Shown here: piece by piece, positions 1-64,000 of the stretch
Layout of the letters: every line of letters begins with the position of its first letter
How positions within the stretch are numbered: position 1 is the stretch's first letter
NCBI GenBank assembly: GCA_040755755.1
Contig: JBFLZW010000054.1
Span: 1 to 64,000, forward strand
Direction of reading: 5' to 3'
Source of the DNA: a bacterium
GTDB lineage: Bacteria > SZUA-182 > DTGQ01
Length of the DNA stretch: 64,000 bases
Program-made: the position numbers and the translations under genes
The notes under the pieces: model-generated
Database searches by the model: none
What the model saw: only the letters and a program-made list of their open reading frames with translations
What the model was told of the DNA's origin: nothing

Positions 1-76
1 CTGCTGATCCGTTACCATCCAAGCCCCCCTTTCTTAGCTATTGGCTTGGATAGTTTAACTCTTTTCTGCCCTCCCC

Positions 77-119
77 GTGGGGAATTTTAATTGTCGCCGG
101 TGGGGAATTTTAATTGTCG
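77..119 (+). repeat. IS21-type left-end direct repeats
   Basis: Two perfect 20-bp copies of a motif reading GTGGGGAATTTTAATTGTCG lie at 77-96 and 100-119, 23 bp apart. IS21-family elements carry several copies of a transposase-binding repeat at their ends, and an istA-like reading frame starts about 130 bp downstream, so this is most simply the left end of an IS21-like element. I see no matching right end within the window. Confidence 0.6.
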
Positions 120-248
120 TCCATCAGCCCTCAATGGTAAAATAATTTCCATAGCCAGCGGTAAAGAAAATTCCACAGGTGGGAGATGAATCTGGTACAA
201 TTTCTCCTTGAATTTTTTAGCAAAGTATCAAGGAGGAATAGAAGAATA

Positions 249-632
249 ATGGTAGGAGTGGCTATGTACACAACCATTAAGACACTATGGGAATTGAGGA
301 AGAGTAAGAGTGAAATTGCCCGGATAACCGGACATGATAGGAAGACAGTAAGTAAAGTAATCAAGAATATAGAAAGTGGGCATGAGGAACCGGCAAGGAA
401 GGAGCAGCAGAGCATCATAGACCCTTATAAAGAGAAGATAGTACAGATGCTGGAGGAGGGGTTAAGTGGAGTAAGGGTACACGAGGAGATATCAGCCCGA
501 GGGTTTAGCGGCAGCTATGAGGCAGTGAAGAAGTATATTTCAAAGCTCAAGAGGAGCGAGGATATTTTTGTACGGGTTCACACACCGGCGGGGCAGGAGG
601 CGCAGGTAGATTTCGGCTACGTGGGCAAGATC
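249..632 (+). pseudogene. istA: IS21-family transposase IstA, N-terminal fragment
   Basis: An N-terminal fragment of an IstA-type transposase, truncated. The ATG at 249 has a good ribosome site (AGGAGG at 231-236); the frame is open from 186. Near the start is a helix-turn-helix (KSEIARITGHDRKTVSKVIK), followed by a second DNA-binding helical region and the beginning of the catalytic core at EAQVDFGYVG, where the first catalytic Asp of the DDE domain lies. At about 620-635 the homology stops and the sequence becomes that of an unrelated IS1595-type transposase. The rest of IstA and all of IstB are missing, so the element cannot move itself. The family call rests on the HTH, the QVDFG motif and the upstream end repeats. 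Confidence 0.7.
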
Positions 633-1501
633 AATGCGTTGGCCAGAAGGAGTTTGTTGTCCACGGTGTAAAATCGACACGATTTTGGATAGATTGGGAG
701 GAGTATCCCAAATTGCAGTATCGTTGCCGTGAGTGTAAGCACTGGTGGACCGATTTGTCAGAGACGATATTTTGAGGGCACTCGCCTTCCTCTCTCACAT
801 TGGCTTGTAGCTTTGGATTTGTTCCGGCAGGGCAAGAGTGCTCTGGCAGTGGCCCAAGAGCTTGCTGTCAATCGCCATACAGCAGAGAGAATGCACCGGC
901 TCTTGCAGGATGAGTTGTGGATAAATCGTCCTGGAGAGAAGCTTTCAGGGATAAGCGAATCGGATGAAGTATATATCATCTGCGGTGCTAAGGGAATCAA
1001 ACAAAAAGATCGTGCTCCCCGTAAGAGAGGGCTCAAAAAGCGTGGACGAGGCACAGCGCAAACTGATAAGCCCCCTGTGATTGGGGTGGTGGAGCGAGAC
1101 AGTGGGGAAATTCGCTTGGAGGTCTGCCCTAATGCAAATAAAGAGACTTGCCATGAAGTGATAGAAAAACATGGAGAGCCCGGCTCTACCCTGAACCCAG
1201 ATGATTGGGGAGGGTACAATGGGCTTGAAGACAAAGGTATTAAGCACAAGACTGTTTGCCACAGCCAAGGGGAATATGCCAGAGATGATGATGGCGACGG
1301 AATCAACGAAGTACATGAAAACACTATGGAAGCTATCTGGTCACTCCTCCGCCAGTGTGGCTCCGATCATACCGAGGAGTCAGAAAGATGTACCTGTACT
1401 TGTATGTCAACTCCTTTGAATTCTTCCACAACATGAAACGACGAGTCTCCGATGTCCTTTATTCATTACTCCAAACTCTCTTGGCTCCTCACGGTATCTA
1501 G
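633..1501 (+). pseudogene. IS1595-family transposase, frameshifted remnant
   Basis: An IS1595-type (ISXO2-like) transposase spread over several frames. The zinc ribbon begins in one frame (RWPEGVCCPRCK, from 637), its second Cys pair is in another (QYRCRECKHWW, about 715-750), the main body is in a third from about 766 (FEGTRLPLSHW, then SDEVYIICGAKG), and the conserved end (WLRSYRGVRK, then FEFFHNMKRR) resumes in the second frame after about 1356 and stops at 1501. At least three frameshifts are therefore needed. Catalytic-core motifs DEVY, DDWGGY and HENTMEAIWSLLR remain readable. The extreme N-terminus is absent because the gene starts at the junction with the istA fragment. It is inactive as it stands. 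Confidence 0.75.
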
Positions 1502-1582
1502 GCATGAGCGTTAATTTTCACAATTATGCAAACTTTTTCTTCCCTGCCAGCCACTTTTTCTTCCTGTGAAACGCAAGCCCAG

Positions 1583-2680
1583 CTAGCTGAACCGTCGCAT
1601 GCGGATATTCAGCAGGAGTCCGACGGCTGCCATATTGGTAACCAGGGATGTTCCTCCATAGCTTAAAAATGGGAGTGGTATTCCGGTGACCGGCATAAGG
1701 CCGACGACCATACCGACATTGGTGATTACGTGGAAGGCGAACATGCTGATAACGCCCATGGCCATGATTGTGCCGAGCTGGTCCTTGGCATGGAGAGCGC
1801 AATCGATCCCTTTGAGGATGAGGAACAAAAAGAGTCCGATTACCACGATACAGCCGAGAAATCCCCATTCTTCCGCCAGCACGGAAAAAATGAAGTCTGT
1901 ATGGTGCTGGGGAATGAACCGCAACTGGCTCTGGGTTCCGGCCAGGAACCCCCGCCCCAGCCCGCCTCCGGAGCCCACGGCAATTTTGGATTGCAGCACC
2001 TGATAGCCGATTCCCAGGGGATCGAGATTCGGTTTGGCGAAGCTCAGGATACGATTGACCTGGTAAGGTTTCAGATGTCGCCAGACAATCGGTATGGCCC
2101 CCAGACCGGAGCCCACCAGCAGGAACATCCACCGTAAGGGGACTTCGGCGACCAGAAGCATGATCATGAAAATCGGTAAAAGCATCAGGGCAGAGCCCAG
2201 GTCCGGCTGCTTGACAACCAGCACGAGGGGGATGCCGAGCAGGACAAGAAGGATGATCATCTCCCGCAGTCTGATGTCTTCGCTGTGATGACGGGACAGA
2301 TAGCCGGACAGGATCAGAATCAGAATGATTTTGCTGAACTCCGAAGGCTGGATTGAAATACCCATAACGCTGATCCAGCGGTTGACACCAGCCCGGCTTC
2401 CTGCCCCTCCCGCCAGAAGATAGATTAAAAGGATGTTATCCACAATATAGAAAAATATCCCGTAGCGGATGATCTGGTGATAATCGATGCTGATGATTAC
2501 CAAAAGGCCGGCCAGGGCAAGTATCGCCTGATAGATCTGCCGCTGGTACAGGCCCCGTAAGGCAGGATTGGGAGCGCTATGGGTGGCGCTGAAGATCAGG
2601 ACTATCCCGCAGGTGACCAAAAGACAAACCGCTGTCAGCAAAGACCAGTCAAAATTAGTCAGCAACCGGCGATCAAACAT
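1583..2680 (-). CDS. rodA: Rod shape-determining protein RodA (SEDS glycosyltransferase)
   Basis: A 365-residue polytopic inner-membrane protein of the SEDS family, the peptidoglycan glycosyltransferase that polymerises lipid II for lateral wall growth together with its class B PBP. About ten hydrophobic segments are visible. Family motifs include IDYHQI near residue 85, the loop RWISVMGISIQPSEFSKI, the extracytoplasmic QHHTDFIFSVLAEEWGFLG near 260, and a C-terminal GIPLPFLSYGGTS. Length matches typical RodA. The ATG overlaps the last 8 bases of the PBP2 gene, indicating translational coupling with its partner. It is the last gene of the mre-mrd operon; no clear terminator is seen between its end and the IS1595 remnant. 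Confidence 0.95.
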   Translation of the reverse strand: MFDRRLLTNFDWSLLTAVCLLVTCGIVLIFSATHSAPNPALRGLYQRQIYQAILALAGLLVIISIDYHQIIRYGIFFYIVDNILLIYLLAGGAGSRAGVNRWISVMGISIQPSEFSKIILILILSGYLSRHHSEDIRLREMIILLVLLGIPLVLVVKQPDLGSALMLLPIFMIMLLVAEVPLRWMFLLVGSGLGAIPIVWRHLKPYQVNRILSFAKPNLDPLGIGYQVLQSKIAVGSGGGLGRGFLAGTQSQLRFIPQHHTDFIFSVLAEEWGFLGCIVVIGLFLFLILKGIDCALHAKDQLGTIMAMGVISMFAFHVITNVGMVVGLMPVTGIPLPFLSYGGTSLVTNMAAVGLLLNIRMRRFS

Positions 2681-4679
2681 TTCCCGAAACTCCCGCTTTC
2701 TTCTGTCCCGGAGCTCCTGCTTTTTCTTGTTCTGAAGCTCCTGGTTTTTCCCGTCTCGCAGCTCCTGCTTTTCCCTGTTCCGGAGCTTCCGCTTTTTCCT
2801 GCACTGAAGATTCTGCCTTATCCTGTCCCGGAATTCCTGCCTTTTCCTGTTGTATTCCGGACCGTTCCTGCTTCAATTGAAAGTACTTGAGAAAGACCTC
2901 TTTCGCCAGAGGCGCACAGGCAGCCCCCCCCTTGCCCCCATGTTCGACGAAGACAGCCAGGGCAATTTCAGGCTGTTCGAATGGAGCAAAGCCGCAAAAC
3001 CAGGCATGATCTTTAAGCTCGTCCGGCACATCATCATCTTTTGCGGAGTTATCCCGCAGACTGATCATCTGGGCAGTCCCCGTCTTTCCAGCCACCTTGA
3101 TGTCAGGGAGCGCGGCCCTGGCACCGGTGCCATACTCGTTAACCACGCCAAACAATCCCAACCGGACCACATCCAGCGATTTTTGGGAAATATTCAATTT
3201 CCGTATGACCAGCGGTGGAACTTTCTGGATAACTTCTCCCTGGGTGTTGAGGACCGAGAGTACCAGTTGAGGACAGTACAGGGTCCCTCCATTGGCTACG
3301 GTAGCCATAAGATTGGCTGCCTGGAGAGGAGTAACCGAGATGAACCCCTGGCCAATGGCCATGGACAGGGTATCCCCCGGATACCATTTCGTCTTGAGGG
3401 CTTTGAGCTTCCAGGCCGGGGTGGGAATAAACCCGGATTCTTCATTCTCAAGGAGAATGCCGCTCGTCTGCCCAAGGCCGAAGAGCTGGGCATAGTGGGC
3501 AATATTTTCCGCACCGATCTTGGCTCCTGCCTGGTAAAAAAAGACATTGCACGATCGGACTATTGCCTGGTGCAGGGAAATCCGGCCATGCCCTTCTTTT
3601 TTCCAGCACTTCCAGTTCCACCGCCCGATGCTTACACTTCCGCCGCAATAGAAGGCCGATGATTCATTCAGCGCCCCTGTTTCCAGACCGGCAAGGGATA
3701 CGATAACCTTGAAAACGGAGCCGGGTGGATATTGGCTTTGAATGGCCCTGTTCTGCAAGGGATACAAAGGGTTATGAATGAGGTCGGACCACTCCTTCTG
3801 GCTGATGCCGGAGGCAAAGGAGTTGGGATTGAACGAGGGGCGACTGGCCATGACCAGGACCTCACCCGTTCGCGTGTCCAGGGCTACGATTGCTCCGGCT
3901 TTATCCGCCAGAAGCTCCTCGGCCAGCTTTTGCAGCTCAAGATCAATGGTCAGCACCAGGTTATCTCCCGCCTTCGGGGCCTCGTATCCGAGAACCTGCA
4001 TCTCTCTTCCCCAGGCATCCACTTCGATCTGTTTTCCCCCATCCTGCCCGATAAGGAAGCGGTTACAGACTTTCTCCAAACCGAACTGGCCGATTTGATC
4101 CCCTGCATGGATATCTTTATAGATCTCCTGATGCAACTGGCGTTCGGATATCTCACCTACATAGCCAAGTACGTGGGCGGCCAGCTCATTTTCCGGGTAA
4201 CTTCGGACCGTACCAACAGTCACGTTTACTCCGGGAAGGTTGAGCTTGTATTCCTCTATGGCGGCCAGTTCGAAAAAGGTAAGATCTTTTTTCAGGATGA
4301 TCTCCTTATATGGCCCCCACCGGGGAGCGGCCTGAATTTTTTCCCGCAGTTTGGCCACAGGCATATTCAGTATCCGGCTCAGGGAATCGATTTCCTTATC
4401 CAGGTCCCCGGTATCTTCCAGAGTGATCGTGGCCTGATAGGATGGCCGGGTTGCACTTAAGATCCGCCGGTTCCGGTCATAGATAATGCCGCGGGGAGCA
4501 GTGATTCTGACCAGACGGATCCGGTTATTCTGGGAAAGCGCCAGGTACTTCTCTCCCTGGATGATCTGCATAAACAGGATACGGATGGTAATGGTGAAAA
4601 AGGCTACCAGAATGAATCCTGTCACCAGTATGACTCTCCGGAAAAGGTGCTCGTTCTTATCCTGGGTTAATTCGGTCAT
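2673..4679 (-). CDS. mrdA: Penicillin-binding protein 2 (transpeptidase)
   Basis: A 668-residue class B PBP that crosslinks peptidoglycan during cell elongation, partner of RodA. It has one N-terminal membrane anchor (about residues 15-37), a dimerisation domain, and a transpeptidase domain with the three catalytic motifs: SVFK within PPGSVFKV, SCN in VRSCNVFF, and KTG in VAGKTGTAQ. The start overlaps the 3' end of mreD. Oddly, the last 65 residues or so form a low-complexity tail of loosely repeated units such as QEKAGIPGQ, EKAEAPEQ and EKAGAPGQ, rich in Lys, Glu, Gln, Ala and Gly, which ordinary PBP2 lacks. The tail should lie in the periplasm. Confidence 0.95.
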   Translation of the reverse strand: MTELTQDKNEHLFRRVILVTGFILVAFFTITIRILFMQIIQGEKYLALSQNNRIRLVRITAPRGIIYDRNRRILSATRPSYQATITLEDTGDLDKEIDSLSRILNMPVAKLREKIQAAPRWGPYKEIILKKDLTFFELAAIEEYKLNLPGVNVTVGTVRSYPENELAAHVLGYVGEISERQLHQEIYKDIHAGDQIGQFGLEKVCNRFLIGQDGGKQIEVDAWGREMQVLGYEAPKAGDNLVLTIDLELQKLAEELLADKAGAIVALDTRTGEVLVMASRPSFNPNSFASGISQKEWSDLIHNPLYPLQNRAIQSQYPPGSVFKVIVSLAGLETGALNESSAFYCGGSVSIGRWNWKCWKKEGHGRISLHQAIVRSCNVFFYQAGAKIGAENIAHYAQLFGLGQTSGILLENEESGFIPTPAWKLKALKTKWYPGDTLSMAIGQGFISVTPLQAANLMATVANGGTLYCPQLVLSVLNTQGEVIQKVPPLVIRKLNISQKSLDVVRLGLFGVVNEYGTGARAALPDIKVAGKTGTAQMISLRDNSAKDDDVPDELKDHAWFCGFAPFEQPEIALAVFVEHGGKGGAACAPLAKEVFLKYFQLKQERSGIQQEKAGIPGQDKAESSVQEKAEAPEQGKAGAARREKPGASEQEKAGAPGQKKAGVSGNV

Positions 4680-5175
4680 CCTCGAAAATCCACCTTTTAT
4701 GAAGCAGGTTTATCGTCCAGAAAAGGATCGGGGCAAGGATCATATTATAAACAGCCTCCGGGAGAACCAGCTCCAGAATAGTCTCATGGATACCCCGGCT
4801 CAGATGAAAGACCTGCAGGACCACAAGAAAAAAGATACCCTCTAGCAGGGAGAAAAAAAAGACCATCAGCATCTGAACCACCGGGTTCTTGGTATTCAGC
4901 CTTCTTTCCGCTTTTTTGCAGAGATATCCGAACAGGGTCTTCGTCAGAGCGTTGCTTCCCAGGATACCGGCGGAAAGAACATCCTGCAGGAATCCCAGTA
5001 AAAAACCCAGGCAGGTGCCCACTTCCTCCTCCCATCGCAGGCTGATGTAACAGACAACAATCAGGACCAGGTCTGGTTTGATGCCGGAAATGACCAGAAT
5101 ATTGAGGGCGGTACTCTGGAAAAATACCGAAGCCAGGATAAGGACGAAGAAAAACAGGAAATTTTTCAGTGTCAT
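4657..5175 (-). CDS. mreD: Rod shape-determining protein MreD
   Basis: A 172-residue integral membrane protein with five or six hydrophobic segments, of the MreD family, which joins the elongation complex with MreC, MreB, RodA and PBP2. Readable family features are the N-terminal hydrophobic helix, the ISGIKPDLVLIVVCYISLRW segment near 30-50, and GFLLGFLQDVLSAGILG near 58-74. Length is normal for the family. The gene lies between mreC and mrdA, and its 3' end overlaps the mrdA start by 23 bases. MreD is poorly conserved, so position in the operon carries much of the call. Confidence 0.9.
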   Translation of the reverse strand: MTLKNFLFFFVLILASVFFQSTALNILVISGIKPDLVLIVVCYISLRWEEEVGTCLGFLLGFLQDVLSAGILGSNALTKTLFGYLCKKAERRLNTKNPVVQMLMVFFFSLLEGIFFLVVLQVFHLSRGIHETILELVLPEAVYNMILAPILFWTINLLHKRWIFEDDRINPG

Positions 5176-5257
5176 ACTTTCAAATCTCTGAGACCGCCTT
5201 ATAATTCAGGAAAGGGCCGCTCTCCCCCTCGAAACGGCGGGGTGAGCATTCAGGGAG

Positions 5258-6082
5258 CTAGAATTTAGGGGTCCTCTTGATAATCAAGACCTCTTCGAGT
5301 CTTGAAATCTTTGCCTCCGGAATCACCTCAACATACTGGAAGAGGTCATAATTATTTTTTTGAACCTTGCTGACTACGCCGACCACCACTCCTTTCGGGA
5401 AAACACCTCCGATGCCGGAAGTAATGACCCGGTCTCCCCGCCTGATATCCAGATCCTTGCCGACATATTTGAGGATGCAGTAGTCCTTGCCACTGCCGGC
5501 AGCGATCCCTTCGGCGCGGTTTCTTTGAATCAGAACCGCCACGCTGCTATGGATATCGTTAATCAGTAATACTTTCGCGGTATGGTTGGTAACTTCCTGA
5601 ACCTTGCCGACGATTCCGCCATAGGTGACAACCGGCATGTTTACCGCCACTCCATCCATACTGCCCTTATCCAGCAAAACGCTTTTGCACCAGTTGGTGG
5701 AGTCCTTACCGATAATCTGGGCGGAGAAGGTAGGCTCCTCGATTTCTTTGCGAAAATCGAGGAGCCGCCGCAGGCGCTGATTGGCCTGTACGGCTTCGAT
5801 ATATTGATTATTCAAACTTTTCAGGAACTCGATCTGCTGCCTGAGCTCCTTGTTTTCCTGCCGGACGCCTATCAGGGCAATATAGTCATACCAGATATAT
5901 TTTACCCCCCGGACCATGGACACGGATACTTTATGGATTGAGGAAAACAGGGTGATGGTTGACCGGAGCAGAGAATTGGCTCTCTTGCCCTGAAAGCCCT
6001 GAAAGGTGATTAGGAAAAATGAAATCAAGAGGAAAAAAATCAGGAGAGAAAAGGAACGATGCTTATCCAGATTTAAATCCAT
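5258..6082 (-). CDS. mreC: Rod shape-determining protein MreC
   Basis: A bitopic protein that scaffolds the elongation machinery in the periplasm. From the ATG at 6082 it has 274 residues: a single membrane helix (SLLIFFLLISFFLITF), a coiled coil around residues 60-105 (EL/EF/NQRLRRLLDF heptads), then the two beta-barrel lobes of MreC with DKGSMDGVAVNMPVVT and the late GDRVITSGIGGVFPKGVVVG motif. The frame is open to a TTG at 6136, which would add 18 residues; neither start has a strong ribosome site, and the ATG is preferred because it leaves a short cytoplasmic tail. It lies directly downstream of mreB. Confidence 0.93.
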   Translation of the reverse strand: MDLNLDKHRSFSLLIFFLLISFFLITFQGFQGKRANSLLRSTITLFSSIHKVSVSMVRGVKYIWYDYIALIGVRQENKELRQQIEFLKSLNNQYIEAVQANQRLRRLLDFRKEIEEPTFSAQIIGKDSTNWCKSVLLDKGSMDGVAVNMPVVTYGGIVGKVQEVTNHTAKVLLINDIHSSVAVLIQRNRAEGIAAGSGKDYCILKYVGKDLDIRRGDRVITSGIGGVFPKGVVVGVVSKVQKNNYDLFQYVEVIPEAKISRLEEVLIIKRTPKF

Positions 6083-6189
6083 GACCCAAAGATTCTCTTC
6101 TTTCCCGGACCCTTTAAGCGCCGGATCAATTTTCAAGATGATGATGCAGTCTCTTCAAGACGATTATGGACTTTTTCAGTTTACGAGCA

Positions 6190-7618
<1,429 letters not shown>

Positions 7619-9532
7619 ATGCTTAGTCTCATGCGAAAGAATGTAAAATCCTTTATGGTAAAAGCAATCATTATGCTCATAGTGCTGGCTTTCATCGGGA
7701 CCATCTTCCTTGTCTGGGGGGTAGGCAGTGATAAGGCCAAAGATAAGGGAAGGGTCATTACGACTATTTTCGGCGAAGATGTCACCCATCTTGAGTACGT
7801 CACCGAATACCGCCAGCTCTATGAATATTATCAAAACCAGTTCAAAGATCACTGGTCACCGGAAATGGCTGAGCGGATGCAGCTCAAAAAAGCTGCCCTG
7901 GACAATGTGGTCAACCGCCGGCTCTTGACGCATGAGGCCATCAAGCAGGGAATCACGGTTCACGAGAAAGATGTTCTGGACAAGATTCAAAGCATGCCGA
8001 TATTTCAGCAGAACGGGCATTTTGACCCACGGGTCTACGCGCAGGTTCTGGAATACGGAATGCACATGGATGCTGCCTCCTTCGAGGCTCAAATGAAAAA
8101 AAGCCTGCTGATCGACCGCCTGAGGGAGAGAGTCAGAGGCGGTATCAAGGTATCGCGGGCGGAGCTTCTGGATGCCTATACCCAGCAGAATGAAAAAGTA
8201 CAGGCTGATTATGTCCTCTTCACTCCAGCCGCATTTATCCCTCAGATTACGGTTTCCACTGATGAGATCATCAGCTATTTCGAAAAAAACAAGCAGAAGT
8301 TCGAGCTTCCCCCGCAGCGGAAAATCCGCTACATTTATGTTGATTGTCAGAAGCTGAAGAATTCGTTAACCATTGACGAGGAATCGATCAAAAGGTATTA
8401 TGAAAGCCACGAAACCCAATACCAACTGCCCAAACAGGTCCGGGCCCGGCACATTCTGATAAAGACCGATCCCACCGCTGACGCGGCCAAAAAAGAGGAA
8501 GCTAAAAAGCAGGCCGATGCCCTGTTGCAGAGAATCAGGGCTGGAGAAGACTTCGCCAAACTGGCTACGGAATTTTCCCAGGATCCGGGCAGTGCACAAC
8601 AGGGTGGAGACCTTGGGTTCTTTGGCCAGGGCCGCATGACTCCCACCTTTGAAAAAGCGGCCTTTGCCCTGGAAAAAGGAGCAGTAAGCGAGGTTGTGGA
8701 ATCTCCCTTTGGCTACCACATAATCAAGGTAGAAGACGTGCAGGAAGCGCGCACCAAGTCGGTCGAGGAAGTCAGAGGGCAGATCACTAACCAGTTGCTT
8801 GATGAAAAAGCCTGGGAAGCGGCTGAAAGTGAAGCCTATAATCTCGTCCGCAACTTCTATAAGGCTGGTAAATTGGAAGATGTAGCCGTCAAAGCGGGAT
8901 ATGCGATCGCTGATACCGAATTTAGCGAGGATGCGAAAATAGTACCGGGTATCGGGCACTCCGAAGATATAGTAAAAAGTGCTTTTGCCCTGAAAAAGGA
9001 AGATATCAGCATGCCGGTTCGAGCGAACGCAGGATATTATATCCTCCGGCTGGTCGAAGAGACCCCGGCGAGGGTCCCCGAATTGAACAAGGTCATGGAT
9101 AAGGTGAGCCAGGCACTCCAGAAAGAAAAAGCCGAAGCCAGAGCCAAGGAAGCGGCTGAAGAACTGCGCACCAAGCTGCTGGCCACAAAAACTGACCTTG
9201 CCTCCCTGTCCCAGGGTTATCAGGTACCTGTTGTCGATAGCGGCGAGGTATCTCACAATGGATACATCAAGGGATTAGGACAGGATCAGGATCTTGCCAA
9301 TGCCCTGTTCAGTCTGAAAGAGGGAGAACCAACTCCCGTACTGCAAACTAAAAAGGGAGTCTGTGTAGCGGTCCTGAAGAAACGGGTCGGAGTTGACCTC
9401 AACAAATTCGCTGAGGAAGAAAAAACACTTCGCGAGCAGGCGCTGCGGGCCAAAGAGCACCAAATGTTCCAGACCTGGCTTGAGCGGTTGAAAAAAGAGA
9501 ATAATATTGTTATTGATTATAATCAGGTATGA
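7619..9532 (+). CDS. PpiD/SurA-like periplasmic peptidyl-prolyl isomerase
   Basis: A 637-residue membrane-anchored foldase. The N-terminus has one helix (residues about 14-34, VKAIIMLIVLAFIGTIFLVWG) that should anchor it in the inner membrane with the rest in the periplasm, as in PpiD. A SurA_N-type chaperone region covers about 40-190. A parvulin domain spans about 265-365 with the signature QVRARHILIKT, GEDFAKLATEFSQDPGS, GGDLGFFGQGRM and SPFGYHIIKV. A second degenerate parvulin-like region follows to about 600. The GGAAGGAG site 8-9 bases before the ATG supports the start. It stands alone between its own promoter and a strong terminator. Likely role: folding of exported proteins. Confidence 0.88.
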   Translation: MLSLMRKNVKSFMVKAIIMLIVLAFIGTIFLVWGVGSDKAKDKGRVITTIFGEDVTHLEYVTEYRQLYEYYQNQFKDHWSPEMAERMQLKKAALDNVVNRRLLTHEAIKQGITVHEKDVLDKIQSMPIFQQNGHFDPRVYAQVLEYGMHMDAASFEAQMKKSLLIDRLRERVRGGIKVSRAELLDAYTQQNEKVQADYVLFTPAAFIPQITVSTDEIISYFEKNKQKFELPPQRKIRYIYVDCQKLKNSLTIDEESIKRYYESHETQYQLPKQVRARHILIKTDPTADAAKKEEAKKQADALLQRIRAGEDFAKLATEFSQDPGSAQQGGDLGFFGQGRMTPTFEKAAFALEKGAVSEVVESPFGYHIIKVEDVQEARTKSVEEVRGQITNQLLDEKAWEAAESEAYNLVRNFYKAGKLEDVAVKAGYAIADTEFSEDAKIVPGIGHSEDIVKSAFALKKEDISMPVRANAGYYILRLVEETPARVPELNKVMDKVSQALQKEKAEARAKEAAEELRTKLLATKTDLASLSQGYQVPVVDSGEVSHNGYIKGLGQDQDLANALFSLKEGEPTPVLQTKKGVCVAVLKKRVGVDLNKFAEEEKTLREQALRAKEHQMFQTWLERLKKENNIVIDYNQV

Positions 9533-9595
9533 TACATTCTTTCTGCCGATAAGAATTACGTAGAGAAAAGCACAACACACAAGATTGTTTCCCCG

Positions 9596-9636
9596 CCCCT
9601 CTGGTCAATCAGAGCCATTGACCAGAGGGGTTTTTT
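9596..9636 (+). terminator. Rho-independent terminator
   Basis: A 14-bp perfect stem (CCCCTCTGGTCAAT with its complement at 9617-9630), a 7-base loop and six T residues. It closes the PpiD-like transcription unit and lies only 27 bases upstream of the next start codon. Confidence 0.9.
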
Positions 9637-9662
9637 GTATTACCCGCCGGAAGGAGAAACGA

Positions 9663-11918
9663 ATGAGCTATAGAATCACGAGCAAGAGGATACTGACTCC
9701 CTCGATCGTTTTGCTGGAGCTTGAGCATCCACAACTGGCCAGAGCGGCCCGTCCCGGAAACTTCGTGGTAGTCAAGGTGGATGAATATGGAGAGAGAATC
9801 CCCCTGACCATAGTCGATCGCAATGAGAAGCAGGGCACGATTACGGTCATTTACCAGATTGTGGGGGCATCCACCCGCAAACTCGCTGCCTGTAACCAGG
9901 GCGACACAATCATGGACCTGGTGGGGCCTCTGGGGAAGCCTGCCCATATCTTCAAGGCCGGGACAGTAGTCTGTATCGGCGGCGGAGTCGGCGCAGCACC
10001 CGTTTTGCCAATCGCCAGGGCCATGCAGGCGATTGGAAACAGAGTTATCTCCATTATCGGGGCCAAGAGCAAAGATACCCTCATCCTGGAGGATGAAATG
10101 CGGGCTGTCTCTGACCGGCTCCTCGTGGCTACGGATGACGGATCGTATGGAGTCAAAGGTTTTGTGACCGATCTTCTGGCAGAGCTGATCAGCAGGGAAG
10201 AAAAAATCGACCTTGTGGTAGCCATCGGTCCGGTAGTGATGATGCGGGCTGTAGCGAACATGACCAAACAAGCCCATATTCCAACCGTGGTCAGCCTGAA
10301 CTCCATCATGGTCGATGCTACCGGCATGTGCGGTGCCTGCCGGGTCAGCGTTGGCGACAAGACCCTGTTTGCCTGTGTCGAGGGGCCGGAATTCGATGGC
10401 CATCAGGTGGACTTCGACGAATTACTGAAACGGCAGGCCATGTATCGGCGGGAAGAAAACCGGGCGGAGTTTACCTATTCCTGTAAATGCAGGGAGCAGG
10501 AAGAGAAGGAAAAGGAGCGGGCGGCAAACCCCAGACCCAAGACCCGCGTCCCCATGCCGATGCAAAACCCGGCTGTACGGATCCACAATTTCGATTCCGT
10601 TGCTCTGGGCTACAGCCGGGAAGATGCCCTGCTGGAAGCCTCCCGCTGCCTGGAATGCAAAAAGAAGCCCTGCATCGAGGGCTGTCCGGTGGATGTCGAT
10701 ATTCCAGCCTTTATTCACTTCATCAAGGAAGGGGATTTTGCTGGTGCAATCAGAAAAATCAAGGAGAGAAACAGCCTTCCGGCTGTCTGTGGCCGGGTTT
10801 GCCCCCAGGAAAGCCAGTGTGAGGCCCACTGTACCCTGAACAAGAAAGGACAGCCGATAGCCATCGGCAGGCTGGAACGGTTTGTGGCAGATTACGAGTA
10901 TGCGCACAGCAGCCCACAGCCTCATGTGCCTGTCGTCCGCACCGGCAAAAAAATAGCCATCATCGGATCCGGCCCCGCCGGTCTGACCGCCGCTTCTGAA
11001 CTGGCCAGAATGGGTCATGAAGTCACGGTCTTTGAGGCACTCCACAAGGCCGGAGGGGTATTGATCTATGGCATCCCGGAATTTCGCCTTCCGAAAAGCA
11101 TTGTCCAGCGGGAAATCGATTATGTCAAAGAACTGGGGGTAACGATCAAGACCAACCACGTCGTCGGCAAGCTGGTTACGGTCGATGAATTACGGCAGCA
11201 GGGATTTGAGGCGGTCTTTATCGGCACCGGAGCAGGGCTGCCATCCTTTATGAACATCCCCGGTGAGAACCTGAACGGTGTCTACACAGCCAACGAGTTT
11301 CTGACCCGCGCCAACCTGATGAAAGCCTATCTCTTCCCCGACTACGATACTCCGATCAGAATCGGGCAGGAGGTGGCCGTAATCGGAGGGGGAAACGTGG
11401 CTATGGATTCGGCTCGGGTCGCCCTCAGACTGGGAGCGGAAAAGGTCTTCATCGTCTACCGAAGATCGATGGAGGAGTTGCCAGCCCGGCGTGAAGAAGT
11501 CGAAAATGCCCTCGAAGAGGGAATCGAATTTATGCTCCTGGCCGCTCCTACCCGAATTCTGGCCAATGGCTGCGGCTGGGTGAAAGGGATGGAGTGCATC
11601 AGGATGGAGCTTGGTGAGGCTGACCAGTCAGGCCGAAAAAGGCCAGTCCCCGTTTCCGGCTCGGAATTTATCCTGAACGTCCAGACAGTTGTCGTGGCTA
11701 TCGGCCAGGGACCAAACCTTCTTCTGACTGCAACTATGCCTGATCTGGCCCTGAACAAAAAAAGAAACATCATGGCCGATGAACAGACCGGAGCCACGAA
11801 CCTGCCCGGCATCTATGCCGGTGGCGACATCGTGACCGGAGCAGCCACCGTGATCAAGGCCATGGGCGCAGGGAAAAAGGCTGCCCAGGCTATCGACAGG
11901 TATTTACAGGGCAGATGA
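9663..11918 (+). CDS. Fused sulfide dehydrogenase-type flavoprotein (SudB-SudA / NfnAB-like)
   Basis: A 751-residue fusion. The N-terminal 280 residues are a ferredoxin-NADP reductase/PyrK-like module with FAD and NAD binding (PGNFVVVKVDEYGERIPLTI, VVCIGGGVGAAPVLPIARAM) and a Cys cluster for a 2Fe-2S site (ATGMCGACRVSVGDKTLFAC). From about residue 300 follows a glutamate synthase small-subunit module with two 4Fe-4S-type cysteine sets (CLECKKKPCIEGCPVD, CGRVCPQESQCEAHC), a FAD Rossmann loop (IIGSGPAGLTAASELA) and an NADPH loop (AVIGGGNVAMDSARVALRLG). Such pairs catalyse ferredoxin-linked NADH/NADPH transhydrogenation (Nfn) or sulfide/polysulfide reactions. Fused versions are known. The start is the ATG after GGAAGGAG; upstream codons cross the terminator and were dropped. 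Confidence 0.9.
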   Translation: MSYRITSKRILTPSIVLLELEHPQLARAARPGNFVVVKVDEYGERIPLTIVDRNEKQGTITVIYQIVGASTRKLAACNQGDTIMDLVGPLGKPAHIFKAGTVVCIGGGVGAAPVLPIARAMQAIGNRVISIIGAKSKDTLILEDEMRAVSDRLLVATDDGSYGVKGFVTDLLAELISREEKIDLVVAIGPVVMMRAVANMTKQAHIPTVVSLNSIMVDATGMCGACRVSVGDKTLFACVEGPEFDGHQVDFDELLKRQAMYRREENRAEFTYSCKCREQEEKEKERAANPRPKTRVPMPMQNPAVRIHNFDSVALGYSREDALLEASRCLECKKKPCIEGCPVDVDIPAFIHFIKEGDFAGAIRKIKERNSLPAVCGRVCPQESQCEAHCTLNKKGQPIAIGRLERFVADYEYAHSSPQPHVPVVRTGKKIAIIGSGPAGLTAASELARMGHEVTVFEALHKAGGVLIYGIPEFRLPKSIVQREIDYVKELGVTIKTNHVVGKLVTVDELRQQGFEAVFIGTGAGLPSFMNIPGENLNGVYTANEFLTRANLMKAYLFPDYDTPIRIGQEVAVIGGGNVAMDSARVALRLGAEKVFIVYRRSMEELPARREEVENALEEGIEFMLLAAPTRILANGCGWVKGMECIRMELGEADQSGRKRPVPVSGSEFILNVQTVVVAIGQGPNLLLTATMPDLALNKKRNIMADEQTGATNLPGIYAGGDIVTGAATVIKAMGAGKKAAQAIDRYLQGR

Positions 11919-11954
11919 GGAAGCATGGCAGCATGTCAGCAAAGGCAGGTTCAT

Positions 11955-12171
11955 TTATCTTGACAATGTTAAGTTAGAAAAGCCGCCTTGATGATACTGA
12001 ATTGCCTTGGTAATAATTGTATTTATCCCCATGATTGTGGGAAATACTAATCGTGAGAGCATACCCGTAGAGGAACCTCTCCGACTGAGGGATAGCTGAA
12101 ATCAAAGGTATCTTCAAGGAAAAATTCACCATCTTAAAAGGTCAATTTGTAATGTAACATTGTCAAGATAA
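11955..12171. mobile_element. MITE-like element, 217 bp with 17-bp terminal inverted repeats
   Basis: Perfect inverted repeats TTATCTTGACAATGTTA at 11955-11971 and its complement at 12155-12171 bound a non-coding stretch. The match continues imperfectly inwards (GTTAGAAA against ATTACAAA). The interior holds small hairpins, for example AGAGG-AA-CCTCT near 12070-12082, and no reading frame. No target duplication is obvious. Size, termini and lack of coding content fit a miniature inverted-repeat element; a structured RNA is an alternative. Confidence 0.5.
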
Positions 12172-12507
12172 TAAAGAGTATTTTTACCGTGAAAATATTG
12201 GGGGACCAAGGGCAAACTCTTCCCTTCCCGTCAACCTGCCGGTTTACAGGCTGGATTGCAGCCTACGGAGAGTGGGGTTAACTCATTAATTTACCTGTGC
12301 TTGTACAGGCCAATAGCCATACTTCTTCAGTGCGTTCTGGGGACCCCAACGACAGTTATGGCAAGTGTAGATGACATCTTAAGTAAGGTTGATGAAACAG
12401 CAGAGCTTGAAATCCTTAGATATGCTGCCCAATATCGGAAGTCTGGGTATTATCTTGACAAGCGAATGAGGGGATATTCTCATGATTCGGAGAATATCGA
12501 AAGCGGT
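12172..12507. other. Gene-poor stretch
   Basis: A short open frame runs through here on the plus strand (stop at 12558) but it has no ribosome site, no recognisable similarity and runs into the terminator of the convergent gene. I call nothing in this interval. Confidence 0.5.
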
Positions 12508-12546
12508 AGAAAAATAAGGGGATGGACCTTGATGATCCATCCCCTT
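12508..12546 (-). terminator. Rho-independent terminator of the Calx-beta repeat gene
   Basis: On the minus strand an 11-bp perfect stem (AAGGGGATGGA and complement, 12516-12546) with a 9-base loop is followed by ATTTTTC. It lies about 55 bases downstream of the stop of the repeat protein gene. Confidence 0.75.
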
Positions 12547-12599
12547 GCGGGTTATTAGTATAGCGAGTAAAAGCTCCTCGTCCAGACGGGATTGCTGAA

Positions 12600-15500
12600 T
12601 TACCTGAAGTGCCGCATTAAGGTATTAATGAAGCAGCCTCCGTTATCGCTGTCATTATCGACATTGATTAACGCAATCTCTTTTTCAGCAAGCCCGCTGT
12701 AGTTTACATCTTGCGATGTTACTGCTAAGGTAATCTTATAAGCTATGTTGCCATCATCCCGGTCATCATTGACACCGGTTACGGTAACGGTCTTGGGAGT
12801 GTTCCAGTCAACTCCAGAAAAGTCAATGCTGTCAGGCGATACGGTGCCTTCTGTGGTATCGGAGCTGGTAATTCTTACCGTTACCGTAGTCGTTGGCTGT
12901 GTGCTCAAGGAAACGGTAAAAGTTGCCTTCCCCTTATCCTCGGTCGTGTTCCCGCTTATTGCACTCACCAATAAACCATAATCATTATCATTGTTGATTA
13001 CCGTTACATCGGCAGGATTGATGCCGTTGTAGGCTGTATCATTGGACTGTGCTGCCGCGGTGATTATCGTATAAGTAATGGGGCCATCAATAATACCATC
13101 ATCGACTCCGGTTATGGTCACTGCTTGTGGAATATTCCAGTTATCAGGAGTAAAGGTAAGGGTAGCAGCAGATATGATCCCTTCTGTGGTATCGGAACTG
13201 GTCAGCGCAATAGTAACATCCTCAGTCGGCTGAGTATTGAGAACAACGTTAAATGTAGCCTCGGCCCCTGCCTCTGAGGTTGTTGGTCCGCTGGTGGGGC
13301 TGACTGTTATGCCCGGCGTGTCATTGTCAGTGTTGGTGATTGATACCGTAGACGTGACAGTATCGTAGCCCCCTCCTGATGCTGTTGCGGTAACCGTATA
13401 GGTTATTGCACCATCAATAATGCTATCATCGGCTCCAGTTACAGTTACGGTCTGGGCCTGATCCCAGTTGGCAGGAGTGAAGGTAAGGCTGGTAGCCGAT
13501 AATGACCCCTCTGTCGCATCGACACCGGTGAAAGCCACTGTAACATCAGCCGTCGGTTCGGCAGCCAATTGCACTGTAAAGGTAGCCGTGTTCCCTGCAC
13601 CCGCTGCCTCTGTTGTGGTTACATTGGTGGGATTGATCGTTATGGCTGGGGTTTCATTGTCGTTATTGGTCACTGATACTGTGGCCGTAAGCCCCTCGTA
13701 GTCTCCTCCGGCCGCTGTTGCCGTAATCGTGTAAGCTACAGCACCATCAGTAACACTATCATCGGCTCCAGTTACAGTTACGGTCTGAGCCTGATCCCAG
13801 TTGGCAGGAGTGAAGGTAAGGCTGGTAGCCGATAATGATCCCTCGGTTGCATCGACACCGCTGAAATTCACGGTAACCTCAGCCGTTGGCACGGTAGTTA
13901 AGCGCACGGTGAAAGTATCCGTGTTATCCTCGCCCGCTGCTTCACTTGTAGTAACACTGGTGGGATTGACCGTTATGGCTGGCGTGTCATCATCGGTGTT
14001 GGTGACTGATACTGTGGCCGTAAGCCCCGTGTAGTCGCCGCCGGATGCTGTCGCCGTAATCGTGTAAGATGCATTGCCGTCATCGTCATTATCATCCACT
14101 CCAGTTATGATTACCTCCTGCGTCTGGCTCCAGTTGGCAGGAGTAAAGGTAAGGCTGGCAGTCGATAATGACCCTTCAGTCGCGTCGAGTCCGGTGAGAG
14201 CTACCGTAACATCAGCCGTTGGCTCACTTGCTAAACGCATGGTGAAGGTAGCCGTGTGATTTGCGCCAGTTGCCTCCGTAGTTGACACCCCGGTGGGATC
14301 GACCGTTATCCCTTTCGTATCATCATCGGTATTGGTGACAGATACTGTAGCCGTAAGACCCTGATAGTCGCCACCGGCTGCTGTCGCTGTAATCGTGTAA
14401 GTTTGATCATCATCATCAACAGATTCATCGACTCCGGTAATAGTTACATCCTGAGTCTGGCTCCAGGTGGCAGGAGTGAAGGTAAGGCTGGCGGTCGATA
14501 ACGACCCTTCAGTCGCATCGAGTCCGGTGAGAGCTACCGTGACTTCATCCGTAGGCTGGGTGGCCAGACGCACGGTAAAGGTAGCCGTGTGATTTCCCCC
14601 TGCTGCTTCTGTTGTGGTCACACCGGTAGAACTGACTATTAAGGCTGGTACTTCATTATCAGTATTGGTTATTGACAACGTGGCCGTAACACCATTGTAG
14701 ACTCCTGCGGCTGCCGCTGTTGCCGTGACCGGGTAAGTTATATCACCATCATCATCAGTATCATCTAATCCGGTTACGGTTATGGTCTGAGGAGTGCTCC
14801 AGTCGGCAGGAGTGAAGGTAAGGCTGGCATCAGATAATGACCCCTCTGTCGTGTCGACCCCGCTAAAAGTAACGGTAATATCCTCTGCTGGCTCGGTAGA
14901 TAACCGTACGGTGAAAGTGGCCGCGCCTCCTGCTTCCGTTGTGGTCACACTGGGTGGATTTATCGTTATACCGGGTGTTTCATCATCGGTATTGGCTACT
15001 GACACAGCCGTAGTAACACCATTGTAGCCACCTCCGGATGCCTGTGCCGTGATCGTGTAAGGTTGACTGCCATCAGCAATATCATCATTCAATCCGGTTA
15101 TGGTTACAGTCTGAGTCTGGTTCCAGTTACCGGTGGTAAAGGTAAGGCTGGCAGATGATAATGATCCCTCTGTTGCATCAACATTAACGAACGTAACAGT
15201 GACATTGTCCGTTGGCGCAGTAGCCAAGCGTACCGTGAAATCAGCCGTGCCTCCTGCCTCTGTTGTGGTCACACTAGTTGGATTTACTATTAAACCTGCA
15301 TCGTCATTCGTATTGGTTACTGACATCGTGGCAATTATGCCATCATAGCCTCCACCGGCTGCCGTAGCAGTAATTGTGTAGGTTATATCACCATCAGCAA
15401 CGTCATCATTAACTCCGGTTACGGTTATCTCCTGGTTCTGGTCCCAATTATCCGTAGTAAAGGTAAGACTGGCAGTCGATAATGAACCTTCTGTTGCATC

Positions 15501-15698
15501 GACACCGCTGAGAGTTACCGTAACATCAGCCGTGGGCGCGGTCTCTAAGTGTACCAAGAAAGTACCTGTCCCCCCTGCCTCTGTTGTAGTCACACTTGCA
15601 GGATTAATTATTATACTCTGGGCTATTGCATAGCTTTGAAAACCTAAAAACAGAGCAAAAAACAATACAACTCCAATTATTGACTTTAGCGACTTCAT
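12600..15698 (-). CDS. Exported Calx-beta-type repeat protein (nine repeats)
   Basis: A large secreted or surface protein (1032 codons including the stop). A signal peptide covers residues 1-27 (hydrophobic core VVLFFALFLGF, cleavage after AIAQ). The rest is nine tandem repeats of about 104-115 residues, each starting like ITVNPTSVTTTEAG and containing TATFTVRLATQPTADVTV, DATEGSLS, SLTFTPANW and a D-rich end (TNTDDDTP). This pattern fits Calx-beta-like domains, beta sandwiches that bind Ca2+ through acidic loops. After the last repeat comes a short tail, DNGGCFINTLMRHFR, resembling the start of the GGCFI-type C-terminal motif of exported proteins but ending early. An AGGAGG site precedes the ATG; a terminator follows. 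Adhesion or matrix role is inference. Confidence 0.85.
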   Translation of the reverse strand: MKSLKSIIGVVLFFALFLGFQSYAIAQSIIINPASVTTTEAGGTGTFLVHLETAPTADVTVTLSGVDATEGSLSTASLTFTTDNWDQNQEITVTGVNDDVADGDITYTITATAAGGGYDGIIATMSVTNTNDDAGLIVNPTSVTTTEAGGTADFTVRLATAPTDNVTVTFVNVDATEGSLSSASLTFTTGNWNQTQTVTITGLNDDIADGSQPYTITAQASGGGYNGVTTAVSVANTDDETPGITINPPSVTTTEAGGAATFTVRLSTEPAEDITVTFSGVDTTEGSLSDASLTFTPADWSTPQTITVTGLDDTDDDGDITYPVTATAAAAGVYNGVTATLSITNTDNEVPALIVSSTGVTTTEAAGGNHTATFTVRLATQPTDEVTVALTGLDATEGSLSTASLTFTPATWSQTQDVTITGVDESVDDDDQTYTITATAAGGDYQGLTATVSVTNTDDDTKGITVDPTGVSTTEATGANHTATFTMRLASEPTADVTVALTGLDATEGSLSTASLTFTPANWSQTQEVIITGVDDNDDDGNASYTITATASGGDYTGLTATVSVTNTDDDTPAITVNPTSVTTSEAAGEDNTDTFTVRLTTVPTAEVTVNFSGVDATEGSLSATSLTFTPANWDQAQTVTVTGADDSVTDGAVAYTITATAAGGDYEGLTATVSVTNNDNETPAITINPTNVTTTEAAGAGNTATFTVQLAAEPTADVTVAFTGVDATEGSLSATSLTFTPANWDQAQTVTVTGADDSIIDGAITYTVTATASGGGYDTVTSTVSITNTDNDTPGITVSPTSGPTTSEAGAEATFNVVLNTQPTEDVTIALTSSDTTEGIISAATLTFTPDNWNIPQAVTITGVDDGIIDGPITYTIITAAAQSNDTAYNGINPADVTVINNDNDYGLLVSAISGNTTEDKGKATFTVSLSTQPTTTVTVRITSSDTTEGTVSPDSIDFSGVDWNTPKTVTVTGVNDDRDDGNIAYKITLAVTSQDVNYSGLAEKEIALINVDNDSDNGGCFINTLMRHFR
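12985..15640 (-). repeat. Long tandem repeats of about 310-345 bp
   Basis: The nine domain repeats are also visible in the DNA. Units four to seven (about 13300-14650) are closest, with long near-identical blocks such as the one around 13468-13530 recurring at 13801-13865 and in diverged form at 14134-14200 and 14467-14530. Such similarity suggests recent duplication or gene conversion and may allow unit-number change by recombination. Confidence 0.85.
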
Positions 15699-17184
15699 TC
15701 TAACCTAACCTCCTGTACAACTTACTTTACTGTCCAAATTTTAGGATCAATTGTTTTCCCAGGAAATTTACCCTCGATTCTCTTAATCTCACAGCGAAAA
15801 GGAACACTGATAATGAAGACTGCGGAGTGCCTTTACCTTTCTCAGGAGGGTTTGTTTCCGTCTGAGGTTACCGCTTCTCATTCGTCGGTCATAATCAATG
15901 ACCGGATGGCGGAGATAGACACAGTGGAAAAGGATAAAATTCCAGGCGAACGGTTTCCAGGATTAAAAATAAAGTATATACCATGTTCTTCGGCTGAAAA
16001 TCAGAAGGTCTTTTAAGACCTTGAGTAATGAGTCAGCACAATGGCGTTGGGCACCATGAGCGCTACTCACCGTGTGATAAATTACTACAGTTCTGATGGC
16101 CTGTCGTAAGGTGGGAAATCAAAGATGTTAAGCAGGCGCTCTTATTCATTTTTATCCGACAAAAATCACCGATTTTATTAAGATCTTATTTAATTCATAA
16201 TATGGATATAAAGTCAATATATATTAATAAGCATGAATCATGCCAGCTTTAGCCTTTGACTTTATAAAATAATTATTCAACATTTTCAATAGGATAATCT
16301 CAGAGAAACAAACGCTCAGAGAGATGGTCGGATAAAAAAGTCACATGGTTATGAATTTGATTTCACAAATTTGTTTTCCATAAGTCAACTCTTTACTTGG
16401 TAAATACCGGTGTATTGTAATATAATGTGGAATAAAATTCAACACATAAATAGTATGAACTAATCAAATTTCAACTTATCAACTCATCATTCTTCAATCC
16501 CGCCTGGAAGCAGCGGTCATTGCTGACATCTCTTCGTGCTGCAGGCTACCCTCGGCAGTGCAGACAGGTGTTGTCGTCAGATGCATTTCACTCTCTGGAG
16601 ACAAGGTCATGAACTGAATACTCCCTGCCAGCCCCTCGCTCGATCTCTCTTCCCCGAAGTGGGCGAGGGAGAAGCTGACAGCGTAGCCCTTTATGGAGGG
16701 TGTTCCCCGTTATGACCTGTCCCTCATCAATGATAATAGGTACTCACACATCGAATATGTGTATGCGAATCCAACAAAATTGTCGAATCTCGCTATCCTT
16801 CTTCCTCCACTTTTGTCGCTTTTGGCACCATTCTAACCAGATTCACCGTTGCCGGAAACTCCTGTGCAACGGTGCCCACCAATAATTTTTGTTCCTGCCA
16901 CGCGGTATAACCTGGGGTCGTGGGGTCGGGCAATCCAGAAAGTTGTATTAATATCCGGACAAAAGGCATTGCTCAAAGTTGGCATGCAGTATGCAATTAC
17001 TAGAGGCAGATTCACTGATGAGCATCAGGAGCAGGAAAAAATCCCTGCTCCAGGGACCAGTCTCAGGAACTATTTAAGGTATGGAACCGTAGAGAACGAC
17101 ATGGAACAGTCAAGTAAGAGCATGGTAAGAAGGAAAGCAAAGCAACAACTCATTCCTAAAAACAAAAAGAAAGGAGATTTGCCT
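15699..17184. other. Gene-poor accessory stretch
   Basis: Nearly 1.5 kb without a convincing gene. The first 100 bases hold the upstream region of the minus-strand repeat protein. A 67-codon frame at 15813-16016 lacks support. The interval 16130-16500 is strongly AT-rich. At 16604-16626 and 16697-16718 there is an imperfect inverted pair (AGGTCATGAACTGAATACTCCCT against AGGTCATAACGGGGAACACCCT) bounding about 115 bp, possibly a degraded small mobile element. The frame open from 16849 is taken to be upstream of the true start at 17185. Confidence 0.45.
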
Positions 17185-17589
17185 ATGAGAGTAAAAAAAG
17201 CTTTTTGGTACCCGCTGCTTATCTTTTTCGTATCTTTCACCTTGGGAACTGCCGTTACAAGTTACGCCTCTTTGCAAGAGAATAACCGCCGTGAAAGTAC
17301 TGTGTCTGAGTCTGACCGTGGAAAAGCAAATGAGGTTGACCATCCTCAATCATATATTAGAAGTCTGGACGGGCATCCTGATTTGCTGCGATGGAGTATC
17401 GAAGTCGATGATAAACCCTTTCAGGTTACAATCAACAGAGATAAGGAAACCATTACCATTGAGGGGGAGGCGGAAGACCGGGATCAGAAAGATAAAGTTG
17501 AGCACGTCATCAGGTTGCGGGCACCCAATGGTTTCAGGATTATTAATGAGATTAAAATAACTCGGAATTTCGAGAGAGAGAGGGGGTGA
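17185..17589 (+). CDS. Small exported protein with BON-like domain
   Basis: A 134-residue protein. The frame is open far upstream, but the ATG at 17185 follows a good site (AAAGGAGAT) and opens with a signal or anchor sequence (KKAFWYPLLIFFVSFTLGTAVTSYA). The mature part ends in a segment, PFQVTINRDKETITIEGEAEDRDQK followed by VEHVIRLRAPNGFRIINEIKI, with the spacing of a BON domain (a small alpha-beta fold found in periplasmic and lipid-associated proteins, for example OsmY). Only one such domain is present. It is isolated, followed by tRNA-Phe on the other strand. The BON assignment is by pattern and is tentative. Confidence 0.6.
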   Translation: MRVKKAFWYPLLIFFVSFTLGTAVTSYASLQENNRRESTVSESDRGKANEVDHPQSYIRSLDGHPDLLRWSIEVDDKPFQVTINRDKETITIEGEAEDRDQKDKVEHVIRLRAPNGFRIINEIKITRNFERERG

Positions 17590-17608
17590 GGAGCGTGAAA
17601 TAAAAAAA

Positions 17609-17681
17609 TGCCGGGGGGCGGAATCGAACCGTCGACACAGGGATTTTCAGTCCCTTGCTCTACCGACTGAGCTACCCCGGC
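17609..17681 (-). tRNA. tRNA-Phe (anticodon GAA)
   Basis: On the minus strand a 73-nt cloverleaf folds without mismatch in the acceptor stem (GCCGGGG with CCCCGGC, discriminator A), D arm GCTC/GAGC, anticodon arm AGGGA-CTGAAAA-TCCCT giving anticodon GAA, and T arm with TTCGATT. CCA is not encoded. A run of T follows the 3' end on the minus strand (complement of 17602-17608) and can serve as terminator. Confidence 0.97.
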
Positions 17682-17841
17682 ATTTTTATTCGAGGATCAT
17701 TGATATTCGGTATTGTAATGCTCAACGCTTGCAGCGTCAATGACATCTAAGTTTAAGCAATATATCATGGAGGCCGCAGGCTGTCAACAAAATTGAAACA
17801 TCCCTGGGAAATTTTTACCTTTCTCGTGCTTCTTCCACCTC

Positions 17842-19515
17842 TTAGAACATGAGCTGCAGCGATAGGGAGATAGTAGTGTTGCTGTCCCCATCGGCCAGCC
17901 GCAAGCCGTGTATCTCTTCCCTCACCAGTTCTTGAAATTGGGCAGATTCTTGCAATATCCAGAATTCCCGGCAAAAATTTACCGCTATCAGCCAGGATGA
18001 AGACCATGCATATTCCAGACCCATGAGGAATTGACGTTGTTTTTTTATTACCTCTCCCCTTGACCATCCGCGTTCATAGTCGATCGCGGGCCGGATCCGG
18101 AGCCCAGCCAGCGGCTCCCACTCAAGGGACAGGGAGGTGTCGTCGGCATCGGTGCCCATATGGTGTCCCATGATTCTGTCGTGAGATGAATAGGCCAGCC
18201 CTTCACGGCTGGCAGCATGGGTATACCAGGCTGCGGGGTTGCTGCCTGCATGCGTGCTGGCATATTCGGCGCGAAAGCGAAGCTGCCGGAGGGGTCCCAG
18301 GCTGGGCAGGAATATCCCGGCAAGGTGTGCCCAGTTTGAGGGGCAAAGGTGCGCTTCATCCTCGCCTGCATGCTCACCGTAGAGGGTCAGGGCTTGAAAA
18401 TCCAGGGGAAGGGTAATCCTCCAGTTGACTCCCATCTGCTGATTGCCTGGTCCGCCGGCGCGATTTTCGTGTCTGGCCAGAAGAGCATCAGGAAAATCAT
18501 TCCCACGCCGAAAAAGGAAGGTGCGGATGAGGCCGCATTCAAAGCGGGGGTTAATCTTCAAAGATATGGCCAGGCCGGAGAATTTCGGTTTGTGGATATC
18601 CGGATGGGAGAGCTTCTCTTCATCCTGGGCAGAGTTATTATCTTCATCATATGGCCGGTCTTTTTCCAGTTCGGCATAGAAAAAGGAAAACCGTGCCAGC
18701 CCAAGAGGCTGCAAAATCGAGGGAAGCACGAAGGGTGCTCTGCTGCTCAGGCAAATGAGTTTGAAGGGCCTGGCATTATTGGTCAATTGGAGAGTCCCGT
18801 GTGTCCCCTGGCCCCACCAGAGTGACTCCTTGCCGATGGTTATACGGAAATGACTCACCGTGGACTGCATATAACCCCGGGTGAATTCAAACCTGCTGGA
18901 GCAGACATGATGGCTCTGAATGCCGCTCTCACCCTGATCATCGTCATGGTCGCTATGATGCCCGATCGACCAGAAAGGCTGCACAAAAAATCCCAGACGG
19001 TTCCAGATCTGCCCCCGGAATTCCCAGTCGAGCAGCACCTGCCTCCCTCCGCTGCCCGGTCCCTGCATATCGAAGCTGCTGCCCCGATCCCGCCCGTAAT
19101 CGTTTTCTGCTGCTGTAAAAATATCCTGATGGCGACAGGTAATCCTGATGCTTTCGATCGGCTTCAGGAAACTTTGCCCCGGAGAGAGACCCTCGTGGAA
19201 GGCAATCTCCTGCCGGAAGGCATGTCTGAGGCCGGCCAGAGTCGAAATGACGAGTGGTCCTGGTATGAGGCCGTGCATCCTGGCATTTTTCTCTCCCTCC
19301 AGAACGAGAATGGCTGCCTCATCACGGGATATCGGTCTGATCCCGGCTGAGAAAGAAGGCAGATAACCAAGTGCGGCCAGCCATTCAAGATCTGCAAAGG
19401 TCCCAGAACCGAGGGGAACATTGGTCTGGGCTGAGAGGGGGCCCGAAAGGGCAGCGGACAGCAGGATAAAAAATACCGGCACCAGCCGGATCCTTGCCAG
19501 GACTTTCCTTTTCAT
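17842..19515 (-). CDS. Wzi-like outer-membrane capsule assembly protein
   Basis: A 557-residue exported protein with a signal peptide (residues about 1-30, ending SGPLSAQ). A short helical N-terminal region (ADLEWLAALGYLPSF, RPISRDEAAILVLEG) is followed by alternating amphipathic strands typical of an outer-membrane beta barrel, with the conserved block RITIGKESLWWGQGTHGTLQLTNNARPF split around residue 225-250 and a C-terminal strand ending in Phe (ISLSLQLMF). This matches the Wzi family, whose E. coli member anchors capsule polysaccharide to the cell surface. It is next to an SLBB polysaccharide export protein on the same strand, which supports a surface polysaccharide role. Divergent from model Wzi. 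Confidence 0.75.
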   Translation of the reverse strand: MKRKVLARIRLVPVFFILLSAALSGPLSAQTNVPLGSGTFADLEWLAALGYLPSFSAGIRPISRDEAAILVLEGEKNARMHGLIPGPLVISTLAGLRHAFRQEIAFHEGLSPGQSFLKPIESIRITCRHQDIFTAAENDYGRDRGSSFDMQGPGSGGRQVLLDWEFRGQIWNRLGFFVQPFWSIGHHSDHDDDQGESGIQSHHVCSSRFEFTRGYMQSTVSHFRITIGKESLWWGQGTHGTLQLTNNARPFKLICLSSRAPFVLPSILQPLGLARFSFFYAELEKDRPYDEDNNSAQDEEKLSHPDIHKPKFSGLAISLKINPRFECGLIRTFLFRRGNDFPDALLARHENRAGGPGNQQMGVNWRITLPLDFQALTLYGEHAGEDEAHLCPSNWAHLAGIFLPSLGPLRQLRFRAEYASTHAGSNPAAWYTHAASREGLAYSSHDRIMGHHMGTDADDTSLSLEWEPLAGLRIRPAIDYERGWSRGEVIKKQRQFLMGLEYAWSSSWLIAVNFCREFWILQESAQFQELVREEIHGLRLADGDSNTTISLSLQLMF

Positions 19516-19553
19516 GACTCTCCTTGAGAATCAACAGGCAGCATCGGCCTTTT

Positions 19554-21509
19554 TCAATAAGCGCCCATAATTACCCCAGCCCCAAGCGCGGTCTGATAGA
19601 AAACCTGGCTCCAGTCAAGCACATTCTTTTTCAGGGCCAGGCTCTTCAGCCGGGGAGGGACAACAACGGTGTCTCCCGGCTCAAGGCAGGCAGCGGCGGT
19701 TTTGGGCGAAATAAAAGACTTTTCCTCAGCGCTCCAGTGCAGGTTGATGAACCGGGAGGTACAGTCTTTACCCACGATGGATCCATCCGCCTTAATGATA
19801 TAAATATTGTCCTCTTCAGCATTGGCCGTCAGCCCGCCTGCCTTTTGCAGGTAGTATTCTGCCCGGCGATTGGGTACGTAGACGATGGTCGTAGGGTTAT
19901 AAACCTCACCAAGAACGGTGACGGTCGAAGGTTTCCGGGGAACGTAGAGGGTATCGCCGTCTTCCAGTTCGATGTCAGCCGCAGAACCCCGGAATTTTTC
20001 GATCGGGGAAAGCTCGATAATGACCCGGCCGGTGGCCTGAGATTCCCTCAGCTTGCTGAGGAGCTGGTTTTCAATGCTCAGGGATTTTTCGATTCTCTGG
20101 CCGTCATCCTTGGGAGAGAGAGACTCTTCGGCAGCCCTGGAAGAAGAAAAGAGCGTTTCTCTCTGAAGATCGAGGATATAGCGGCCAAGCCGCTCCTGTT
20201 GCATTTTCTGAATCGACTGGCGGGTAAAGAAAGCGCCGCGCAGGTAAGCGAATTCCGTGTAGCCTCCGGCCTTGCTCAGGATGGAAGAGAGGCGCTCTCC
20301 CCGCTGAATGATGAACCTGCCGGGGTGGCGGACCTCCCCGCTCAGAGTGACCATATTGAGGTTAAGCCTGATGAGATCGCCATCCTCGAGAGGATCGTCC
20401 GGAGCAACTGGTTTTGGCACGGGCATTTTCCCGTCAGCCAGTCTGATGCGCTCAACTCCGGGCACACCCCACCTCCCGCCCAAAAAAGTTCCCCCTGCCA
20501 GGTCCATGAGCTGAGCAACGGTCGATGAAGCGGTCTGCTCATAAATCCCCGGCCTTTTCACCGGCCCGGTAATAGCCACCACCGGCCCCAGGGGAGGAAC
20601 GAAAATGGTATCCCCATCTTCCAGGGGCTTGTCTTGACTTCGATCCCCATTCAGGAGAAAATGATAGAGATCGACCACCTCGGGGGTGGCTGCATTTTGC
20701 CTGATTCGTCTGATCGCCCGCAGCGTCCCGGTTTTGGTGGGGCCTCCGCACTGGAAGAGGGCATGGTAAATGGTTGCCAGGGGAGAGAGGAGGTAAGTGC
20801 CGGGCTTTTTGACCTCACCGGCTATGATCACCTGGATCGAGCGCAGCCTGCCGAGCGAGGCATCGAGCTTGAATTGGGTATAAACCCGTGAGAACTGCTG
20901 AACGAGAAATTCTTTCAACTCGCCCAGTCTCAATCCGGACACGGAAAGTACACCGAGCTTGGGAATAATGATCTGGCCATTCTGGTCAACCGTTACCTGA
21001 AAGGAATTCTCCACCAGCCCCCACAGGTAGATGGACAGCTCATCTCCCGGGCCGATGATATAGTTTAAGCCTACCGGCGCTCTGGCAGGCGGGGCAAAAC
21101 CGGAAGCAGCAGAGCGAAAGATGGAATAGCCGAATTGCTCCAATTGTTCATGGGCCTGGGAGGAGAAGAACCGTTCGATGCAGGACTGCTCTTTCGGAGC
21201 ATGGTCCTGAAGGCGGTCCAGCACCTCGGTGCGGGTCCGGTCTTCGGCCATTTGCCGCTGCATCTGCGAAATGTCCTGGATAGTCATTTCCCAGCCATTC
21301 ACACCGCCGCCTGCCGGGTTCTGGGAAGGTGACAGTTGCCAGGAGGGGCTGTTAGAAGGCCCCGGCGTGGAGGGGGAAGCAGGAGAAGCGGTCGATGCTG
21401 CCTGCTGAGCCGCAGCCTGCACCGGCAAAAGCAGGAGGAGAAGGGTAACCCCCGTAACCAGGAGAAGGATAAGCGAGTATCTTCCAACGTCTCGTAAGTT
21501 TGCGCTCAT
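19554..21509 (-). CDS. SLBB-domain polysaccharide export protein (Wza/KpsD-like)
   Basis: A 651-residue exported protein from the ATG at 21509. The signal peptide is RYSLILLLVTGVTLLLLLLP to about residue 30, then a Pro/Ser/Ala-rich linker. The poly-export domain is near 125-215 (YIIGPGDELSIYLWGLV, VDQNGQIIIPKLGVLSVSGL). At least four SLBB-type beta-grasp segments follow, recognisable by VIIAGEVKKPGTYLLSP, VAITGPVKRPGIY, VTLSGEVRHPGRF and VTVLGEVYNPTTIVYVP, and by GDTIFVPP and GDTVVVPP strand ends. Such proteins form the outer-membrane channel for capsule or exopolysaccharide. The longer frame to 21623 overlaps cutA and is unlikely. It sits 38 bp upstream of the Wzi-like gene, probably one transcript. 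Confidence 0.85.
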   Translation of the reverse strand: MSANLRDVGRYSLILLLVTGVTLLLLLLPVQAAAQQAASTASPASPSTPGPSNSPSWQLSPSQNPAGGGVNGWEMTIQDISQMQRQMAEDRTRTEVLDRLQDHAPKEQSCIERFFSSQAHEQLEQFGYSIFRSAASGFAPPARAPVGLNYIIGPGDELSIYLWGLVENSFQVTVDQNGQIIIPKLGVLSVSGLRLGELKEFLVQQFSRVYTQFKLDASLGRLRSIQVIIAGEVKKPGTYLLSPLATIYHALFQCGGPTKTGTLRAIRRIRQNAATPEVVDLYHFLLNGDRSQDKPLEDGDTIFVPPLGPVVAITGPVKRPGIYEQTASSTVAQLMDLAGGTFLGGRWGVPGVERIRLADGKMPVPKPVAPDDPLEDGDLIRLNLNMVTLSGEVRHPGRFIIQRGERLSSILSKAGGYTEFAYLRGAFFTRQSIQKMQQERLGRYILDLQRETLFSSSRAAEESLSPKDDGQRIEKSLSIENQLLSKLRESQATGRVIIELSPIEKFRGSAADIELEDGDTLYVPRKPSTVTVLGEVYNPTTIVYVPNRRAEYYLQKAGGLTANAEEDNIYIIKADGSIVGKDCTSRFINLHWSAEEKSFISPKTAAACLEPGDTVVVPPRLKSLALKKNVLDWSQVFYQTALGAGVIMGAY

Positions 21510-21609
21510 GATTGCCAGACAAAAAAGGACAGTGAATTTTACTCGTAAGAATACCGAATAAACCCGAAATACTGTATCATATACTTTCGGCAGAAATAAG
21601 GAGAACCCT

Positions 21610-21930
21610 ATGACTGATTTCATTCAGGTTTTCATTACGGCTTCAAGCCGCGAAGAAGGACAGCGCATCGTGGATGCTCTGGTGAAGAGCCGTCTTATTG
21701 CCTGCGGTCAGGTTGCGGGTCCGATCCAGAGCACCTACTGGTGGCAGGGCAGCATCGAGAGCAGCACAGAGTGGCTGTGCCTGGCAAAATCCCGGGAAGA
21801 TAAATTTGCCGGGATCGTCAGCCTGGTAAAGGAACTGCACTCGTATCAGGTTCCGGAGATCATCGCCATGCCTCTTGCTGGCGTCAGCGATGACTATGCG
21901 CAGTGGATGAGGGAAGAGTTGAGGAATTGA
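21610..21930 (+). CDS. cutA: Divalent-cation tolerance protein CutA
   Basis: A 106-residue cytoplasmic CutA1-family protein, a very stable trimer with a ferredoxin-like fold that binds divalent metal such as Cu. Family blocks are clear: ITASSREEGQRIVDALVKSR, LIACGQV, STYWWQGSIESSTEWLCLAK and SYQVPEIIAMPLAGVSDDYAQWM. Length is normal. The start is supported by AAGGAG about 7 bases upstream. Divergent from the SLBB gene and convergent with the DUF255 gene. Confidence 0.95.
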   Translation: MTDFIQVFITASSREEGQRIVDALVKSRLIACGQVAGPIQSTYWWQGSIESSTEWLCLAKSREDKFAGIVSLVKELHSYQVPEIIAMPLAGVSDDYAQWMREELRN

Positions 21931-22013
21931 GGAACTGTCCATAAGTTCCCCAAATATTCCCTATTTTCCTTATAACTACAGCATGCTCTGTAAAAAGAAC
22001 ACAAGACCTGCTT

Positions 22014-23771
22014 TCACTTCCCCGCCAGGCCACGAACCGTATCGACCAGATGCTCGATGTCATCGGTTTCGAGCAGGCAATCCTGGCCGAGGTAGAGATA
22101 CCCCCGCGGGGCTTTATATCCCTGCTGCTGCAGCATCTGGAGCATCTGGGGATGCTGGTCCAGCTCAAGCAGTTTGATGATTTTGCGCGGCTCGGAAAGG
22201 GCGAATGCCTTCCCGAGAAAGTGCCGGGTTGTCTGATCTGTCTGTCTGCCAAGAATAATGACCAGCACGGCGGGTTGCAGCAGCAGGTAGCAGGCCAGGG
22301 CATAGTGGGAAGCAAAGATTCCGTAGCGGGGGAAATCCTGACTGAAAAAAGCCAGGGTGTGGCGGGCTATGGCCAGATATTCCGGGTTCTGATCCAGAAT
22401 GCCGAGCTTGAGGAAGAACTCCGCAGCCAGGGCATTATCCAGGATGGGTTTAATCCGCTCCCGCAACCGGCCGCAGGGTTTATCGGTATCCGTCCGGTCC
22501 CAGAAACCTCCCTGCTCATCGGAGAAATTGCGGTGGATGAGCTGTGCCAGCAGGGATGCGGAAGAAAGATATGCTTCCTCGCCGAGAATCTGATAGGTGT
22601 CCAGCAGCGCTCTGGCCATGTATATCTGGTCCGCCAGAAGCCGGAAGGAGGTATCGGGAGGGAATCCGGCTGCATGCAGCATCCCGGCGTCTTGAGTGAA
22701 GCAGTGCTGCCAGAGAAAAGCCAGCGTTTTTCTGGCCCGCTCAAGATAGCTCTCTTCCTCAAAGACTGCCGAAGCTTTCAGGAAGGCGGAAACAGCCAGA
22801 GCGTTCCAATCGGTATAAATAGTTTTCTGAGGGGAAGGCGGGGGGAAAAACTTTCGTTCCGCACGGCTGAGGCGGTAGTATTCCTCATCCGCCCGCTGAC
22901 TTGGGAAAAAAACGGACCGGCCCGGATCGTACAGATGGGTATCGAGGTAGCGGGCGACAGACCGGGCAATGTCCCGATATTTCTCCTGACCGCACACCAG
23001 CCAGCCATCAAGGTAATTGTGCAGCAGCCAGGCATTATCGACCAGCATCTTCTCGGTCTGAGGTGCGCTCCAGTCCCGCTTTTGCGCCAGGCGGAAAAAC
23101 CCTCCTTCTTCCCGGTCAAAAAGCTCTCCTTCGGCCATTCCGTCAAGGGTCCTGGTGGCAATTTCCTCCATCGTGGAGTCAGAAAAAAGCCGGGCAGCAC
23201 AAAGAGCAAGCTCTATGGCTTCATAGTGGGGGAATTTCGGCTCCCGGCCAAAGCCGCCGTAAATCGGATCGAAATCCGCTGACAGGAATTCCAGTACCTT
23301 GTGGACAATATCGAGTGAGAGCCCGGTTTCCTCTGTCGTCCTGTCGCCGACATGGTGACTTGCCCGTTTCTTTGCCTGCCTGAGGCGGCTGCGCAGCTCC
23401 TTCCTGTGCTCTCGGTAGAGAAGAAGACAATGGGTCAGCAGTTTTTTGAGATCTTCCCGGTTGAGAAACGTGCCTCCGGTAATTATCTCTCCATCAGGAG
23501 TGAGGATGGCGATACTTGGCCAGCCGCCCATAGTATAGCGCAGATTGATATCCGGCCGCTCATCGGAATCGACCCGAAGAGGGATGAAGTATCGGTTGAT
23601 CAGAAGGCAAATCTGCGGATCGGTGAGGCTTTCACTCTCAAGCCTGCGGCACCATTGACACCAGGGGGCCTGAAGATACAAAAAAACGGGTTTGTCCTCG
23701 GACTTGGCCTGAGCAAAAAGGTCATTGGACCATGCCTGCCAGGAAATGCTGTCGGCGGCTCGCTTCTCCAT
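22014..23771 (-). CDS. Thioredoxin-fold DUF255 (YyaL/SSP411-like) protein
   Basis: A 585-residue protein. The first 120 residues are a thioredoxin fold of the DUF255 type with the motif APWCQWCRRLESES (CXXC), followed by FIPLRVDSDERPDINLRY and GGWPSIAILTPDGE. From about residue 170 comes an (alpha/alpha) barrel-like region (GGFGREPKFPHYEAIELAL, LVDNAWLLHNYLDGW, YTDWNALAVSAFLKAS) as in YyaL and SSP411 proteins. Many family members read CHWCH at the active site; here the second His is Arg. Length is somewhat short for the family (commonly near 650-700). The ATG at 23771 is 11 bases past the hemB stop, so co-transcription with hemB is likely. Function of the family is not settled. Confidence 0.85.
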   Translation of the reverse strand: MEKRAADSISWQAWSNDLFAQAKSEDKPVFLYLQAPWCQWCRRLESESLTDPQICLLINRYFIPLRVDSDERPDINLRYTMGGWPSIAILTPDGEIITGGTFLNREDLKKLLTHCLLLYREHRKELRSRLRQAKKRASHHVGDRTTEETGLSLDIVHKVLEFLSADFDPIYGGFGREPKFPHYEAIELALCAARLFSDSTMEEIATRTLDGMAEGELFDREEGGFFRLAQKRDWSAPQTEKMLVDNAWLLHNYLDGWLVCGQEKYRDIARSVARYLDTHLYDPGRSVFFPSQRADEEYYRLSRAERKFFPPPSPQKTIYTDWNALAVSAFLKASAVFEEESYLERARKTLAFLWQHCFTQDAGMLHAAGFPPDTSFRLLADQIYMARALLDTYQILGEEAYLSSASLLAQLIHRNFSDEQGGFWDRTDTDKPCGRLRERIKPILDNALAAEFFLKLGILDQNPEYLAIARHTLAFFSQDFPRYGIFASHYALACYLLLQPAVLVIILGRQTDQTTRHFLGKAFALSEPRKIIKLLELDQHPQMLQMLQQQGYKAPRGYLYLGQDCLLETDDIEHLVDTVRGLAGK

Positions 23772-23782
23772 GTCTTTTCGCT

Positions 23783-24769
23783 TTACGGGAGCAGGGATTG
23801 CCGCAGAACGAGAGCCGCTTCCTTGGCAAAATAGGTGAGGATGATATCCGCTCCGGCGCGCTTCAGTGAGGTCAGAACCTCCATCATGGTTTTCGTCCCG
23901 TCGATCCATCCATTCCGGGCGGCAGCCTTGATCATGGAATACTCCCCGCTGACGTTATAGGCTGCAACGGGTACGGAAAACCGGGTCTTGACCCGATAGA
24001 TGATATCCAGGTAGCTTAACCCTGGCTTAACCATGATAATATCCGCTCCCTCCTCAATGTCGAGAGCGCATTCCCGCAATGCTTCCTGAGCGTTGGCCAC
24101 GTCCATCTGGTAAGCGCGCCGGTCGCCGAACTGGGGTGTTGACTCCGCTGCCTCACGAAACGGGCCATAGAAGGATGATGCATATTTGGCCGCATAGGAC
24201 ATAATCGGCACCTGGCTGTATCCCCGCTCATCCAGTGCCCTGCGGATAGCGCCGATCCTCCCGTCCATCATATCGGAAGGGGCCACCATGTCAGCTCCGG
24301 CATCCACATGGGATGCGGCAATCTGGGCCAGGAATTCCAGGGTCCGGTCGTTGTCAACCTGGCCGTTCTTGATGATGCCGCAATGCCCGTGACTGGTGTA
24401 TTCACACATGCAGATATCGGTAATGACCACAAGCTCGGGGAAACGGCCCTTGATGGCCCGCACAGCTCGCTGAACGACTCCTTCCGGGTCATAGCTTTCA
24501 GTCCCGAAGTCATCCTTTCTCTGCGGAAGGCCAAAGAGGAGAATGCCGGGAATCTGCAAGTCGCGTACCTCCGTGAGCTCTTCAAGAAGAAGGTCGATAG
24601 AGAAATGATCGATGCCGGGCATGGATTGGATCGGACGTTTGATTCCTTCACCGGGAACCACAAACATGGGGTAGATAAGATTATCCACCGAAAGATGCGT
24701 CTCCCGCACCATTCGCCTGAAATTCTCGCCAAGGCGCATTCTTCTCGGTCGATGCACTGGAAAAGGCAT
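23783..24769 (-). CDS. hemB: Delta-aminolevulinate dehydratase (porphobilinogen synthase)
   Basis: A 328-residue enzyme that condenses two 5-aminolevulinate molecules to porphobilinogen. Conserved features: [15 protein letters not shown] with Cys ligands of the zinc-type enzyme, [19 protein letters not shown], the first active-site Lys region [17 protein letters not shown], and the Schiff-base Lys in [12 protein letters not shown]. The C-terminus ([15 protein letters not shown]) is complete. It belongs to the heme gene cluster but is separated from cobA-hemD by 231 bp carrying a long inverted repeat, so it may have some independent expression. Confidence 0.97.
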
Positions 24770-24857
24770 GGTCGTTTTCCTCCTGACTTCCCTGATTGCC
24801 TCTGGTTGTTGCTGAAAGCTTATCGCTCATATTGGTAAGACAACACAGTAATATTTC

Positions 24858-24922
24858 TCCCGCAGAGACGCAGAGAAAATAATTTGTCTTTTTTACCTCT
24901 GTGCCTCTGCGTCTCTGCGGGA
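24858..24922. repeat. Long inverted repeat (CCCGCAGAGACGCAGAG family)
   Basis: TCCCGCAGAGACGCAGAG at 24858-24875 is repeated as a perfect 18-bp complement at 24905-24922, with a 29-base AT-rich loop. The unit itself is built from a short repeated GCAGAGACGCAGAG pattern. It lies between cobA-hemD and hemB and could form a strong hairpin in the transcript; there is no T run on the minus strand directly after the stem. Confidence 0.75.
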
Positions 24923-25000
24923 AATCCCCTCTATAGGATTTTCACTTCGCTAAAGGCATCAGATCCAAACAGTGTGATGGCTACCATATATGAGCGAAGC

Positions 25001-26539
25001 TTATTCCGGGTTTTGGTAGTACCGGACAATAGCCTCCGTCATGGCGGCAATAGTATATTCCTGCGGTACAATGCTGACCGCAAGCCCCCGGGATTCCGCT
25101 TCCTGAGCGCATACCGGGCCGATACAGGCAATCTGCACTCCTTTGAGCAGCGTGGGCAGCGGAGTATCGTTCTTCTGGAAAGCGGTACAGAAATTTTTTA
25201 CTGTCGAGCTGCTGGTAAAGGTAACCATATTCACGGCATTTTTTTGCAGAAGATCCGCAAGATACGACACATCCGAGCTATCCGGCAGGGTTTCATAGAC
25301 CGGAATAACCGAAACCGATGCCCCCTGTTCGGCAAGTTTTTCAGGCAGAATATCACGGGCTTCCCGTGCTCTGGGGATCAGGATGCTGGTCCCTCGCACT
25401 CCCGATTCGAGAAGACCGTCGATGATGGATTCCGCCCGGTATTCCGGGGGAACATAATCGGGGATAATCCCCTGCTGTCGCAGGGAAGCCGCGGTCTCCG
25501 GACCAATGGCGCAGACCCGTGAATGACTGAACGCCCGGCTGTCTTTGTTCAGCTCATGCAGCCTCTGGAAAAAAAAGTCAACTCCATTGACGCTGGTAAA
25601 GATGACCCACTGATAACTGGAAAGCGCGGCAATGGCCTCATCGAGCAGCCGGTGATCCTGTAAACCTGATACGCGAATGGTCGGAAATTCAATGGCCAAC
25701 GCCCCAAGCTCGGTAAGGTTGTGGCTGAAGCTGCTCGATTGTGCCCGCGCCCGGGTGACTACAATAGTTTTGCCAAACAGCGGCCGGCGCTCGAACCATT
25801 GCAGCTTTTCCCGCAGATGCACAACCTGGCCGACGACAATGATGGAGGGAGAGCCCAGACCTTCTTCGGCCACCCGCCGGGTCACGGACTCAAGATCAGC
25901 CACCAGGGTCCGCTGCCTGGGGCTGGTACCCCACTGAATGACCGCTACCGGAGTTGTGGCCGCAAGGCCGTGCTGTTGCAGCCGCTCGGCAATAGTGGAC
26001 AAGCGGGACATGCTCATCAGAAAAACGAGCGTTCCCGCTCCGGTGCTGATTCTGTCCCAGTCGATGCTGGATTCTTCCTTGGTCGGGTCCTCATGGCCGG
26101 TAATAAAAGCCACGGTCGAGGTAAACTGCCGATGGGTCAGGGGGATTCCAGCATAAGCAGGCACCGAGATGGCTGAAGTTACACCCGGAACGATCTCGAA
26201 CGGGATGCCCTGATCAGCCAGTATTTCCGCCTCTTCTCCTCCACGGCCAAACACGAAGGGGTCACCGCCTTTCAGGCGGGCTACTTTTTTCCCTTCGAGA
26301 ACCTTGCGCAGGATCAGTTCATTGATTTCTTCCTGCAGAATGTGCCGGGTCCCGCCCTTCTTGCCGACATAGAGTATTTCGGCATCCGGCCTGGCCCAGG
26401 AGAGAAAGACGGGATTAGCCAGGTAATCGTAAATCAGGACCTCGGCTGTCTGAATGCATTCCTTCCCCCGCAGGGTGATCAGTTGAGGATCCCCGGGACC
26501 TGCACCGATCAAGTATACAATCCCTTTTTTATTTTCCAC
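25001..26539 (-). CDS. Fused uroporphyrinogen-III C-methyltransferase / uroporphyrinogen-III synthase
   Basis: A 512-residue fusion of CobA (SUMT, residues 1-245) and HemD (about 255-512). CobA motifs are VYLIGAGPGDPQLITLRG, VARLKGGDPFVFGRGGEEAE, GIPFEIVPGVTSAISVPAYA and GIPLTHR. HemD is marked by TRARAQSSSFSHNLTELGA, WVIFTSVNGVDFFFQRL, CAIGPETAASLRQQGI and VTFTSSSTVKNF. The joined activities close the uroporphyrinogen-III ring and methylate it to precorrin-2, feeding the siroheme branch while the HemD product can also enter other tetrapyrrole routes. This fusion is common in anaerobes. The neighbour at 30206 supplies the next siroheme step. Confidence 0.95.
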   Translation of the reverse strand: MENKKGIVYLIGAGPGDPQLITLRGKECIQTAEVLIYDYLANPVFLSWARPDAEILYVGKKGGTRHILQEEINELILRKVLEGKKVARLKGGDPFVFGRGGEEAEILADQGIPFEIVPGVTSAISVPAYAGIPLTHRQFTSTVAFITGHEDPTKEESSIDWDRISTGAGTLVFLMSMSRLSTIAERLQQHGLAATTPVAVIQWGTSPRQRTLVADLESVTRRVAEEGLGSPSIIVVGQVVHLREKLQWFERRPLFGKTIVVTRARAQSSSFSHNLTELGALAIEFPTIRVSGLQDHRLLDEAIAALSSYQWVIFTSVNGVDFFFQRLHELNKDSRAFSHSRVCAIGPETAASLRQQGIIPDYVPPEYRAESIIDGLLESGVRGTSILIPRAREARDILPEKLAEQGASVSVIPVYETLPDSSDVSYLADLLQKNAVNMVTFTSSSTVKNFCTAFQKNDTPLPTLLKGVQIACIGPVCAQEAESRGLAVSIVPQEYTIAAMTEAIVRYYQNPE

Positions 26540-26572
26540 CTTCGGTAACCTTTCTCCGCTCCCCGACGGCTG

Positions 26573-27034
26573 TCAGTTGGTAGGCCACCAGGAAGCGCCT
26601 TCTTCTTTGTCCTTGTCCTTTTTGTCGCTGTTTTCCTTCCCCTGAGTCTGAGGGAGCAACTTATCCTGCTCTCCGGCTGGAGACACTGCTCTTTTGATCA
26701 TCTGGATATCCGTGTGAAAGGGCCCGATCCCCTTGATGGCGATCACTGCGGAATTGATGGCAAACCCCTGCTTGATGACCTGAATGGTATAGATTCCCTC
26801 GGGCAGGCTGGTAATGAGAAATTTTCCCAGCTCATCGGTCATGATGGTGGATGTGGGGGGATCGGTGGTTACCGTAGCCTGTTTGACAGGCTGCCCGCTG
26901 GTATCCACGACCAGACCGGTGAGGGTCCTGAACGGTATCGTACGAAGCTGGCTGGCGGGTGTCATGCAGGCACAGAAAAAGAGCCATGTGGTACAGAGAA
27001 AGAAAGCTAAAAAAGAGCTTATTGCCCTTTTCAT
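26573..27034 (-). CDS. Small exported protein with carboxypeptidase-regulatory-like domain
   Basis: A 153-residue exported, possibly lipid-anchored protein. The N-terminus is hydrophobic with Cys residues near the expected cleavage point (WLFFCACMTPAS), an imperfect lipobox. Residues 38-115 look like a carboxypeptidase-regulatory-like (CarboxypepD_reg, transthyretin-fold) domain: LTGLVVDTSGQPVKQATVT, TDELGKFLITSLPEGIYTIQVIKQGF. The tail is Lys/Asp/Glu-rich. It is inserted between hemC and cobA-hemD with gaps of only 33-54 bp, so it belongs to the operon although no tetrapyrrole role is known for this fold. Function unknown. Confidence 0.75.
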   Translation of the reverse strand: MKRAISSFLAFFLCTTWLFFCACMTPASQLRTIPFRTLTGLVVDTSGQPVKQATVTTDPPTSTIMTDELGKFLITSLPEGIYTIQVIKQGFAINSAVIAIKGIGPFHTDIQMIKRAVSPAGEQDKLLPQTQGKENSDKKDKDKEEGASWWPTN

Positions 27035-27088
27035 TCAGTCTACCTCCTCGATTCTTCGATCATAGCGGCTAACCTTGTTTCCAGATGC

Positions 27089-28027
27089 TTAAACCGCCTG
27101 ATTGGTTTCAAAAATTTCTTTCAGGATTTCATCCGCTCCCTGGTCAATAAGCTTCTGCGCAAGCGTAAGGCCGATTTCTTCAGGATTATCGATGGGTCCC
27201 TGAAGTACATCCCGAATGATTATGTCACCCTGGAGGGAGCCTACCATAGCCTGAAGAAATACCTGATCCCCCGTGACTTCGGCAAAAGCTGCAAGTGGAA
27301 CCTGACATCCTCCTTCCAGTTTTTTCAGCAAAGCACGCTCTGCCAGGACCGCAATGCGGGTTTCCTGATGGTCAAGAGCCATGACAAACTGCGCGATCGC
27401 CGGACGGTCCTGACGGACCTCAATTCCCAATGCTCCCTGAGCAATGGCGGGCAGGAACATGTCCATAGGCAGATATTCTACGATTTTGCTCTGCCAGCCC
27501 ATCCGGTGAATCCCGGCGGCGGCCAGAATAACCGCATCCAGCCCGTTTCCTTCAACCCGGCGAAGCCGTGTCTCCAGATTTCCCCGCAGCTGCACAATCT
27601 GAAAGGTGGGAGAATAGTGAAGCAACTGGGTCTGCCGACGCAAACTGCTGGTACCGACCACTGCATCTTTCGGCAAATGCTTGAGGATCAGGTTATTACG
27701 GGAAATCAGTACATCACGGGGGTCCTCCCTGACGGTAATAGCCGCAATCTGTAATTCAGGGTGCAATTCAATGGGGACATCCTTCATGCTGTGCACCACA
27801 AAATCCACCTGGCCATTCAGAAGGGCTTCCTCAAGTTCTTTAATAAATAACCCCTTGCCACCGATTTTAGCCAGAGGGACATCGAGAATCTTATCCCCTG
27901 TAGTCTTGACTTCCACGATTTCAAACTGCAAATCTGGGTTGATGTCTTCCAGTTGAGATATGACCCATCGTGTTTGTTGCAGGGCAAGTTTACTAGCCCG
28001 GGTACCGACTTTTAAAAGTTCTTGCAT
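27089..28027 (-). CDS. hemC: Porphobilinogen deaminase (hydroxymethylbilane synthase)
   Basis: A 312-residue enzyme that polymerises four porphobilinogens to hydroxymethylbilane. Motifs: VGTRASKLALQQTRWV at the N-terminus, VHSMKDVPIELHPEL, AVVGTSSLRRQTQLL, RGNLETRLRRVEGNGLDAVILAAAG, IAQGALGIEVR, and LEGGCQVPLAAFAEV, whose Cys carries the dipyrromethane cofactor. The frame extends 7 codons upstream, but the ATG at 28027 has GGAGG at the right distance. It follows hemA by 35 bp. Confidence 0.97.
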   Translation of the reverse strand: MQELLKVGTRASKLALQQTRWVISQLEDINPDLQFEIVEVKTTGDKILDVPLAKIGGKGLFIKELEEALLNGQVDFVVHSMKDVPIELHPELQIAAITVREDPRDVLISRNNLILKHLPKDAVVGTSSLRRQTQLLHYSPTFQIVQLRGNLETRLRRVEGNGLDAVILAAAGIHRMGWQSKIVEYLPMDMFLPAIAQGALGIEVRQDRPAIAQFVMALDHQETRIAVLAERALLKKLEGGCQVPLAAFAEVTGDQVFLQAMVGSLQGDIIIRDVLQGPIDNPEEIGLTLAQKLIDQGADEILKEIFETNQAV

Positions 28028-28062
28028 GAATTTTCGTCTTTCCTCCATCTTTTATCGATGCT

Positions 28063-29340
28063 CTATGACCTCTTGAAGCCATCCAAATTAAAGAGTTCTT
28101 TAGCTGTTTGAATGTAATGGGATGTATTGCTGGAGCTGGACTTTTTTCGTAACATACAAATAGGATCATGAAGTACCTTTTTGGTTATCGCCAAAGCCAA
28201 ACAGTTAATAACCTCGCGATCAGCATCAGAAAGATTCGGCAATTTAGAGAATGCTTTTTTTAATTCCTGCTGGCGGATAGCCTCAACTTTTTGGGTTAAT
28301 TCCACGATTGTCGGCACGACATTTTCGGAGCTCATTTTATCCCAGAACCGCTCCACGGAGCGCTCGACGATCGCTTCGGCGTACTTGGCTTCCTTTTGCC
28401 TTTCCAGAAGATTTGAGTTGACCACCATTTGCAGGTCATCAATATCATAAACATAGACGTCGGCGCATTTGCTGACCGACGGATCCACATTTCGGGGAAC
28501 TGCAATATCTATAAAAAAAAGAGGTCTGTTTTTTCTCCGGTGAAGTGTTTTTTGAATCTCTTCCTTGTGGAAAACAAAATGCGGGGCACTGGTCGAGGTA
28601 ATAATAATGTCCATCAGTTCGAGGTTTTCTTTCAACGAAGCAAAGGGGATTACCTGGCCATTGAACTGGAGCGCCAGCTCCTCTGCCCGGCTATGAGTAC
28701 GGTTGGCAACGTATATATCCTTTACCCCATTCGATAAAAGATGCCGGGCGGCCAGCTCGCTCATCTCCCCGGCACCTACAAGTAATACTGATTTCCCTTC
28801 AATTTTGTCAAAGATCTTCTTGGCCAGCTCCACTGCGGCAAAGCTGATGGAAACGGCATTTTTACAGATTCCGGTCTCGGTTCGGATCTTTTTGGCCACA
28901 TGAAAGGATTTTTCCACCAGATCTACCAGCCAGCTGCCGACCGACTGATCCTCAAGCGCCTGGTTATAAGCCTCCTTGAGCTGTCCGAGAATCTGCGGTT
29001 CGCCGACGACCATGGAATCCAGACTGCAAGCCACCCGAAACAAATGACGGACTGCATCCTTCTGGGTATAACAGTAACTGACGTTATCGAGTATCTCCAG
29101 CGAAATGTGGTGAAACCTGGCCAGAAATTCCTTCAGCGCCCGGACCCCTTTTTCCACCGATGTCACTACCGTAAACAATTCGACGCGGTTACAGGTGGAC
29201 AGCAGCATAACTTCCTGAATAGTCTCATCCCTGGTAAGTTCCTTATGAGCGTAGCTGATCTGCGACTTGGAAAACGATAGTTTTTCCCTGATCTCTATCG
29301 GAGCTGTCTTATGATTTAATCCAAGAACAATAACTTCCAT
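28063..29340 (-). CDS. hemA: Glutamyl-tRNA reductase
   Basis: A 425-residue NADPH-dependent enzyme that starts the C5 route to 5-aminolevulinate. Motifs: GLNHKTAPIEIREKLSF at the start, LLSTCNRVELF with the catalytic Cys, SLDSMVVGEPQILGQLKEAY, and the Rossmann loop LLVGAGEMSELAARHL. The open frame reaches 29613, but the first 91 codons have no family similarity and run into ccsB; the ATG at 29340 is the conserved start. No hemL (glutamate-1-semialdehyde aminomutase) is present in the window. Confidence 0.96.
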   Translation of the reverse strand: MEVIVLGLNHKTAPIEIREKLSFSKSQISYAHKELTRDETIQEVMLLSTCNRVELFTVVTSVEKGVRALKEFLARFHHISLEILDNVSYCYTQKDAVRHLFRVACSLDSMVVGEPQILGQLKEAYNQALEDQSVGSWLVDLVEKSFHVAKKIRTETGICKNAVSISFAAVELAKKIFDKIEGKSVLLVGAGEMSELAARHLLSNGVKDIYVANRTHSRAEELALQFNGQVIPFASLKENLELMDIIITSTSAPHFVFHKEEIQKTLHRRKNRPLFFIDIAVPRNVDPSVSKCADVYVYDIDDLQMVVNSNLLERQKEAKYAEAIVERSVERFWDKMSSENVVPTIVELTQKVEAIRQQELKKAFSKLPNLSDADREVINCLALAITKKVLHDPICMLRKKSSSSNTSHYIQTAKELFNLDGFKRS

Positions 29341-29393
29341 GCTGTATATGAATCCAAAAGTATAGAGACTGACCAACAGCCTGAGGAATTTCC

Positions 29394-30209
29394 TCAGGCA
29401 TATGAGTGTAACCCTTTGAGCAGCAAGTTCACTCCCAAAAAGGTAAAGAGTACAAAGCAAAAGCCGAGAATCGCCAGGTAAGCGGACCGCCTTCCCCTCC
29501 AGCCAACCGTAAATCTGGCATGAACGAGGGCCGCATAAATAAACCAGGTAATTAACGCCCAGGTCTCCTTTGGATCCCAGCTCCAGTACGACCCCCAGGC
29601 TGTGTTTGCCCACAGGGATCCGGTGATGATCCCGATGGTCAGCAAGGGGAATCCGAAGATCAGGCTTTTATGAATCAGGTCATCCAGAACTTCCAGGGAA
29701 GGGAGGCGGTAGTAAAAAAGCCCGATTTTTTTTGACCGAAGTTGGTTTTCCTGAATCAAATACATGATTCCCGCCACAAAAGCAAAGGCAAAAGTGGCAT
29801 ATCCGCCAAAGGATGTTGTAGTATGAATCCCCAGCCATATACTCTGCAGGGCAGGTATCAGTGGCTGAATCTCCTTCGGCAGCATAGAAGCGGAGAATAC
29901 AAAAACCAAAGCCAGGGGAAGAACAAATGCTCCCAGAGACGGAATCTTACATCTGTATTCGAGCAGGAGATACAAGAGAATAATTGCCCAGCCAAAGAAC
30001 GAGAGCGATTCATGGAGATTGGCAATCGGAACATGCCCGGACTGCCAGAGCCGGACAGTGAGAGCAAGAGTATGGAGGATGAATCCTGAAAGCGTCAGCA
30101 GATTTCCCCACTGCCGGGCCCATGCTCTCTGATTGATCAGACTGATCAGATGGAAGGATACTGCCCCGAAATAACAGCCGAGAGAGATCAAAAAAAAGGC
30201 GACATTCAT
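29394..30209 (-). CDS. ccsB: CcsA/CcsB/HemX-type cytochrome c assembly membrane protein
   Basis: A 271-residue polytopic protein with about eight membrane helices, of the CcsA/CcmC superfamily. The tryptophan-rich heme-handling motif is present as WGSYWSWDPKETWALITWFIYA near residues 205-228, with conserved His residues before and after (for example LGIHTTTSFGGY). CcsA-type proteins carry heme across the membrane and ligate it to apocytochrome c together with a ResB/Ccs1 partner, which is not found here. Location directly upstream of hemA is typical for HemX/CcsA genes, and the multiheme cytochromes in the window are plausible clients. Its start overlaps the siroheme synthase stop (ATGA). Confidence 0.88.
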   Translation of the reverse strand: MNVAFFLISLGCYFGAVSFHLISLINQRAWARQWGNLLTLSGFILHTLALTVRLWQSGHVPIANLHESLSFFGWAIILLYLLLEYRCKIPSLGAFVLPLALVFVFSASMLPKEIQPLIPALQSIWLGIHTTTSFGGYATFAFAFVAGIMYLIQENQLRSKKIGLFYYRLPSLEVLDDLIHKSLIFGFPLLTIGIITGSLWANTAWGSYWSWDPKETWALITWFIYAALVHARFTVGWRGRRSAYLAILGFCFVLFTFLGVNLLLKGLHSYA

Positions 30210-30835
30210 AGAAGTTCCCTAACCCGTCCTTCAGCCGCTTCTCTACCGCTTTCCCGGATTATTTCCAGGAGATCGGTGTATTCCGCAAGCCGCTGGAAAA
30301 TTTCTTTTCGCTTTGAAATATCCGGCTCCCGCTGAAGAATATTTTTCCGGAGATTGCCGAGAATGTCAACCAAAACCTCGTATTCAGGCCCATACCGGGC
30401 TTCCATATCCTCTCTCATTTTCCGGGCTAAAGCAGGGCTTTTCCCTCCCGTGGAAATGCTGATGGTCAGGTCTCCCCGTCGAACCAGCGCAGGGAGAATA
30501 AAGGTGGAATCATCCGGAGCATCAACCACATTGACCAGGATATTCTCATCCTGTGCCTCCCGGCTGATTATCCTGTTGATTTGATCGTTATTGGTAGCGG
30601 CGATGATCAGGAAATAGCCCCTCACATCACCCTGCTCGAACTCCCTGGCCGTATAGATCAATCTGCCCTCATGCGACATTTGGACAATCAGCGAAGTAGC
30701 GCGGGGGCTGATAACGGAAACTGCGGCCTCATACTCCAATAAGGTGAGAACCTTTCGCTCGGCAACGGTACCTCCCCCGATTACCAGGCAATGCTTCCCG
30801 TGCAGGTCTAAACAAACTGGATAATATCTAGGCAT
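30206..30835 (-). CDS. Siroheme synthase (precorrin-2 dehydrogenase, Met8p/CysG-N type)
   Basis: A 209-residue enzyme that oxidises precorrin-2 to sirohydrochlorin using NAD+ and may also insert iron. The N-terminal block YYPVCLDLHGKHCLVIGGG is followed by VAERKVLTLLEYEAAVSVIS, then IAATNNDQINRIISREAQ, NVVDAPDDSTFILPALVRRG and ISTGGKSPALARKMREDME, all characteristic. The ATG at 30835 is the conserved start; the longer frame overlaps rnfB. With CobA-HemD downstream this gives a path to siroheme or, in some anaerobes, to heme by the alternative route. Confidence 0.94.
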   Translation of the reverse strand: MPRYYPVCLDLHGKHCLVIGGGTVAERKVLTLLEYEAAVSVISPRATSLIVQMSHEGRLIYTAREFEQGDVRGYFLIIAATNNDQINRIISREAQDENILVNVVDAPDDSTFILPALVRRGDLTISISTGGKSPALARKMREDMEARYGPEYEVLVDILGNLRKNILQREPDISKRKEIFQRLAEYTDLLEIIRESGREAAEGRVRELL

Positions 30836-30872
30836 TTTCCACCGGTCTCTCTTTGCTGGATATGGTAAATGG

Positions 30873-31691
30873 TTATCCTTTGGACAAGGCGACAACTTCC
30901 CGGTCTTCGCTCCGGGAGTGGATAACCTTTTGGGGACATTTTTCAGCGCATATCCCACACCCTGAGCATTTTTCCGGATCGATGACCGCCCGGTTGTTGT
31001 CCAGGGTAATAGCCTGCTCCGGACAATTCCTGACGCATAATCCACAGGCAATACAGCCGACTTCACAGACTTGCCGGACCGCTTTTCCCTTATGATGCGA
31101 ATTACAGGAAATATACCACATCTGCCGGGCAGGGATCAACTCTATTACTCCCTTTGGGCACTTGCGGGCGCATGCCCCGCATCCGGTGCAGGAACTTTCA
31201 TCGATCCGGGGCAATCCTTCCGGACCCATGCTGATGGCTCCGAAAGGACATGCCTTGACACAGGAGCCCATGCCAAGGCAGCCGTACACACATGCCTTGG
31301 CCCCTCCGCCAAGAAGCATGGCTGCGTTGCAATCTTCAATGCCCTGATAACGATATCTGACTTTGGCCTTATCGAGACTCCCCTGGCAAAAGACCCTGGC
31401 AATCGTTTTCTCCTTCGGCACGTAAACCACACCCAGAACCTTGGATATTTCCTGGATGGCATCCGCGCCTGAGGCTTTGCATTCCAGAGGAGCAGCCTCA
31501 CCGGCCACCAGGGCGGTCGCAAATCCGGAACAGCCTGCATAGCCGCAGCCGCCGCAGTTTGCACCGGGAAGGAGTCCGGTAATTGTGGTAATCTTTGGAT
31601 CCGTTTCAACGGCAAAAATACGGGAGGCTATGCCCAGCCCGACGGCCAGAATAAACGCCATGCCTCCCAGGGTAGCTATCGCAGCAATCAT
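30873..31691 (-). CDS. rnfB: Rnf electron transport complex subunit RnfB
   Basis: A 272-residue iron-sulfur subunit of the Rnf complex, which couples ferredoxin oxidation and NAD+ reduction to Na+ or H+ pumping. It has one N-terminal membrane helix, the Fe-S domain motif GANCGGCGYAGCSGFATALV near residue 45, and further 4Fe-4S ferredoxin motifs: CVYGCLGMGSCVKACPFGAI, SCTGCGACARKCPKGVIE, CIACGLCVRNCPEQAI and CSGCGICAEKCPQKVI. The ATG at 31691 has AGGAAGAG 6 bases upstream; a TTG at 31727 is less likely. Last gene of the rnfCDGEAB set. Confidence 0.95.
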   Translation of the reverse strand: MIAAIATLGGMAFILAVGLGIASRIFAVETDPKITTITGLLPGANCGGCGYAGCSGFATALVAGEAAPLECKASGADAIQEISKVLGVVYVPKEKTIARVFCQGSLDKAKVRYRYQGIEDCNAAMLLGGGAKACVYGCLGMGSCVKACPFGAISMGPEGLPRIDESSCTGCGACARKCPKGVIELIPARQMWYISCNSHHKGKAVRQVCEVGCIACGLCVRNCPEQAITLDNNRAVIDPEKCSGCGICAEKCPQKVIHSRSEDREVVALSKG

Positions 31692-31737
31692 AAATTCTCT
31701 TCCTTCATATGAAAAATTTACCGGCAATTGTTCTTAT

Positions 31738-32316
31738 TTATTTTACCAGCCCCGTAAAACCCATAAAGGCCAGAGCCAAAAGGCCAGTCGTCACCAGGGC
31801 GATGGCCGTTCCCTGCAGGCATTCGGGAACCTCGGCCAGAGCCAGCCGCTCGCGGATGCCGGCAAACAGGAGCAGGGCCAGAGCAAATCCTGCTGAAGCC
31901 CCGAAACTGTAGATCAGCGACTCGATAAAGGTATATTCGAGCTGCACGGCCAGGACCGCCACCCCCAGAACCACACAGTTCGTAGTGATCAGGGGAAGAT
32001 AGATTCCCAGCGCCTGGTGCAGGGCAGGGCTTGTTTTCTGGAGCACCATTTCGACAAATTGAACCAGCCCGGCAATGACCAGGATAAAGACAATCGTCTG
32101 CATGTATTCGATGTTGAACCGGTTTAAGACCAGCATCTGCACCAGCCAGGTCAGGGCCGTTGACAGGGTAACTACAAAGATCACCGCCAGCCCCATGCCG
32201 ACAGCGGTTTCGGTCTTGCGGGAGACTCCCAGAAAAGGACAGATCCCCAGAAACTTTGCCAGTACAAAGTTATTTACTAAAACCGTACTGATGACCATCA
32301 GAAGAATTTTTACCAT
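31738..32316 (-). CDS. rnfA: Rnf complex membrane subunit RnfA
   Basis: A 192-residue membrane protein with six helices, homologous to RnfE and NqrE. It begins with the conserved [29 protein letters not shown] and has the mid-protein [18 protein letters not shown] block, where a conserved Cys may help bind the membrane 2Fe-2S cluster formed between RnfA and RnfE. The order and tight spacing in the operon support the call. Confidence 0.95.
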
Positions 32317-32332
32317 GGTGGATAAGTCCTCA

Positions 32333-32929
32333 TTAATGCGCTAACTTGTTATTAACCTTGTTCATCAAGCCAAGCAAAAGACCCAGGGCAATAAACGCTC
32401 CCGGCGGCAGAATCGCCACCAGAAAGGGAATGTAGCGGGGACCAAACACCGATACTCCAAACAGCGATCCGTTGCCCAAAAGTTCCCTGATACTTCCGAC
32501 AACCAGGAGAGCCAGAGTGTACCCGATTCCCATGCCGATTCCATCCATCAGGGAATTCAGAATCGGATTTTTCGAGGCAAAAGCCTCAGCCCTTCCCAGA
32601 ATGATGCAGTTGACCACGATCAGGGGGATGAAAATCCCCATGGCCTTGTGAAGCTCGAAAAAGAATCCGGCCATAACCAGGTCAACGATGGTCACAAAGG
32701 TGGCCACAATCACGATAAAAGCGGCCAGCCTGACTTTATCCGGAATCACCTTGCGCAGACCTGAGATGAGGACATTCGAGCAGACCAGAACAAAGGTCAC
32801 GGCCACACCCATGCCGATCGCGTTTTGCGCCTGAGTGGTGATGGCCAGGGTCGAGCACATGCCCAGAACTATCCGAAAGATCGGATTTTCTTTCCATATT
32901 CCATTAATAAGATCATGAATCAGGTTCAA
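32333..32929 (-). CDS. rnfE: Rnf complex membrane subunit RnfE
   Basis: A 198-residue membrane protein related to RnfA. Core motifs: [21 protein letters not shown] at the start, [23 protein letters not shown] in the middle and [20 protein letters not shown] at the end. The chosen start is the TTG at 32929, which has AGGAGAAAA directly upstream and gives the family N-terminus; the ATG at 33013 would add 28 unrelated residues and overlap rnfG. Confidence 0.93.
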
Positions 32930-32966
32930 TTTTTTCTCCTTGACGCGAAGCTCATGCACCGCATAC

Positions 32967-33551
32967 CTATCGGGTAATGGTGTCTTTATGCTTGCGGTAT
33001 AATTCCAGTCCATCCCTGACAGCCTGAACCACAGCCCGGGGTGAGATAGTCGCTCCCGCTATCTGATCGAAGTCTCCGCCATCCTTTTTCACGTTGAAAC
33101 GGGCGCTTTCCAGTGACTTGCCCTGAAACTGCTGCTTGAACTGGGGAGTGGTTATTTTTGCTCCAAGGCCCGGCGTTTCACTCATGGAGGTAATCTCAAC
33201 CCCCCGGATGGTTCCGTCAGGGGCAAGACCCACCATGACCCCGATCTCTCCGCCATAGCCCATGGCGGTCATTTCAAGAGCTACGCCGGTCAGTCGTCCG
33301 TTTTGCAGCCCCTTATAAATCAGTATGGGTTTATTTTTTTTCCCCTTGACCGGCTCAGGAGGAATCTGAACCGTATTCTGATCAGGCTCGTTATCATGGG
33401 GCGGAAGGACCGCATTGACAGTTTGCAGCCTGGCCAGACGCTTCTGAAGGGCGATCGGATCTTTGGTTATATCATACACCTTGGCCAGGGATATGGCGGC
33501 CACGACGCAGATGATACTCAATACCACGACAAGTTCCAGAATATCACGCAT
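32967..33551 (-). CDS. rnfG: Rnf complex FMN-binding subunit RnfG
   Basis: A 194-residue protein with one N-terminal membrane helix (LVVVLSIICVVAAISLAKV) and a periplasmic FMN_bind domain. The sequence around IAGATISPRAVVQAVRDGLEL corresponds to the SGAT-type site whose Thr carries covalent FMN; EVEITSMSETPGLGAKI-like residues (GVEITSMSETPGLGAKI) precede it. The start overlaps the rnfD stop by 8 bases. Confidence 0.94.
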   Translation of the reverse strand: MRDILELVVVLSIICVVAAISLAKVYDITKDPIALQKRLARLQTVNAVLPPHDNEPDQNTVQIPPEPVKGKKNKPILIYKGLQNGRLTGVALEMTAMGYGGEIGVMVGLAPDGTIRGVEITSMSETPGLGAKITTPQFKQQFQGKSLESARFNVKKDGGDFDQIAGATISPRAVVQAVRDGLELYRKHKDTITR

Positions 33552-34572
33552 TTTTTACTTTTGCCCTCCCGAACCCCCGAGGCAGGGTGCATTTATCAAT
33601 CAGCGGACAGACAGCGTTCATAATGAGGATGGCAAACGACATGCCTTCCGGATACCCTCCGAACATACGGATAATGATGGTCACTATCCCGATTCCGGTA
33701 CCATAAATCAGCATCCCTTTGCCCGTAATCGGACTGGTAACCATATCGGTGGCCATAAAGAACGCTCCCAGCACCAGACCTCCGGTCAGGACATGAAACA
33801 GCGGATCTGCGTACCGGTGGGGGTTGACAACCCAGAACAGGCCGCTGGTCACAAAGGCGGCAGCCATGCAACTGAGCGGGATGTGCCAGGTTATATATCC
33901 TTTCCAGATCAGAAAACCGGCCCCCAGGAGAAGGGCCAGGATCGATACCTCGCCGATACATCCACCCCGGTAGCCGAAGAACAGGTCGAGGAGCCGGATG
34001 TGACCGATACTGGCCAGCCCTTCGGTTTTTAACATTCCGAGGGGAGTAGCCGTGGTGACGGTATCGACCGATTTGGCAAACAGATAACCGGGCTTCTGCC
34101 AGCGGGTAAGATGCACCGGCCAGGAAACCAGCATCACCACCCGGGCAATCAGAGCGGGGTTGAACGGGTTATTTCCCAATCCGCCGTAAATGGCTTTGCC
34201 GAGAATAATGGCTATGACCGAGCCGGTCAGCACCATCCACCAGGGGAGCGCAGGAGGAAGGGTCAGCGCCAGAAGAAGGCCGGTTACGGCTGCACTCCCA
34301 TCCAGAACGGTTGACATCTTTTTCCCCAGAAGCGGCTGGACCAAGGCCTCGGCGGCCACCGCTCCGAAGATGCCGATCAGGATGACCTTCAGGGCACCAA
34401 AGCCGAACAGGTAAATCCCGGCCAGGCTTGTCGGCAGGAGAGCCAAGAGAACGCTGTACATGATTTTTGAAACAGTGACTTCACTGCGCATATGCGGTGA
34501 AGCGGAAACAGTCAGGAGAGCATCCCGCGTTCCCGGTATGCTCTCTACTGCGGCAATATCTTGTGTTGGCAT
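33544..34572 (-). CDS. rnfD: Rnf complex membrane subunit RnfD
   Basis: A 342-residue polytopic membrane protein related to NqrB. Readable landmarks are SPHMRSEVTVSKIMYSVLLA near residue 25, LGNNPFNPALIARVVMLVSWP, the covalent-FMN Thr region TVTTATPLGMLKTEG near 185, and AFFMATDMVTSPITGKG near 270. It ends with the conserved MNAVCPLIDKCT block. It lies between rnfC and rnfG with gaps of 15 bp and a short overlap. Confidence 0.95.
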   Translation of the reverse strand: MPTQDIAAVESIPGTRDALLTVSASPHMRSEVTVSKIMYSVLLALLPTSLAGIYLFGFGALKVILIGIFGAVAAEALVQPLLGKKMSTVLDGSAAVTGLLLALTLPPALPWWMVLTGSVIAIILGKAIYGGLGNNPFNPALIARVVMLVSWPVHLTRWQKPGYLFAKSVDTVTTATPLGMLKTEGLASIGHIRLLDLFFGYRGGCIGEVSILALLLGAGFLIWKGYITWHIPLSCMAAAFVTSGLFWVVNPHRYADPLFHVLTGGLVLGAFFMATDMVTSPITGKGMLIYGTGIGIVTIIIRMFGGYPEGMSFAILIMNAVCPLIDKCTLPRGFGRAKVKNA

Positions 34573-34587
34573 AGGCAGATCCTTAAT

Positions 34588-35937
34588 TCATCCTTTTTCC
34601 GGTTTCCCTTGTCTTCGCTTTTTGGCCAGAATGGCACTTTTGCCATATTTTACCAGATGGACAAGATGCCGTTTGGCCGGACATACGTAAGCGCACGAAC
34701 CACATTCGATACAATCGAGCACATGATGTGCCTCTGCCTCATCGAGAAGGTCTTTTTCGCAGTAGGTACCGATCAGGCTCGGCACCAGCCGCATGGGACA
34801 GGCGCGGACACACATGCCGCAGTTGATGCAATGACTGGCCTCCTGCGACTGACATTCTTCTGCGGTCAGAACCAGTATTCCCGATGTCCCTTTAATAACG
34901 GGAACATCCGTCGTATATTGGGCCAGCCCCATCATGGGCCCGCCCATAAGGATTTTTCCCACCTCCCCCTGAAACCCGCCGCAGTGGCTGATGGCCTCGG
35001 AAAAGAGGGTGCCAAGCCGAAGGCGCAGGTTTTTCGGCTCCCTTATCCCTTTGCCGGTAACGGTGACGATCCGCTCGATCAGGGGTTTGCCCCAGGCTGC
35101 CGCCTCATAAATGGCATAGGCGGTCCCGACGTTCTGAACCACTACCCCCACATCCAGGGGCAGCCCCGGCGGCGGAGGGACCTCACGGTTCAGGATGGTT
35201 TTTATCAACTGCTTTTCCGCACCCTGGGGATATCGTACCTTGAGGCCGACCACTTCGATCTGAGGGACCCTGGCAGCCGCCTTGCCCATGGCCGCAATCG
35301 CCTCGGGCTTATTGGCCTCGATACCAATAAAGCCCCGCTCTACGCCCAGGATGCGCAGTAATATCTGCAATCCCTTGACGATGGATTCAGCTTTTTCCAG
35401 CATGAGCCGGTAGTCAGCGGTCAGGTAGGGCTCACATTCCGCTCCGTTCAGGATGACGGCATCGATCGGTTTTCCCTTCGGCACAGACAGCTTCACCTGC
35501 GTAGGGAATGCAGCCCCGCCCAGGCCGACGATACCAGCCTCGCGGATTTTTTTTCGGATTTCTTCCGGCTCAAGGTCCAGGGGATCCTGCCCATTGTGCG
35601 GCTCCCTGAACCAGCCATCCTTTCCGTCCGACTCGATTATAATCGTGGTCACTTCACTTCCGCCGGGATGGGGATGATTTTTGATATCCACTACCGTACC
35701 GGAAATACTGGCATGGACCGGAGCGGAGACAAAAGCCTCGCTGTCGGCGATTTTCTCTCCTTTTTTTACGTTTTGCCCCACCTGGACCAGGGGCGCGGCA
35801 GGCGCTCCGATGTGCTGCACAACGGGCAGATAAACCCTCTTGGGCAGGGGGACATCCTGAATTCTGCAAGCCGCGCTGAATTCTTTACAGTCCGGCTGAT
35901 GAATGCCACCTAAAAATGTTTTTAGTTTTGTATTCAT
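34588..35937 (-). CDS. rnfC: Rnf complex NADH-binding subunit RnfC
   Basis: A 449-residue peripheral subunit carrying FMN/NADH-binding and two 4Fe-4S motifs ([17 protein letters not shown] and [17 protein letters not shown]). The N-terminal region includes a barrel-sandwich (biotinyl/lipoyl-like) domain typical of RnfC, then [19 protein letters not shown] and [17 protein letters not shown] of the NADH-binding part. First rnf gene; its ATG overlaps the stop of the deaminase gene (ATGA), so rnf is not at the head of its own transcript. Confidence 0.95.
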
Positions 35938-36380
35938 ATACTTACCTTTTGTACACTCATCCCTGCCTCGTCCATAAGCTGGGAGGACAACTCGTCAGGA
36001 TATCCGTCCGCATAGTAAATCTCCCGAACTCCGGCATTTATGAGCATTTTGGCGCACAGACTGCAAGGCAGGTGAGTAGAATAAATACAACCCCCCTCGA
36101 TGCTGACTCCATACAGGGCAGCCTGAATAATGGCATTTTGCTCTCCATGAAGCCCGCGACAGAGCTCGTGCCGCTCGCCGGAAGGAACCTGCAATTGATC
36201 TCTCAGACAGCCGAGGTCAAGGCAATGTCGCAATCCGGTGGGCGCACCATTATAACCCGTGGATAATACACGTTTATCTTTGACAATAATAACACCAACT
36301 TGACGTCGAATGCAAGTAGAACGTTGAGAAACCAAGTGTGCAATCTGCATAAAATATTCGTTCCAAGAGGGCCTTGACAT
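35934..36380 (-). CDS. Deoxycytidylate (dCMP) deaminase family protein
   Basis: A 148-residue zinc deaminase of the CMP/dCMP family (ComEB-like), converting dCMP to dUMP for thymidylate synthesis. Zinc and catalytic residues are in [14 protein letters not shown] (HAE-type, here HGE) and [17 protein letters not shown] (PCxxC); [13 protein letters not shown] is a further family block. The HGE variant in place of HAE is common in dCMP deaminases. The ATG at 36380 has AAGGGGG 5-6 bases upstream and lies 12 bases after the glyA stop, linking the one-carbon/thymidylate genes. Confidence 0.92.
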
Positions 36381-36391
36381 GGCAGCCCCCT

Positions 36392-38143
36392 TTATCCGAG
36401 TCGAGACTGATAGATGGGAAAACGGAGGCAAAGGTCCCTGACAGCATCTCTGGTTCTGGCATAGGTGGCCTGATCGCCGATATGGTTCAATACCTCTCTC
36501 ATGAGCTGAGTGATGTATTTCATTTCAGGCTCTTTCATGCCGCGGGTAGTAATGGCCGGGCTTCCGATCCGGATGCCGCTGGTGACCCGGGATCCTCTGG
36601 TGTCAAAGGGGATTTCGTTTTTGTTGATGGTGATGCCCGAAGCGTCCAGGGCTGCCTCGGCATCCTTGCCGGTGATTCCTTTGGGTGAAAGGTCCAGCAG
36701 GACCAGGTGGTTGTCGGTTCCGCCGGAAACCACGCGGAATCCCGCCTGCTGCATTTCCTCGGCAATTACCCTGGCGTTGTTCACCACCTGCTGCTGGTAA
36801 GCACGAAAATCCTCGCTCAGGGCTTCTTTGAAACAGACCGCTTTGGCAGCTATGGTGTGCATCATCGGCCCCCCTTGAGTTCCGGGAAAAACCGCTTTAT
36901 CGATTTTGGCCGCAAATTCCTTTGTGCACATGATCATTCCGCCCCGCGGGCCGCGCATTGTCTTGTGAGTGGTGGTGGTGACAAATTCACAGTAAGGGAT
37001 TGGTGAGGGGTGAAGGCCGGCAGCTACCAGTCCGGCAATATGAGCGATATCGGCCATCAGGAAGGCCCCGCACTCATCGGCGATCTGTCTGAATACCTTC
37101 CAGTCCAGTTGCCGGGGATAGGCGCTTGCTCCGACAACGATCAGTTTTGGCCGGTGGGTCCTGGCGAGGTTTCTCAGGGCTTCGAAATCCACGGTTTCGG
37201 TTTTCCGGTCCACTCCATAGGAAAGGCAGCGGAAGTATTTGCCGGAGAGATTGGCCGGACTTCCATGCGTGAGGTGACCGCCATGAGACAGCTCCATGCC
37301 GAGGATGGTATCGCCGGGGCCGAGAATGGAGAAATAGACTGCCAGATTGGCCTGGGAGCCGGAGTGGGGCTGGACATTGACATGCTCTGCCGCGAACAGC
37401 TTTTTGGCTCTTTCTATGGCCAGGGTCTCGACGGTATCCACATGCTCACAGCCGCCATAGTATCTTCCCGACGGGTACCCTTCAGCGTATTTATTGGTGA
37501 GAATTGACCCCTGAGCTTCCAAAACCGCCTCACTGGCGTAGTTTTCCGAAGCGATCATCTGCAGGTTATGAAAAGTACGTGCGGTTTCCTGCTGAATAGC
37601 GGCTTTGATTTCCGGATCAACTGCGGCCAGCTCTTTGGGGTTCACGTTTTTTATTTTTTCTTCTTTGGTCATCGTCCGATCAGCTTGTCTCTCTTTATCC
37701 TGAACATCCTTTTCCCCAGGATCGATTTTGGCTATCCTGCCGGCATGTCTTCCTCCGGAAAACCCGGTCGTCAGCCATACCCGGGTAATTTCGGCAGCCA
37801 TTTCCCTGCCGATGACCCGGCCTCCGAGAACCAGGACATTGGCATCGTTATGCTCACGGCTCAACCGGGCAGACATCGGCTCGCTGCACAGTGCAGCTCT
37901 GATTCCGGGATAGCGGTTGGCCACGATGGACATGCCGATCCCTGTACCACAGATAAGAATACCTTTTTCTGATTTTTTGTCAATAATATTCTCAACCAGG
38001 CGTTTTCCGATATCCGGATAGTCCACTGATGCCGGACTGTAAGTTCCGACATCTTCGACCTGGTAATTTTGACTCTCGAGATAGGACTTTAAAAACTCTT
38101 TCAATTCCCATCCGCCATGATCACTGCCAATTAGAATCACCAC
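36392..38143 (-). CDS. In-frame fusion of ribose-5-phosphate isomerase B and serine hydroxymethyltransferase
   Basis: A 583-residue reading frame joining two enzymes. Residues 1-145 are Rpi[32 protein letters not shown], the active-site Cys loop [19 protein letters not shown] and [18 protein letters not shown]. After a charged linker, residues 165-583 are Gly[42 protein letters not shown], and the PLP-lysine region [14 protein letters not shown]. No stop lies between them. An ATG at residue 158 could start a separate GlyA, but I see no good ribosome site before it, so a fused product is preferred. SHMT makes glycine and methylene-THF; RpiB interconverts pentose phosphates. It heads the long minus-strand operon. 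Confidence 0.88.
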
Positions 38144-38238
38144 AGCTCACTTCCCTTATATTTTACTATATCGATGGTTTTGGTTGATAACCTCAGGAAC
38201 GGTTGTTCAAAATCTGTGACATGATCCCAAAATAAATA

Positions 38239-38272
38239 AAAGGAGCTTAGCCGGGAATAGCTAAGCTCCTTT
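38239..38272 (-). terminator. Rho-independent terminator of the tetraheme cytochrome gene
   Basis: A 13-bp perfect stem (AAAGGAGCTTAGC with its complement at 38260-38272) and an 8-base loop, followed on the minus strand by TTTATTTATTTT. It is 33 bases beyond the cytochrome stop codon and separates that gene from rpiB-glyA. Confidence 0.85.
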
Positions 38273-38304
38273 GTCGTTAACCCACCTTGGAAAATTGCTG
38301 TCAG

Positions 38305-38823
38305 CTAGTTCGACTTAGGCGCCGGGGCCTTCGGTGCCGGAGCACCCTGAGATGCCGTGCCTGCCTGTGCCGGATGACACCAGATGCAGAAAGCCTGCGT
38401 ATTTCCCGCCGATACCTGAGGACCTCTCAGATACATATAATTAGCATTTGACGGGTGAGGATCGTGACATCCCATACAAGTCAACTGATCTTCCTGCCCC
38501 TTGAAACCCTTGGCACTTTCCGGTAAAATAACCTTCTTCGGTTTTATGCCGCTTGGGTGAGTGCTTTCCATTTTGACGGGCCGATAACCGAGGCCATCAG
38601 GCTCCGCCGCATGGCAGGCCATGCAGATCTGTTCCATTCTTTCCAGCGGCTTTCCGGTAGCAGGATTGATGGTCGTGGTATTCGGTTTTTCAGTCAAAAG
38701 ACCGGGACCTACTGCCGTATGAGCACCGTGGCAAAGAGAACATTCCTCATGACCTTCACCGGCTAATGCAATTGCTGGGGTAAGCAGAACCACGAGAAGT
38801 AGAAGGGGTAAGCTCTTTTTCAT
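38305..38823 (-). CDS. Small exported tetraheme cytochrome c
   Basis: A 172-residue periplasmic protein. A signal peptide (LPLLLLVVLLTPAIALA) ends near residue 22. Four CXXCH heme-c sites are present: CSLCH, CMACH, CMGCH (followed by DPH) and CIWCH, arranged as in doubled-CXXCH cytochromes. The C-terminus is a Pro/Ala/Lys tail (APAPKAPAPKSN). The ATG at 38823 has GGAGG at good distance; an in-frame GTG four codons earlier overlaps that site. It has its own promoter and terminator and diverges from the large cytochrome cluster, for which it is a plausible periplasmic electron carrier. Confidence 0.9.
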   Translation of the reverse strand: MKKSLPLLLLVVLLTPAIALAGEGHEECSLCHGAHTAVGPGLLTEKPNTTTINPATGKPLERMEQICMACHAAEPDGLGYRPVKMESTHPSGIKPKKVILPESAKGFKGQEDQLTCMGCHDPHPSNANYMYLRGPQVSAGNTQAFCIWCHPAQAGTASQGAPAPKAPAPKSN

Positions 38824-38881
38824 TTTCTGAACCACCTCCTTTCCTGTATGGTTTGGAGTAACACGCGCTTACGTTACGTTA

Positions 38882-38911
38882 ATATTACTAGAGTGGAGTT
38901 TTCCTTGTCAA
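38882..38911 (-). promoter_or_regulatory. Promoter of the tetraheme cytochrome gene
   Basis: On the minus strand TTGACA (38906-38911) and TAATAT (38882-38887) are spaced 18 bp, with the start codon about 58 bases downstream of the -10 box. Both hexamers are near consensus. Confidence 0.6.
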
Positions 38912-39078
38912 GGAATTAGTAAGAACACGAAAAAGGAAATCCATTTTTTTGGGAAAACTCCTGTGGGGAGAGGTGCAGCAGGATAAAACGATGTCCTGGA
39001 TCAAAGGAAACGATAAAACCAAGAGAGCCTCCCGCCCTTTTTCCGCACGAATCATTATCGACCCAAAGGAGGAGTTTT

Positions 39079-40818
39079 ATGGAGTGTTATGATAAGAAAA
39101 GATGTTTTTCCCGTATCTTTTTTTATGCAGGTTTGATCATCCCGGTTTGGGTCGTGGTCATCACCTGTTCATTTTCGTCCGCCTTGTCCGCCCCGCTGAG
39201 CGCCAAGACAGCGGACAGGACTCTGGCTACGGTTGGCAAGAGAAAAATTACCGTTGGCGATTTTATCGATTTTTATAAAACCCGGCCCCGGATTGCACGA
39301 TGGAACTCTGCGAACAGCAATCAGAATGATCCCAAAGAGGCCCTGGACGCTCTGATCGGCAAGGTCCTGATGGCTGAAGAGGCACGACGGTTATACCCCG
39401 ATACCCTGAAAAACAGCCAAAAAGAGCTGGCCGATTTTGAGCAGACCCTTCTGATCAATATGCTGACTGAAGAGCAGATCGACAAGGGCATCAGGATCGA
39501 TGAGCGGGAAGTCGAGCGGCGGATCCCGGAGAATCAGAAGGTCGAGGTGCGCCTTCGCAGGATTGTGACCGCCACGCGGCAAGAGGCTCTTAGCCTGCGC
39601 AGGAAATTGGAGAACGGAGCCGACTTCAGCAGCCTGGCCAAAAAGCATTCCCTGGCCGAGGATGCCCATAAGGGGGGAGATATCGGTTATATGTCCTTCG
39701 ATCAGGGCATTTTCCCCAAAAAAGTGGTAGAGGAAATCTTTCACCTGAAAAAGGGAGAAATCAGCGGTCCGGCTGCCATCCGGGAGGGATTCGCTCTGTT
39801 TCAGGTAACCGGACGAAGAAAGACCTCAGCCGAGGCCCTCGATCGGATTAAACAGTACATCCGCCAGCAGGTCAGGCTGGAGCGCAAACGGGAGCGGTGG
39901 GACCAGCTCCTGCGGCAATTGTCCGAAGAGTCCCGGCTGGTGATCAACGAAGCTTTGTGGAAAGAAATTGAGCAGGCCATTGTTTCAGGCACCCAGGGTG
40001 CCCCCGGCCAGGGTGCGGCCTCAGTCCTGGCCAGGATGGGCGGCCTGGAAATAGCCAGGGTGGGGGACCGATCCATCCTGCTGGCGGAAATTATTCCCGA
40101 TCGCGCGGACCCTTCGTTCGGAGGAGGAAGACCCTGGGAAAAAGACCCGGCCATGCTGAGAAGGCTCCTTGATCGAAAGACCAAGACCATTCTGGTAGCT
40201 GACTATGCCCGGCAACTGCACTATGACCAGTCTCCGGAGGTAAAAAAAAATATGGCCCGGTTTAAAGATGACCTGATGACAAGGCGACTGGTTGCCGAAG
40301 GAATATATAAAGCTCTTACGGTGAGCAGTGAAGAGTGTCAAAAGTATTATCAGGATCATCTGACCGAATACCAGGTTCCGGAAAGAGTCAGAATAAGCCA
40401 GATCATCGTTCCGGATGAGAAAACCGCTGCCGATATTATCCACCAGCTTAATACGGGAGCTCAGTTTACTGAACTGTCAAAGAAATATCCGCCACCAGAT
40501 TCATTGACACCAGAGGGCTTTTGGGCGAGAGGGGGAAGCGCTATGGGAAAGGAATTCGAGGACCGGGTCTTTAGTTTGCGGGCAGGCGAGGTGAGTAAAC
40601 CCATCAAGACAACCAGAGGATTTCACGTGGTAAAGCTCCTTGATCGGCAAGGCAAGGGCTTTGCCAGGCTGGACGAGGTGAAATCCGGAATCAGGGACAG
40701 GCTGTTATCAGCCAAAAAAGAAAAAGCCTTACATGACCATATAACTGTTCTGCGGCGAAAAAGCCGGGTGGTGGTGAATGAATCTCTTTTTCAGGAAGTG
40801 GTTAAAAATGCGCTCTAA
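39079..40818 (+). CDS. Exported two-domain parvulin (PrsA/SurA-like foldase)
   Basis: A 579-residue exported protein. The N-terminus has a signal sequence or anchor (about residues 15-37, ending SSALSAPLSA). A chaperone-like segment with IDFYKTRP and ALDALIGKVLMAEEARRL follows. Two parvulin rotamase domains are readable: residues about 155-250 (VRLRRIVTATRQEAL, GADFSSLAKKHSLAED, GGDIGYMSFDQG) and about 435-530 (VRISQIIVPDEKTA, GAQFTELSKKYPPPD, TRGFHVVKLLD). An AAAGGAGG site precedes the ATG. Its stop overlaps the start of the first giant cytochrome, so the two are translationally coupled; I infer it helps fold the exported cytochromes and scaffold protein encoded after it. Confidence 0.87.
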   Translation: MECYDKKRCFSRIFFYAGLIIPVWVVVITCSFSSALSAPLSAKTADRTLATVGKRKITVGDFIDFYKTRPRIARWNSANSNQNDPKEALDALIGKVLMAEEARRLYPDTLKNSQKELADFEQTLLINMLTEEQIDKGIRIDEREVERRIPENQKVEVRLRRIVTATRQEALSLRRKLENGADFSSLAKKHSLAEDAHKGGDIGYMSFDQGIFPKKVVEEIFHLKKGEISGPAAIREGFALFQVTGRRKTSAEALDRIKQYIRQQVRLERKRERWDQLLRQLSEESRLVINEALWKEIEQAIVSGTQGAPGQGAASVLARMGGLEIARVGDRSILLAEIIPDRADPSFGGGRPWEKDPAMLRRLLDRKTKTILVADYARQLHYDQSPEVKKNMARFKDDLMTRRLVAEGIYKALTVSSEECQKYYQDHLTEYQVPERVRISQIIVPDEKTAADIIHQLNTGAQFTELSKKYPPPDSLTPEGFWARGGSAMGKEFEDRVFSLRAGEVSKPIKTTRGFHVVKLLDRQGKGFARLDEVKSGIRDRLLSAKKEKALHDHITVLRRKSRVVVNESLFQEVVKNAL

Positions 40819-43800
40819 AGAAAGCGGTCAGCGGTCAGTGGTCAGTGAAGAGAAGTCAGGAGTCAGGAGCCATGATCCAGGAGAGAGAGTGGTCAGCGGT
40901 CAGTGGTCAGTGGTCAGTAAGATACTGAAAACTGATAACTTGAAACTGATAACTTCCCTTGTGCTGGCAGCCCTTACCTGCATATGCTCCCAGGCTCTGG
41001 CCGTGGATGGAGGAGTCGGACACGATATGGGCGCTCATAATCAAAAAGCAGCCGGAATCAGAGGGCCGGTGTGTGCCTCCTGTCATTTCACCAAAGCCGG
41101 TAAGAAGGAAAACGTAAAGATATGGGCTGACCTGCCCCAAGGGGCTCAAACCCTGCCGGGGGCAAAGGGCGTCCAGACCATATGCAGCAGTTGCCATTAT
41201 CCGGGCAATGCGGTCAATGCCCGGTCCGGCTTCACCCTGGGCAATCATGAACCGGAAGGCCATGATTTTATCTACGGAAATGTCCTGATGGATACTTCAC
41301 TCCTGGGGGTTGGTGAAAGCCACGTCATGGCCGAACGGGTGGAGACTGACCCGAACCGGGGGAAATTGCCTGCTGCCCTGGATGAAAATTTTTTCCCTCT
41401 CACGACAGCCAGCGGCAAGGACAGCGGCTTTACCTGCACGACCTGCCATGATCCTCATATCCAGCCAAACCAGGATATCACCGGCAATGGAGACTATCTG
41501 CGAACAAAAGAGGAAAAAACGGTCGGACAATCGGGGCAAAGAACCCCTCTCTGCCTTCAGTGCCACGAGGACAGCTCAAAGGGCCGCCAGCATGGAGGAT
41601 CGTCAAGCTGCAACCAGTGCCATCACCCCCATGACGGATACTATCAGCTCAGCCGTGAGGCGCAGCTTGGCCGGTCTATTTTAACCCGGAAGGTGAGTCC
41701 GGTAAATTTCCAGGCCCTGCCGAATGTGGCTGCCTTTGGCCCTTCGGACGGACATGAATCTTCGCCGGATGTCTCCAGCCTCTGCTATAGCTGTCACGGG
41801 CCGGATGCCCCGCAGGAGATGCGGGAAGCCGGGGCTACACCCATTTTTGGCGATGGCAGCAAGACCAAAAAGGCGCACCACCCTATGGGCAGCCAGGCCC
41901 AGCTCGGAAAGGCTCTCCGGGCTCCGGGGCTTCGCAGGGCGGTCCTGAACAGCTCCGGTCAGGTAACCTGCACTTCGTGCCACAACGGGTTTCACCGGGG
42001 AAAGAATCTGCATTTTCTCAGGACAGATTTCACCGCTGACTCCGCTTCCCTGTGTACATTCTGCCATTCCGACAAGACGGCAAAAGATCTTGGAGTGGCG
42101 GGAGCGGCTCACCGCCAGGTCTGTGGCAAAAGCCCGAACCAGCGGGGAGAGTGCATGTTCTGCCACTTCATTCATGACGGTCCCGACCGGGGAGAGCACA
42201 ACAGACCTGCAACCAGGGCGCTTCTGCGGATCGAGCCGGTCAACCTGGCATGGTCGGATCAGGCCAATGATACTGACACCGAAGACTTTGAAGACCTGTG
42301 TTTCGGCTGTCACAGCTCCAGTCTCTACATGAAGGGCACCGAAAAAGAGGGAGCCCGGTTGCAGCCCCAAAAGTATTTCAGCCACCGGTTTTCTTCCGTC
42401 CCCTCGGATAAGGTTCACCCGACCCTGCCGGTTTCGGACGGGGACCTTTCCGGCAAAGTCCCGGATGATTACGGAGCAGGGCAGGGGAAGATTTACTGCG
42501 GCAGTTGCCACGATGTCCACAAGAGCGCCAATGCTCCGTATCTGCGGGGCAAAGATTCTCCGTACCGGGGAAGCGGCTTTTGCGCCCGCTGCCATACCGA
42601 CCTTCCAGGGAACGGGCAATCCAGCCACCCGGTTGCCGTCTGTCCGCGGCCGGGCGTTACTGACGAGAAATTCCCCCGGTTTGCGTATGGGGGAAAGAGC
42701 GGCCTTCCGCAGGGGATTACTTCTGACGAGAGCCCTGAAGGGCAGATACTCTGTCTGACCTGCCACAGCATGCATGCGGCCAAAACCAGTTTTAACGGCC
42801 GGATCGATAGAGCCATGGCCGCTGGATCCCACGGGAAGCTGCTGGTGGCGGATAATTTTTCATCAGATGAAGGAAGCGATCTCTGCCGGTCCTGCCACAC
42901 TTCCTACCAGGGAATAATTCACTCACGGCATGATTTTTCCGGCCTGAATCTGGGCTCTCCGCAATCAGGCGGCGGTGTCTGCTCCGCCTGTCATATACCC
43001 CACGGATCGCGGGAGAAGAGCCTGCTGTGGGCGCGAAGCCTGGCCGAGGAGCGCAAAATCTTCAGGCAGGATAAAAGGCCGGATTACCAGAGAGGGGTAA
43101 CGCTTTTCTGTTATGACTGCCATGATGATCATTCCGTGGCGGATGATGATCCGCCAATCAATTCCTTCCTCTATCCTCCTCAGGATATTGCCTTCAGCGA
43201 CGGTCCCGGGAAAACCTCGAAGGTAGGTTTTTATGAAACCATCCCGCCGGGAAGCGTCGGGGAATACGGTCTGAAGGATCTTCCGATCACCGATTTCGAG
43301 GCAGTGGAAACAGGGGGGCATTATATCAAGACAGCCGGACTTACCGAGATTACCAATGGGATCAGCAGCGGAGACAAGCTTTCCTGCAATATCTGCCACG
43401 ATCCGCACAACAGGGGCAGCGGTAATGAGGTCTTTCTCCGGAATCCCCTGGGAACCAGCTCCACAGGCCAGCTTCGGGCCAGCAGGAATACCCGGAACGG
43501 AACTGGAACAGGCCGGGACATCTGTGTCTCCTGCCATGGCTATTCGGAATACAACCTGCCGATGAATACCCCGGTCCGTCTTTTCGGAATCGAAATCGTG
43601 AAAACCCCCTCTCAGGATAAACTCAAACTGGCCGAGCACACATCGGATGAACATCAGGTGCCCTGCACCAAGTGCCATCTCCATAACCGTATGGCTGTCC
43701 CCCAATCTCCCCGCACCGGGCCAGGCACCCATGAATTTCACTTCAGGAGCCTTCTGACCACCGGGGAAGATACTATAATGCTCCATCAGGAAGCTCTGGG

Positions 43801-45124
43801 AACCAGCCCTTCAGACAATAAGTGCGATATCTGTCACCCTGCGGAGCTTTCTTTCCGGGCTGGAAATCTGATCTTCAACGATGGCCAGATTCTGGCCGAT
43901 ACCACGGTCTGTGATGTCTGCCACAGCCGGTGGGGACAATTCGACGGAGTGAATGACCCTGACAGTGCCAAGGCTTCCTGGAAAGAGGGCGTCTATGAAA
44001 ACGATGAATTGAAGAAAGGAAAGGATAATTGGTGTCTCGGATGCCACGATGACCAGCCCTCCCGCATTCAGAATCCTGACCTGCCGGAACAGCTCTGGAT
44101 TCAGGCACCAAATATTGCCGGTACGGACAACGAAAGCGGATATCTCATCAGCGGGCATGGGTTACCCAAAGGGAAAAATTATCGATCCACCCAGCGGGGA
44201 GTAGCAGGCCGGGGAGGGGCAGGGCTGTTATGCACTGCGTGCCATTCACCGGAGGCCAGGCATATCGTTAACAGCCAGCGGGAGAAGAAGAAGAATTTCA
44301 AAAACTGGCAGGCCAATAAATTCCGGCTGAAACAGGAGCTTGAGCTGCCCCGCAGATCCGAAGAATATCGCGGCTCCGATTTTACGCTGTGCTTCAGTTG
44401 TCATAAGGAAAGCAAAATCGTTCATTCGGAGCCCACCATCATCGGGCTCCCGCCAGGGTATTGGGATTATACCGACAATCATAATCCGTATGTAAATCTG
44501 GAAGTTAAGAATAAGAATAGCGACAGCGGATACACCATGACCGGGTTCAGAAATGCGGACGAGCATGGCATCTACCCCTTGAGAAAAATGGGACAGGGCA
44601 TAACTATCGATTTCAGCAGGGTCTTCCCCCTGCGCAGGTATAATCTCCACTGGAATCATCTCTCCCTGCCGGATGCGGCTATTGATCCGAACGCGATCAT
44701 TACTGCACGACCTCAAAGCCAGAGCAGCACCAGCAGTAATAACCGCAGGACCCAGACCTGCTATTCGAGCCGATGTCATGCCGGGACCAGTGTGGTCAAG
44801 GAGCGTCCTGCCGCCTTCTGGGATTCGGACAAGGATGGAATACTGGATTCACGGCCCTCCTGTACGGCCTGCCATAATCCGCACGGGACCCATTATATCT
44901 CCATGACCAGAGATGACCTCGCCATTGAGCATGATATCGATGACGCAGGTGAAGAATTTGGATTCATCGGCAGCAAGGAATATGGGGCTTATGCGGACAG
45001 CATGGATAACTACAACGACTTATATTGCTGGGAATGCCATGCCAAGCTGCAGCGGTTCCGCGGTAATTATGTCTACTATCCATGCTCCTCGAAAGACCTC
45101 GTGGCGCCAGAGTCACCGAAGTAA
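40808..45124 (+). CDS. Giant multiheme cytochrome c (about 27 heme sites)
   Basis: A 1438-residue exported cytochrome. I count 26 CXXCH motifs, spread evenly from about residue 80 to the end, and one CX4CH (CYSSRCH). Many sites are followed by DPH, NPH or IPH as in doubled-CXXCH cytochromes. The ATG at 40808 overlaps the foldase stop and is preceded by AGGAAG. The first 45 residues are translated from a GGTCAGTGG-type DNA repeat and are Ser/Val-rich, then comes a normal signal core (LITSLVLAALTCICSQALA). A TTG at 40940 would start exactly at that signal (MKLITSLVL) and may be the true start. It is paralogous to the next cytochrome, sharing blocks such as HHPMGSQAQLGK and TCTSCHNGFH. Likely periplasmic or outer-surface electron conduit. 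Confidence 0.9.
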   Translation: MRSKESGQRSVVSEEKSGVRSHDPGERVVSGQWSVVSKILKTDNLKLITSLVLAALTCICSQALAVDGGVGHDMGAHNQKAAGIRGPVCASCHFTKAGKKENVKIWADLPQGAQTLPGAKGVQTICSSCHYPGNAVNARSGFTLGNHEPEGHDFIYGNVLMDTSLLGVGESHVMAERVETDPNRGKLPAALDENFFPLTTASGKDSGFTCTTCHDPHIQPNQDITGNGDYLRTKEEKTVGQSGQRTPLCLQCHEDSSKGRQHGGSSSCNQCHHPHDGYYQLSREAQLGRSILTRKVSPVNFQALPNVAAFGPSDGHESSPDVSSLCYSCHGPDAPQEMREAGATPIFGDGSKTKKAHHPMGSQAQLGKALRAPGLRRAVLNSSGQVTCTSCHNGFHRGKNLHFLRTDFTADSASLCTFCHSDKTAKDLGVAGAAHRQVCGKSPNQRGECMFCHFIHDGPDRGEHNRPATRALLRIEPVNLAWSDQANDTDTEDFEDLCFGCHSSSLYMKGTEKEGARLQPQKYFSHRFSSVPSDKVHPTLPVSDGDLSGKVPDDYGAGQGKIYCGSCHDVHKSANAPYLRGKDSPYRGSGFCARCHTDLPGNGQSSHPVAVCPRPGVTDEKFPRFAYGGKSGLPQGITSDESPEGQILCLTCHSMHAAKTSFNGRIDRAMAAGSHGKLLVADNFSSDEGSDLCRSCHTSYQGIIHSRHDFSGLNLGSPQSGGGVCSACHIPHGSREKSLLWARSLAEERKIFRQDKRPDYQRGVTLFCYDCHDDHSVADDDPPINSFLYPPQDIAFSDGPGKTSKVGFYETIPPGSVGEYGLKDLPITDFEAVETGGHYIKTAGLTEITNGISSGDKLSCNICHDPHNRGSGNEVFLRNPLGTSSTGQLRASRNTRNGTGTGRDICVSCHGYSEYNLPMNTPVRLFGIEIVKTPSQDKLKLAEHTSDEHQVPCTKCHLHNRMAVPQSPRTGPGTHEFHFRSLLTTGEDTIMLHQEALGTSPSDNKCDICHPAELSFRAGNLIFNDGQILADTTVCDVCHSRWGQFDGVNDPDSAKASWKEGVYENDELKKGKDNWCLGCHDDQPSRIQNPDLPEQLWIQAPNIAGTDNESGYLISGHGLPKGKNYRSTQRGVAGRGGAGLLCTACHSPEARHIVNSQREKKKNFKNWQANKFRLKQELELPRRSEEYRGSDFTLCFSCHKESKIVHSEPTIIGLPPGYWDYTDNHNPYVNLEVKNKNSDSGYTMTGFRNADEHGIYPLRKMGQGITIDFSRVFPLRRYNLHWNHLSLPDAAIDPNAIITARPQSQSSTSSNNRRTQTCYSSRCHAGTSVVKERPAAFWDSDKDGILDSRPSCTACHNPHGTHYISMTRDDLAIEHDIDDAGEEFGFIGSKEYGAYADSMDNYNDLYCWECHAKLQRFRGNYVYYPCSSKDLVAPESPK
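40824..40955 (+). repeat. GGTCAGTGG repeat cluster within the cytochrome 5' end
   Basis: Tandem and interspersed copies of GGTCAGTGG/GGTCAGCGG (40826-40850 and 40890-40920) are followed by AAACTGATAACTTGAAACTGATAACT (40929-40954, two similar halves). The same core occurs in the terminator at 45128 and upstream of the formate dehydrogenase gene at 61341. In this copy it is in frame with the cytochrome. Confidence 0.8.
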
Positions 45125-45127
45125 GGG

Positions 45128-45162
45128 AGTGGTCAGTGGTCACTGATCACTGACCACTTTTT
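45128..45162 (+). terminator. Rho-independent terminator made from the GGTCAGTGG repeat
   Basis: AGTGGTCAGTG (45128-45138) pairs with CACTGACCACT (45148-45158) over 11 bp and is followed directly by TTTT. It sits just after the giant cytochrome stop and separates it from the next cytochrome gene. Confidence 0.8.
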
Positions 45163-45454
45163 CCCCTTCCGGCCGGGTCAGGATCAAAATTTCCAAAAAT
45201 AACTGTAAAGCATATTGTAGTTTTCGCTGGAGTAGGTTAAAATAGTAAAGACTCCATCTCCCCAGAATCAGGAATCAAACTTGCAAGTATAACCTAACGC
45301 TGTACCAGACAAAACTTTAACTGAAAATGCTCTTACCTGAACGGCTGCCTGAAGTTGCAGCTCAGTGGATGGTTATTGGCTGCTTCCTGCTGGTGAAAGG
45401 TTAGAGTGAGACGAGCTTATTAGAGCTTATTAGTGTGAAAATAACAGACTGAAT
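45163..45454. other. Intergenic region upstream of the second large cytochrome
   Basis: Nearly 300 bp without a gene. It holds one plausible promoter (listed separately) and a long leader of about 200 bases before the ATG, with no obvious ribosome site next to it. The leader could be structured or regulated, but I recognise no known riboswitch. Confidence 0.5.
45215..45243 (+). promoter_or_regulatory. Possible promoter of the second large cytochrome
   Basis: TTGTAG (45215-45220) and TAAAAT (45238-45243) are 17 bp apart. The -10 box is good, the -35 box moderate. It lies after the terminator and before the cytochrome gene. Confidence 0.45.
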
Positions 45455-48400
45455 ATGAAAATTTTTTCCCATGCCTTTCTCCAATTGGTCATCGCCGGTA
45501 GTCTGGCCGTATGCCTTTACCTTATTTTTCCTTCGGCAGTCATGGCCGTGAACGGGCCCCATTTCTTTGATCCGAATATGGAAGGTGTAGATAGGGGGAC
45601 ATACCGGGGGGCCTGTGCGGTCTGCCATACACCGCATGGAGGAAAGGGACCGAAGATATGGGCCAAAGATATTCCTGATCCGGAGAATGCCACCTTCGGT
45701 GGAGTCCGCGGGCTTTGCTATTCCTGTCATGACGGTTCAGGAGGCGCTTACAGCGGGCTGCGGGATGTCTTCTCCCGGAAAAACTTTGAAGACCATGTCA
45801 TGCACACGGCAGCGACCGTCAAACCGGGTGATTATCCCCTGGCTGCCAGCCTGAAGATGGTTGGCAGTATCAATAAGAAGGTCTTTCCGCTGAATCCCGA
45901 GGACTGGGATACGGTCCCCTCTGTCAAGGCGGGGACTGCTCACGGACGCCAGAACCTTAATTATTATCGGGGAGGGAGCGGCTTTTACTGCGGGAGCTGC
46001 CATAACCCCCACGGAGATCCTTCGGGAGTCTATCAGCAGGGCAGTGATTACCTTCGCAGTAAGGATAAAAATGTCGGTACTCCCGGCAGAAGGAAGGAAT
46101 TCTGCAACGAGTGTCACGGCAATATCCATGCGCCGGACAGTGATTGCCTGGACTGCCATCATCCTCACCAGGGGGCAACCCTGATTTCCGATAATGAGGT
46201 CATTGGCCGCAAGATTTTTATCCATGAGGTGGTTCCCGTGCCGTTTGCAGCCAAACCCAATGTCCCGCGAATTACGGATGGTCCGGGAAACGACTTTCCG
46301 TCTTCTCTCTGCTACGGCTGTCACGGTCCGCAGGGCGCGGCCCAATGGGGTCCGGCAGGTGCAACCACCATTTATGGCGATGACAGTGCCACTCCCCGGG
46401 AACATCATCCGATGGGCACGCAGGCGGTTCTGGGAAAGATTCCCCGGGCCAGGGGGTGTGGAGAATCCCTGATGAATAAAGCGGGTGAATTGACCTGCAC
46501 CTCCTGTCATGATGGATTTCATCAGGGCGATCGGGCCAACAATTTTCTGCGCTGGGATTTTTCCCAGGATTCGGCGCTCTTTTGCTGTGTGTGTCATCCG
46601 GACAAAAGCGCCTATAATCTGGGAGATGAAAAGTACGGTCATCACCAGATGTGCGAAACTTCTCCGCTCAAGCGTCTGGTGACGGTAAAGGATGCGGAAA
46701 CCAAAGCCAATATACAGAAGCAGGCAGGCTGCGGCAACTGCATGCTCTGCCATTTTATTCATGACGGACAGAATGAGGATGGGACTCAGCGGGGAGAGCT
46801 TTTAACCCCTGACCTGGATGCCCTGATGCGGGTTCCCCCGCTGAATCTGGCCTGGGCGGACAAATGGAACGATGCTGATCTTTTTGATTATGAAGACATG
46901 TGTTTTGGCTGTCATGGCCGCTCCAGCATCGTCAAGGGACCGGGCCTTTCCGGTTCCAAGCTGCTTCCTCCCCGCAGCCTCGATCCGGCGGAGCGGACCA
47001 TACCGGGAAGCATCCGGTTCAGCCACCGGTTCGCCACCGCGCCAAAGAGTGAGACGACGGCTCTCAATATCAGGCCGGGAGGCAAGTTTCCGCTGTCGGA
47101 CGGTCCTGGTCCCGTTACCCTGGACGATTACGGAGTGAGTGCCGGGCTGATTTACTGCGGGACCTGTCACGATGTCCACAATAATCGCAGTAACCCCCGC
47201 TCTCCCTACCTCCACGGCACGCAATCCCCCTATGCGGCCATGGGATTCTGTGAAGAATGCCATACCGCTCCCGGCAGCACCATGTTCGTCGATCCTCTGC
47301 TCAACCACCCGCTGGGTAGGGGGCCAAACCTTGCTTCCGGTACGACCAGCATAAGCTGGCTGCCGGAATTTACGACCGGCCTGAGCGGAGAAAAAGGCGG
47401 GGTCACATTCACCCCTGCCGGAGAGGCCCCGGCCGCAGGACGGGTTATCTGTCTGACCTGCCACAGCGTTCACGCAGCCTCCACCACCTTTGACGGATGG
47501 GCGGACTTTCCCCATTCCCTCGATGGAGTATCCGCTCCGGGAAATCATGGCAACCTGCTGGTGATGGATAATTATTTCGATCCTTCGGGCAGTGACATGT
47601 GCATCCGCTGTCATCCCGGTGTTTCCGGAATTGTCAATTCTCCCCATGATTTTTCACCCGGCTACCGGCCCGGGTGCAAGATCGGTCAAAAGGGCCTGTG
47701 CTCCGCCTGTCATGTGCCGCATAATGCCGCCGCAGGAATAACCTGGAACAATAAGCCGATCATGTGGGCCAGAAGTCTGACTGCCGAAGAGTCCTGCTTC
47801 CAGCAGAAAATCAACCCTGCCTATACACTCGGCGATACCATTTTGTGCTATGACTGTCATTCCCGCTGCAACGACGATCCTCCTCTGGCTGCCTACGGGG
47901 AGTTTATTCCACAGGATGTGGCTTTCGTGGATATGCCCGGAGGAGAGCTGATCGGTTATTATGAAATCGCTCCCCTCTGGCTGCAAAATGTGCCTCCTTA
48001 CGGGTTTAAAACAGGCGGCCATTATATCAAGTCACCCATGACCGGCGGGATTATGAAAGGTGATAAACTGGCCTGCAGCGACTGCCATGACCCCCATCGG
48101 GGCTGGACCAAGGCCAAAACCCAGAACCAGGCGTTTATCAAGGAAGTTTTAGGGGGGAAGGTCAATGGCGGATTCTATGCCAGCCGCAATATGGCTTACC
48201 ACAAGGAACAGCGCAACAGTACCGAAAGCCGCCTGATCTGCGTCAACTGCCACGGCTGGTCATATCAGCCCTCAAGCGGTCTTGGACCGGCATCGGTGCC
48301 CTTTGTGGCCGTCAACCCCTCCTGGGGGAGCCCGCAGCCGATTACTCCGCCGACTCCGACCGTGTATGAGCATTCCAGCCTGGGGGCTTATGCCTGTACC

Positions 48401-49000
48401 GACTGTCATCAGCATAACCGGATTACGGTCTTTTGCATCGACTGCCACAGCTTCCCGCCGACAACCACCGGCAACGGCTGGTCAAAACCCGGGGATACGG
48501 ATGAGAATTACCCTGGCGGGGCCGGTGCCCATTCGGTGCATGTTTTCAACTGCAAGTACGATTGCCTGACCTGCCATGTCGGCTGCCTGCATAACGCTGG
48601 TGGGGCGACTGTGGCTAATCCGATTTTTATCCGCTCGAAAGTCAGTGTCGATTTTAATCCCCTCTTCGGCTTTCCCCGGGTAGTGGGGGAGTATCCGACC
48701 AAAATGAGCTATCCGGGATTGCCTGCTTTATACAATCCGATTGAGCAGACCTGCTTCGTAGGATGTCATAACCCTCTGGTGGGAGACCCGGATGAGGCCC
48801 CGAATCTGATAAATCCAACCCCCAGTTGGTCCCTGGCCATCAAGCGGCCGACACCGCCGACTACCCCGTCACCCTCGCTGCCTGCCTGGATGCCGAACCC
48901 GCTGCTTGATCCGGAGTATCAGAAACTGCTGACCGCGCCGCAGGCGCTGCCACCTGAAGTTTTACCCGGAGTGCCCTGGCCTTTACCGGCGATCCCTTAG
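45455..49000 (+). CDS. Large multiheme cytochrome c (about 22 heme sites)
   Basis: A 1181-residue exported cytochrome. A signal peptide covers about residues 1-31 (LVIAGSLAVCLYLIFPSAVMA). I count 21 CXXCH sites plus one CX3CH (CFVGCH) near the end. Site order and linkers follow the preceding cytochrome over most of the length: for example HHPMGTQAVLGKIPRARG, TCTSCHDGFHQG, CMLCHFIHDG and YCGTCHDVHN have direct counterparts, so the two are tandem paralogues. The C-terminal 250 residues differ and are Pro-rich, ending in a run of PTPPTTPSPSLPAW type. The ribosome site is weak. Expected location is periplasm or cell surface. Confidence 0.9.
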   Translation: MKIFSHAFLQLVIAGSLAVCLYLIFPSAVMAVNGPHFFDPNMEGVDRGTYRGACAVCHTPHGGKGPKIWAKDIPDPENATFGGVRGLCYSCHDGSGGAYSGLRDVFSRKNFEDHVMHTAATVKPGDYPLAASLKMVGSINKKVFPLNPEDWDTVPSVKAGTAHGRQNLNYYRGGSGFYCGSCHNPHGDPSGVYQQGSDYLRSKDKNVGTPGRRKEFCNECHGNIHAPDSDCLDCHHPHQGATLISDNEVIGRKIFIHEVVPVPFAAKPNVPRITDGPGNDFPSSLCYGCHGPQGAAQWGPAGATTIYGDDSATPREHHPMGTQAVLGKIPRARGCGESLMNKAGELTCTSCHDGFHQGDRANNFLRWDFSQDSALFCCVCHPDKSAYNLGDEKYGHHQMCETSPLKRLVTVKDAETKANIQKQAGCGNCMLCHFIHDGQNEDGTQRGELLTPDLDALMRVPPLNLAWADKWNDADLFDYEDMCFGCHGRSSIVKGPGLSGSKLLPPRSLDPAERTIPGSIRFSHRFATAPKSETTALNIRPGGKFPLSDGPGPVTLDDYGVSAGLIYCGTCHDVHNNRSNPRSPYLHGTQSPYAAMGFCEECHTAPGSTMFVDPLLNHPLGRGPNLASGTTSISWLPEFTTGLSGEKGGVTFTPAGEAPAAGRVICLTCHSVHAASTTFDGWADFPHSLDGVSAPGNHGNLLVMDNYFDPSGSDMCIRCHPGVSGIVNSPHDFSPGYRPGCKIGQKGLCSACHVPHNAAAGITWNNKPIMWARSLTAEESCFQQKINPAYTLGDTILCYDCHSRCNDDPPLAAYGEFIPQDVAFVDMPGGELIGYYEIAPLWLQNVPPYGFKTGGHYIKSPMTGGIMKGDKLACSDCHDPHRGWTKAKTQNQAFIKEVLGGKVNGGFYASRNMAYHKEQRNSTESRLICVNCHGWSYQPSSGLGPASVPFVAVNPSWGSPQPITPPTPTVYEHSSLGAYACTDCHQHNRITVFCIDCHSFPPTTTGNGWSKPGDTDENYPGGAGAHSVHVFNCKYDCLTCHVGCLHNAGGATVANPIFIRSKVSVDFNPLFGFPRVVGEYPTKMSYPGLPALYNPIEQTCFVGCHNPLVGDPDEAPNLINPTPSWSLAIKRPTPPTTPSPSLPAWMPNPLLDPEYQKLLTAPQALPPEVLPGVPWPLPAIP

Positions 49001-49051
49001 AAGGGGAGGCTTTTTACCGATAAAAAAATTAACTGAGGAGATGAGGTTGCT

Positions 49052-50644
49052 TTGAAGGTATACGGGCAAATAAAAAATCGCAGATTCAAAATGGTAATCA
49101 AAATCGTGGGCTGGAGCGCTCTATTCATCGCCATGGGCATTTCAGGATACAACATACTGCATACTCTTTTTGCAGAGGCTCAGGTTCCTTTGCCACCGCC
49201 AACAAGTCCGCCGTTGAGCTGTACCGGCTGCCATGATTTTCAGGCCAGTCTGTTTACCAGCTTCCCCGACCATCACCCCAATGCCGTTGCCTCCTCGGTT
49301 TCAACCGATATGGTGACCAAGGTAAATGCCATCCGCCAGGACTGCTGCGCCTGCCATAATTACCTGATCAACCATACGCGGGGTGTGGTCATGCTCCGTG
49401 ACCCTGATCCCCTGGATGCCTACCCCTATAATGGGGACCCGATTCTGACCAACAATTTTTGCCTCAGCTGCCATGACCTCCCCAACGACCCGGCAAATCC
49501 GCCGGTCTGGTTCAGTGTCAACGGCGTGGTCTCGCCAAGCAGGATCATCGCTCCCCTGTGGAGCGTGCCCTGTGGCCATGCGGTCAACCGGAGGCGAAAC
49601 CTGCGCTGCCTCGACTGCCACAAGTATCATGGATCAAACTTCAAGAGCATGCTCCAGCTTGAGCAGCCGCGGCTGTGTTACATGAATGGCTGTCATCCGG
49701 AAAAAGCTGTTGAATTCGATCCCCTGAATCCCTCCCATCATCATGTCGAGGGTGTGCTGCTCGGCGGAGTGCCAAGCAATGTAATTGCCTGCTGTGACTG
49801 CCATAACCCGCATCACGATACCACGATGGAAGCCGGGCATCCGATTTCCGATCCCTATTCGAAAGCCGATTTATATCCGGTTACGCCGGTTCCGGAGGCA
49901 ACGTTGCCCATCATCGGCATAGCCGGATTTCCGATCTCAGGGACACCCTTTTATGTCGGCAATGTCAATGCAGCCGGAGTTCCGGCTGTGGACCTGTTCT
50001 GCCTGGAATGCCATGCACCGGATATCTTCACCCCTCCGAACCCGCCCTGGCCGGGGGCACCGAATATTTCCTTTGAGCTGAATAATAAATATTACGATCC
50101 GCTGCTGACAGCCTCCAATTTCTTTTACCCCCATCAGCATGCCCCGGCTTCGGGGAGTTGCAGTACCTGCCATCTGGTCAAAACAGGGACCCGGCCGTTT
50201 AATGTCATCAATGGCCATTATACCCATTTAAAAAATGGCTCCTGCACCTATTGCCATGATCCCCACGGAACCCTGGGAACTTTTGTCGGCGGGACGGTCG
50301 CAGGCACTATCGGTGTTCAGCGGGGACACATTTTAAAAGACTGGCTGCTGGCCGATGCAGCCGTAGTCAGCCCCCTTCCCGCCGGAGGGGGATATCAGGC
50401 CGTGGGTTCCCCCGCTACTGCAACAGCGGTTATTACCTCGGTTAACGGGGCTTCAAGCTGCTATATCAATGATCCCCTGGGGGGATGTCACAGCATCACC
50501 CACATCCATAACCCGGTTAAGATCAAAACAAATATCACCTGTAATACGACTTCCTGTCATCTGAAATTCGTTCCTCTCCTGCTGCGCCAGGGAGCGACGA
50601 CGTCGGGGAAAAAGGATGATGTGGCTCCCGAGCCACCGAAATGA
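49052..50644 (+). CDS. Membrane-anchored multiheme cytochrome c with atypical heme motifs
   Basis: A 530-residue cytochrome starting at a TTG, with GAGGAG 12-14 bases upstream; no better ATG is in frame before the membrane segment. One hydrophobic helix (residues about 18-38) should export or anchor it. I count eight CXXCH sites (CTGCH, CCACH, CLSCH, CLDCH, CCDCH, CLECH, CSTCH, CTYCH), two CX4CH sites (CYMNGCH, CNTTSCH) and one wide C-x8-CH (CYINDPLGGCH). It ends with a short charged, Lys/Pro-containing tail. It lies 51 bp after the second cytochrome and 42 bp before the scaffold gene, so all are probably co-transcribed. Confidence 0.88.
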   Translation: MKVYGQIKNRRFKMVIKIVGWSALFIAMGISGYNILHTLFAEAQVPLPPPTSPPLSCTGCHDFQASLFTSFPDHHPNAVASSVSTDMVTKVNAIRQDCCACHNYLINHTRGVVMLRDPDPLDAYPYNGDPILTNNFCLSCHDLPNDPANPPVWFSVNGVVSPSRIIAPLWSVPCGHAVNRRRNLRCLDCHKYHGSNFKSMLQLEQPRLCYMNGCHPEKAVEFDPLNPSHHHVEGVLLGGVPSNVIACCDCHNPHHDTTMEAGHPISDPYSKADLYPVTPVPEATLPIIGIAGFPISGTPFYVGNVNAAGVPAVDLFCLECHAPDIFTPPNPPWPGAPNISFELNNKYYDPLLTASNFFYPHQHAPASGSCSTCHLVKTGTRPFNVINGHYTHLKNGSCTYCHDPHGTLGTFVGGTVAGTIGVQRGHILKDWLLADAAVVSPLPAGGGYQAVGSPATATAVITSVNGASSCYINDPLGGCHSITHIHNPVKIKTNITCNTTSCHLKFVPLLLRQGATTSGKKDDVAPEPPK

Positions 50645-50686
50645 CTTACCAAGCTGCCAGGAAACAATGATGAGGAGCAATTGACC

Positions 50687-53600
50687 ATGTTGATCACGAA
50701 TCTGCAAGAGAGGTTGAGAGTGAGAGGGAATAAGCCGCCTTTATCAGAGTCTGGTTGTGCTCATGGGTTTTGCCGGAGTGCTTTATGGAGTTCAGGTATT
50801 TTCACGCTGATCTTAAGCCTTTGGCTGATAATGCTTTTTTCTTCCTCTGCCTGGGCCATTCGGGCCATAGCGGGAGATGGACAGATTCAGATATCCTGGA
50901 TTTCTCCCACCAAAAACGTGGATGGGACTCCTCTTCTGGACCTGGCCGGATATGATATCTACCGGGGAACCACGCGGGAAGAACAGAAAGAGAAAATAAA
51001 CAGGGAGCTTATCTCTGAATGCTCGTATATCGACAGCGGGCTCAAAAACGGCCAGACATACTATTATGTCGTCAGAGCGGTGGATTTCAGCGGTAATCCG
51101 AGCGCTCCATCCGAATATGTCTTTGCCACTCCCACCATCCTTCCCCCGCCAGGATTTGCCGCCATCGGCGATGACAACCGGGTCAAGCTGTTCTGGGAGG
51201 AAAGCGCGAATCGCTCGATCCGGGGATACCATCTGTACCGGACCGGCAGGCAGGGACAGGAATATCGAAAAATCACCGAGGTGCCCATCGAATGCACCTA
51301 TTTTGAAGACCATGAGGTAAAAAATGGTCTTACCTATTACTATACTATTACCTCCGTCAGCGAGGATGGACTGGAAAGCCCCCAGTCCGAGGAAAAGGAG
51401 GCGACTCCCAGTGCCAATCCGGTCGAGCCTTCCGATTTGAAAGCTGCCTATGTGCTGGGCAAGGTTAAACTGGAATGGCCGGCAAGCACTGACCCTCAAC
51501 TTGCAGGCTATCACGTTTACCGGCGAAACTCCATTGAAGAAAAGCAATTTCAAAAACTCACCGAAAAATTGCTTGTCGCTACCTCCTACCTGGACGAAAC
51601 CGCTGAAGAAAATAAACGATACCTCTATTCGGTGGTCAGCGTGAACAAGCAGGGAAAAGAGAGCAAGTTCCCGCTGGAGGTCCACTGCTATACGCAGAGC
51701 CTGTACATTGCCTCCATCACCGAAGATACGGAAGGGAAAGCCCGGAAGGCCGGTGATATAGTCACGCTCGTTATGCGGGGTGAGCCTGGCTGCCATGCCT
51801 CTTTTACTATCGAAGGCCTGACCGAGAATCAGGCCATGAAAGAGACCAGCCCCGGTGTATACCATCGGGAATTCATCATACCCAAGGGTGCCAATTTGAG
51901 CAATGCGCCGGTTTGGGGATGCCTTGCCGATACCCGGGACAACAGGAGCATGAAAAAGGCTGCGGGCACAATTTCCATTAAAAACGATCCGCCGCCGCCG
52001 GTCCAGGCTGTCACCGGCAAGATCAATGCTTACGGTCAGCCTGAAATATCCTGGACACCACCCCCTCCGGAGAGTTTCTCGGCGGTGGAAGTTATCCGCT
52101 CGCCTTCGGCCATTGATCCGGACTTCCCGCCGCCATCGGCTGATATTCTCGTCAAGAAAGAGCTTTCCACCTATACCGATGAAAAGGCTGATGCCGGTGC
52201 GCTTTACTATTACGTAGTCCGGACCGTGGATGAGGCCGGGAACCGGTCGAAGATTTCCGAGGCAGTGCCGATTGATCTGTCGCAGCACGCTTCGTCTCCG
52301 GCCATTTATTCCGTTATCGACGATACCCTGGGAGTTCCGGTTAAAACAGGCCGGATCATCAAAGTAACCGTGGAAGGGGACCGGGGATGCGAAGCCTCCT
52401 TTTCCATAGAGGGAGTGGTTCAGTGGAGTCCTCTGGAAGAGCTGCGTCCGGGAATCTATCAGGGTGAATACGAAGTCAAGGCGACGGATGAAGCAAAGGA
52501 GGCAGTCCTGGTGGCCAGATTGGTTGACCAGGCTAAAAGAGAAAAGCTTGGCAAGGGTGAAAAGCCCCTGCGGATCAACGTCCAGGCGGATGACCGGGAG
52601 CCGCCCGCTATTGCCAGAGTCGAGCATAATGGCACCCGGGTAGCCGGAATTTCGGGAAAGCTGGTGGCCGGAGACCTGCTCTGCGTTACCCTTTCCGGGG
52701 AGCCTGGGGGAATCGCCTTTTTCAGCCTCGGCCCCGAAGGGAAGAAGGTCTCAATGGAGGAATCCCGGTTCACTCAGGGAGAATATCAGGGCACCTATGC
52801 CATTCAGCCGGGAGATGATGCAGAGGAAATCACGGTCTGGGGGCATTTGTCCGATCCGGCTGGCAATATAACCAGCAAGAGCAGCGAAAATCGCCTGACG
52901 ATCGACACCCGGGCCATCATTACCGTGAAACCGGAAAAGGGTGATGATTCGCTGCATGCCGATGAAAAATCTCAAAAAGAGATCACCATAGAGGTCAAGG
53001 ATGTCAATGAAAAGCCCTTAAGCAACCATCATATTGCCTTGACCCTGTCCACAACCGATGAATATACGGATGTTGTTGGCGGAGGTGACTTTGGCCAGAA
53101 AATCGACAATGGGAAACTGGCCATTGACTTCGAGGATGTCACCGACAGTTTCGGGCGGATCAAGGCCAAATATACAGCCGGTAATGCTGCCAAAACAGCC
53201 CTGATTATCGCCAAAGACCTGGATACCGGCCATGCTGGAGCAGGCTATATAACCACCTATATTGAAAGCAGCCTGGACCTTTGGCTGGTACAGCCGATGC
53301 AGCAAAGCAGAGCCCTGGCAGAAGCCGAAGATGGAGATGCAGTCAGTATGATCCTGACGGCAGACCCGGAAAACATCACGGCAGATGGCCGCAGCCGGTC
53401 GAGGATCACCGTCCGGCTGCTGGATAAATACGGGAAACCGGCTGCCAGGAAATACCGGGTTTCATTCTCTCAGGTGTTTCCAGATAAGCCTGAGGGGAGG
53501 CTGAGTCCCCAGACAATCGAAACTCATGCAGGAAGCGGGTATGTCTATTATCAGGCAGGAAAAAATTACGGTCCGGTAACCATACAAGCGGTAGCCACGC

Positions 53601-54280
53601 GGGTGGAAAACCCTGAGAGTGCTCCTCCAGTCGCCCCGGTAGAAGTCAGCATCTACCAAATGAGCGATGCCCCGGCCAGGCTTATTATGGAGACTGATCC
53701 GGAGAAGAAGAACACTCTTGAAACGGACATCGGAGATTCTGTCAATATCAAGCTCACCGTTACCGATATCAATAAAAACCCCAATCAGGATGCTGTTATC
53801 CAGCTCTGGTTACAGGATGAGCGAGGGAATATTTCCCGAAATGGCAGGCTGTCAGCATCTGCCCTGGAAACCGATAAAAATGGCGGGGCCTCCTGCACCT
53901 ACTGGGCAGGTCAAACTCCTGGCCTTGTGCGAATCATGGCCAGATATACTTCTGAGATACCGAGGAAGGAGAAGGAGCTTCTTCGCGCCCGCGGGAGCCT
54001 CTTTGTTCCGCTCTGGAAGCAGGAAGAAGACAGCATCCTCGATAGCCATCGATGGATGGACATGGTCAGGGATGTTCAGGGGACTATCAAGGAATGGTTC
54101 AAAGCCGAGGGTGACGAGGTCCATAAAGGAGAGCCGCTGGCCCTCATCGAAATCGAACGGCACGGCGAAATCGTGCTCAGGGCTCCGGGTGATGGAAGAC
54201 TGATCGATATCAAAGTACTGCGGGGAGAAGATATCCTGGTCGGCCAGACAGTTGGATTTATGGAACTTGAGGAGAAGTAA
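50687..54280 (+). CDS. Exported fibronectin type III/Ig-like scaffold with degenerate lipoyl-like C-terminus
   Basis: A protein of 1197 residues from the ATG at 50687 (GAGGAG 9 bases before; an in-frame TTG is two codons upstream). A hydrophobic export segment lies near residues 37-57 after an unusually long, basic N-region. Three FN3-like domains follow to about 335 (GLKNGQTYYYVVRAVD, VKNGLTYYYTITSVS, ENKRYLYSVVSVN), then Ig-like segments sharing GEPGCHASFTIEG and GDRGCEASFSIEG, a fourth FN3 near 440-530, and invasin/Big-1-like domains near 745-1110 (NITADGRSRSRITVRLLDKY). The last 72 residues resemble a biotinyl/lipoyl domain: GTIKEWFKAEGDEVHKGEPL and RAPGDGRLIDIKV, but the modified Lys position reads ERH. 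Probably a surface scaffold for the cytochromes; inference. Confidence 0.82.
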   Translation: MLITNLQERLRVRGNKPPLSESGCAHGFCRSALWSSGIFTLILSLWLIMLFSSSAWAIRAIAGDGQIQISWISPTKNVDGTPLLDLAGYDIYRGTTREEQKEKINRELISECSYIDSGLKNGQTYYYVVRAVDFSGNPSAPSEYVFATPTILPPPGFAAIGDDNRVKLFWEESANRSIRGYHLYRTGRQGQEYRKITEVPIECTYFEDHEVKNGLTYYYTITSVSEDGLESPQSEEKEATPSANPVEPSDLKAAYVLGKVKLEWPASTDPQLAGYHVYRRNSIEEKQFQKLTEKLLVATSYLDETAEENKRYLYSVVSVNKQGKESKFPLEVHCYTQSLYIASITEDTEGKARKAGDIVTLVMRGEPGCHASFTIEGLTENQAMKETSPGVYHREFIIPKGANLSNAPVWGCLADTRDNRSMKKAAGTISIKNDPPPPVQAVTGKINAYGQPEISWTPPPPESFSAVEVIRSPSAIDPDFPPPSADILVKKELSTYTDEKADAGALYYYVVRTVDEAGNRSKISEAVPIDLSQHASSPAIYSVIDDTLGVPVKTGRIIKVTVEGDRGCEASFSIEGVVQWSPLEELRPGIYQGEYEVKATDEAKEAVLVARLVDQAKREKLGKGEKPLRINVQADDREPPAIARVEHNGTRVAGISGKLVAGDLLCVTLSGEPGGIAFFSLGPEGKKVSMEESRFTQGEYQGTYAIQPGDDAEEITVWGHLSDPAGNITSKSSENRLTIDTRAIITVKPEKGDDSLHADEKSQKEITIEVKDVNEKPLSNHHIALTLSTTDEYTDVVGGGDFGQKIDNGKLAIDFEDVTDSFGRIKAKYTAGNAAKTALIIAKDLDTGHAGAGYITTYIESSLDLWLVQPMQQSRALAEAEDGDAVSMILTADPENITADGRSRSRITVRLLDKYGKPAARKYRVSFSQVFPDKPEGRLSPQTIETHAGSGYVYYQAGKNYGPVTIQAVATRVENPESAPPVAPVEVSIYQMSDAPARLIMETDPEKKNTLETDIGDSVNIKLTVTDINKNPNQDAVIQLWLQDERGNISRNGRLSASALETDKNGGASCTYWAGQTPGLVRIMARYTSEIPRKEKELLRARGSLFVPLWKQEEDSILDSHRWMDMVRDVQGTIKEWFKAEGDEVHKGEPLALIEIERHGEIVLRAPGDGRLIDIKVLRGEDILVGQTVGFMELEEK

Positions 54281-54317
54281 AAGCTTCAATGTCAATCCCA
54301 AAACTTTACGATATTTA

Positions 54318-54344
54318 ATAGGCGGGGTTAATAACCCCGCCTAT
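54318..54344. terminator. Strong palindrome after the scaffold gene
   Basis: ATAGGCGGGGTTA at 54318-54330 is the complement of 54332-54344, a 13-bp inverted repeat with almost no spacer. It lies 38 bases past the scaffold stop codon. No T run follows on the plus strand, so termination efficiency is uncertain. Confidence 0.5.
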
Positions 54345-54475
54345 CTATTTGAAATCCCCCCTCCTTTCTTTAAAGGAGATGGAAGGGAGGATTTTGATTT
54401 TTCTCATGGGAAACGAAAGATTGATTGGAGATTTTGCCTTGACAGTATCCCGTATCAGGGAGTAAATTAAAATAT

Positions 54476-55000
54476 ATGAAAAAGATTATTATTAATACAT
54501 TGGTTCCATTGCTGATTATTTCCTGTTATATCTCTCCAGTTTCTGCTGTGGAGGTTGCTCCCCGTATTTCGGACAGGGAGATTGTGGAGAGGCTTTCCAG
54601 GCTTGAGGAGGGGCAGAAGGATCTGCGCTCAGAAATGATCGCTCGATTCGAATCGGTGGATAAACAGTTCGAATCGGTGGATAGACAGTTCGAATCGGTG
54701 GATAAGCGATTCGAATCGGTGGATAAGCGATTCGATGCAATGGATAAGCGATTCGATGCAATGGATAAGCGAATCGATGACCTGCGTGCAGAGATGAATA
54801 GTAAATTTGACCTCATCATCTGGATGATGGGGCTTTTTATTACTATTGCCCTCGCCATGTCAGGGTTTGTGATCAGGATGCAATGGCAGATGCAGAAGAA
54901 CCAGGCAAGTATGAAAACTTCTCTGGAAACCCAAAAAGATGAGATAGCCTTCCTGAAGAGCCTGATCGAAAAGCTTCTTCCTCCGAAAGGAGCCTTGTAA
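54476..55000 (+). CDS. Membrane protein with heptad-repeat coiled coil
   Basis: A 174-residue protein. A signal or anchor (about residues 5-22, NTLVPLLIISCYISPVSA) is followed by a coiled coil of exact seven-residue repeats: FESVDKQ, FESVDRQ, FESVDKR (twice) and FDAMDKR (twice), then RIDDLRAEMNSKFD. A membrane helix (LIIWMMGLFITIALAMSGFVI) lies near 113-133 and a second coiled segment ends the protein. Similar short repeat proteins occur widely in bacteria without known function. It follows the scaffold gene on the same strand after a strong palindrome and may or may not be part of that unit. Confidence 0.75.
   Translation: MKKIIINTLVPLLIISCYISPVSAVEVAPRISDREIVERLSRLEEGQKDLRSEMIARFESVDKQFESVDRQFESVDKRFESVDKRFDAMDKRFDAMDKRIDDLRAEMNSKFDLIIWMMGLFITIALAMSGFVIRMQWQMQKNQASMKTSLETQKDEIAFLKSLIEKLLPPKGAL
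54647..54772 (+). repeat. 21-bp tandem repeat (six units)
   Basis: Six uninterrupted 21-bp units: four of TTCGAATCGGTGGATAARCR type and two of TTCGATGCAATGGATAAGCG type, each encoding one coiled-coil heptad. Unit number changes would keep the reading frame and the heptad phase. Confidence 0.9.
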
Positions 55001-55068
55001 CCGGACCTCGCTTCACTGGATATACCAATCCATTTATATGATCAACCCATCTGTTTGCAGGAATCCTG

Positions 55069-56346
55069 ATGCTCGACGACTATACTATCCGCTTTTTCGA
55101 TAATCGCCTGACAGGTACCCTTACTGCTGCCCATACGGAGGGCAGGCTGATCCTCTGTACCTTGTGCCCTTCCGGCCGGGAGTACCGGCTTGCCTTTGAT
55201 TATGGCCGCCTGCGCTCGATTCGCTCTGCAACACCTGAAATGCGGGAGCGTCGGGTGTCCCGATTACTTCTTGAGCGGGACTTCTGGGGGAGGTGGTATC
55301 CGGCAGGGGAAATGGAAAGTATTCCGTGGGAGACGGATTTTCCTTTTCTTTCCTGGGCGGATATATCGATCAGGACCGTGACAGGCTTTGCCTATGCCAT
55401 ACTTCAACGGGCTTACCAGGCAATACCGGACCGCGAAATCTCCAGCAGGCCGGAGCTCAAGGCACTCGTTTTGGATGCTCTTGCCTTCGATTTCCCGACC
55501 CTCGAAGCGGAACGAAAGGACTCTCAGGAGATGGAGGGTGATTTGTCATTGATCCTTCCGCCGTTTACCGATCCCCGGCTCTGCTTTCCGGTAATGCAGG
55601 GGTGCAGAAAGCGGTTTTTGTATGGGCCGTGCAGCTTTTGTGATACTTTTCTCGCGCGTCCCTTTCGTCTTCTCTCCCCTTCTGAAACACTGCTCTGTGC
55701 ACACAAGAAAATGAGGTGGCTCGACGGCAGGGTGAGAAGCGGGTATGAGCTTTTTTTAACCGAGGGGGATGCGCTGGCTGCATCCCTGCAATCGCTTGAG
55801 ACAATCATTCAGTTTCTGCGCCGGGAGTTTCCTGATATCCCCCGCATTTCCGCTTTTTCCAGTGTGCTCAGTATCATGGGAGATGGTGGAAAGGTCGAGG
55901 GAAAATCCAGTATCGAATTGCAGCGGTTGAGGCAGGCCGGACTGAGCAGAATATATCTGGGGATAGAGTCAGGAAGCGATCGGGTATTGGAGGACATGAA
56001 TAAACAGACCACCCGGAAAGAGCAGTTGATAGCTGCCCGCAAGATTCGGGAAGCAGGTCTTGAGCTGGCCTGTATGATCATCACCGGGTATGGCGGCAGG
56101 GAATTATTTCGGGAGCACTTGGCGGGTACAGTGGAGTTTCTCAATCAAAGCTGCCCGGACCGGGTCTTTTTTTCCCGGATGACCCCTAAACCCGACACTC
56201 TGTACTGCTCGCGGTGCTATACTCCCTTGAGTCGTGCGGAAATGGAAGCGTGGGAGCGGGAAGTGCAGGCAAGGGTATCGAACAAAGTGGTTTTTCGGCA
56301 GTATACTCCATTAGATACCAGCCATTCGAGAAGTCGTCGATGGTGA
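55069..56346 (+). CDS. Radical SAM protein with CX8CX2C cluster motif
   Basis: A 425-residue cytoplasmic enzyme. The radical SAM barrel begins near residue 180 with FPVMQGCRKRFLYGPCSFCD, where three Cys are spaced CX8CX2C rather than the usual CX3CX2C; related uncharacterised families use CX5CX2C-like spacing. Later barrel features are LSRIYLGIESGSDRVLEDMNK (the GxIxGxxE-like strand) and LELACMIITGYGGRE. A C-terminal CXXC (YCSRCYTPLS) follows. The N-terminal 170 residues are unassigned. The start has AGGAATCCTG upstream, a weak site. Substrate unknown; it has no clear operon partner. Confidence 0.82.
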   Translation: MLDDYTIRFFDNRLTGTLTAAHTEGRLILCTLCPSGREYRLAFDYGRLRSIRSATPEMRERRVSRLLLERDFWGRWYPAGEMESIPWETDFPFLSWADISIRTVTGFAYAILQRAYQAIPDREISSRPELKALVLDALAFDFPTLEAERKDSQEMEGDLSLILPPFTDPRLCFPVMQGCRKRFLYGPCSFCDTFLARPFRLLSPSETLLCAHKKMRWLDGRVRSGYELFLTEGDALAASLQSLETIIQFLRREFPDIPRISAFSSVLSIMGDGGKVEGKSSIELQRLRQAGLSRIYLGIESGSDRVLEDMNKQTTRKEQLIAARKIREAGLELACMIITGYGGRELFREHLAGTVEFLNQSCPDRVFFSRMTPKPDTLYCSRCYTPLSRAEMEAWEREVQARVSNKVVFRQYTPLDTSHSRSRRW

Positions 56347-56451
56347 AAACCGCGGCAAACATCAGCCGTCTCTTCTATCGATATGCGAACGGCGAATCTT
56401 CGGGCTGATAGAGTCCTGATAATATCCTAACCTCATTGCGGCCAAAATATC

Positions 56452-56480
56452 TTGACAACGACCGCAAGCGTATGGTAGAT
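56452..56480 (+). promoter_or_regulatory. Promoter of tRNA-Leu
   Basis: TTGACA at 56452-56457 and GTAGAT at 56475-56480, 17 bp apart, end 32 bases before the tRNA. A CG-rich stretch typical of stable RNA discriminators is not evident. Confidence 0.5.
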
Positions 56481-56512
56481 ATTTAACGAGACTGAAATTA
56501 TCGAATGTCATT

Positions 56513-56598
56513 GCCGGAGTGGTGGAATTGGCATACGCACGGGACTCAAAATCCCGCGGGCCTCAGCGCCCATGAGGGTTCGACCCCCTCCTCCGGCA
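56513..56598 (+). tRNA. tRNA-Leu (anticodon CAA)
   Basis: An 86-nt class II tRNA. Acceptor stem GCCGGAG/CTCCGGC with discriminator A, anticodon arm CGGGA-CTCAAAA-TCCCG giving anticodon CAA (reads UUG), a long variable arm (GGGCCTCAGCGCCC), and T arm GAGGG-TTCGACC-CCCTC. CCA is not encoded. Confidence 0.96.
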
Positions 56599-56673
56599 TG
56601 AATCCCTGCCCTTATCCCTTTAGATATAGTGCTTTAGGACGGCTTACCCCTCATAGGGGGACATATTTTTATC

Positions 56674-56703
56674 TTGACAACGGGCTCGAGGTTGAGCTAG
56701 TAT
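56674..56703 (+). promoter_or_regulatory. Promoter upstream of the small RNA candidate and IHF/HU gene
   Basis: TTGACA at 56674-56679 and TAGTAT at 56698-56703 with 18-bp spacing. The next downstream elements are a terminator at 56884 and the IHF/HU-like gene at 57062. Confidence 0.55.
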
Positions 56704-56709
56704 TTTAGT

Positions 56710-56911
56710 AATAAATAACCAGGTGTTTGATGTGTTTCTGAGAAAGTAGTCAATATTTCCAGAGAGTTTGCAGTCAGGTATTTTAACTTGTTGAAAGGCT
56801 CGCTGCTCCTTAAAATCCAAGAGATATATGAACTGAACCTCTATAATTCTTAAACCCGGTGGTCGATTGTGGCCAAGAGGGAGAACGACCGTGCAGGTCG
56901 TTTTTATTTTT
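56710..56911 (+). ncRNA. Candidate small RNA or leader, about 200 nt
   Basis: No reading frame lies between the promoter at 56674 and the intrinsic terminator at 56884-56911, so a transcript of about 200 nt is predicted. Locally it can form hairpins such as GGTCGATTGTGGCC near 56860. It could be a free-standing small RNA or an attenuated leader of the IHF/HU gene. The size would suit 6S RNA, but I could not confirm the expected long rod-like fold. Confidence 0.35.
56884..56911 (+). terminator. Rho-independent terminator upstream of the IHF/HU gene
   Basis: AACGACC (56884-56890) pairs with GGTCGTT (56896-56902) around a 5-base loop and is followed by TTTATTTTT. It precedes the IHF/HU-like start codon by 150 bases. 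Confidence 0.8.
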
Positions 56912-57061
56912 ACTATCTTACTGTAACCCTTCCCAGTCTCAGAAGTGTAGGTACTCTCCTTTGCTGGAAGATCATCTGAAGATGTTTCAAGCGAGAGTTT
57001 TTAATAAAATAAGACAATAAGTTAATGGTCCTGAACATTACCAATTACGCAGGAGTTCTCT

Positions 57062-57355
57062 ATGACTAAAGAAGAAATTATTAGAGCCATCTGGGATCAA
57101 TTTCCCAATATTACGGTTAATGAGGCACGACGGATATATGAGACTACCATTAACCTCCTGAAGGAAACCCTGGTGAAGGGCGAATCTATCGAGATCAGAG
57201 GTTTTGGTAAGTTTACTGTCCGGGAGAAAAACAAGAGAATGGGCAGAAATCCGAGAACTGGTGAAGAAGCGGTAATTGTTGAGCGAAAGGTGGTCACGTT
57301 TAAACCATCGAAGATATTCCGGGGTATGGTCTGCGATAATAACGGAGATGAGTAA
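57062..57355 (+). CDS. IHF/HU-family nucleoid DNA-binding protein
   Basis: A 97-residue histone-like protein that bends DNA as a dimer. Family landmarks are the helical N-terminus (TKEEIIRAIWDQFPNITVNEA), EIRGFGKFTVREKNKR, and the beta-arm RMGRNPRTGEEAVIVERKV with the intercalating Pro (NPRTGE), ending TFKPSKIFR. The sequence looks slightly closer to IHF-alpha than to HU, but I would not assign himA firmly. A GGAG site is 8 bases upstream. It may be read from the promoter at 56674 through the intervening terminator or from a closer unseen promoter. Confidence 0.93.
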   Translation: MTKEEIIRAIWDQFPNITVNEARRIYETTINLLKETLVKGESIEIRGFGKFTVREKNKRMGRNPRTGEEAVIVERKVVTFKPSKIFRGMVCDNNGDE

Positions 57356-57571
57356 GCTCGCCTACCCTGCCGGGGTGACTGAATAAGCCCACTGTCCTGA
57401 TCGGGAAATCCCGCCCACTAGCGACATGGCAGGCACCATTGTCCGGAAGCAGGTTCATGTACAACAGGACGAGCGGGAGGATCATCTATCCCTGTGCTGA
57501 GGTCCAGGATAGTTATCCTCTGCAACAGGTTATCCAGATGTATTGAGGTCTGATAAGGCTTATTATTGCTT

Positions 57572-58069
57572 TCAAGGGTGATCGGACTTTTCCCTGCCTG
57601 GTTGCGGAGGCGAAGGGAAAGAGTATCTGGTTTTTACTTCCCCCTGACCCTGGAGCAGTTTTACATCAAGGTAGTCGCACAGGTTCCTGTCCTGGGTTCT
57701 ATCCCGTAAAATAAAACTGAAATTGCGATTATTCCTGGTGCTTTCAACGGTAATCTTGCCAAATCCCTCCGGATAGACGTCGAATATCTCCCGATAGGAA
57801 AATTCATTGATCTCAATCATACATTTTTTTCTGATCGACAATCCCGATTCACACGTGAGATAAACCCGTAAGATGGTAATAAGGCGTTGATCAGTAAGGG
57901 CAACCATACCGCGTGAAAAACCGTCGCTGTCTGAAGCCTCATATATCTTTTCAATAACTTCGCCGTCCCACAGGATGTCAGCCAGCCAGGTGATCTCCTC
58001 CCGTCTGGCGAAATGCTCTCCCCTTTTCAGTTGACTGATCTGTGTCTGAACTGCCTCTAATTTGTTCAT
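57572..58069 (-). CDS. PH-like domain protein, function unknown
   Basis: A 165-residue soluble protein without signal peptide. The middle resembles bacterial PH-like (YokE/bPH) domains: ASDSDGFSRGMVALTDQRLITI, followed by IEINEFSYREIFDV and FGKITVESTRNNRNFSFILRD. Such domains occur in stress or phospho-signalling proteins but no specific role is known. The start has no strong ribosome site. The gene stands alone between the IHF/HU gene (convergent) and the formate dehydrogenase gene upstream on the same strand (about 167 bp away). Moderate confidence that it is real, low for the fold. Confidence 0.6.
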   Translation of the reverse strand: MNKLEAVQTQISQLKRGEHFARREEITWLADILWDGEVIEKIYEASDSDGFSRGMVALTDQRLITILRVYLTCESGLSIRKKCMIEINEFSYREIFDVYPEGFGKITVESTRNNRNFSFILRDRTQDRNLCDYLDVKLLQGQGEVKTRYSFPSPPQPGREKSDHP

Positions 58070-58236
58070 CTTCTGTCTTCCCGCTCACTTTAGGGTAATC
58101 TCAAGGTTGCCATACCGTTAGAACAATTTGAGAGTCGTCAGGTACTCCTGAAAAAATTATACAGGATGACAGGAGAAAAGATCAAAATTAAATGTAATAC
58201 TCAGGTAGGCACAGAGGGGTATTGCCTATAAAAAGG

Positions 58237-61200
58237 TTACTTCTCCTCCCCGCCGGAGTCCTCTTTTTTCACTATATTCACCAAAAAGGCCTTGGTTTCG
58301 GGAATCATGGTATTGGCATCCCCGATCGATGGGGTCAGGATATTGGCGCTGTCCCCTCCCCCTTGCGGCCCCAGCCAGCCAAAATGCCAGGGAAGCCCTA
58401 CCTGATATATCTTCTGCTCGTTAACCAGGAGCGGCTGGAGCCGATCGGTAACCAGGGCTACAGCCTCAAGGTTGCCGCGGGCGGATTTGACCAGGCATAC
58501 ATCCCCGTTCCTGATCCCCTTATCTTCGGCCAGTTCCCGGCACATTTCAATAAATATGCACGGCTGCAGCTCCATGAGCCAGGGCTGCCGGCGGGTCATG
58601 ATTCCAGTCTGCCAGTGCTCACTGATCCGGTAGGTGGTGCAGACTATGGGAAACTTCGGATCACAGGTCATGAACCGCATCTCGCCGCCCCTGATTCCTT
58701 TTTCACTGAGCAGTTTGATCGTTGGATTCAGCCGCTGGGAGGAGAGCAGATTCTTTTCGATCGGGCATTCCAGGGGCTCGTAGTGTTCGGGGAAAGGACC
58801 ATCGGCCATACCGGGCCCGAAAATCTGTGCCAAACCCTCGGGCAGCAAAGCGAAGGCAAAGCGATAGTCCGGGGCTTGCTCCGTGCTCCCCACCGGCGGC
58901 CAGTTTCCGTCGGGCACATCTCCCACCCACGTGCGGCCGTCCCATCTGATGGCCACTTTCCCTCGCTTTCGGGGAAGACCCCGGTCATTGACCGAAGCCC
59001 GGTTATGGAGAATCCGGCAATTGTTCGGCCAGGACCATGCCCAGGAGGGATAAAGTCCAAGCCCGCCGGGGTCACTGGCATCCCGCCGGCTGGCCATATT
59101 TCCCTCTTCTGTGTAACTTCCGCAATACAGCCAGTTGCCGCAGGATGTCGTGCCATCCGCCTGCAGGTTGCTCTGGTGGGAAACCAGCCTTCCCTGGCTG
59201 AAGGGTTGCCCGTTAATTTGTACATCCTCCCGAAACGAGCCATTGATCTCTCTGGCCACCCGGTGCGGATCAAAGAGTCTGACCGTGCCATCCGGCATCC
59301 GGGATGAGAAATCCCACGACAGGTTGAGAATGGCCTCGACGTTTCTCCCTCCCTTGCGGCGGTAAATCTCTTTGACCCGCCTGACCAGTTCGGTCATGAT
59401 TTCTCCATCGGCCCTGGCCTGGCCTGGAGGATTCACTACCTGAGTGCACCACTGCATCCACCGGCCGCTATTGGTGATACTTCCCTCTTTTTCGAAAGAG
59501 ATGGCTGCCGGGAGTAGAAATACCTCGGTATTGATTTCCAGAGGATCGATACCGGTGCCCCGCCAGAAGGAGGCTGTTTCATTATCGAAGAGATTGACAC
59601 TGACCAGCCAGTCCAGGCTGGCCAGAGATTTTCTCACCCTGGTGGCATTGGCCCCGCTGCAGGCAGGATTCTGTCCCCAGGCCAGAAAGCCGGAAATCCT
59701 GCCGGCATAGATGGCGTCAAACAGCATGAGCCAGGAGTAATTCTGATCCGGCTCGATCTTTGGCAGCCAGTGATAGCCAAAATCATTGTCCGCTCTGGCC
59801 GCATCTCCAAAGAAGGCCTTGAGCAGACTCACGGCGTATCGAGGATAATTACGCAATTCATTGGCGCTGTGCGGATCAGAGCTTTTGGGCGTATGGGCTT
59901 CCAGGTAATCCTTCAGGGTGGCCTGACCGGCAGAGGGGATTTTGAGATACCCCGGCAGCAACTCGTACAGCAGGGAATGATCCGTGGCCCCCTGGGCGTT
60001 CGATTCTCCCCGCAGGGTATTGATTCCCCCGCCGGCAACGCCGATATTGCCGAGCAGAAGCTGAATGATGGCCATAGCCCTGATGTTTTGTGTGCCCACG
60101 GTGTGCTGGGCCCAGCCAAGGGCAGAGAGGATCGTGCCGGAGCGCTGCGAGCCTCTGGTGGCGGTAAAGGTCTGGTATATCTTCTGGAGGAGTTCCCTGG
60201 GCGTGCCGGTGATCCGGGAAACCAGGTCTATGGTATAGCGGTAAAAATGCTTTCGCAGCAGGGTAAAAACGCAGTATGGGTCCTGCAGGGTCAGGTCCCT
60301 TTTCACCCTGCCGCTTGCATCCCGCTGAAAGGTCCAGGTGGATTTGTCGTAGCTTCGGGTCTTGGGATCGTATCCGGAAAAGAGCCCGTCCAGATCATCG
60401 GGTAACTGGATCTGGGGGTTGACCAGAAATGAGGCGTTGGTATGAAGCCGGACGGACTTTTCACAATAGAGCCGGTTCTCGATGATATAATTGATCATCC
60501 CGCCCAGAAAGGCAAGGTCCGTGCCGGAGCGGATCGGAGCGTAGATGTTCGCCTTGGCCGAGGTCCGGGTGAAGCGGGGATCTACGTGAATAACCTTGGC
60601 CCCGTGCTGTTTGGCCTCCATGATCCATTTAAACGAAATGGGATGGTTCTCGGCCGGATTGCTGCCCATAATCAGAATGACATCCGCATTCTTCAAGTCG
60701 ATCCAGTGGTTGGTCATCGCCCCCCAGCCAAACGACTCGGTCAGGGCAGCCAGGGTGGAAGAGTAGCAGAGCCGGGCCTGGTGCTCCATGAAGACTATTC
60801 CCAGGGCGCGGAGAAATTTCTGATAAGCGTAACACTCTTCATTGTTCAGTGCAGCGCTGCCGATGGAAGCGATCCCTTCGGTCCGGTTGACCAGTTGGCC
60901 CTGATCATTGTGCTGGACAAAGGTTCGCTCCCGAGAGTAATAGATATTTTGGGCAATTCTGTCCAAAGCCCAGTCCCAGGAAACCTCCTTCCACTCCCTG
61001 CCTTTGGGTGCCCGGTAGAGAGGCACAGTCAGCCGCTGCCGGTTCTCGCCCGAAATCTGAACCAGGGCGGCTCCTTTGCTGCACAGAGCACCCTGGTTGA
61101 TCGGGTGCTTGGGGTCGCCCTCCACGTACATCACCTTCCCCTCCCGGACATGAATCAAAAGACCACATCCGACCGCGCAGTACGGGCAAATGGAAGGGAT

Positions 61201-61338
61201 CTCACGGCCATACTTCAATTGCCGGTTTTTGGCCTCCACGGCTCCGAGGGCCAGCTTGCCAAATCCCAGACTCTCCAAAACCAGGCTGGCAGTTAAGCTC
61301 CCTGATACCTTCAAAAAATCTCGTCGGTTGATATCCAT
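58237..61338 (-). CDS. Tat-exported formate dehydrogenase alpha subunit (FdnG-like, Cys form)
   Basis: A 1033-residue molybdenum/tungsten bis-MGD enzyme. The start carries a Tat signal ([20 protein letters not shown]). A 4Fe-4S motif follows (CPYCAVGCGLLIHV and later GALCSKGAALVQ). In the active site FDH-N has NQARVU; here the frame reads HQARLCYSS, so the metal ligand is Cys, with the next His of FDH replaced by Tyr. GWGAMTNHWIDLKNADVI and GSNPAENHPISFKWIMEA match FDH-N well. The C-terminal dinucleotide-binding domain is present (RISEHWQTGIMTRRQPWLMEL). No beta (Fe-S) or gamma (cytochrome b) subunit gene is adjacent. Because the His is lost, a reductase for another substrate cannot be excluded. 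Confidence 0.88.
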   Translation of the reverse strand: MDINRRDFLKVSGSLTASLVLESLGFGKLALGAVEAKNRQLKYGREIPSICPYCAVGCGLLIHVREGKVMYVEGDPKHPINQGALCSKGAALVQISGENRQRLTVPLYRAPKGREWKEVSWDWALDRIAQNIYYSRERTFVQHNDQGQLVNRTEGIASIGSAALNNEECYAYQKFLRALGIVFMEHQARLCYSSTLAALTESFGWGAMTNHWIDLKNADVILIMGSNPAENHPISFKWIMEAKQHGAKVIHVDPRFTRTSAKANIYAPIRSGTDLAFLGGMINYIIENRLYCEKSVRLHTNASFLVNPQIQLPDDLDGLFSGYDPKTRSYDKSTWTFQRDASGRVKRDLTLQDPYCVFTLLRKHFYRYTIDLVSRITGTPRELLQKIYQTFTATRGSQRSGTILSALGWAQHTVGTQNIRAMAIIQLLLGNIGVAGGGINTLRGESNAQGATDHSLLYELLPGYLKIPSAGQATLKDYLEAHTPKSSDPHSANELRNYPRYAVSLLKAFFGDAARADNDFGYHWLPKIEPDQNYSWLMLFDAIYAGRISGFLAWGQNPACSGANATRVRKSLASLDWLVSVNLFDNETASFWRGTGIDPLEINTEVFLLPAAISFEKEGSITNSGRWMQWCTQVVNPPGQARADGEIMTELVRRVKEIYRRKGGRNVEAILNLSWDFSSRMPDGTVRLFDPHRVAREINGSFREDVQINGQPFSQGRLVSHQSNLQADGTTSCGNWLYCGSYTEEGNMASRRDASDPGGLGLYPSWAWSWPNNCRILHNRASVNDRGLPRKRGKVAIRWDGRTWVGDVPDGNWPPVGSTEQAPDYRFAFALLPEGLAQIFGPGMADGPFPEHYEPLECPIEKNLLSSQRLNPTIKLLSEKGIRGGEMRFMTCDPKFPIVCTTYRISEHWQTGIMTRRQPWLMELQPCIFIEMCRELAEDKGIRNGDVCLVKSARGNLEAVALVTDRLQPLLVNEQKIYQVGLPWHFGWLGPQGGGDSANILTPSIGDANTMIPETKAFLVNIVKKEDSGGEEK

Positions 61339-61513
61339 AAGTTATCAGTGGTCAGTGGCCACTCCCCCTCCTCTATACCTTTTCGCCAGATTTCCCGCTC
61401 AAGATCAGAATTGGAAGACGGGAACCGGTATTTATCGCCCGGACTCCAGATGTCATAAAGTTAGCTCAAATAATTCAATAAATTAATACCTTTTATGGAT
61501 AAAACCAAAGATA

Positions 61514-61542
61514 TTGACACTCCTGGTGATTTATGATAGAAG
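61514..61542 (+). promoter_or_regulatory. Promoter of the flavodoxin-like gene
   Basis: TTGACA at 61514-61519, a 17-bp spacer and TAGAAG at 61537-61542 (weak -10; TATGAT overlaps at a poor spacing). The transcript would begin at about 61548, at the foot of the leader hairpin. Confidence 0.5.
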
Positions 61543-61547
61543 TGATA

Positions 61548-61609
61548 ATGAGAGGTGGGAAATGTGCCTCATTGCCGAGGAGTAAGATCCTGAAAACCAA
61601 GCCTCTCAT
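61548..61609 (+). promoter_or_regulatory. Structured leader upstream of the flavodoxin-like gene
   Basis: ATGAGAGG (61548-61555) is fully complementary to CCTCTCAT (61602-61609), enclosing an inner hairpin CCTC-ATTGCC-GAGG (61567-61580). The closed stem ends about 10 bases before the ribosome site. It has the shape of a small cis-regulatory RNA, but I match it to no known riboswitch. Confidence 0.4.
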
Positions 61610-61628
61610 AGGATAAGGGAGATAGAAA

Positions 61629-62126
61629 ATGAAAAATATATTAATTGTTTATTATTCCCGGAGCGGACATACCCAGGCTCTGGCCCGGGAGATTGCTCAC
61701 GGGGCAGAAGGAGAGGGTATTCAGGTCACCGTAAAAAAGGTTGAAGATACGAGTAACGATGATCTTCGGCAGGCAGATGCGATCATTATCGGCTCGCCTG
61801 TTTATTTTGGCAGCATGGCCTCCCCGGTCAAGGAATTGGTTGACCGGAGCGTAGCGATCAGAGGATCATTGAAAAATAAGATCGGGGCTGCGTTCGTTAC
61901 TTCCGGCCATGATACCGGCGGCAAGGAGACGACCATCATGTCGATTATTCAGGCTATGCTGATTCATGAGATGATTGTCGTGGGAGACCCCATCTCGGCT
62001 GGAGGCCATTATGGAGCTGCTGCCCTGGGAGAGCCGGATCAGGGTGCGCTCAGCCAGGGAAGGGCTCTGGGTGCCCGGGTTGCAGAGCTGGTCCGGTGCC
62101 TGAAAGAGGCGGGAACCTGGAAGTAG
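61629..62126 (+). CDS. WrbA/flavodoxin-like NAD(P)H:quinone oxidoreductase
   Basis: A 165-residue flavodoxin-fold protein. The FMN phosphate loop is YYSRSGHTQALA near residues 8-19; IIIGSPVYFGSMASPVKELVD near 50-70 and FVTSGHDTGGKETTIMSI near 89-106 match the WrbA group, although the protein is shorter than WrbA (about 198) and lacks its insert. Family members reduce quinones or serve as electron carriers. GGGAGATAG lies just before the ATG. It is preceded by its own promoter and structured leader. Confidence 0.88.
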   Translation: MKNILIVYYSRSGHTQALAREIAHGAEGEGIQVTVKKVEDTSNDDLRQADAIIIGSPVYFGSMASPVKELVDRSVAIRGSLKNKIGAAFVTSGHDTGGKETTIMSIIQAMLIHEMIVVGDPISAGGHYGAAALGEPDQGALSQGRALGARVAELVRCLKEAGTWK

Positions 62127-62207
62127 AATAGGCGGATAAATCAAACCCGCAGGGGAAGAGAAGATTACGGCAGCCGAAACTGAAATCATGTGACTAACCC
62201 GCAATCA

Positions 62208-62279
62208 ATTCGCAGATTACGCAATGAGCGCAGGTTGAGGAGAGATATCAAATCTTGCGAGTTTGCGTAATCTGCGAAT
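62208..62279. repeat. Long inverted repeat (CGCAGATTACGC family)
   Basis: ATTCGCAGATTACGCAA at 62208-62224 and its exact 17-bp complement at 62263-62279 flank a 38-base loop. It ends 13 bases before the phosphopentomutase start. Its make-up (short GCAGATTACGC pattern, intergenic, long arms) resembles the repeat at 24858. Confidence 0.75.
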
Positions 62280-62292
62280 ATAACCGTCTACC

Positions 62293-63492
62293 TTGGTAAA
62301 AAACACTCAATCACCAAGAATCAGATTTCAGCGCATTCTGGTCATGATCCTCGATGGCTTTGGGGTGGGAGCACTGCCGGATGCAGCCGAATACGGAGAC
62401 AGCGGAAGCAACACCCTGCTGAATCTGGCCGCAGCCGTGGGCGGCATTCACCTGCCCAATCTGGAGAGAATGGGGCTTGGTCATATTTGCCCCTTTGCCG
62501 GTCACGACCCTTCCATCCAGCCCATCGGAGCCTATGGACAACTGGTCGAAGTTTCCCGGGGGAAGGACAGCACGGTCGGACATTGGGAGCTCATGGGCGT
62601 TATCGTCAATAAACCCTTTCCCGTCTATCCTCAAGGGTTCCCTGATGAAGTCCTCGATCCCTTCCGGCAGGCCATCGGTACCGGGATTCTGGGCAATATC
62701 CCTGCCTCGGGCACGGAAATTATCGATCAGCTTGGCCAGGAGCATGTCCGGACAGGGTTTCCGATCGTTTATACTTCCCAGGACAGTGTCTTTCAGATCG
62801 CTGCCCATGAGGAGATTATCCCTGTTGACCGGCTGTATGAAATCTGTACCCTGGCCAGGGCTATTCTGCAAGGGCCTCACGCCGTGGCCCGGGTTATTGC
62901 CCGTCCCTTTATCGGCAATCCCGGCAACTGGCAGCGCACCCGCCGACGAAAAGATTTCTCGCTGGAACCCCCTGAGCCGACTCTGCTGGACCGGTTGAAG
63001 GAAAAGGGGTTTGCGGTCATCGGGATCGGCAAGGTGGTGGATATTTTTGCCAATCGGGGATTTACCCGGCAGATCCCTGCCAAGGGCAATGCCGATACTC
63101 TGGACAAGGTCGAACAAACCCTGTCCGAACTGAAAAAGGGCTTTCTTCTGGTCAACCTGGTTGATTTTGACATGCTCTACGGCCACAGGAACGATCCGCA
63201 CGGGTATGCACAGGCCCTGGCATCCCTTGATCACCGGCTGGAGAGCATTCTGGCCTCCCTGCATGCCGATGACCTGCTGCTGATCACCGCAGACCACGGA
63301 TGCGATCCGGTCACGCCATCTACCGACCACTCGCGGGAGTATACGCCGATCCTGGCTTTTACTCCCCGTGCACAAAAAGGCATCAACCTGGGGACCAGAA
63401 CATCTTTTTCCGATGTCGCCCGGACTATAGCCCAAAATTTTTGTATTTCCGAATTACTGAGGGGTGTATCTTTTTTGGATGAAATTGTCTAA
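62293..63492 (+). CDS. deoB: Phosphopentomutase
   Basis: A 399-residue Mn-dependent enzyme of the alkaline-phosphatase superfamily that interconverts (deoxy)ribose 1- and 5-phosphate. Metal and active-site motifs: ILVMILDGFGVGALPDA with the nucleophile region GDSGSNTLLN, KDSTVGHWELMG, NLVDFDMLYGHRNDP and LLITADHGCDPVTPSTDHSREYTPIL. The start codon is a TTG, the only reasonable start in frame before the conserved domain. A link with the RpiB activity in this window is pentose phosphate salvage. It overlaps or abuts the following kinase gene. Confidence 0.95.
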   Translation: MVKNTQSPRIRFQRILVMILDGFGVGALPDAAEYGDSGSNTLLNLAAAVGGIHLPNLERMGLGHICPFAGHDPSIQPIGAYGQLVEVSRGKDSTVGHWELMGVIVNKPFPVYPQGFPDEVLDPFRQAIGTGILGNIPASGTEIIDQLGQEHVRTGFPIVYTSQDSVFQIAAHEEIIPVDRLYEICTLARAILQGPHAVARVIARPFIGNPGNWQRTRRRKDFSLEPPEPTLLDRLKEKGFAVIGIGKVVDIFANRGFTRQIPAKGNADTLDKVEQTLSELKKGFLLVNLVDFDMLYGHRNDPHGYAQALASLDHRLESILASLHADDLLLITADHGCDPVTPSTDHSREYTPILAFTPRAQKGINLGTRTSFSDVARTIAQNFCISELLRGVSFLDEIV

Positions 63493-63511
63493 TCATCAAG
63501 GGGGAAAAAAA

Positions 63512-64000
63512 TTGTTCATCGGAGTCGATCTCGGCGGAACAAATATGAGAGCAGGAGCAGTAAGCTCCAGCGGCCAGGTTTTTCACCGCCTTTCACTTCC
63601 AACCAGAGTGAATCTCGGACTGGAAGAAGTGATTGGAAGAATTGCAGGCTCGATTCTGAACGTCATCGAACAGGCCGAGAAGGAAGGGCACCGGATTGAA
63701 GGAGTAGGGATCGGCTCTCCCGGCATTATCGATATCAGGACAGGCACGGTGGTAACTTCCCCGAACTTTCCGGAATGGAAGCAGGTACCGTTGAAACTGA
63801 TCATGGAGAATAAGCTCCCCTACCCTGTTTTTCTCGATAACGATGCCAATGCCTTCGCCTATGGAGAAAAATGGGTGGGAGTAGGGAAAAATGTCCAGAG
63901 CATGGTCTGCATGACCCTGGGCACGGGAGTCGGCGGAGCCATCATTCTTGACGGCCGCCTCTGGCACGGATTCGACGGTATGGCCGGTGAAGTCGGCCAC
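63512..64000 (+). CDS. ROK-family sugar kinase (glucokinase-like), cut by window end
   Basis: The first 163 residues of a ROK-family protein. Phosphate-binding loop IGVDLGGTNMRAGAVS, then GVGIGSPGIIDIRTGTVV, FLDNDANAFAYGEKWVG with the catalytic Asp, and TLGTGVGGAIILDGRLWHG and the start of the GEVGH zinc region. This resembles glucokinases (GlcK) rather than NagC-type repressors, since no DNA-binding domain precedes it. A TTG at 63512 has AAGGGGG 8 bases upstream; an in-frame ATG at 63479 would overlap deoB and add 11 residues. The C-terminus and the zinc-binding cysteines are outside the window. Confidence 0.9.
   Translation, partial: MFIGVDLGGTNMRAGAVSSSGQVFHRLSLPTRVNLGLEEVIGRIAGSILNVIEQAEKEGHRIEGVGIGSPGIIDIRTGTVVTSPNFPEWKQVPLKLIMENKLPYPVFLDNDANAFAYGEKWVGVGKNVQSMVCMTLGTGVGGAIILDGRLWHGFDGMAGEVGH

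Follow-up and report, generated by a model that had tools for sequence, protein, structure and literature searches.

A probable genus-restricted terminated RNA between a tRNA-Leu gene and an IHF/HU-family gene

The window analysed here, a stretch of 64 000 nucleotides, comprises bases 1-64000 of contig C54 in a draft genome (G000) of 5.26 Mb that is 97.6% complete. Comparisons were made within a sample of nine genomes of its class, in which the genus is represented by the source genome and one sister species (G001). The locus of interest is flanked on the left by a tRNA-Leu gene with anticodon CAA (56512-56599, plus strand; identified by ARAGORN and scoring 50.2 bits with Rfam RF00005), which occupies the same place in the sister species, and on the right by a gene encoding a 97-residue protein of the IHF/HU family (57062-57355, plus strand; Pfam PF00216, 93.8 bits). 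The top NCBIfam models for this protein are those of IHF alpha, with scores below their cut-offs, and it has five matches within its own genome. The order tRNA-Leu(CAA), promoter, about 200 nt, terminator, about 150 nt and IHF/HU gene is common to both species, the counterpart consisting of tRNA-Leu, TTGACA-17-TACTAT, about 210 nt, the terminator and the IHF gene. On the right flank, both species carry an open reading frame starting with the identical residues MNKLEAVQTQIS and a piece of a formate dehydrogenase gene, as judged by eye. A 165-residue reading frame on the minus strand (57572-58069), with no Pfam or NCBIfam match, also has a counterpart at the same place. Further to the left, a 1199-residue reading frame (50681-54280, listed with a TTG start) has a long repetitive part ahead of its C-terminal 65 residues, which match lipoyl-type domains in models of dehydrogenase E2 (E = 8.3e-7, a score short of the cut-off), and a 174-residue frame (54476-55000) contains tandem FESVDK/FDAMDK heptads, seen by eye, that likely form a coiled coil preceding a membrane segment.

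An earlier note, made from the letters of the window alone, had placed a noncoding stretch of about 200 nt at 56674-56911, between a good promoter and a good intrinsic terminator. These bounds proved right, both signals being confirmed about 200 bases apart. The promoter (56664-56703, plus strand) consists of an AT-rich stretch, TATTTTTATC, a -35 element TTGACA at 56674 and a -10 element TAGTAT ending at 56703; this TTGACA-18-TAGTAT arrangement matches the consensus at 10 of 12 positions. A bare consensus match is a weak case for a promoter at this site. Between 55500 and 58000 there is one promoter-like site, compared with 2.7 (s.d. 1.4) in shuffled sequences; between 46000 and 64000 there are 22, compared with 14.0 (s.d. 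3.8), and five of these 22 score 10/12. The score found in the 121 nt from 56600 to 56720 was equalled by 14 of 300 shuffles, and that of the counterpart in the sister species by 54 of 300. The promoter is nonetheless credible because its hexamers are conserved: TATTTTTATCTTGACAA is identical at 17 of 17 positions and the -10 elements read TAGTAT and TACTAT, whereas most of the spacer differs. Judging from the position of the -10 element, transcription would start near 56710.

The terminator (56881-56911, plus strand) is formed by a 10-bp stem, a GTGCA loop and a T5-A-T5 tail; the stem itself (56881-56905) has ten pairs, four of them G-C, and is followed by ATTTTT. Within the 18 kb around it there are 27 terminator-like sites, compared with 19.2 (s.d. 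5.0) in shuffled sequences, and its stem is the longest among them. The predicted folding energy of -13.4 kcal/mol (z = -4.90) was matched by none of 200 shuffles, and the same holds for the terminator of the sister species (-12.5, z = -5.05, 0/200). The two are identical at 28 of 31 positions (90%) and retain all ten pairs, one of them through a change from G-U to A-U.

Identity to the sister species is distributed unevenly along the locus. The tRNA genes agree at 87 of 88 positions and the spacer between tRNA and promoter at 36 of 70 (51%). The 5' part of the inferred transcript (56710-56828, plus strand) is poorly conserved and differs in length between the species; from 56710 to 56815 only 50 of 105 aligned bases are identical (48%), with 18 gap columns, and from 56816 to 56880 the figure is 43 of 59. 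Over 56829-56911, with a gap treatment different from that of the region-by-region identities, there are 67 identical positions, seven transitions, three transversions and six gap columns, or 87% identity (67/77 aligned). After the terminator, 117 of 147 aligned bases are identical (31 of 46 in 56912-56957 alone); in the IHF gene, 24 of 35 fourfold sites are identical. The pattern, in which conservation appears to favour the promoter hexamers, the final 83 bases and a 31-bp block ahead of the IHF gene while the rest drifts, is suggestive, not strong, as it is drawn from two genomes only.

The conserved 3' module (56829-56880, plus strand) begins with about 30 conserved nucleotides that are predicted to be unpaired in a two-sequence consensus of the window and the sister species, followed by a hairpin, GGUCG/UGGCC, at 56861-56874. 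All five pairs of this hairpin stand in both species, two of them through one-sided changes; taken together, the module hairpin and the terminator keep all 15 pairs, three by one-sided changes, and no pair in the two hairpins has changed on both sides. A third helix proposed in the module, AAGAG/UUCUU, is paired in only 80% of cells. At 56829-56838, comparison by eye shows a 5-nt tandem duplication of TGAAC in the window relative to the sister species. In single-sequence folding, the whole RNA folds only slightly better than shuffles, by about two standard deviations (z = -1.96 in the window and -1.93 in the sister species, 8/200 shuffles as good in each).

The range of the sequence is narrow. 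Of 60 genomes searched with a 462-bp region, two gave matches, and these are the two of the genus; the other seven genomes of the class contain no match to this region or to the 3' module, and a core model of the module (R1) searched against all nine recovered only the two sequences from which it was built. The earlier note had held that a lack of conservation would tell against the candidate; conservation is seen in the single further genome available for the genus, and none was found in the other seven genomes of the class. An exact search of the genome collection with a 20-mer from the core gave 15 matches, about seven being expected by chance according to our own arithmetic and the record of the source genome possibly lying outside the collection; 14 were rejected by eye as chance matches, and the contig of the sister species was the only one with a terminator after the match. 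Neither blastn nor inspection by eye found a similar RNA downstream of tRNA-Leu(CAA) in four other genomes of the class (G002, G004, G006 and G007).

The covariance-model search that the earlier note had advised, for 6S, SRP and other RNAs, gave no assignment: no family of Rfam 15 passes its gathering cut-off in the interval, the neighbouring tRNA alone doing so, and the best other scores in 56400-57100 fall far below their cut-offs (for example, isrD with 18.1 of 37 bits). For 6S RNA (RF00013), no match was obtained in the interval either at the gathering cut-off or at E values up to 10; the true 6S gene of this genome lies elsewhere (G000:C45:50541-50724, minus strand, 99.3 bits). SRP RNA, RNase P, tmRNA, T-box and riboswitch models likewise gave no score over the gathering cut-off in the interval. 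With respect to coding potential, the tRNA-IHF intergenic region has six reading frames of at least 12 residues that overlap 56710-56911 in the window, and nine that overlap the corresponding stretch in the sister species. A blastp comparison of the two sets at E below 1e-4 aligned three short pieces of 6 to 15 residues, two of which fall on the conserved terminator sequence, each in a different frame; no frame is shared from end to end. The idea of an encoded peptide was rejected on this comparison and on the 5-nt duplication.

The best-conserved element ahead of the IHF/HU gene is a 31-bp block (56958-56988, plus strand) located 74-104 bp before the start codon, which is identical at 30 of 31 positions in the sister species and contains a GAAGAT-5-GAAGAT direct repeat. 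A 23-mer from it, GGAAGATCATCTGAAGATGTTTC, has a single copy in either genome of the genus and none in the seven other genomes of the class, with up to three mismatches allowed. This block could be the promoter or operator of the IHF gene itself, or a leader element or hairpin; drawn as a hairpin it gives z scores of -1.18 (window) and -1.63 (sister species). An 11-bp spacing of direct repeats, as seen here, is known for response-regulator sites. A search for GAAGAT-5-GAAGATG with at most one mismatch gave 36 matches in the source genome, compared with three for a reversed control, and 15 compared with one in the sister species, with two exact matches in each genome; the excess over the control may reflect coding sequence.

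A consensus scan, which is blind to activator-dependent and other kinds of promoter, revealed no good σ70-like promoter between the terminator and the IHF gene in either species: the best match was 8/12 in each, at places that do not correspond, and was equalled by 231 of 300 and 271 of 300 shuffles. We surveyed 14 IHF/HU genes from among the many more that exist, namely that of the window, its ortholog in the sister species, the top-scoring match from every genome of G002-G008, and a further five genes that are paralogs. All 12 genes other than the orthologous pair have an upstream candidate of at least 9/12, with +1 at -34 to -273, in a count made with no shuffle control. None of the 12 has a 10-bp terminator between candidate promoter and gene, and the sole terminator-like site, of six pairs in G008, lies at -248, upstream of its candidates. 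The 420-nt limit of the survey just missed the promoter of the sister species, for which a separate scan shows TTGACA-17-TACTAT. The gene in G004 is preceded by TTGACA-17-TAGTAT, much like the promoter in the window.

The promoter hexamers, the 3' part and the terminator are all conserved in the sister species, which speaks for a genuine terminated transcript, and we consider that the interval probably gives rise to a genus-restricted RNA of an ordinary kind. The best single explanation, which we put forward tentatively and at slightly less than even confidence, is a gene for a stand-alone small RNA, so far seen in this genus alone. It is supported by synteny and conservation in the one sister species, where its own promoter and terminator are both conserved; by the uneven identity, a pattern that an RNA functioning through its 3' end should show; by the retention of 15 pairs in the two 3' hairpins, together with the strong terminator; by the lack of an antiterminator; and by the position of the 31-bp block, where promoters of other IHF/HU genes in the class tend to lie. 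Against it we count the availability of only two sequences, in which neither hairpin shows a pair altered on both strands of its stem, the third helix paired in 80% of cells, the whole-RNA fold only about two standard deviations better than shuffles and the lack of a good σ70-like IHF promoter after the terminator. RNA polymerase would start near 56710 and stop near 56911, releasing an RNA in which the variable 5' part would matter little and the conserved last 83 bases would be the working part. The apparently unpaired tract TGAACYTCTATAATTCTTRAACCYGG would lie ahead of two hairpins, the small one and that of the terminator, and base-pair with other mRNAs, while the terminator hairpin and U tail would protect the transcript and might serve as the binding site of a chaperone. 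On this view, transcription of the IHF gene would begin at a separate promoter, at or close to the 31-bp block. The IHF start region, the sole target tried, gave no pairing with the RNA beyond that of shuffled sequences: of 500 shuffles, 420 and 392 did as well for the window, and 335 and 290 for the sister species. This is a weak test, made with a simple duplex program that allows long internal loops.

The earlier note had offered two outcomes, a small RNA if most transcripts stop at the terminator and an attenuator if termination is conditional; the terminated transcript that both share is supported by conservation. We favour the separate small RNA over the attenuated leader, which is possible but less probable, and the two are not exclusive. 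In the attenuator reading, expression of IHF/HU would depend on the promoter at 56674 and pass through a leader of about 350 nt; termination at 56911 would be the usual fate of transcripts, read-through would set the amount of nucleoid protein, and the terminated product may double as a small RNA. The scan results after the terminator fit this arrangement, as do the 12 other genes with their uninterrupted upstream candidates, the likeness of the G004 promoter, the promoter-terminator-gene order kept in the sister species and the conservation of the post-terminator DNA. However, the terminator looks strong and intact, and there is no conserved alternative helix to oppose it: the longest upstream complement of its 5' arm is five bases and differs between the species. 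An attenuator here could instead work through a protein or a ribosome. A helix from the 31-bp block masking the ribosome-binding site, proposed from the two-sequence consensus, was rejected on single-sequence folds of the post-terminator leaders (z = +0.70 and +0.91); for the full leader the z scores are -0.74 (window) and -2.10 (sister species). The missing IHF promoter may also be one of the kinds to which the scan is blind, and the best-conserved stretch before the gene sits just where its own promoter or operator is expected. A combined version seems unlikely to us: the terminated leader would be a regulatory RNA setting the level of the IHF-type protein, with a conditional stop at 56911, a released RNA with a role of its own and a 31-bp block that controls the mRNA made by read-through and to which the nucleoid protein itself perhaps binds.

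It is similarly improbable that the terminator simply ends the tRNA-Leu unit, with the `small RNA' being for the most part the trailer at the 3' end of the tRNA precursor and a second promoter lying inside it. The tRNA gene does lack a strong terminator of its own, a 5-bp hairpin at 56647 having no listed counterpart in the sister species; the first strong terminator after it is the one at 56881 in both species, and in G002, by eye, tRNA-Leu directly precedes a hairpin and T run. A mere trailer, however, needs neither a conserved internal promoter nor a 3' part conserved beyond the terminator stem. Least probable is a translated leader peptide, ending YNS-stop just before the hairpins, that couples translation to termination. 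Frames of 21 codons in the window (56788-56853) and 26 codons in the sister species (424-504) do end, by eye, at the same aligned stop (TAA/TGA) with YNS in common, but blastp leaves them unpaired at E values up to 10, the 5-nt tandem duplication in the window shifts the frame upstream, the listed start codons are TTG and no run of a single amino acid is present to sense a tRNA.

Intergenic trans-acting small RNAs with an intrinsic terminator are a well known kind of bacterial regulator, and the candidate resembles them in having its own promoter, a length of about 200 nt, a conserved 3' end and a terminator hairpin with a U tail, while differing from the known examples in matching nothing in Rfam release 15. 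If real, it would be an unnamed RNA adjoining a nucleoid-protein gene in a sparsely sampled class (nine genomes); as a stand-alone small RNA it would be an ordinary addition. With 6S RNA (RF00013) it shares a length near 200 nt, but it is unmatched by that model and the 6S gene of the genome is accounted for on contig C45. Transcription attenuators with an intrinsic terminator in the leader are another general kind. The locus shares with them a promoter, a terminator and a gene that all face the same way and lack a good intervening promoter, and differs in that no antiterminator was found and no known riboswitch or T-box matches. An IHF/HU attenuator would be the more surprising outcome, since a limited search of the open-access literature found none ahead of such a gene. 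In Salmonella, the small RNA RaiZ acts on hupA mRNA; it is reported to be cut from the 3' end of the raiA mRNA and to pair in trans with the hupA ribosome-binding site (PMC5391140). The candidate differs from RaiZ in lying upstream of the gene and in pairing with the IHF start no better than shuffled sequences. In both cases a small RNA is connected to a member of the HU/IHF superfamily of nucleoid proteins, and RaiZ-hupA is the nearest published example of a small RNA tied to a gene of the HU type seen in our limited search (PMC5391140).
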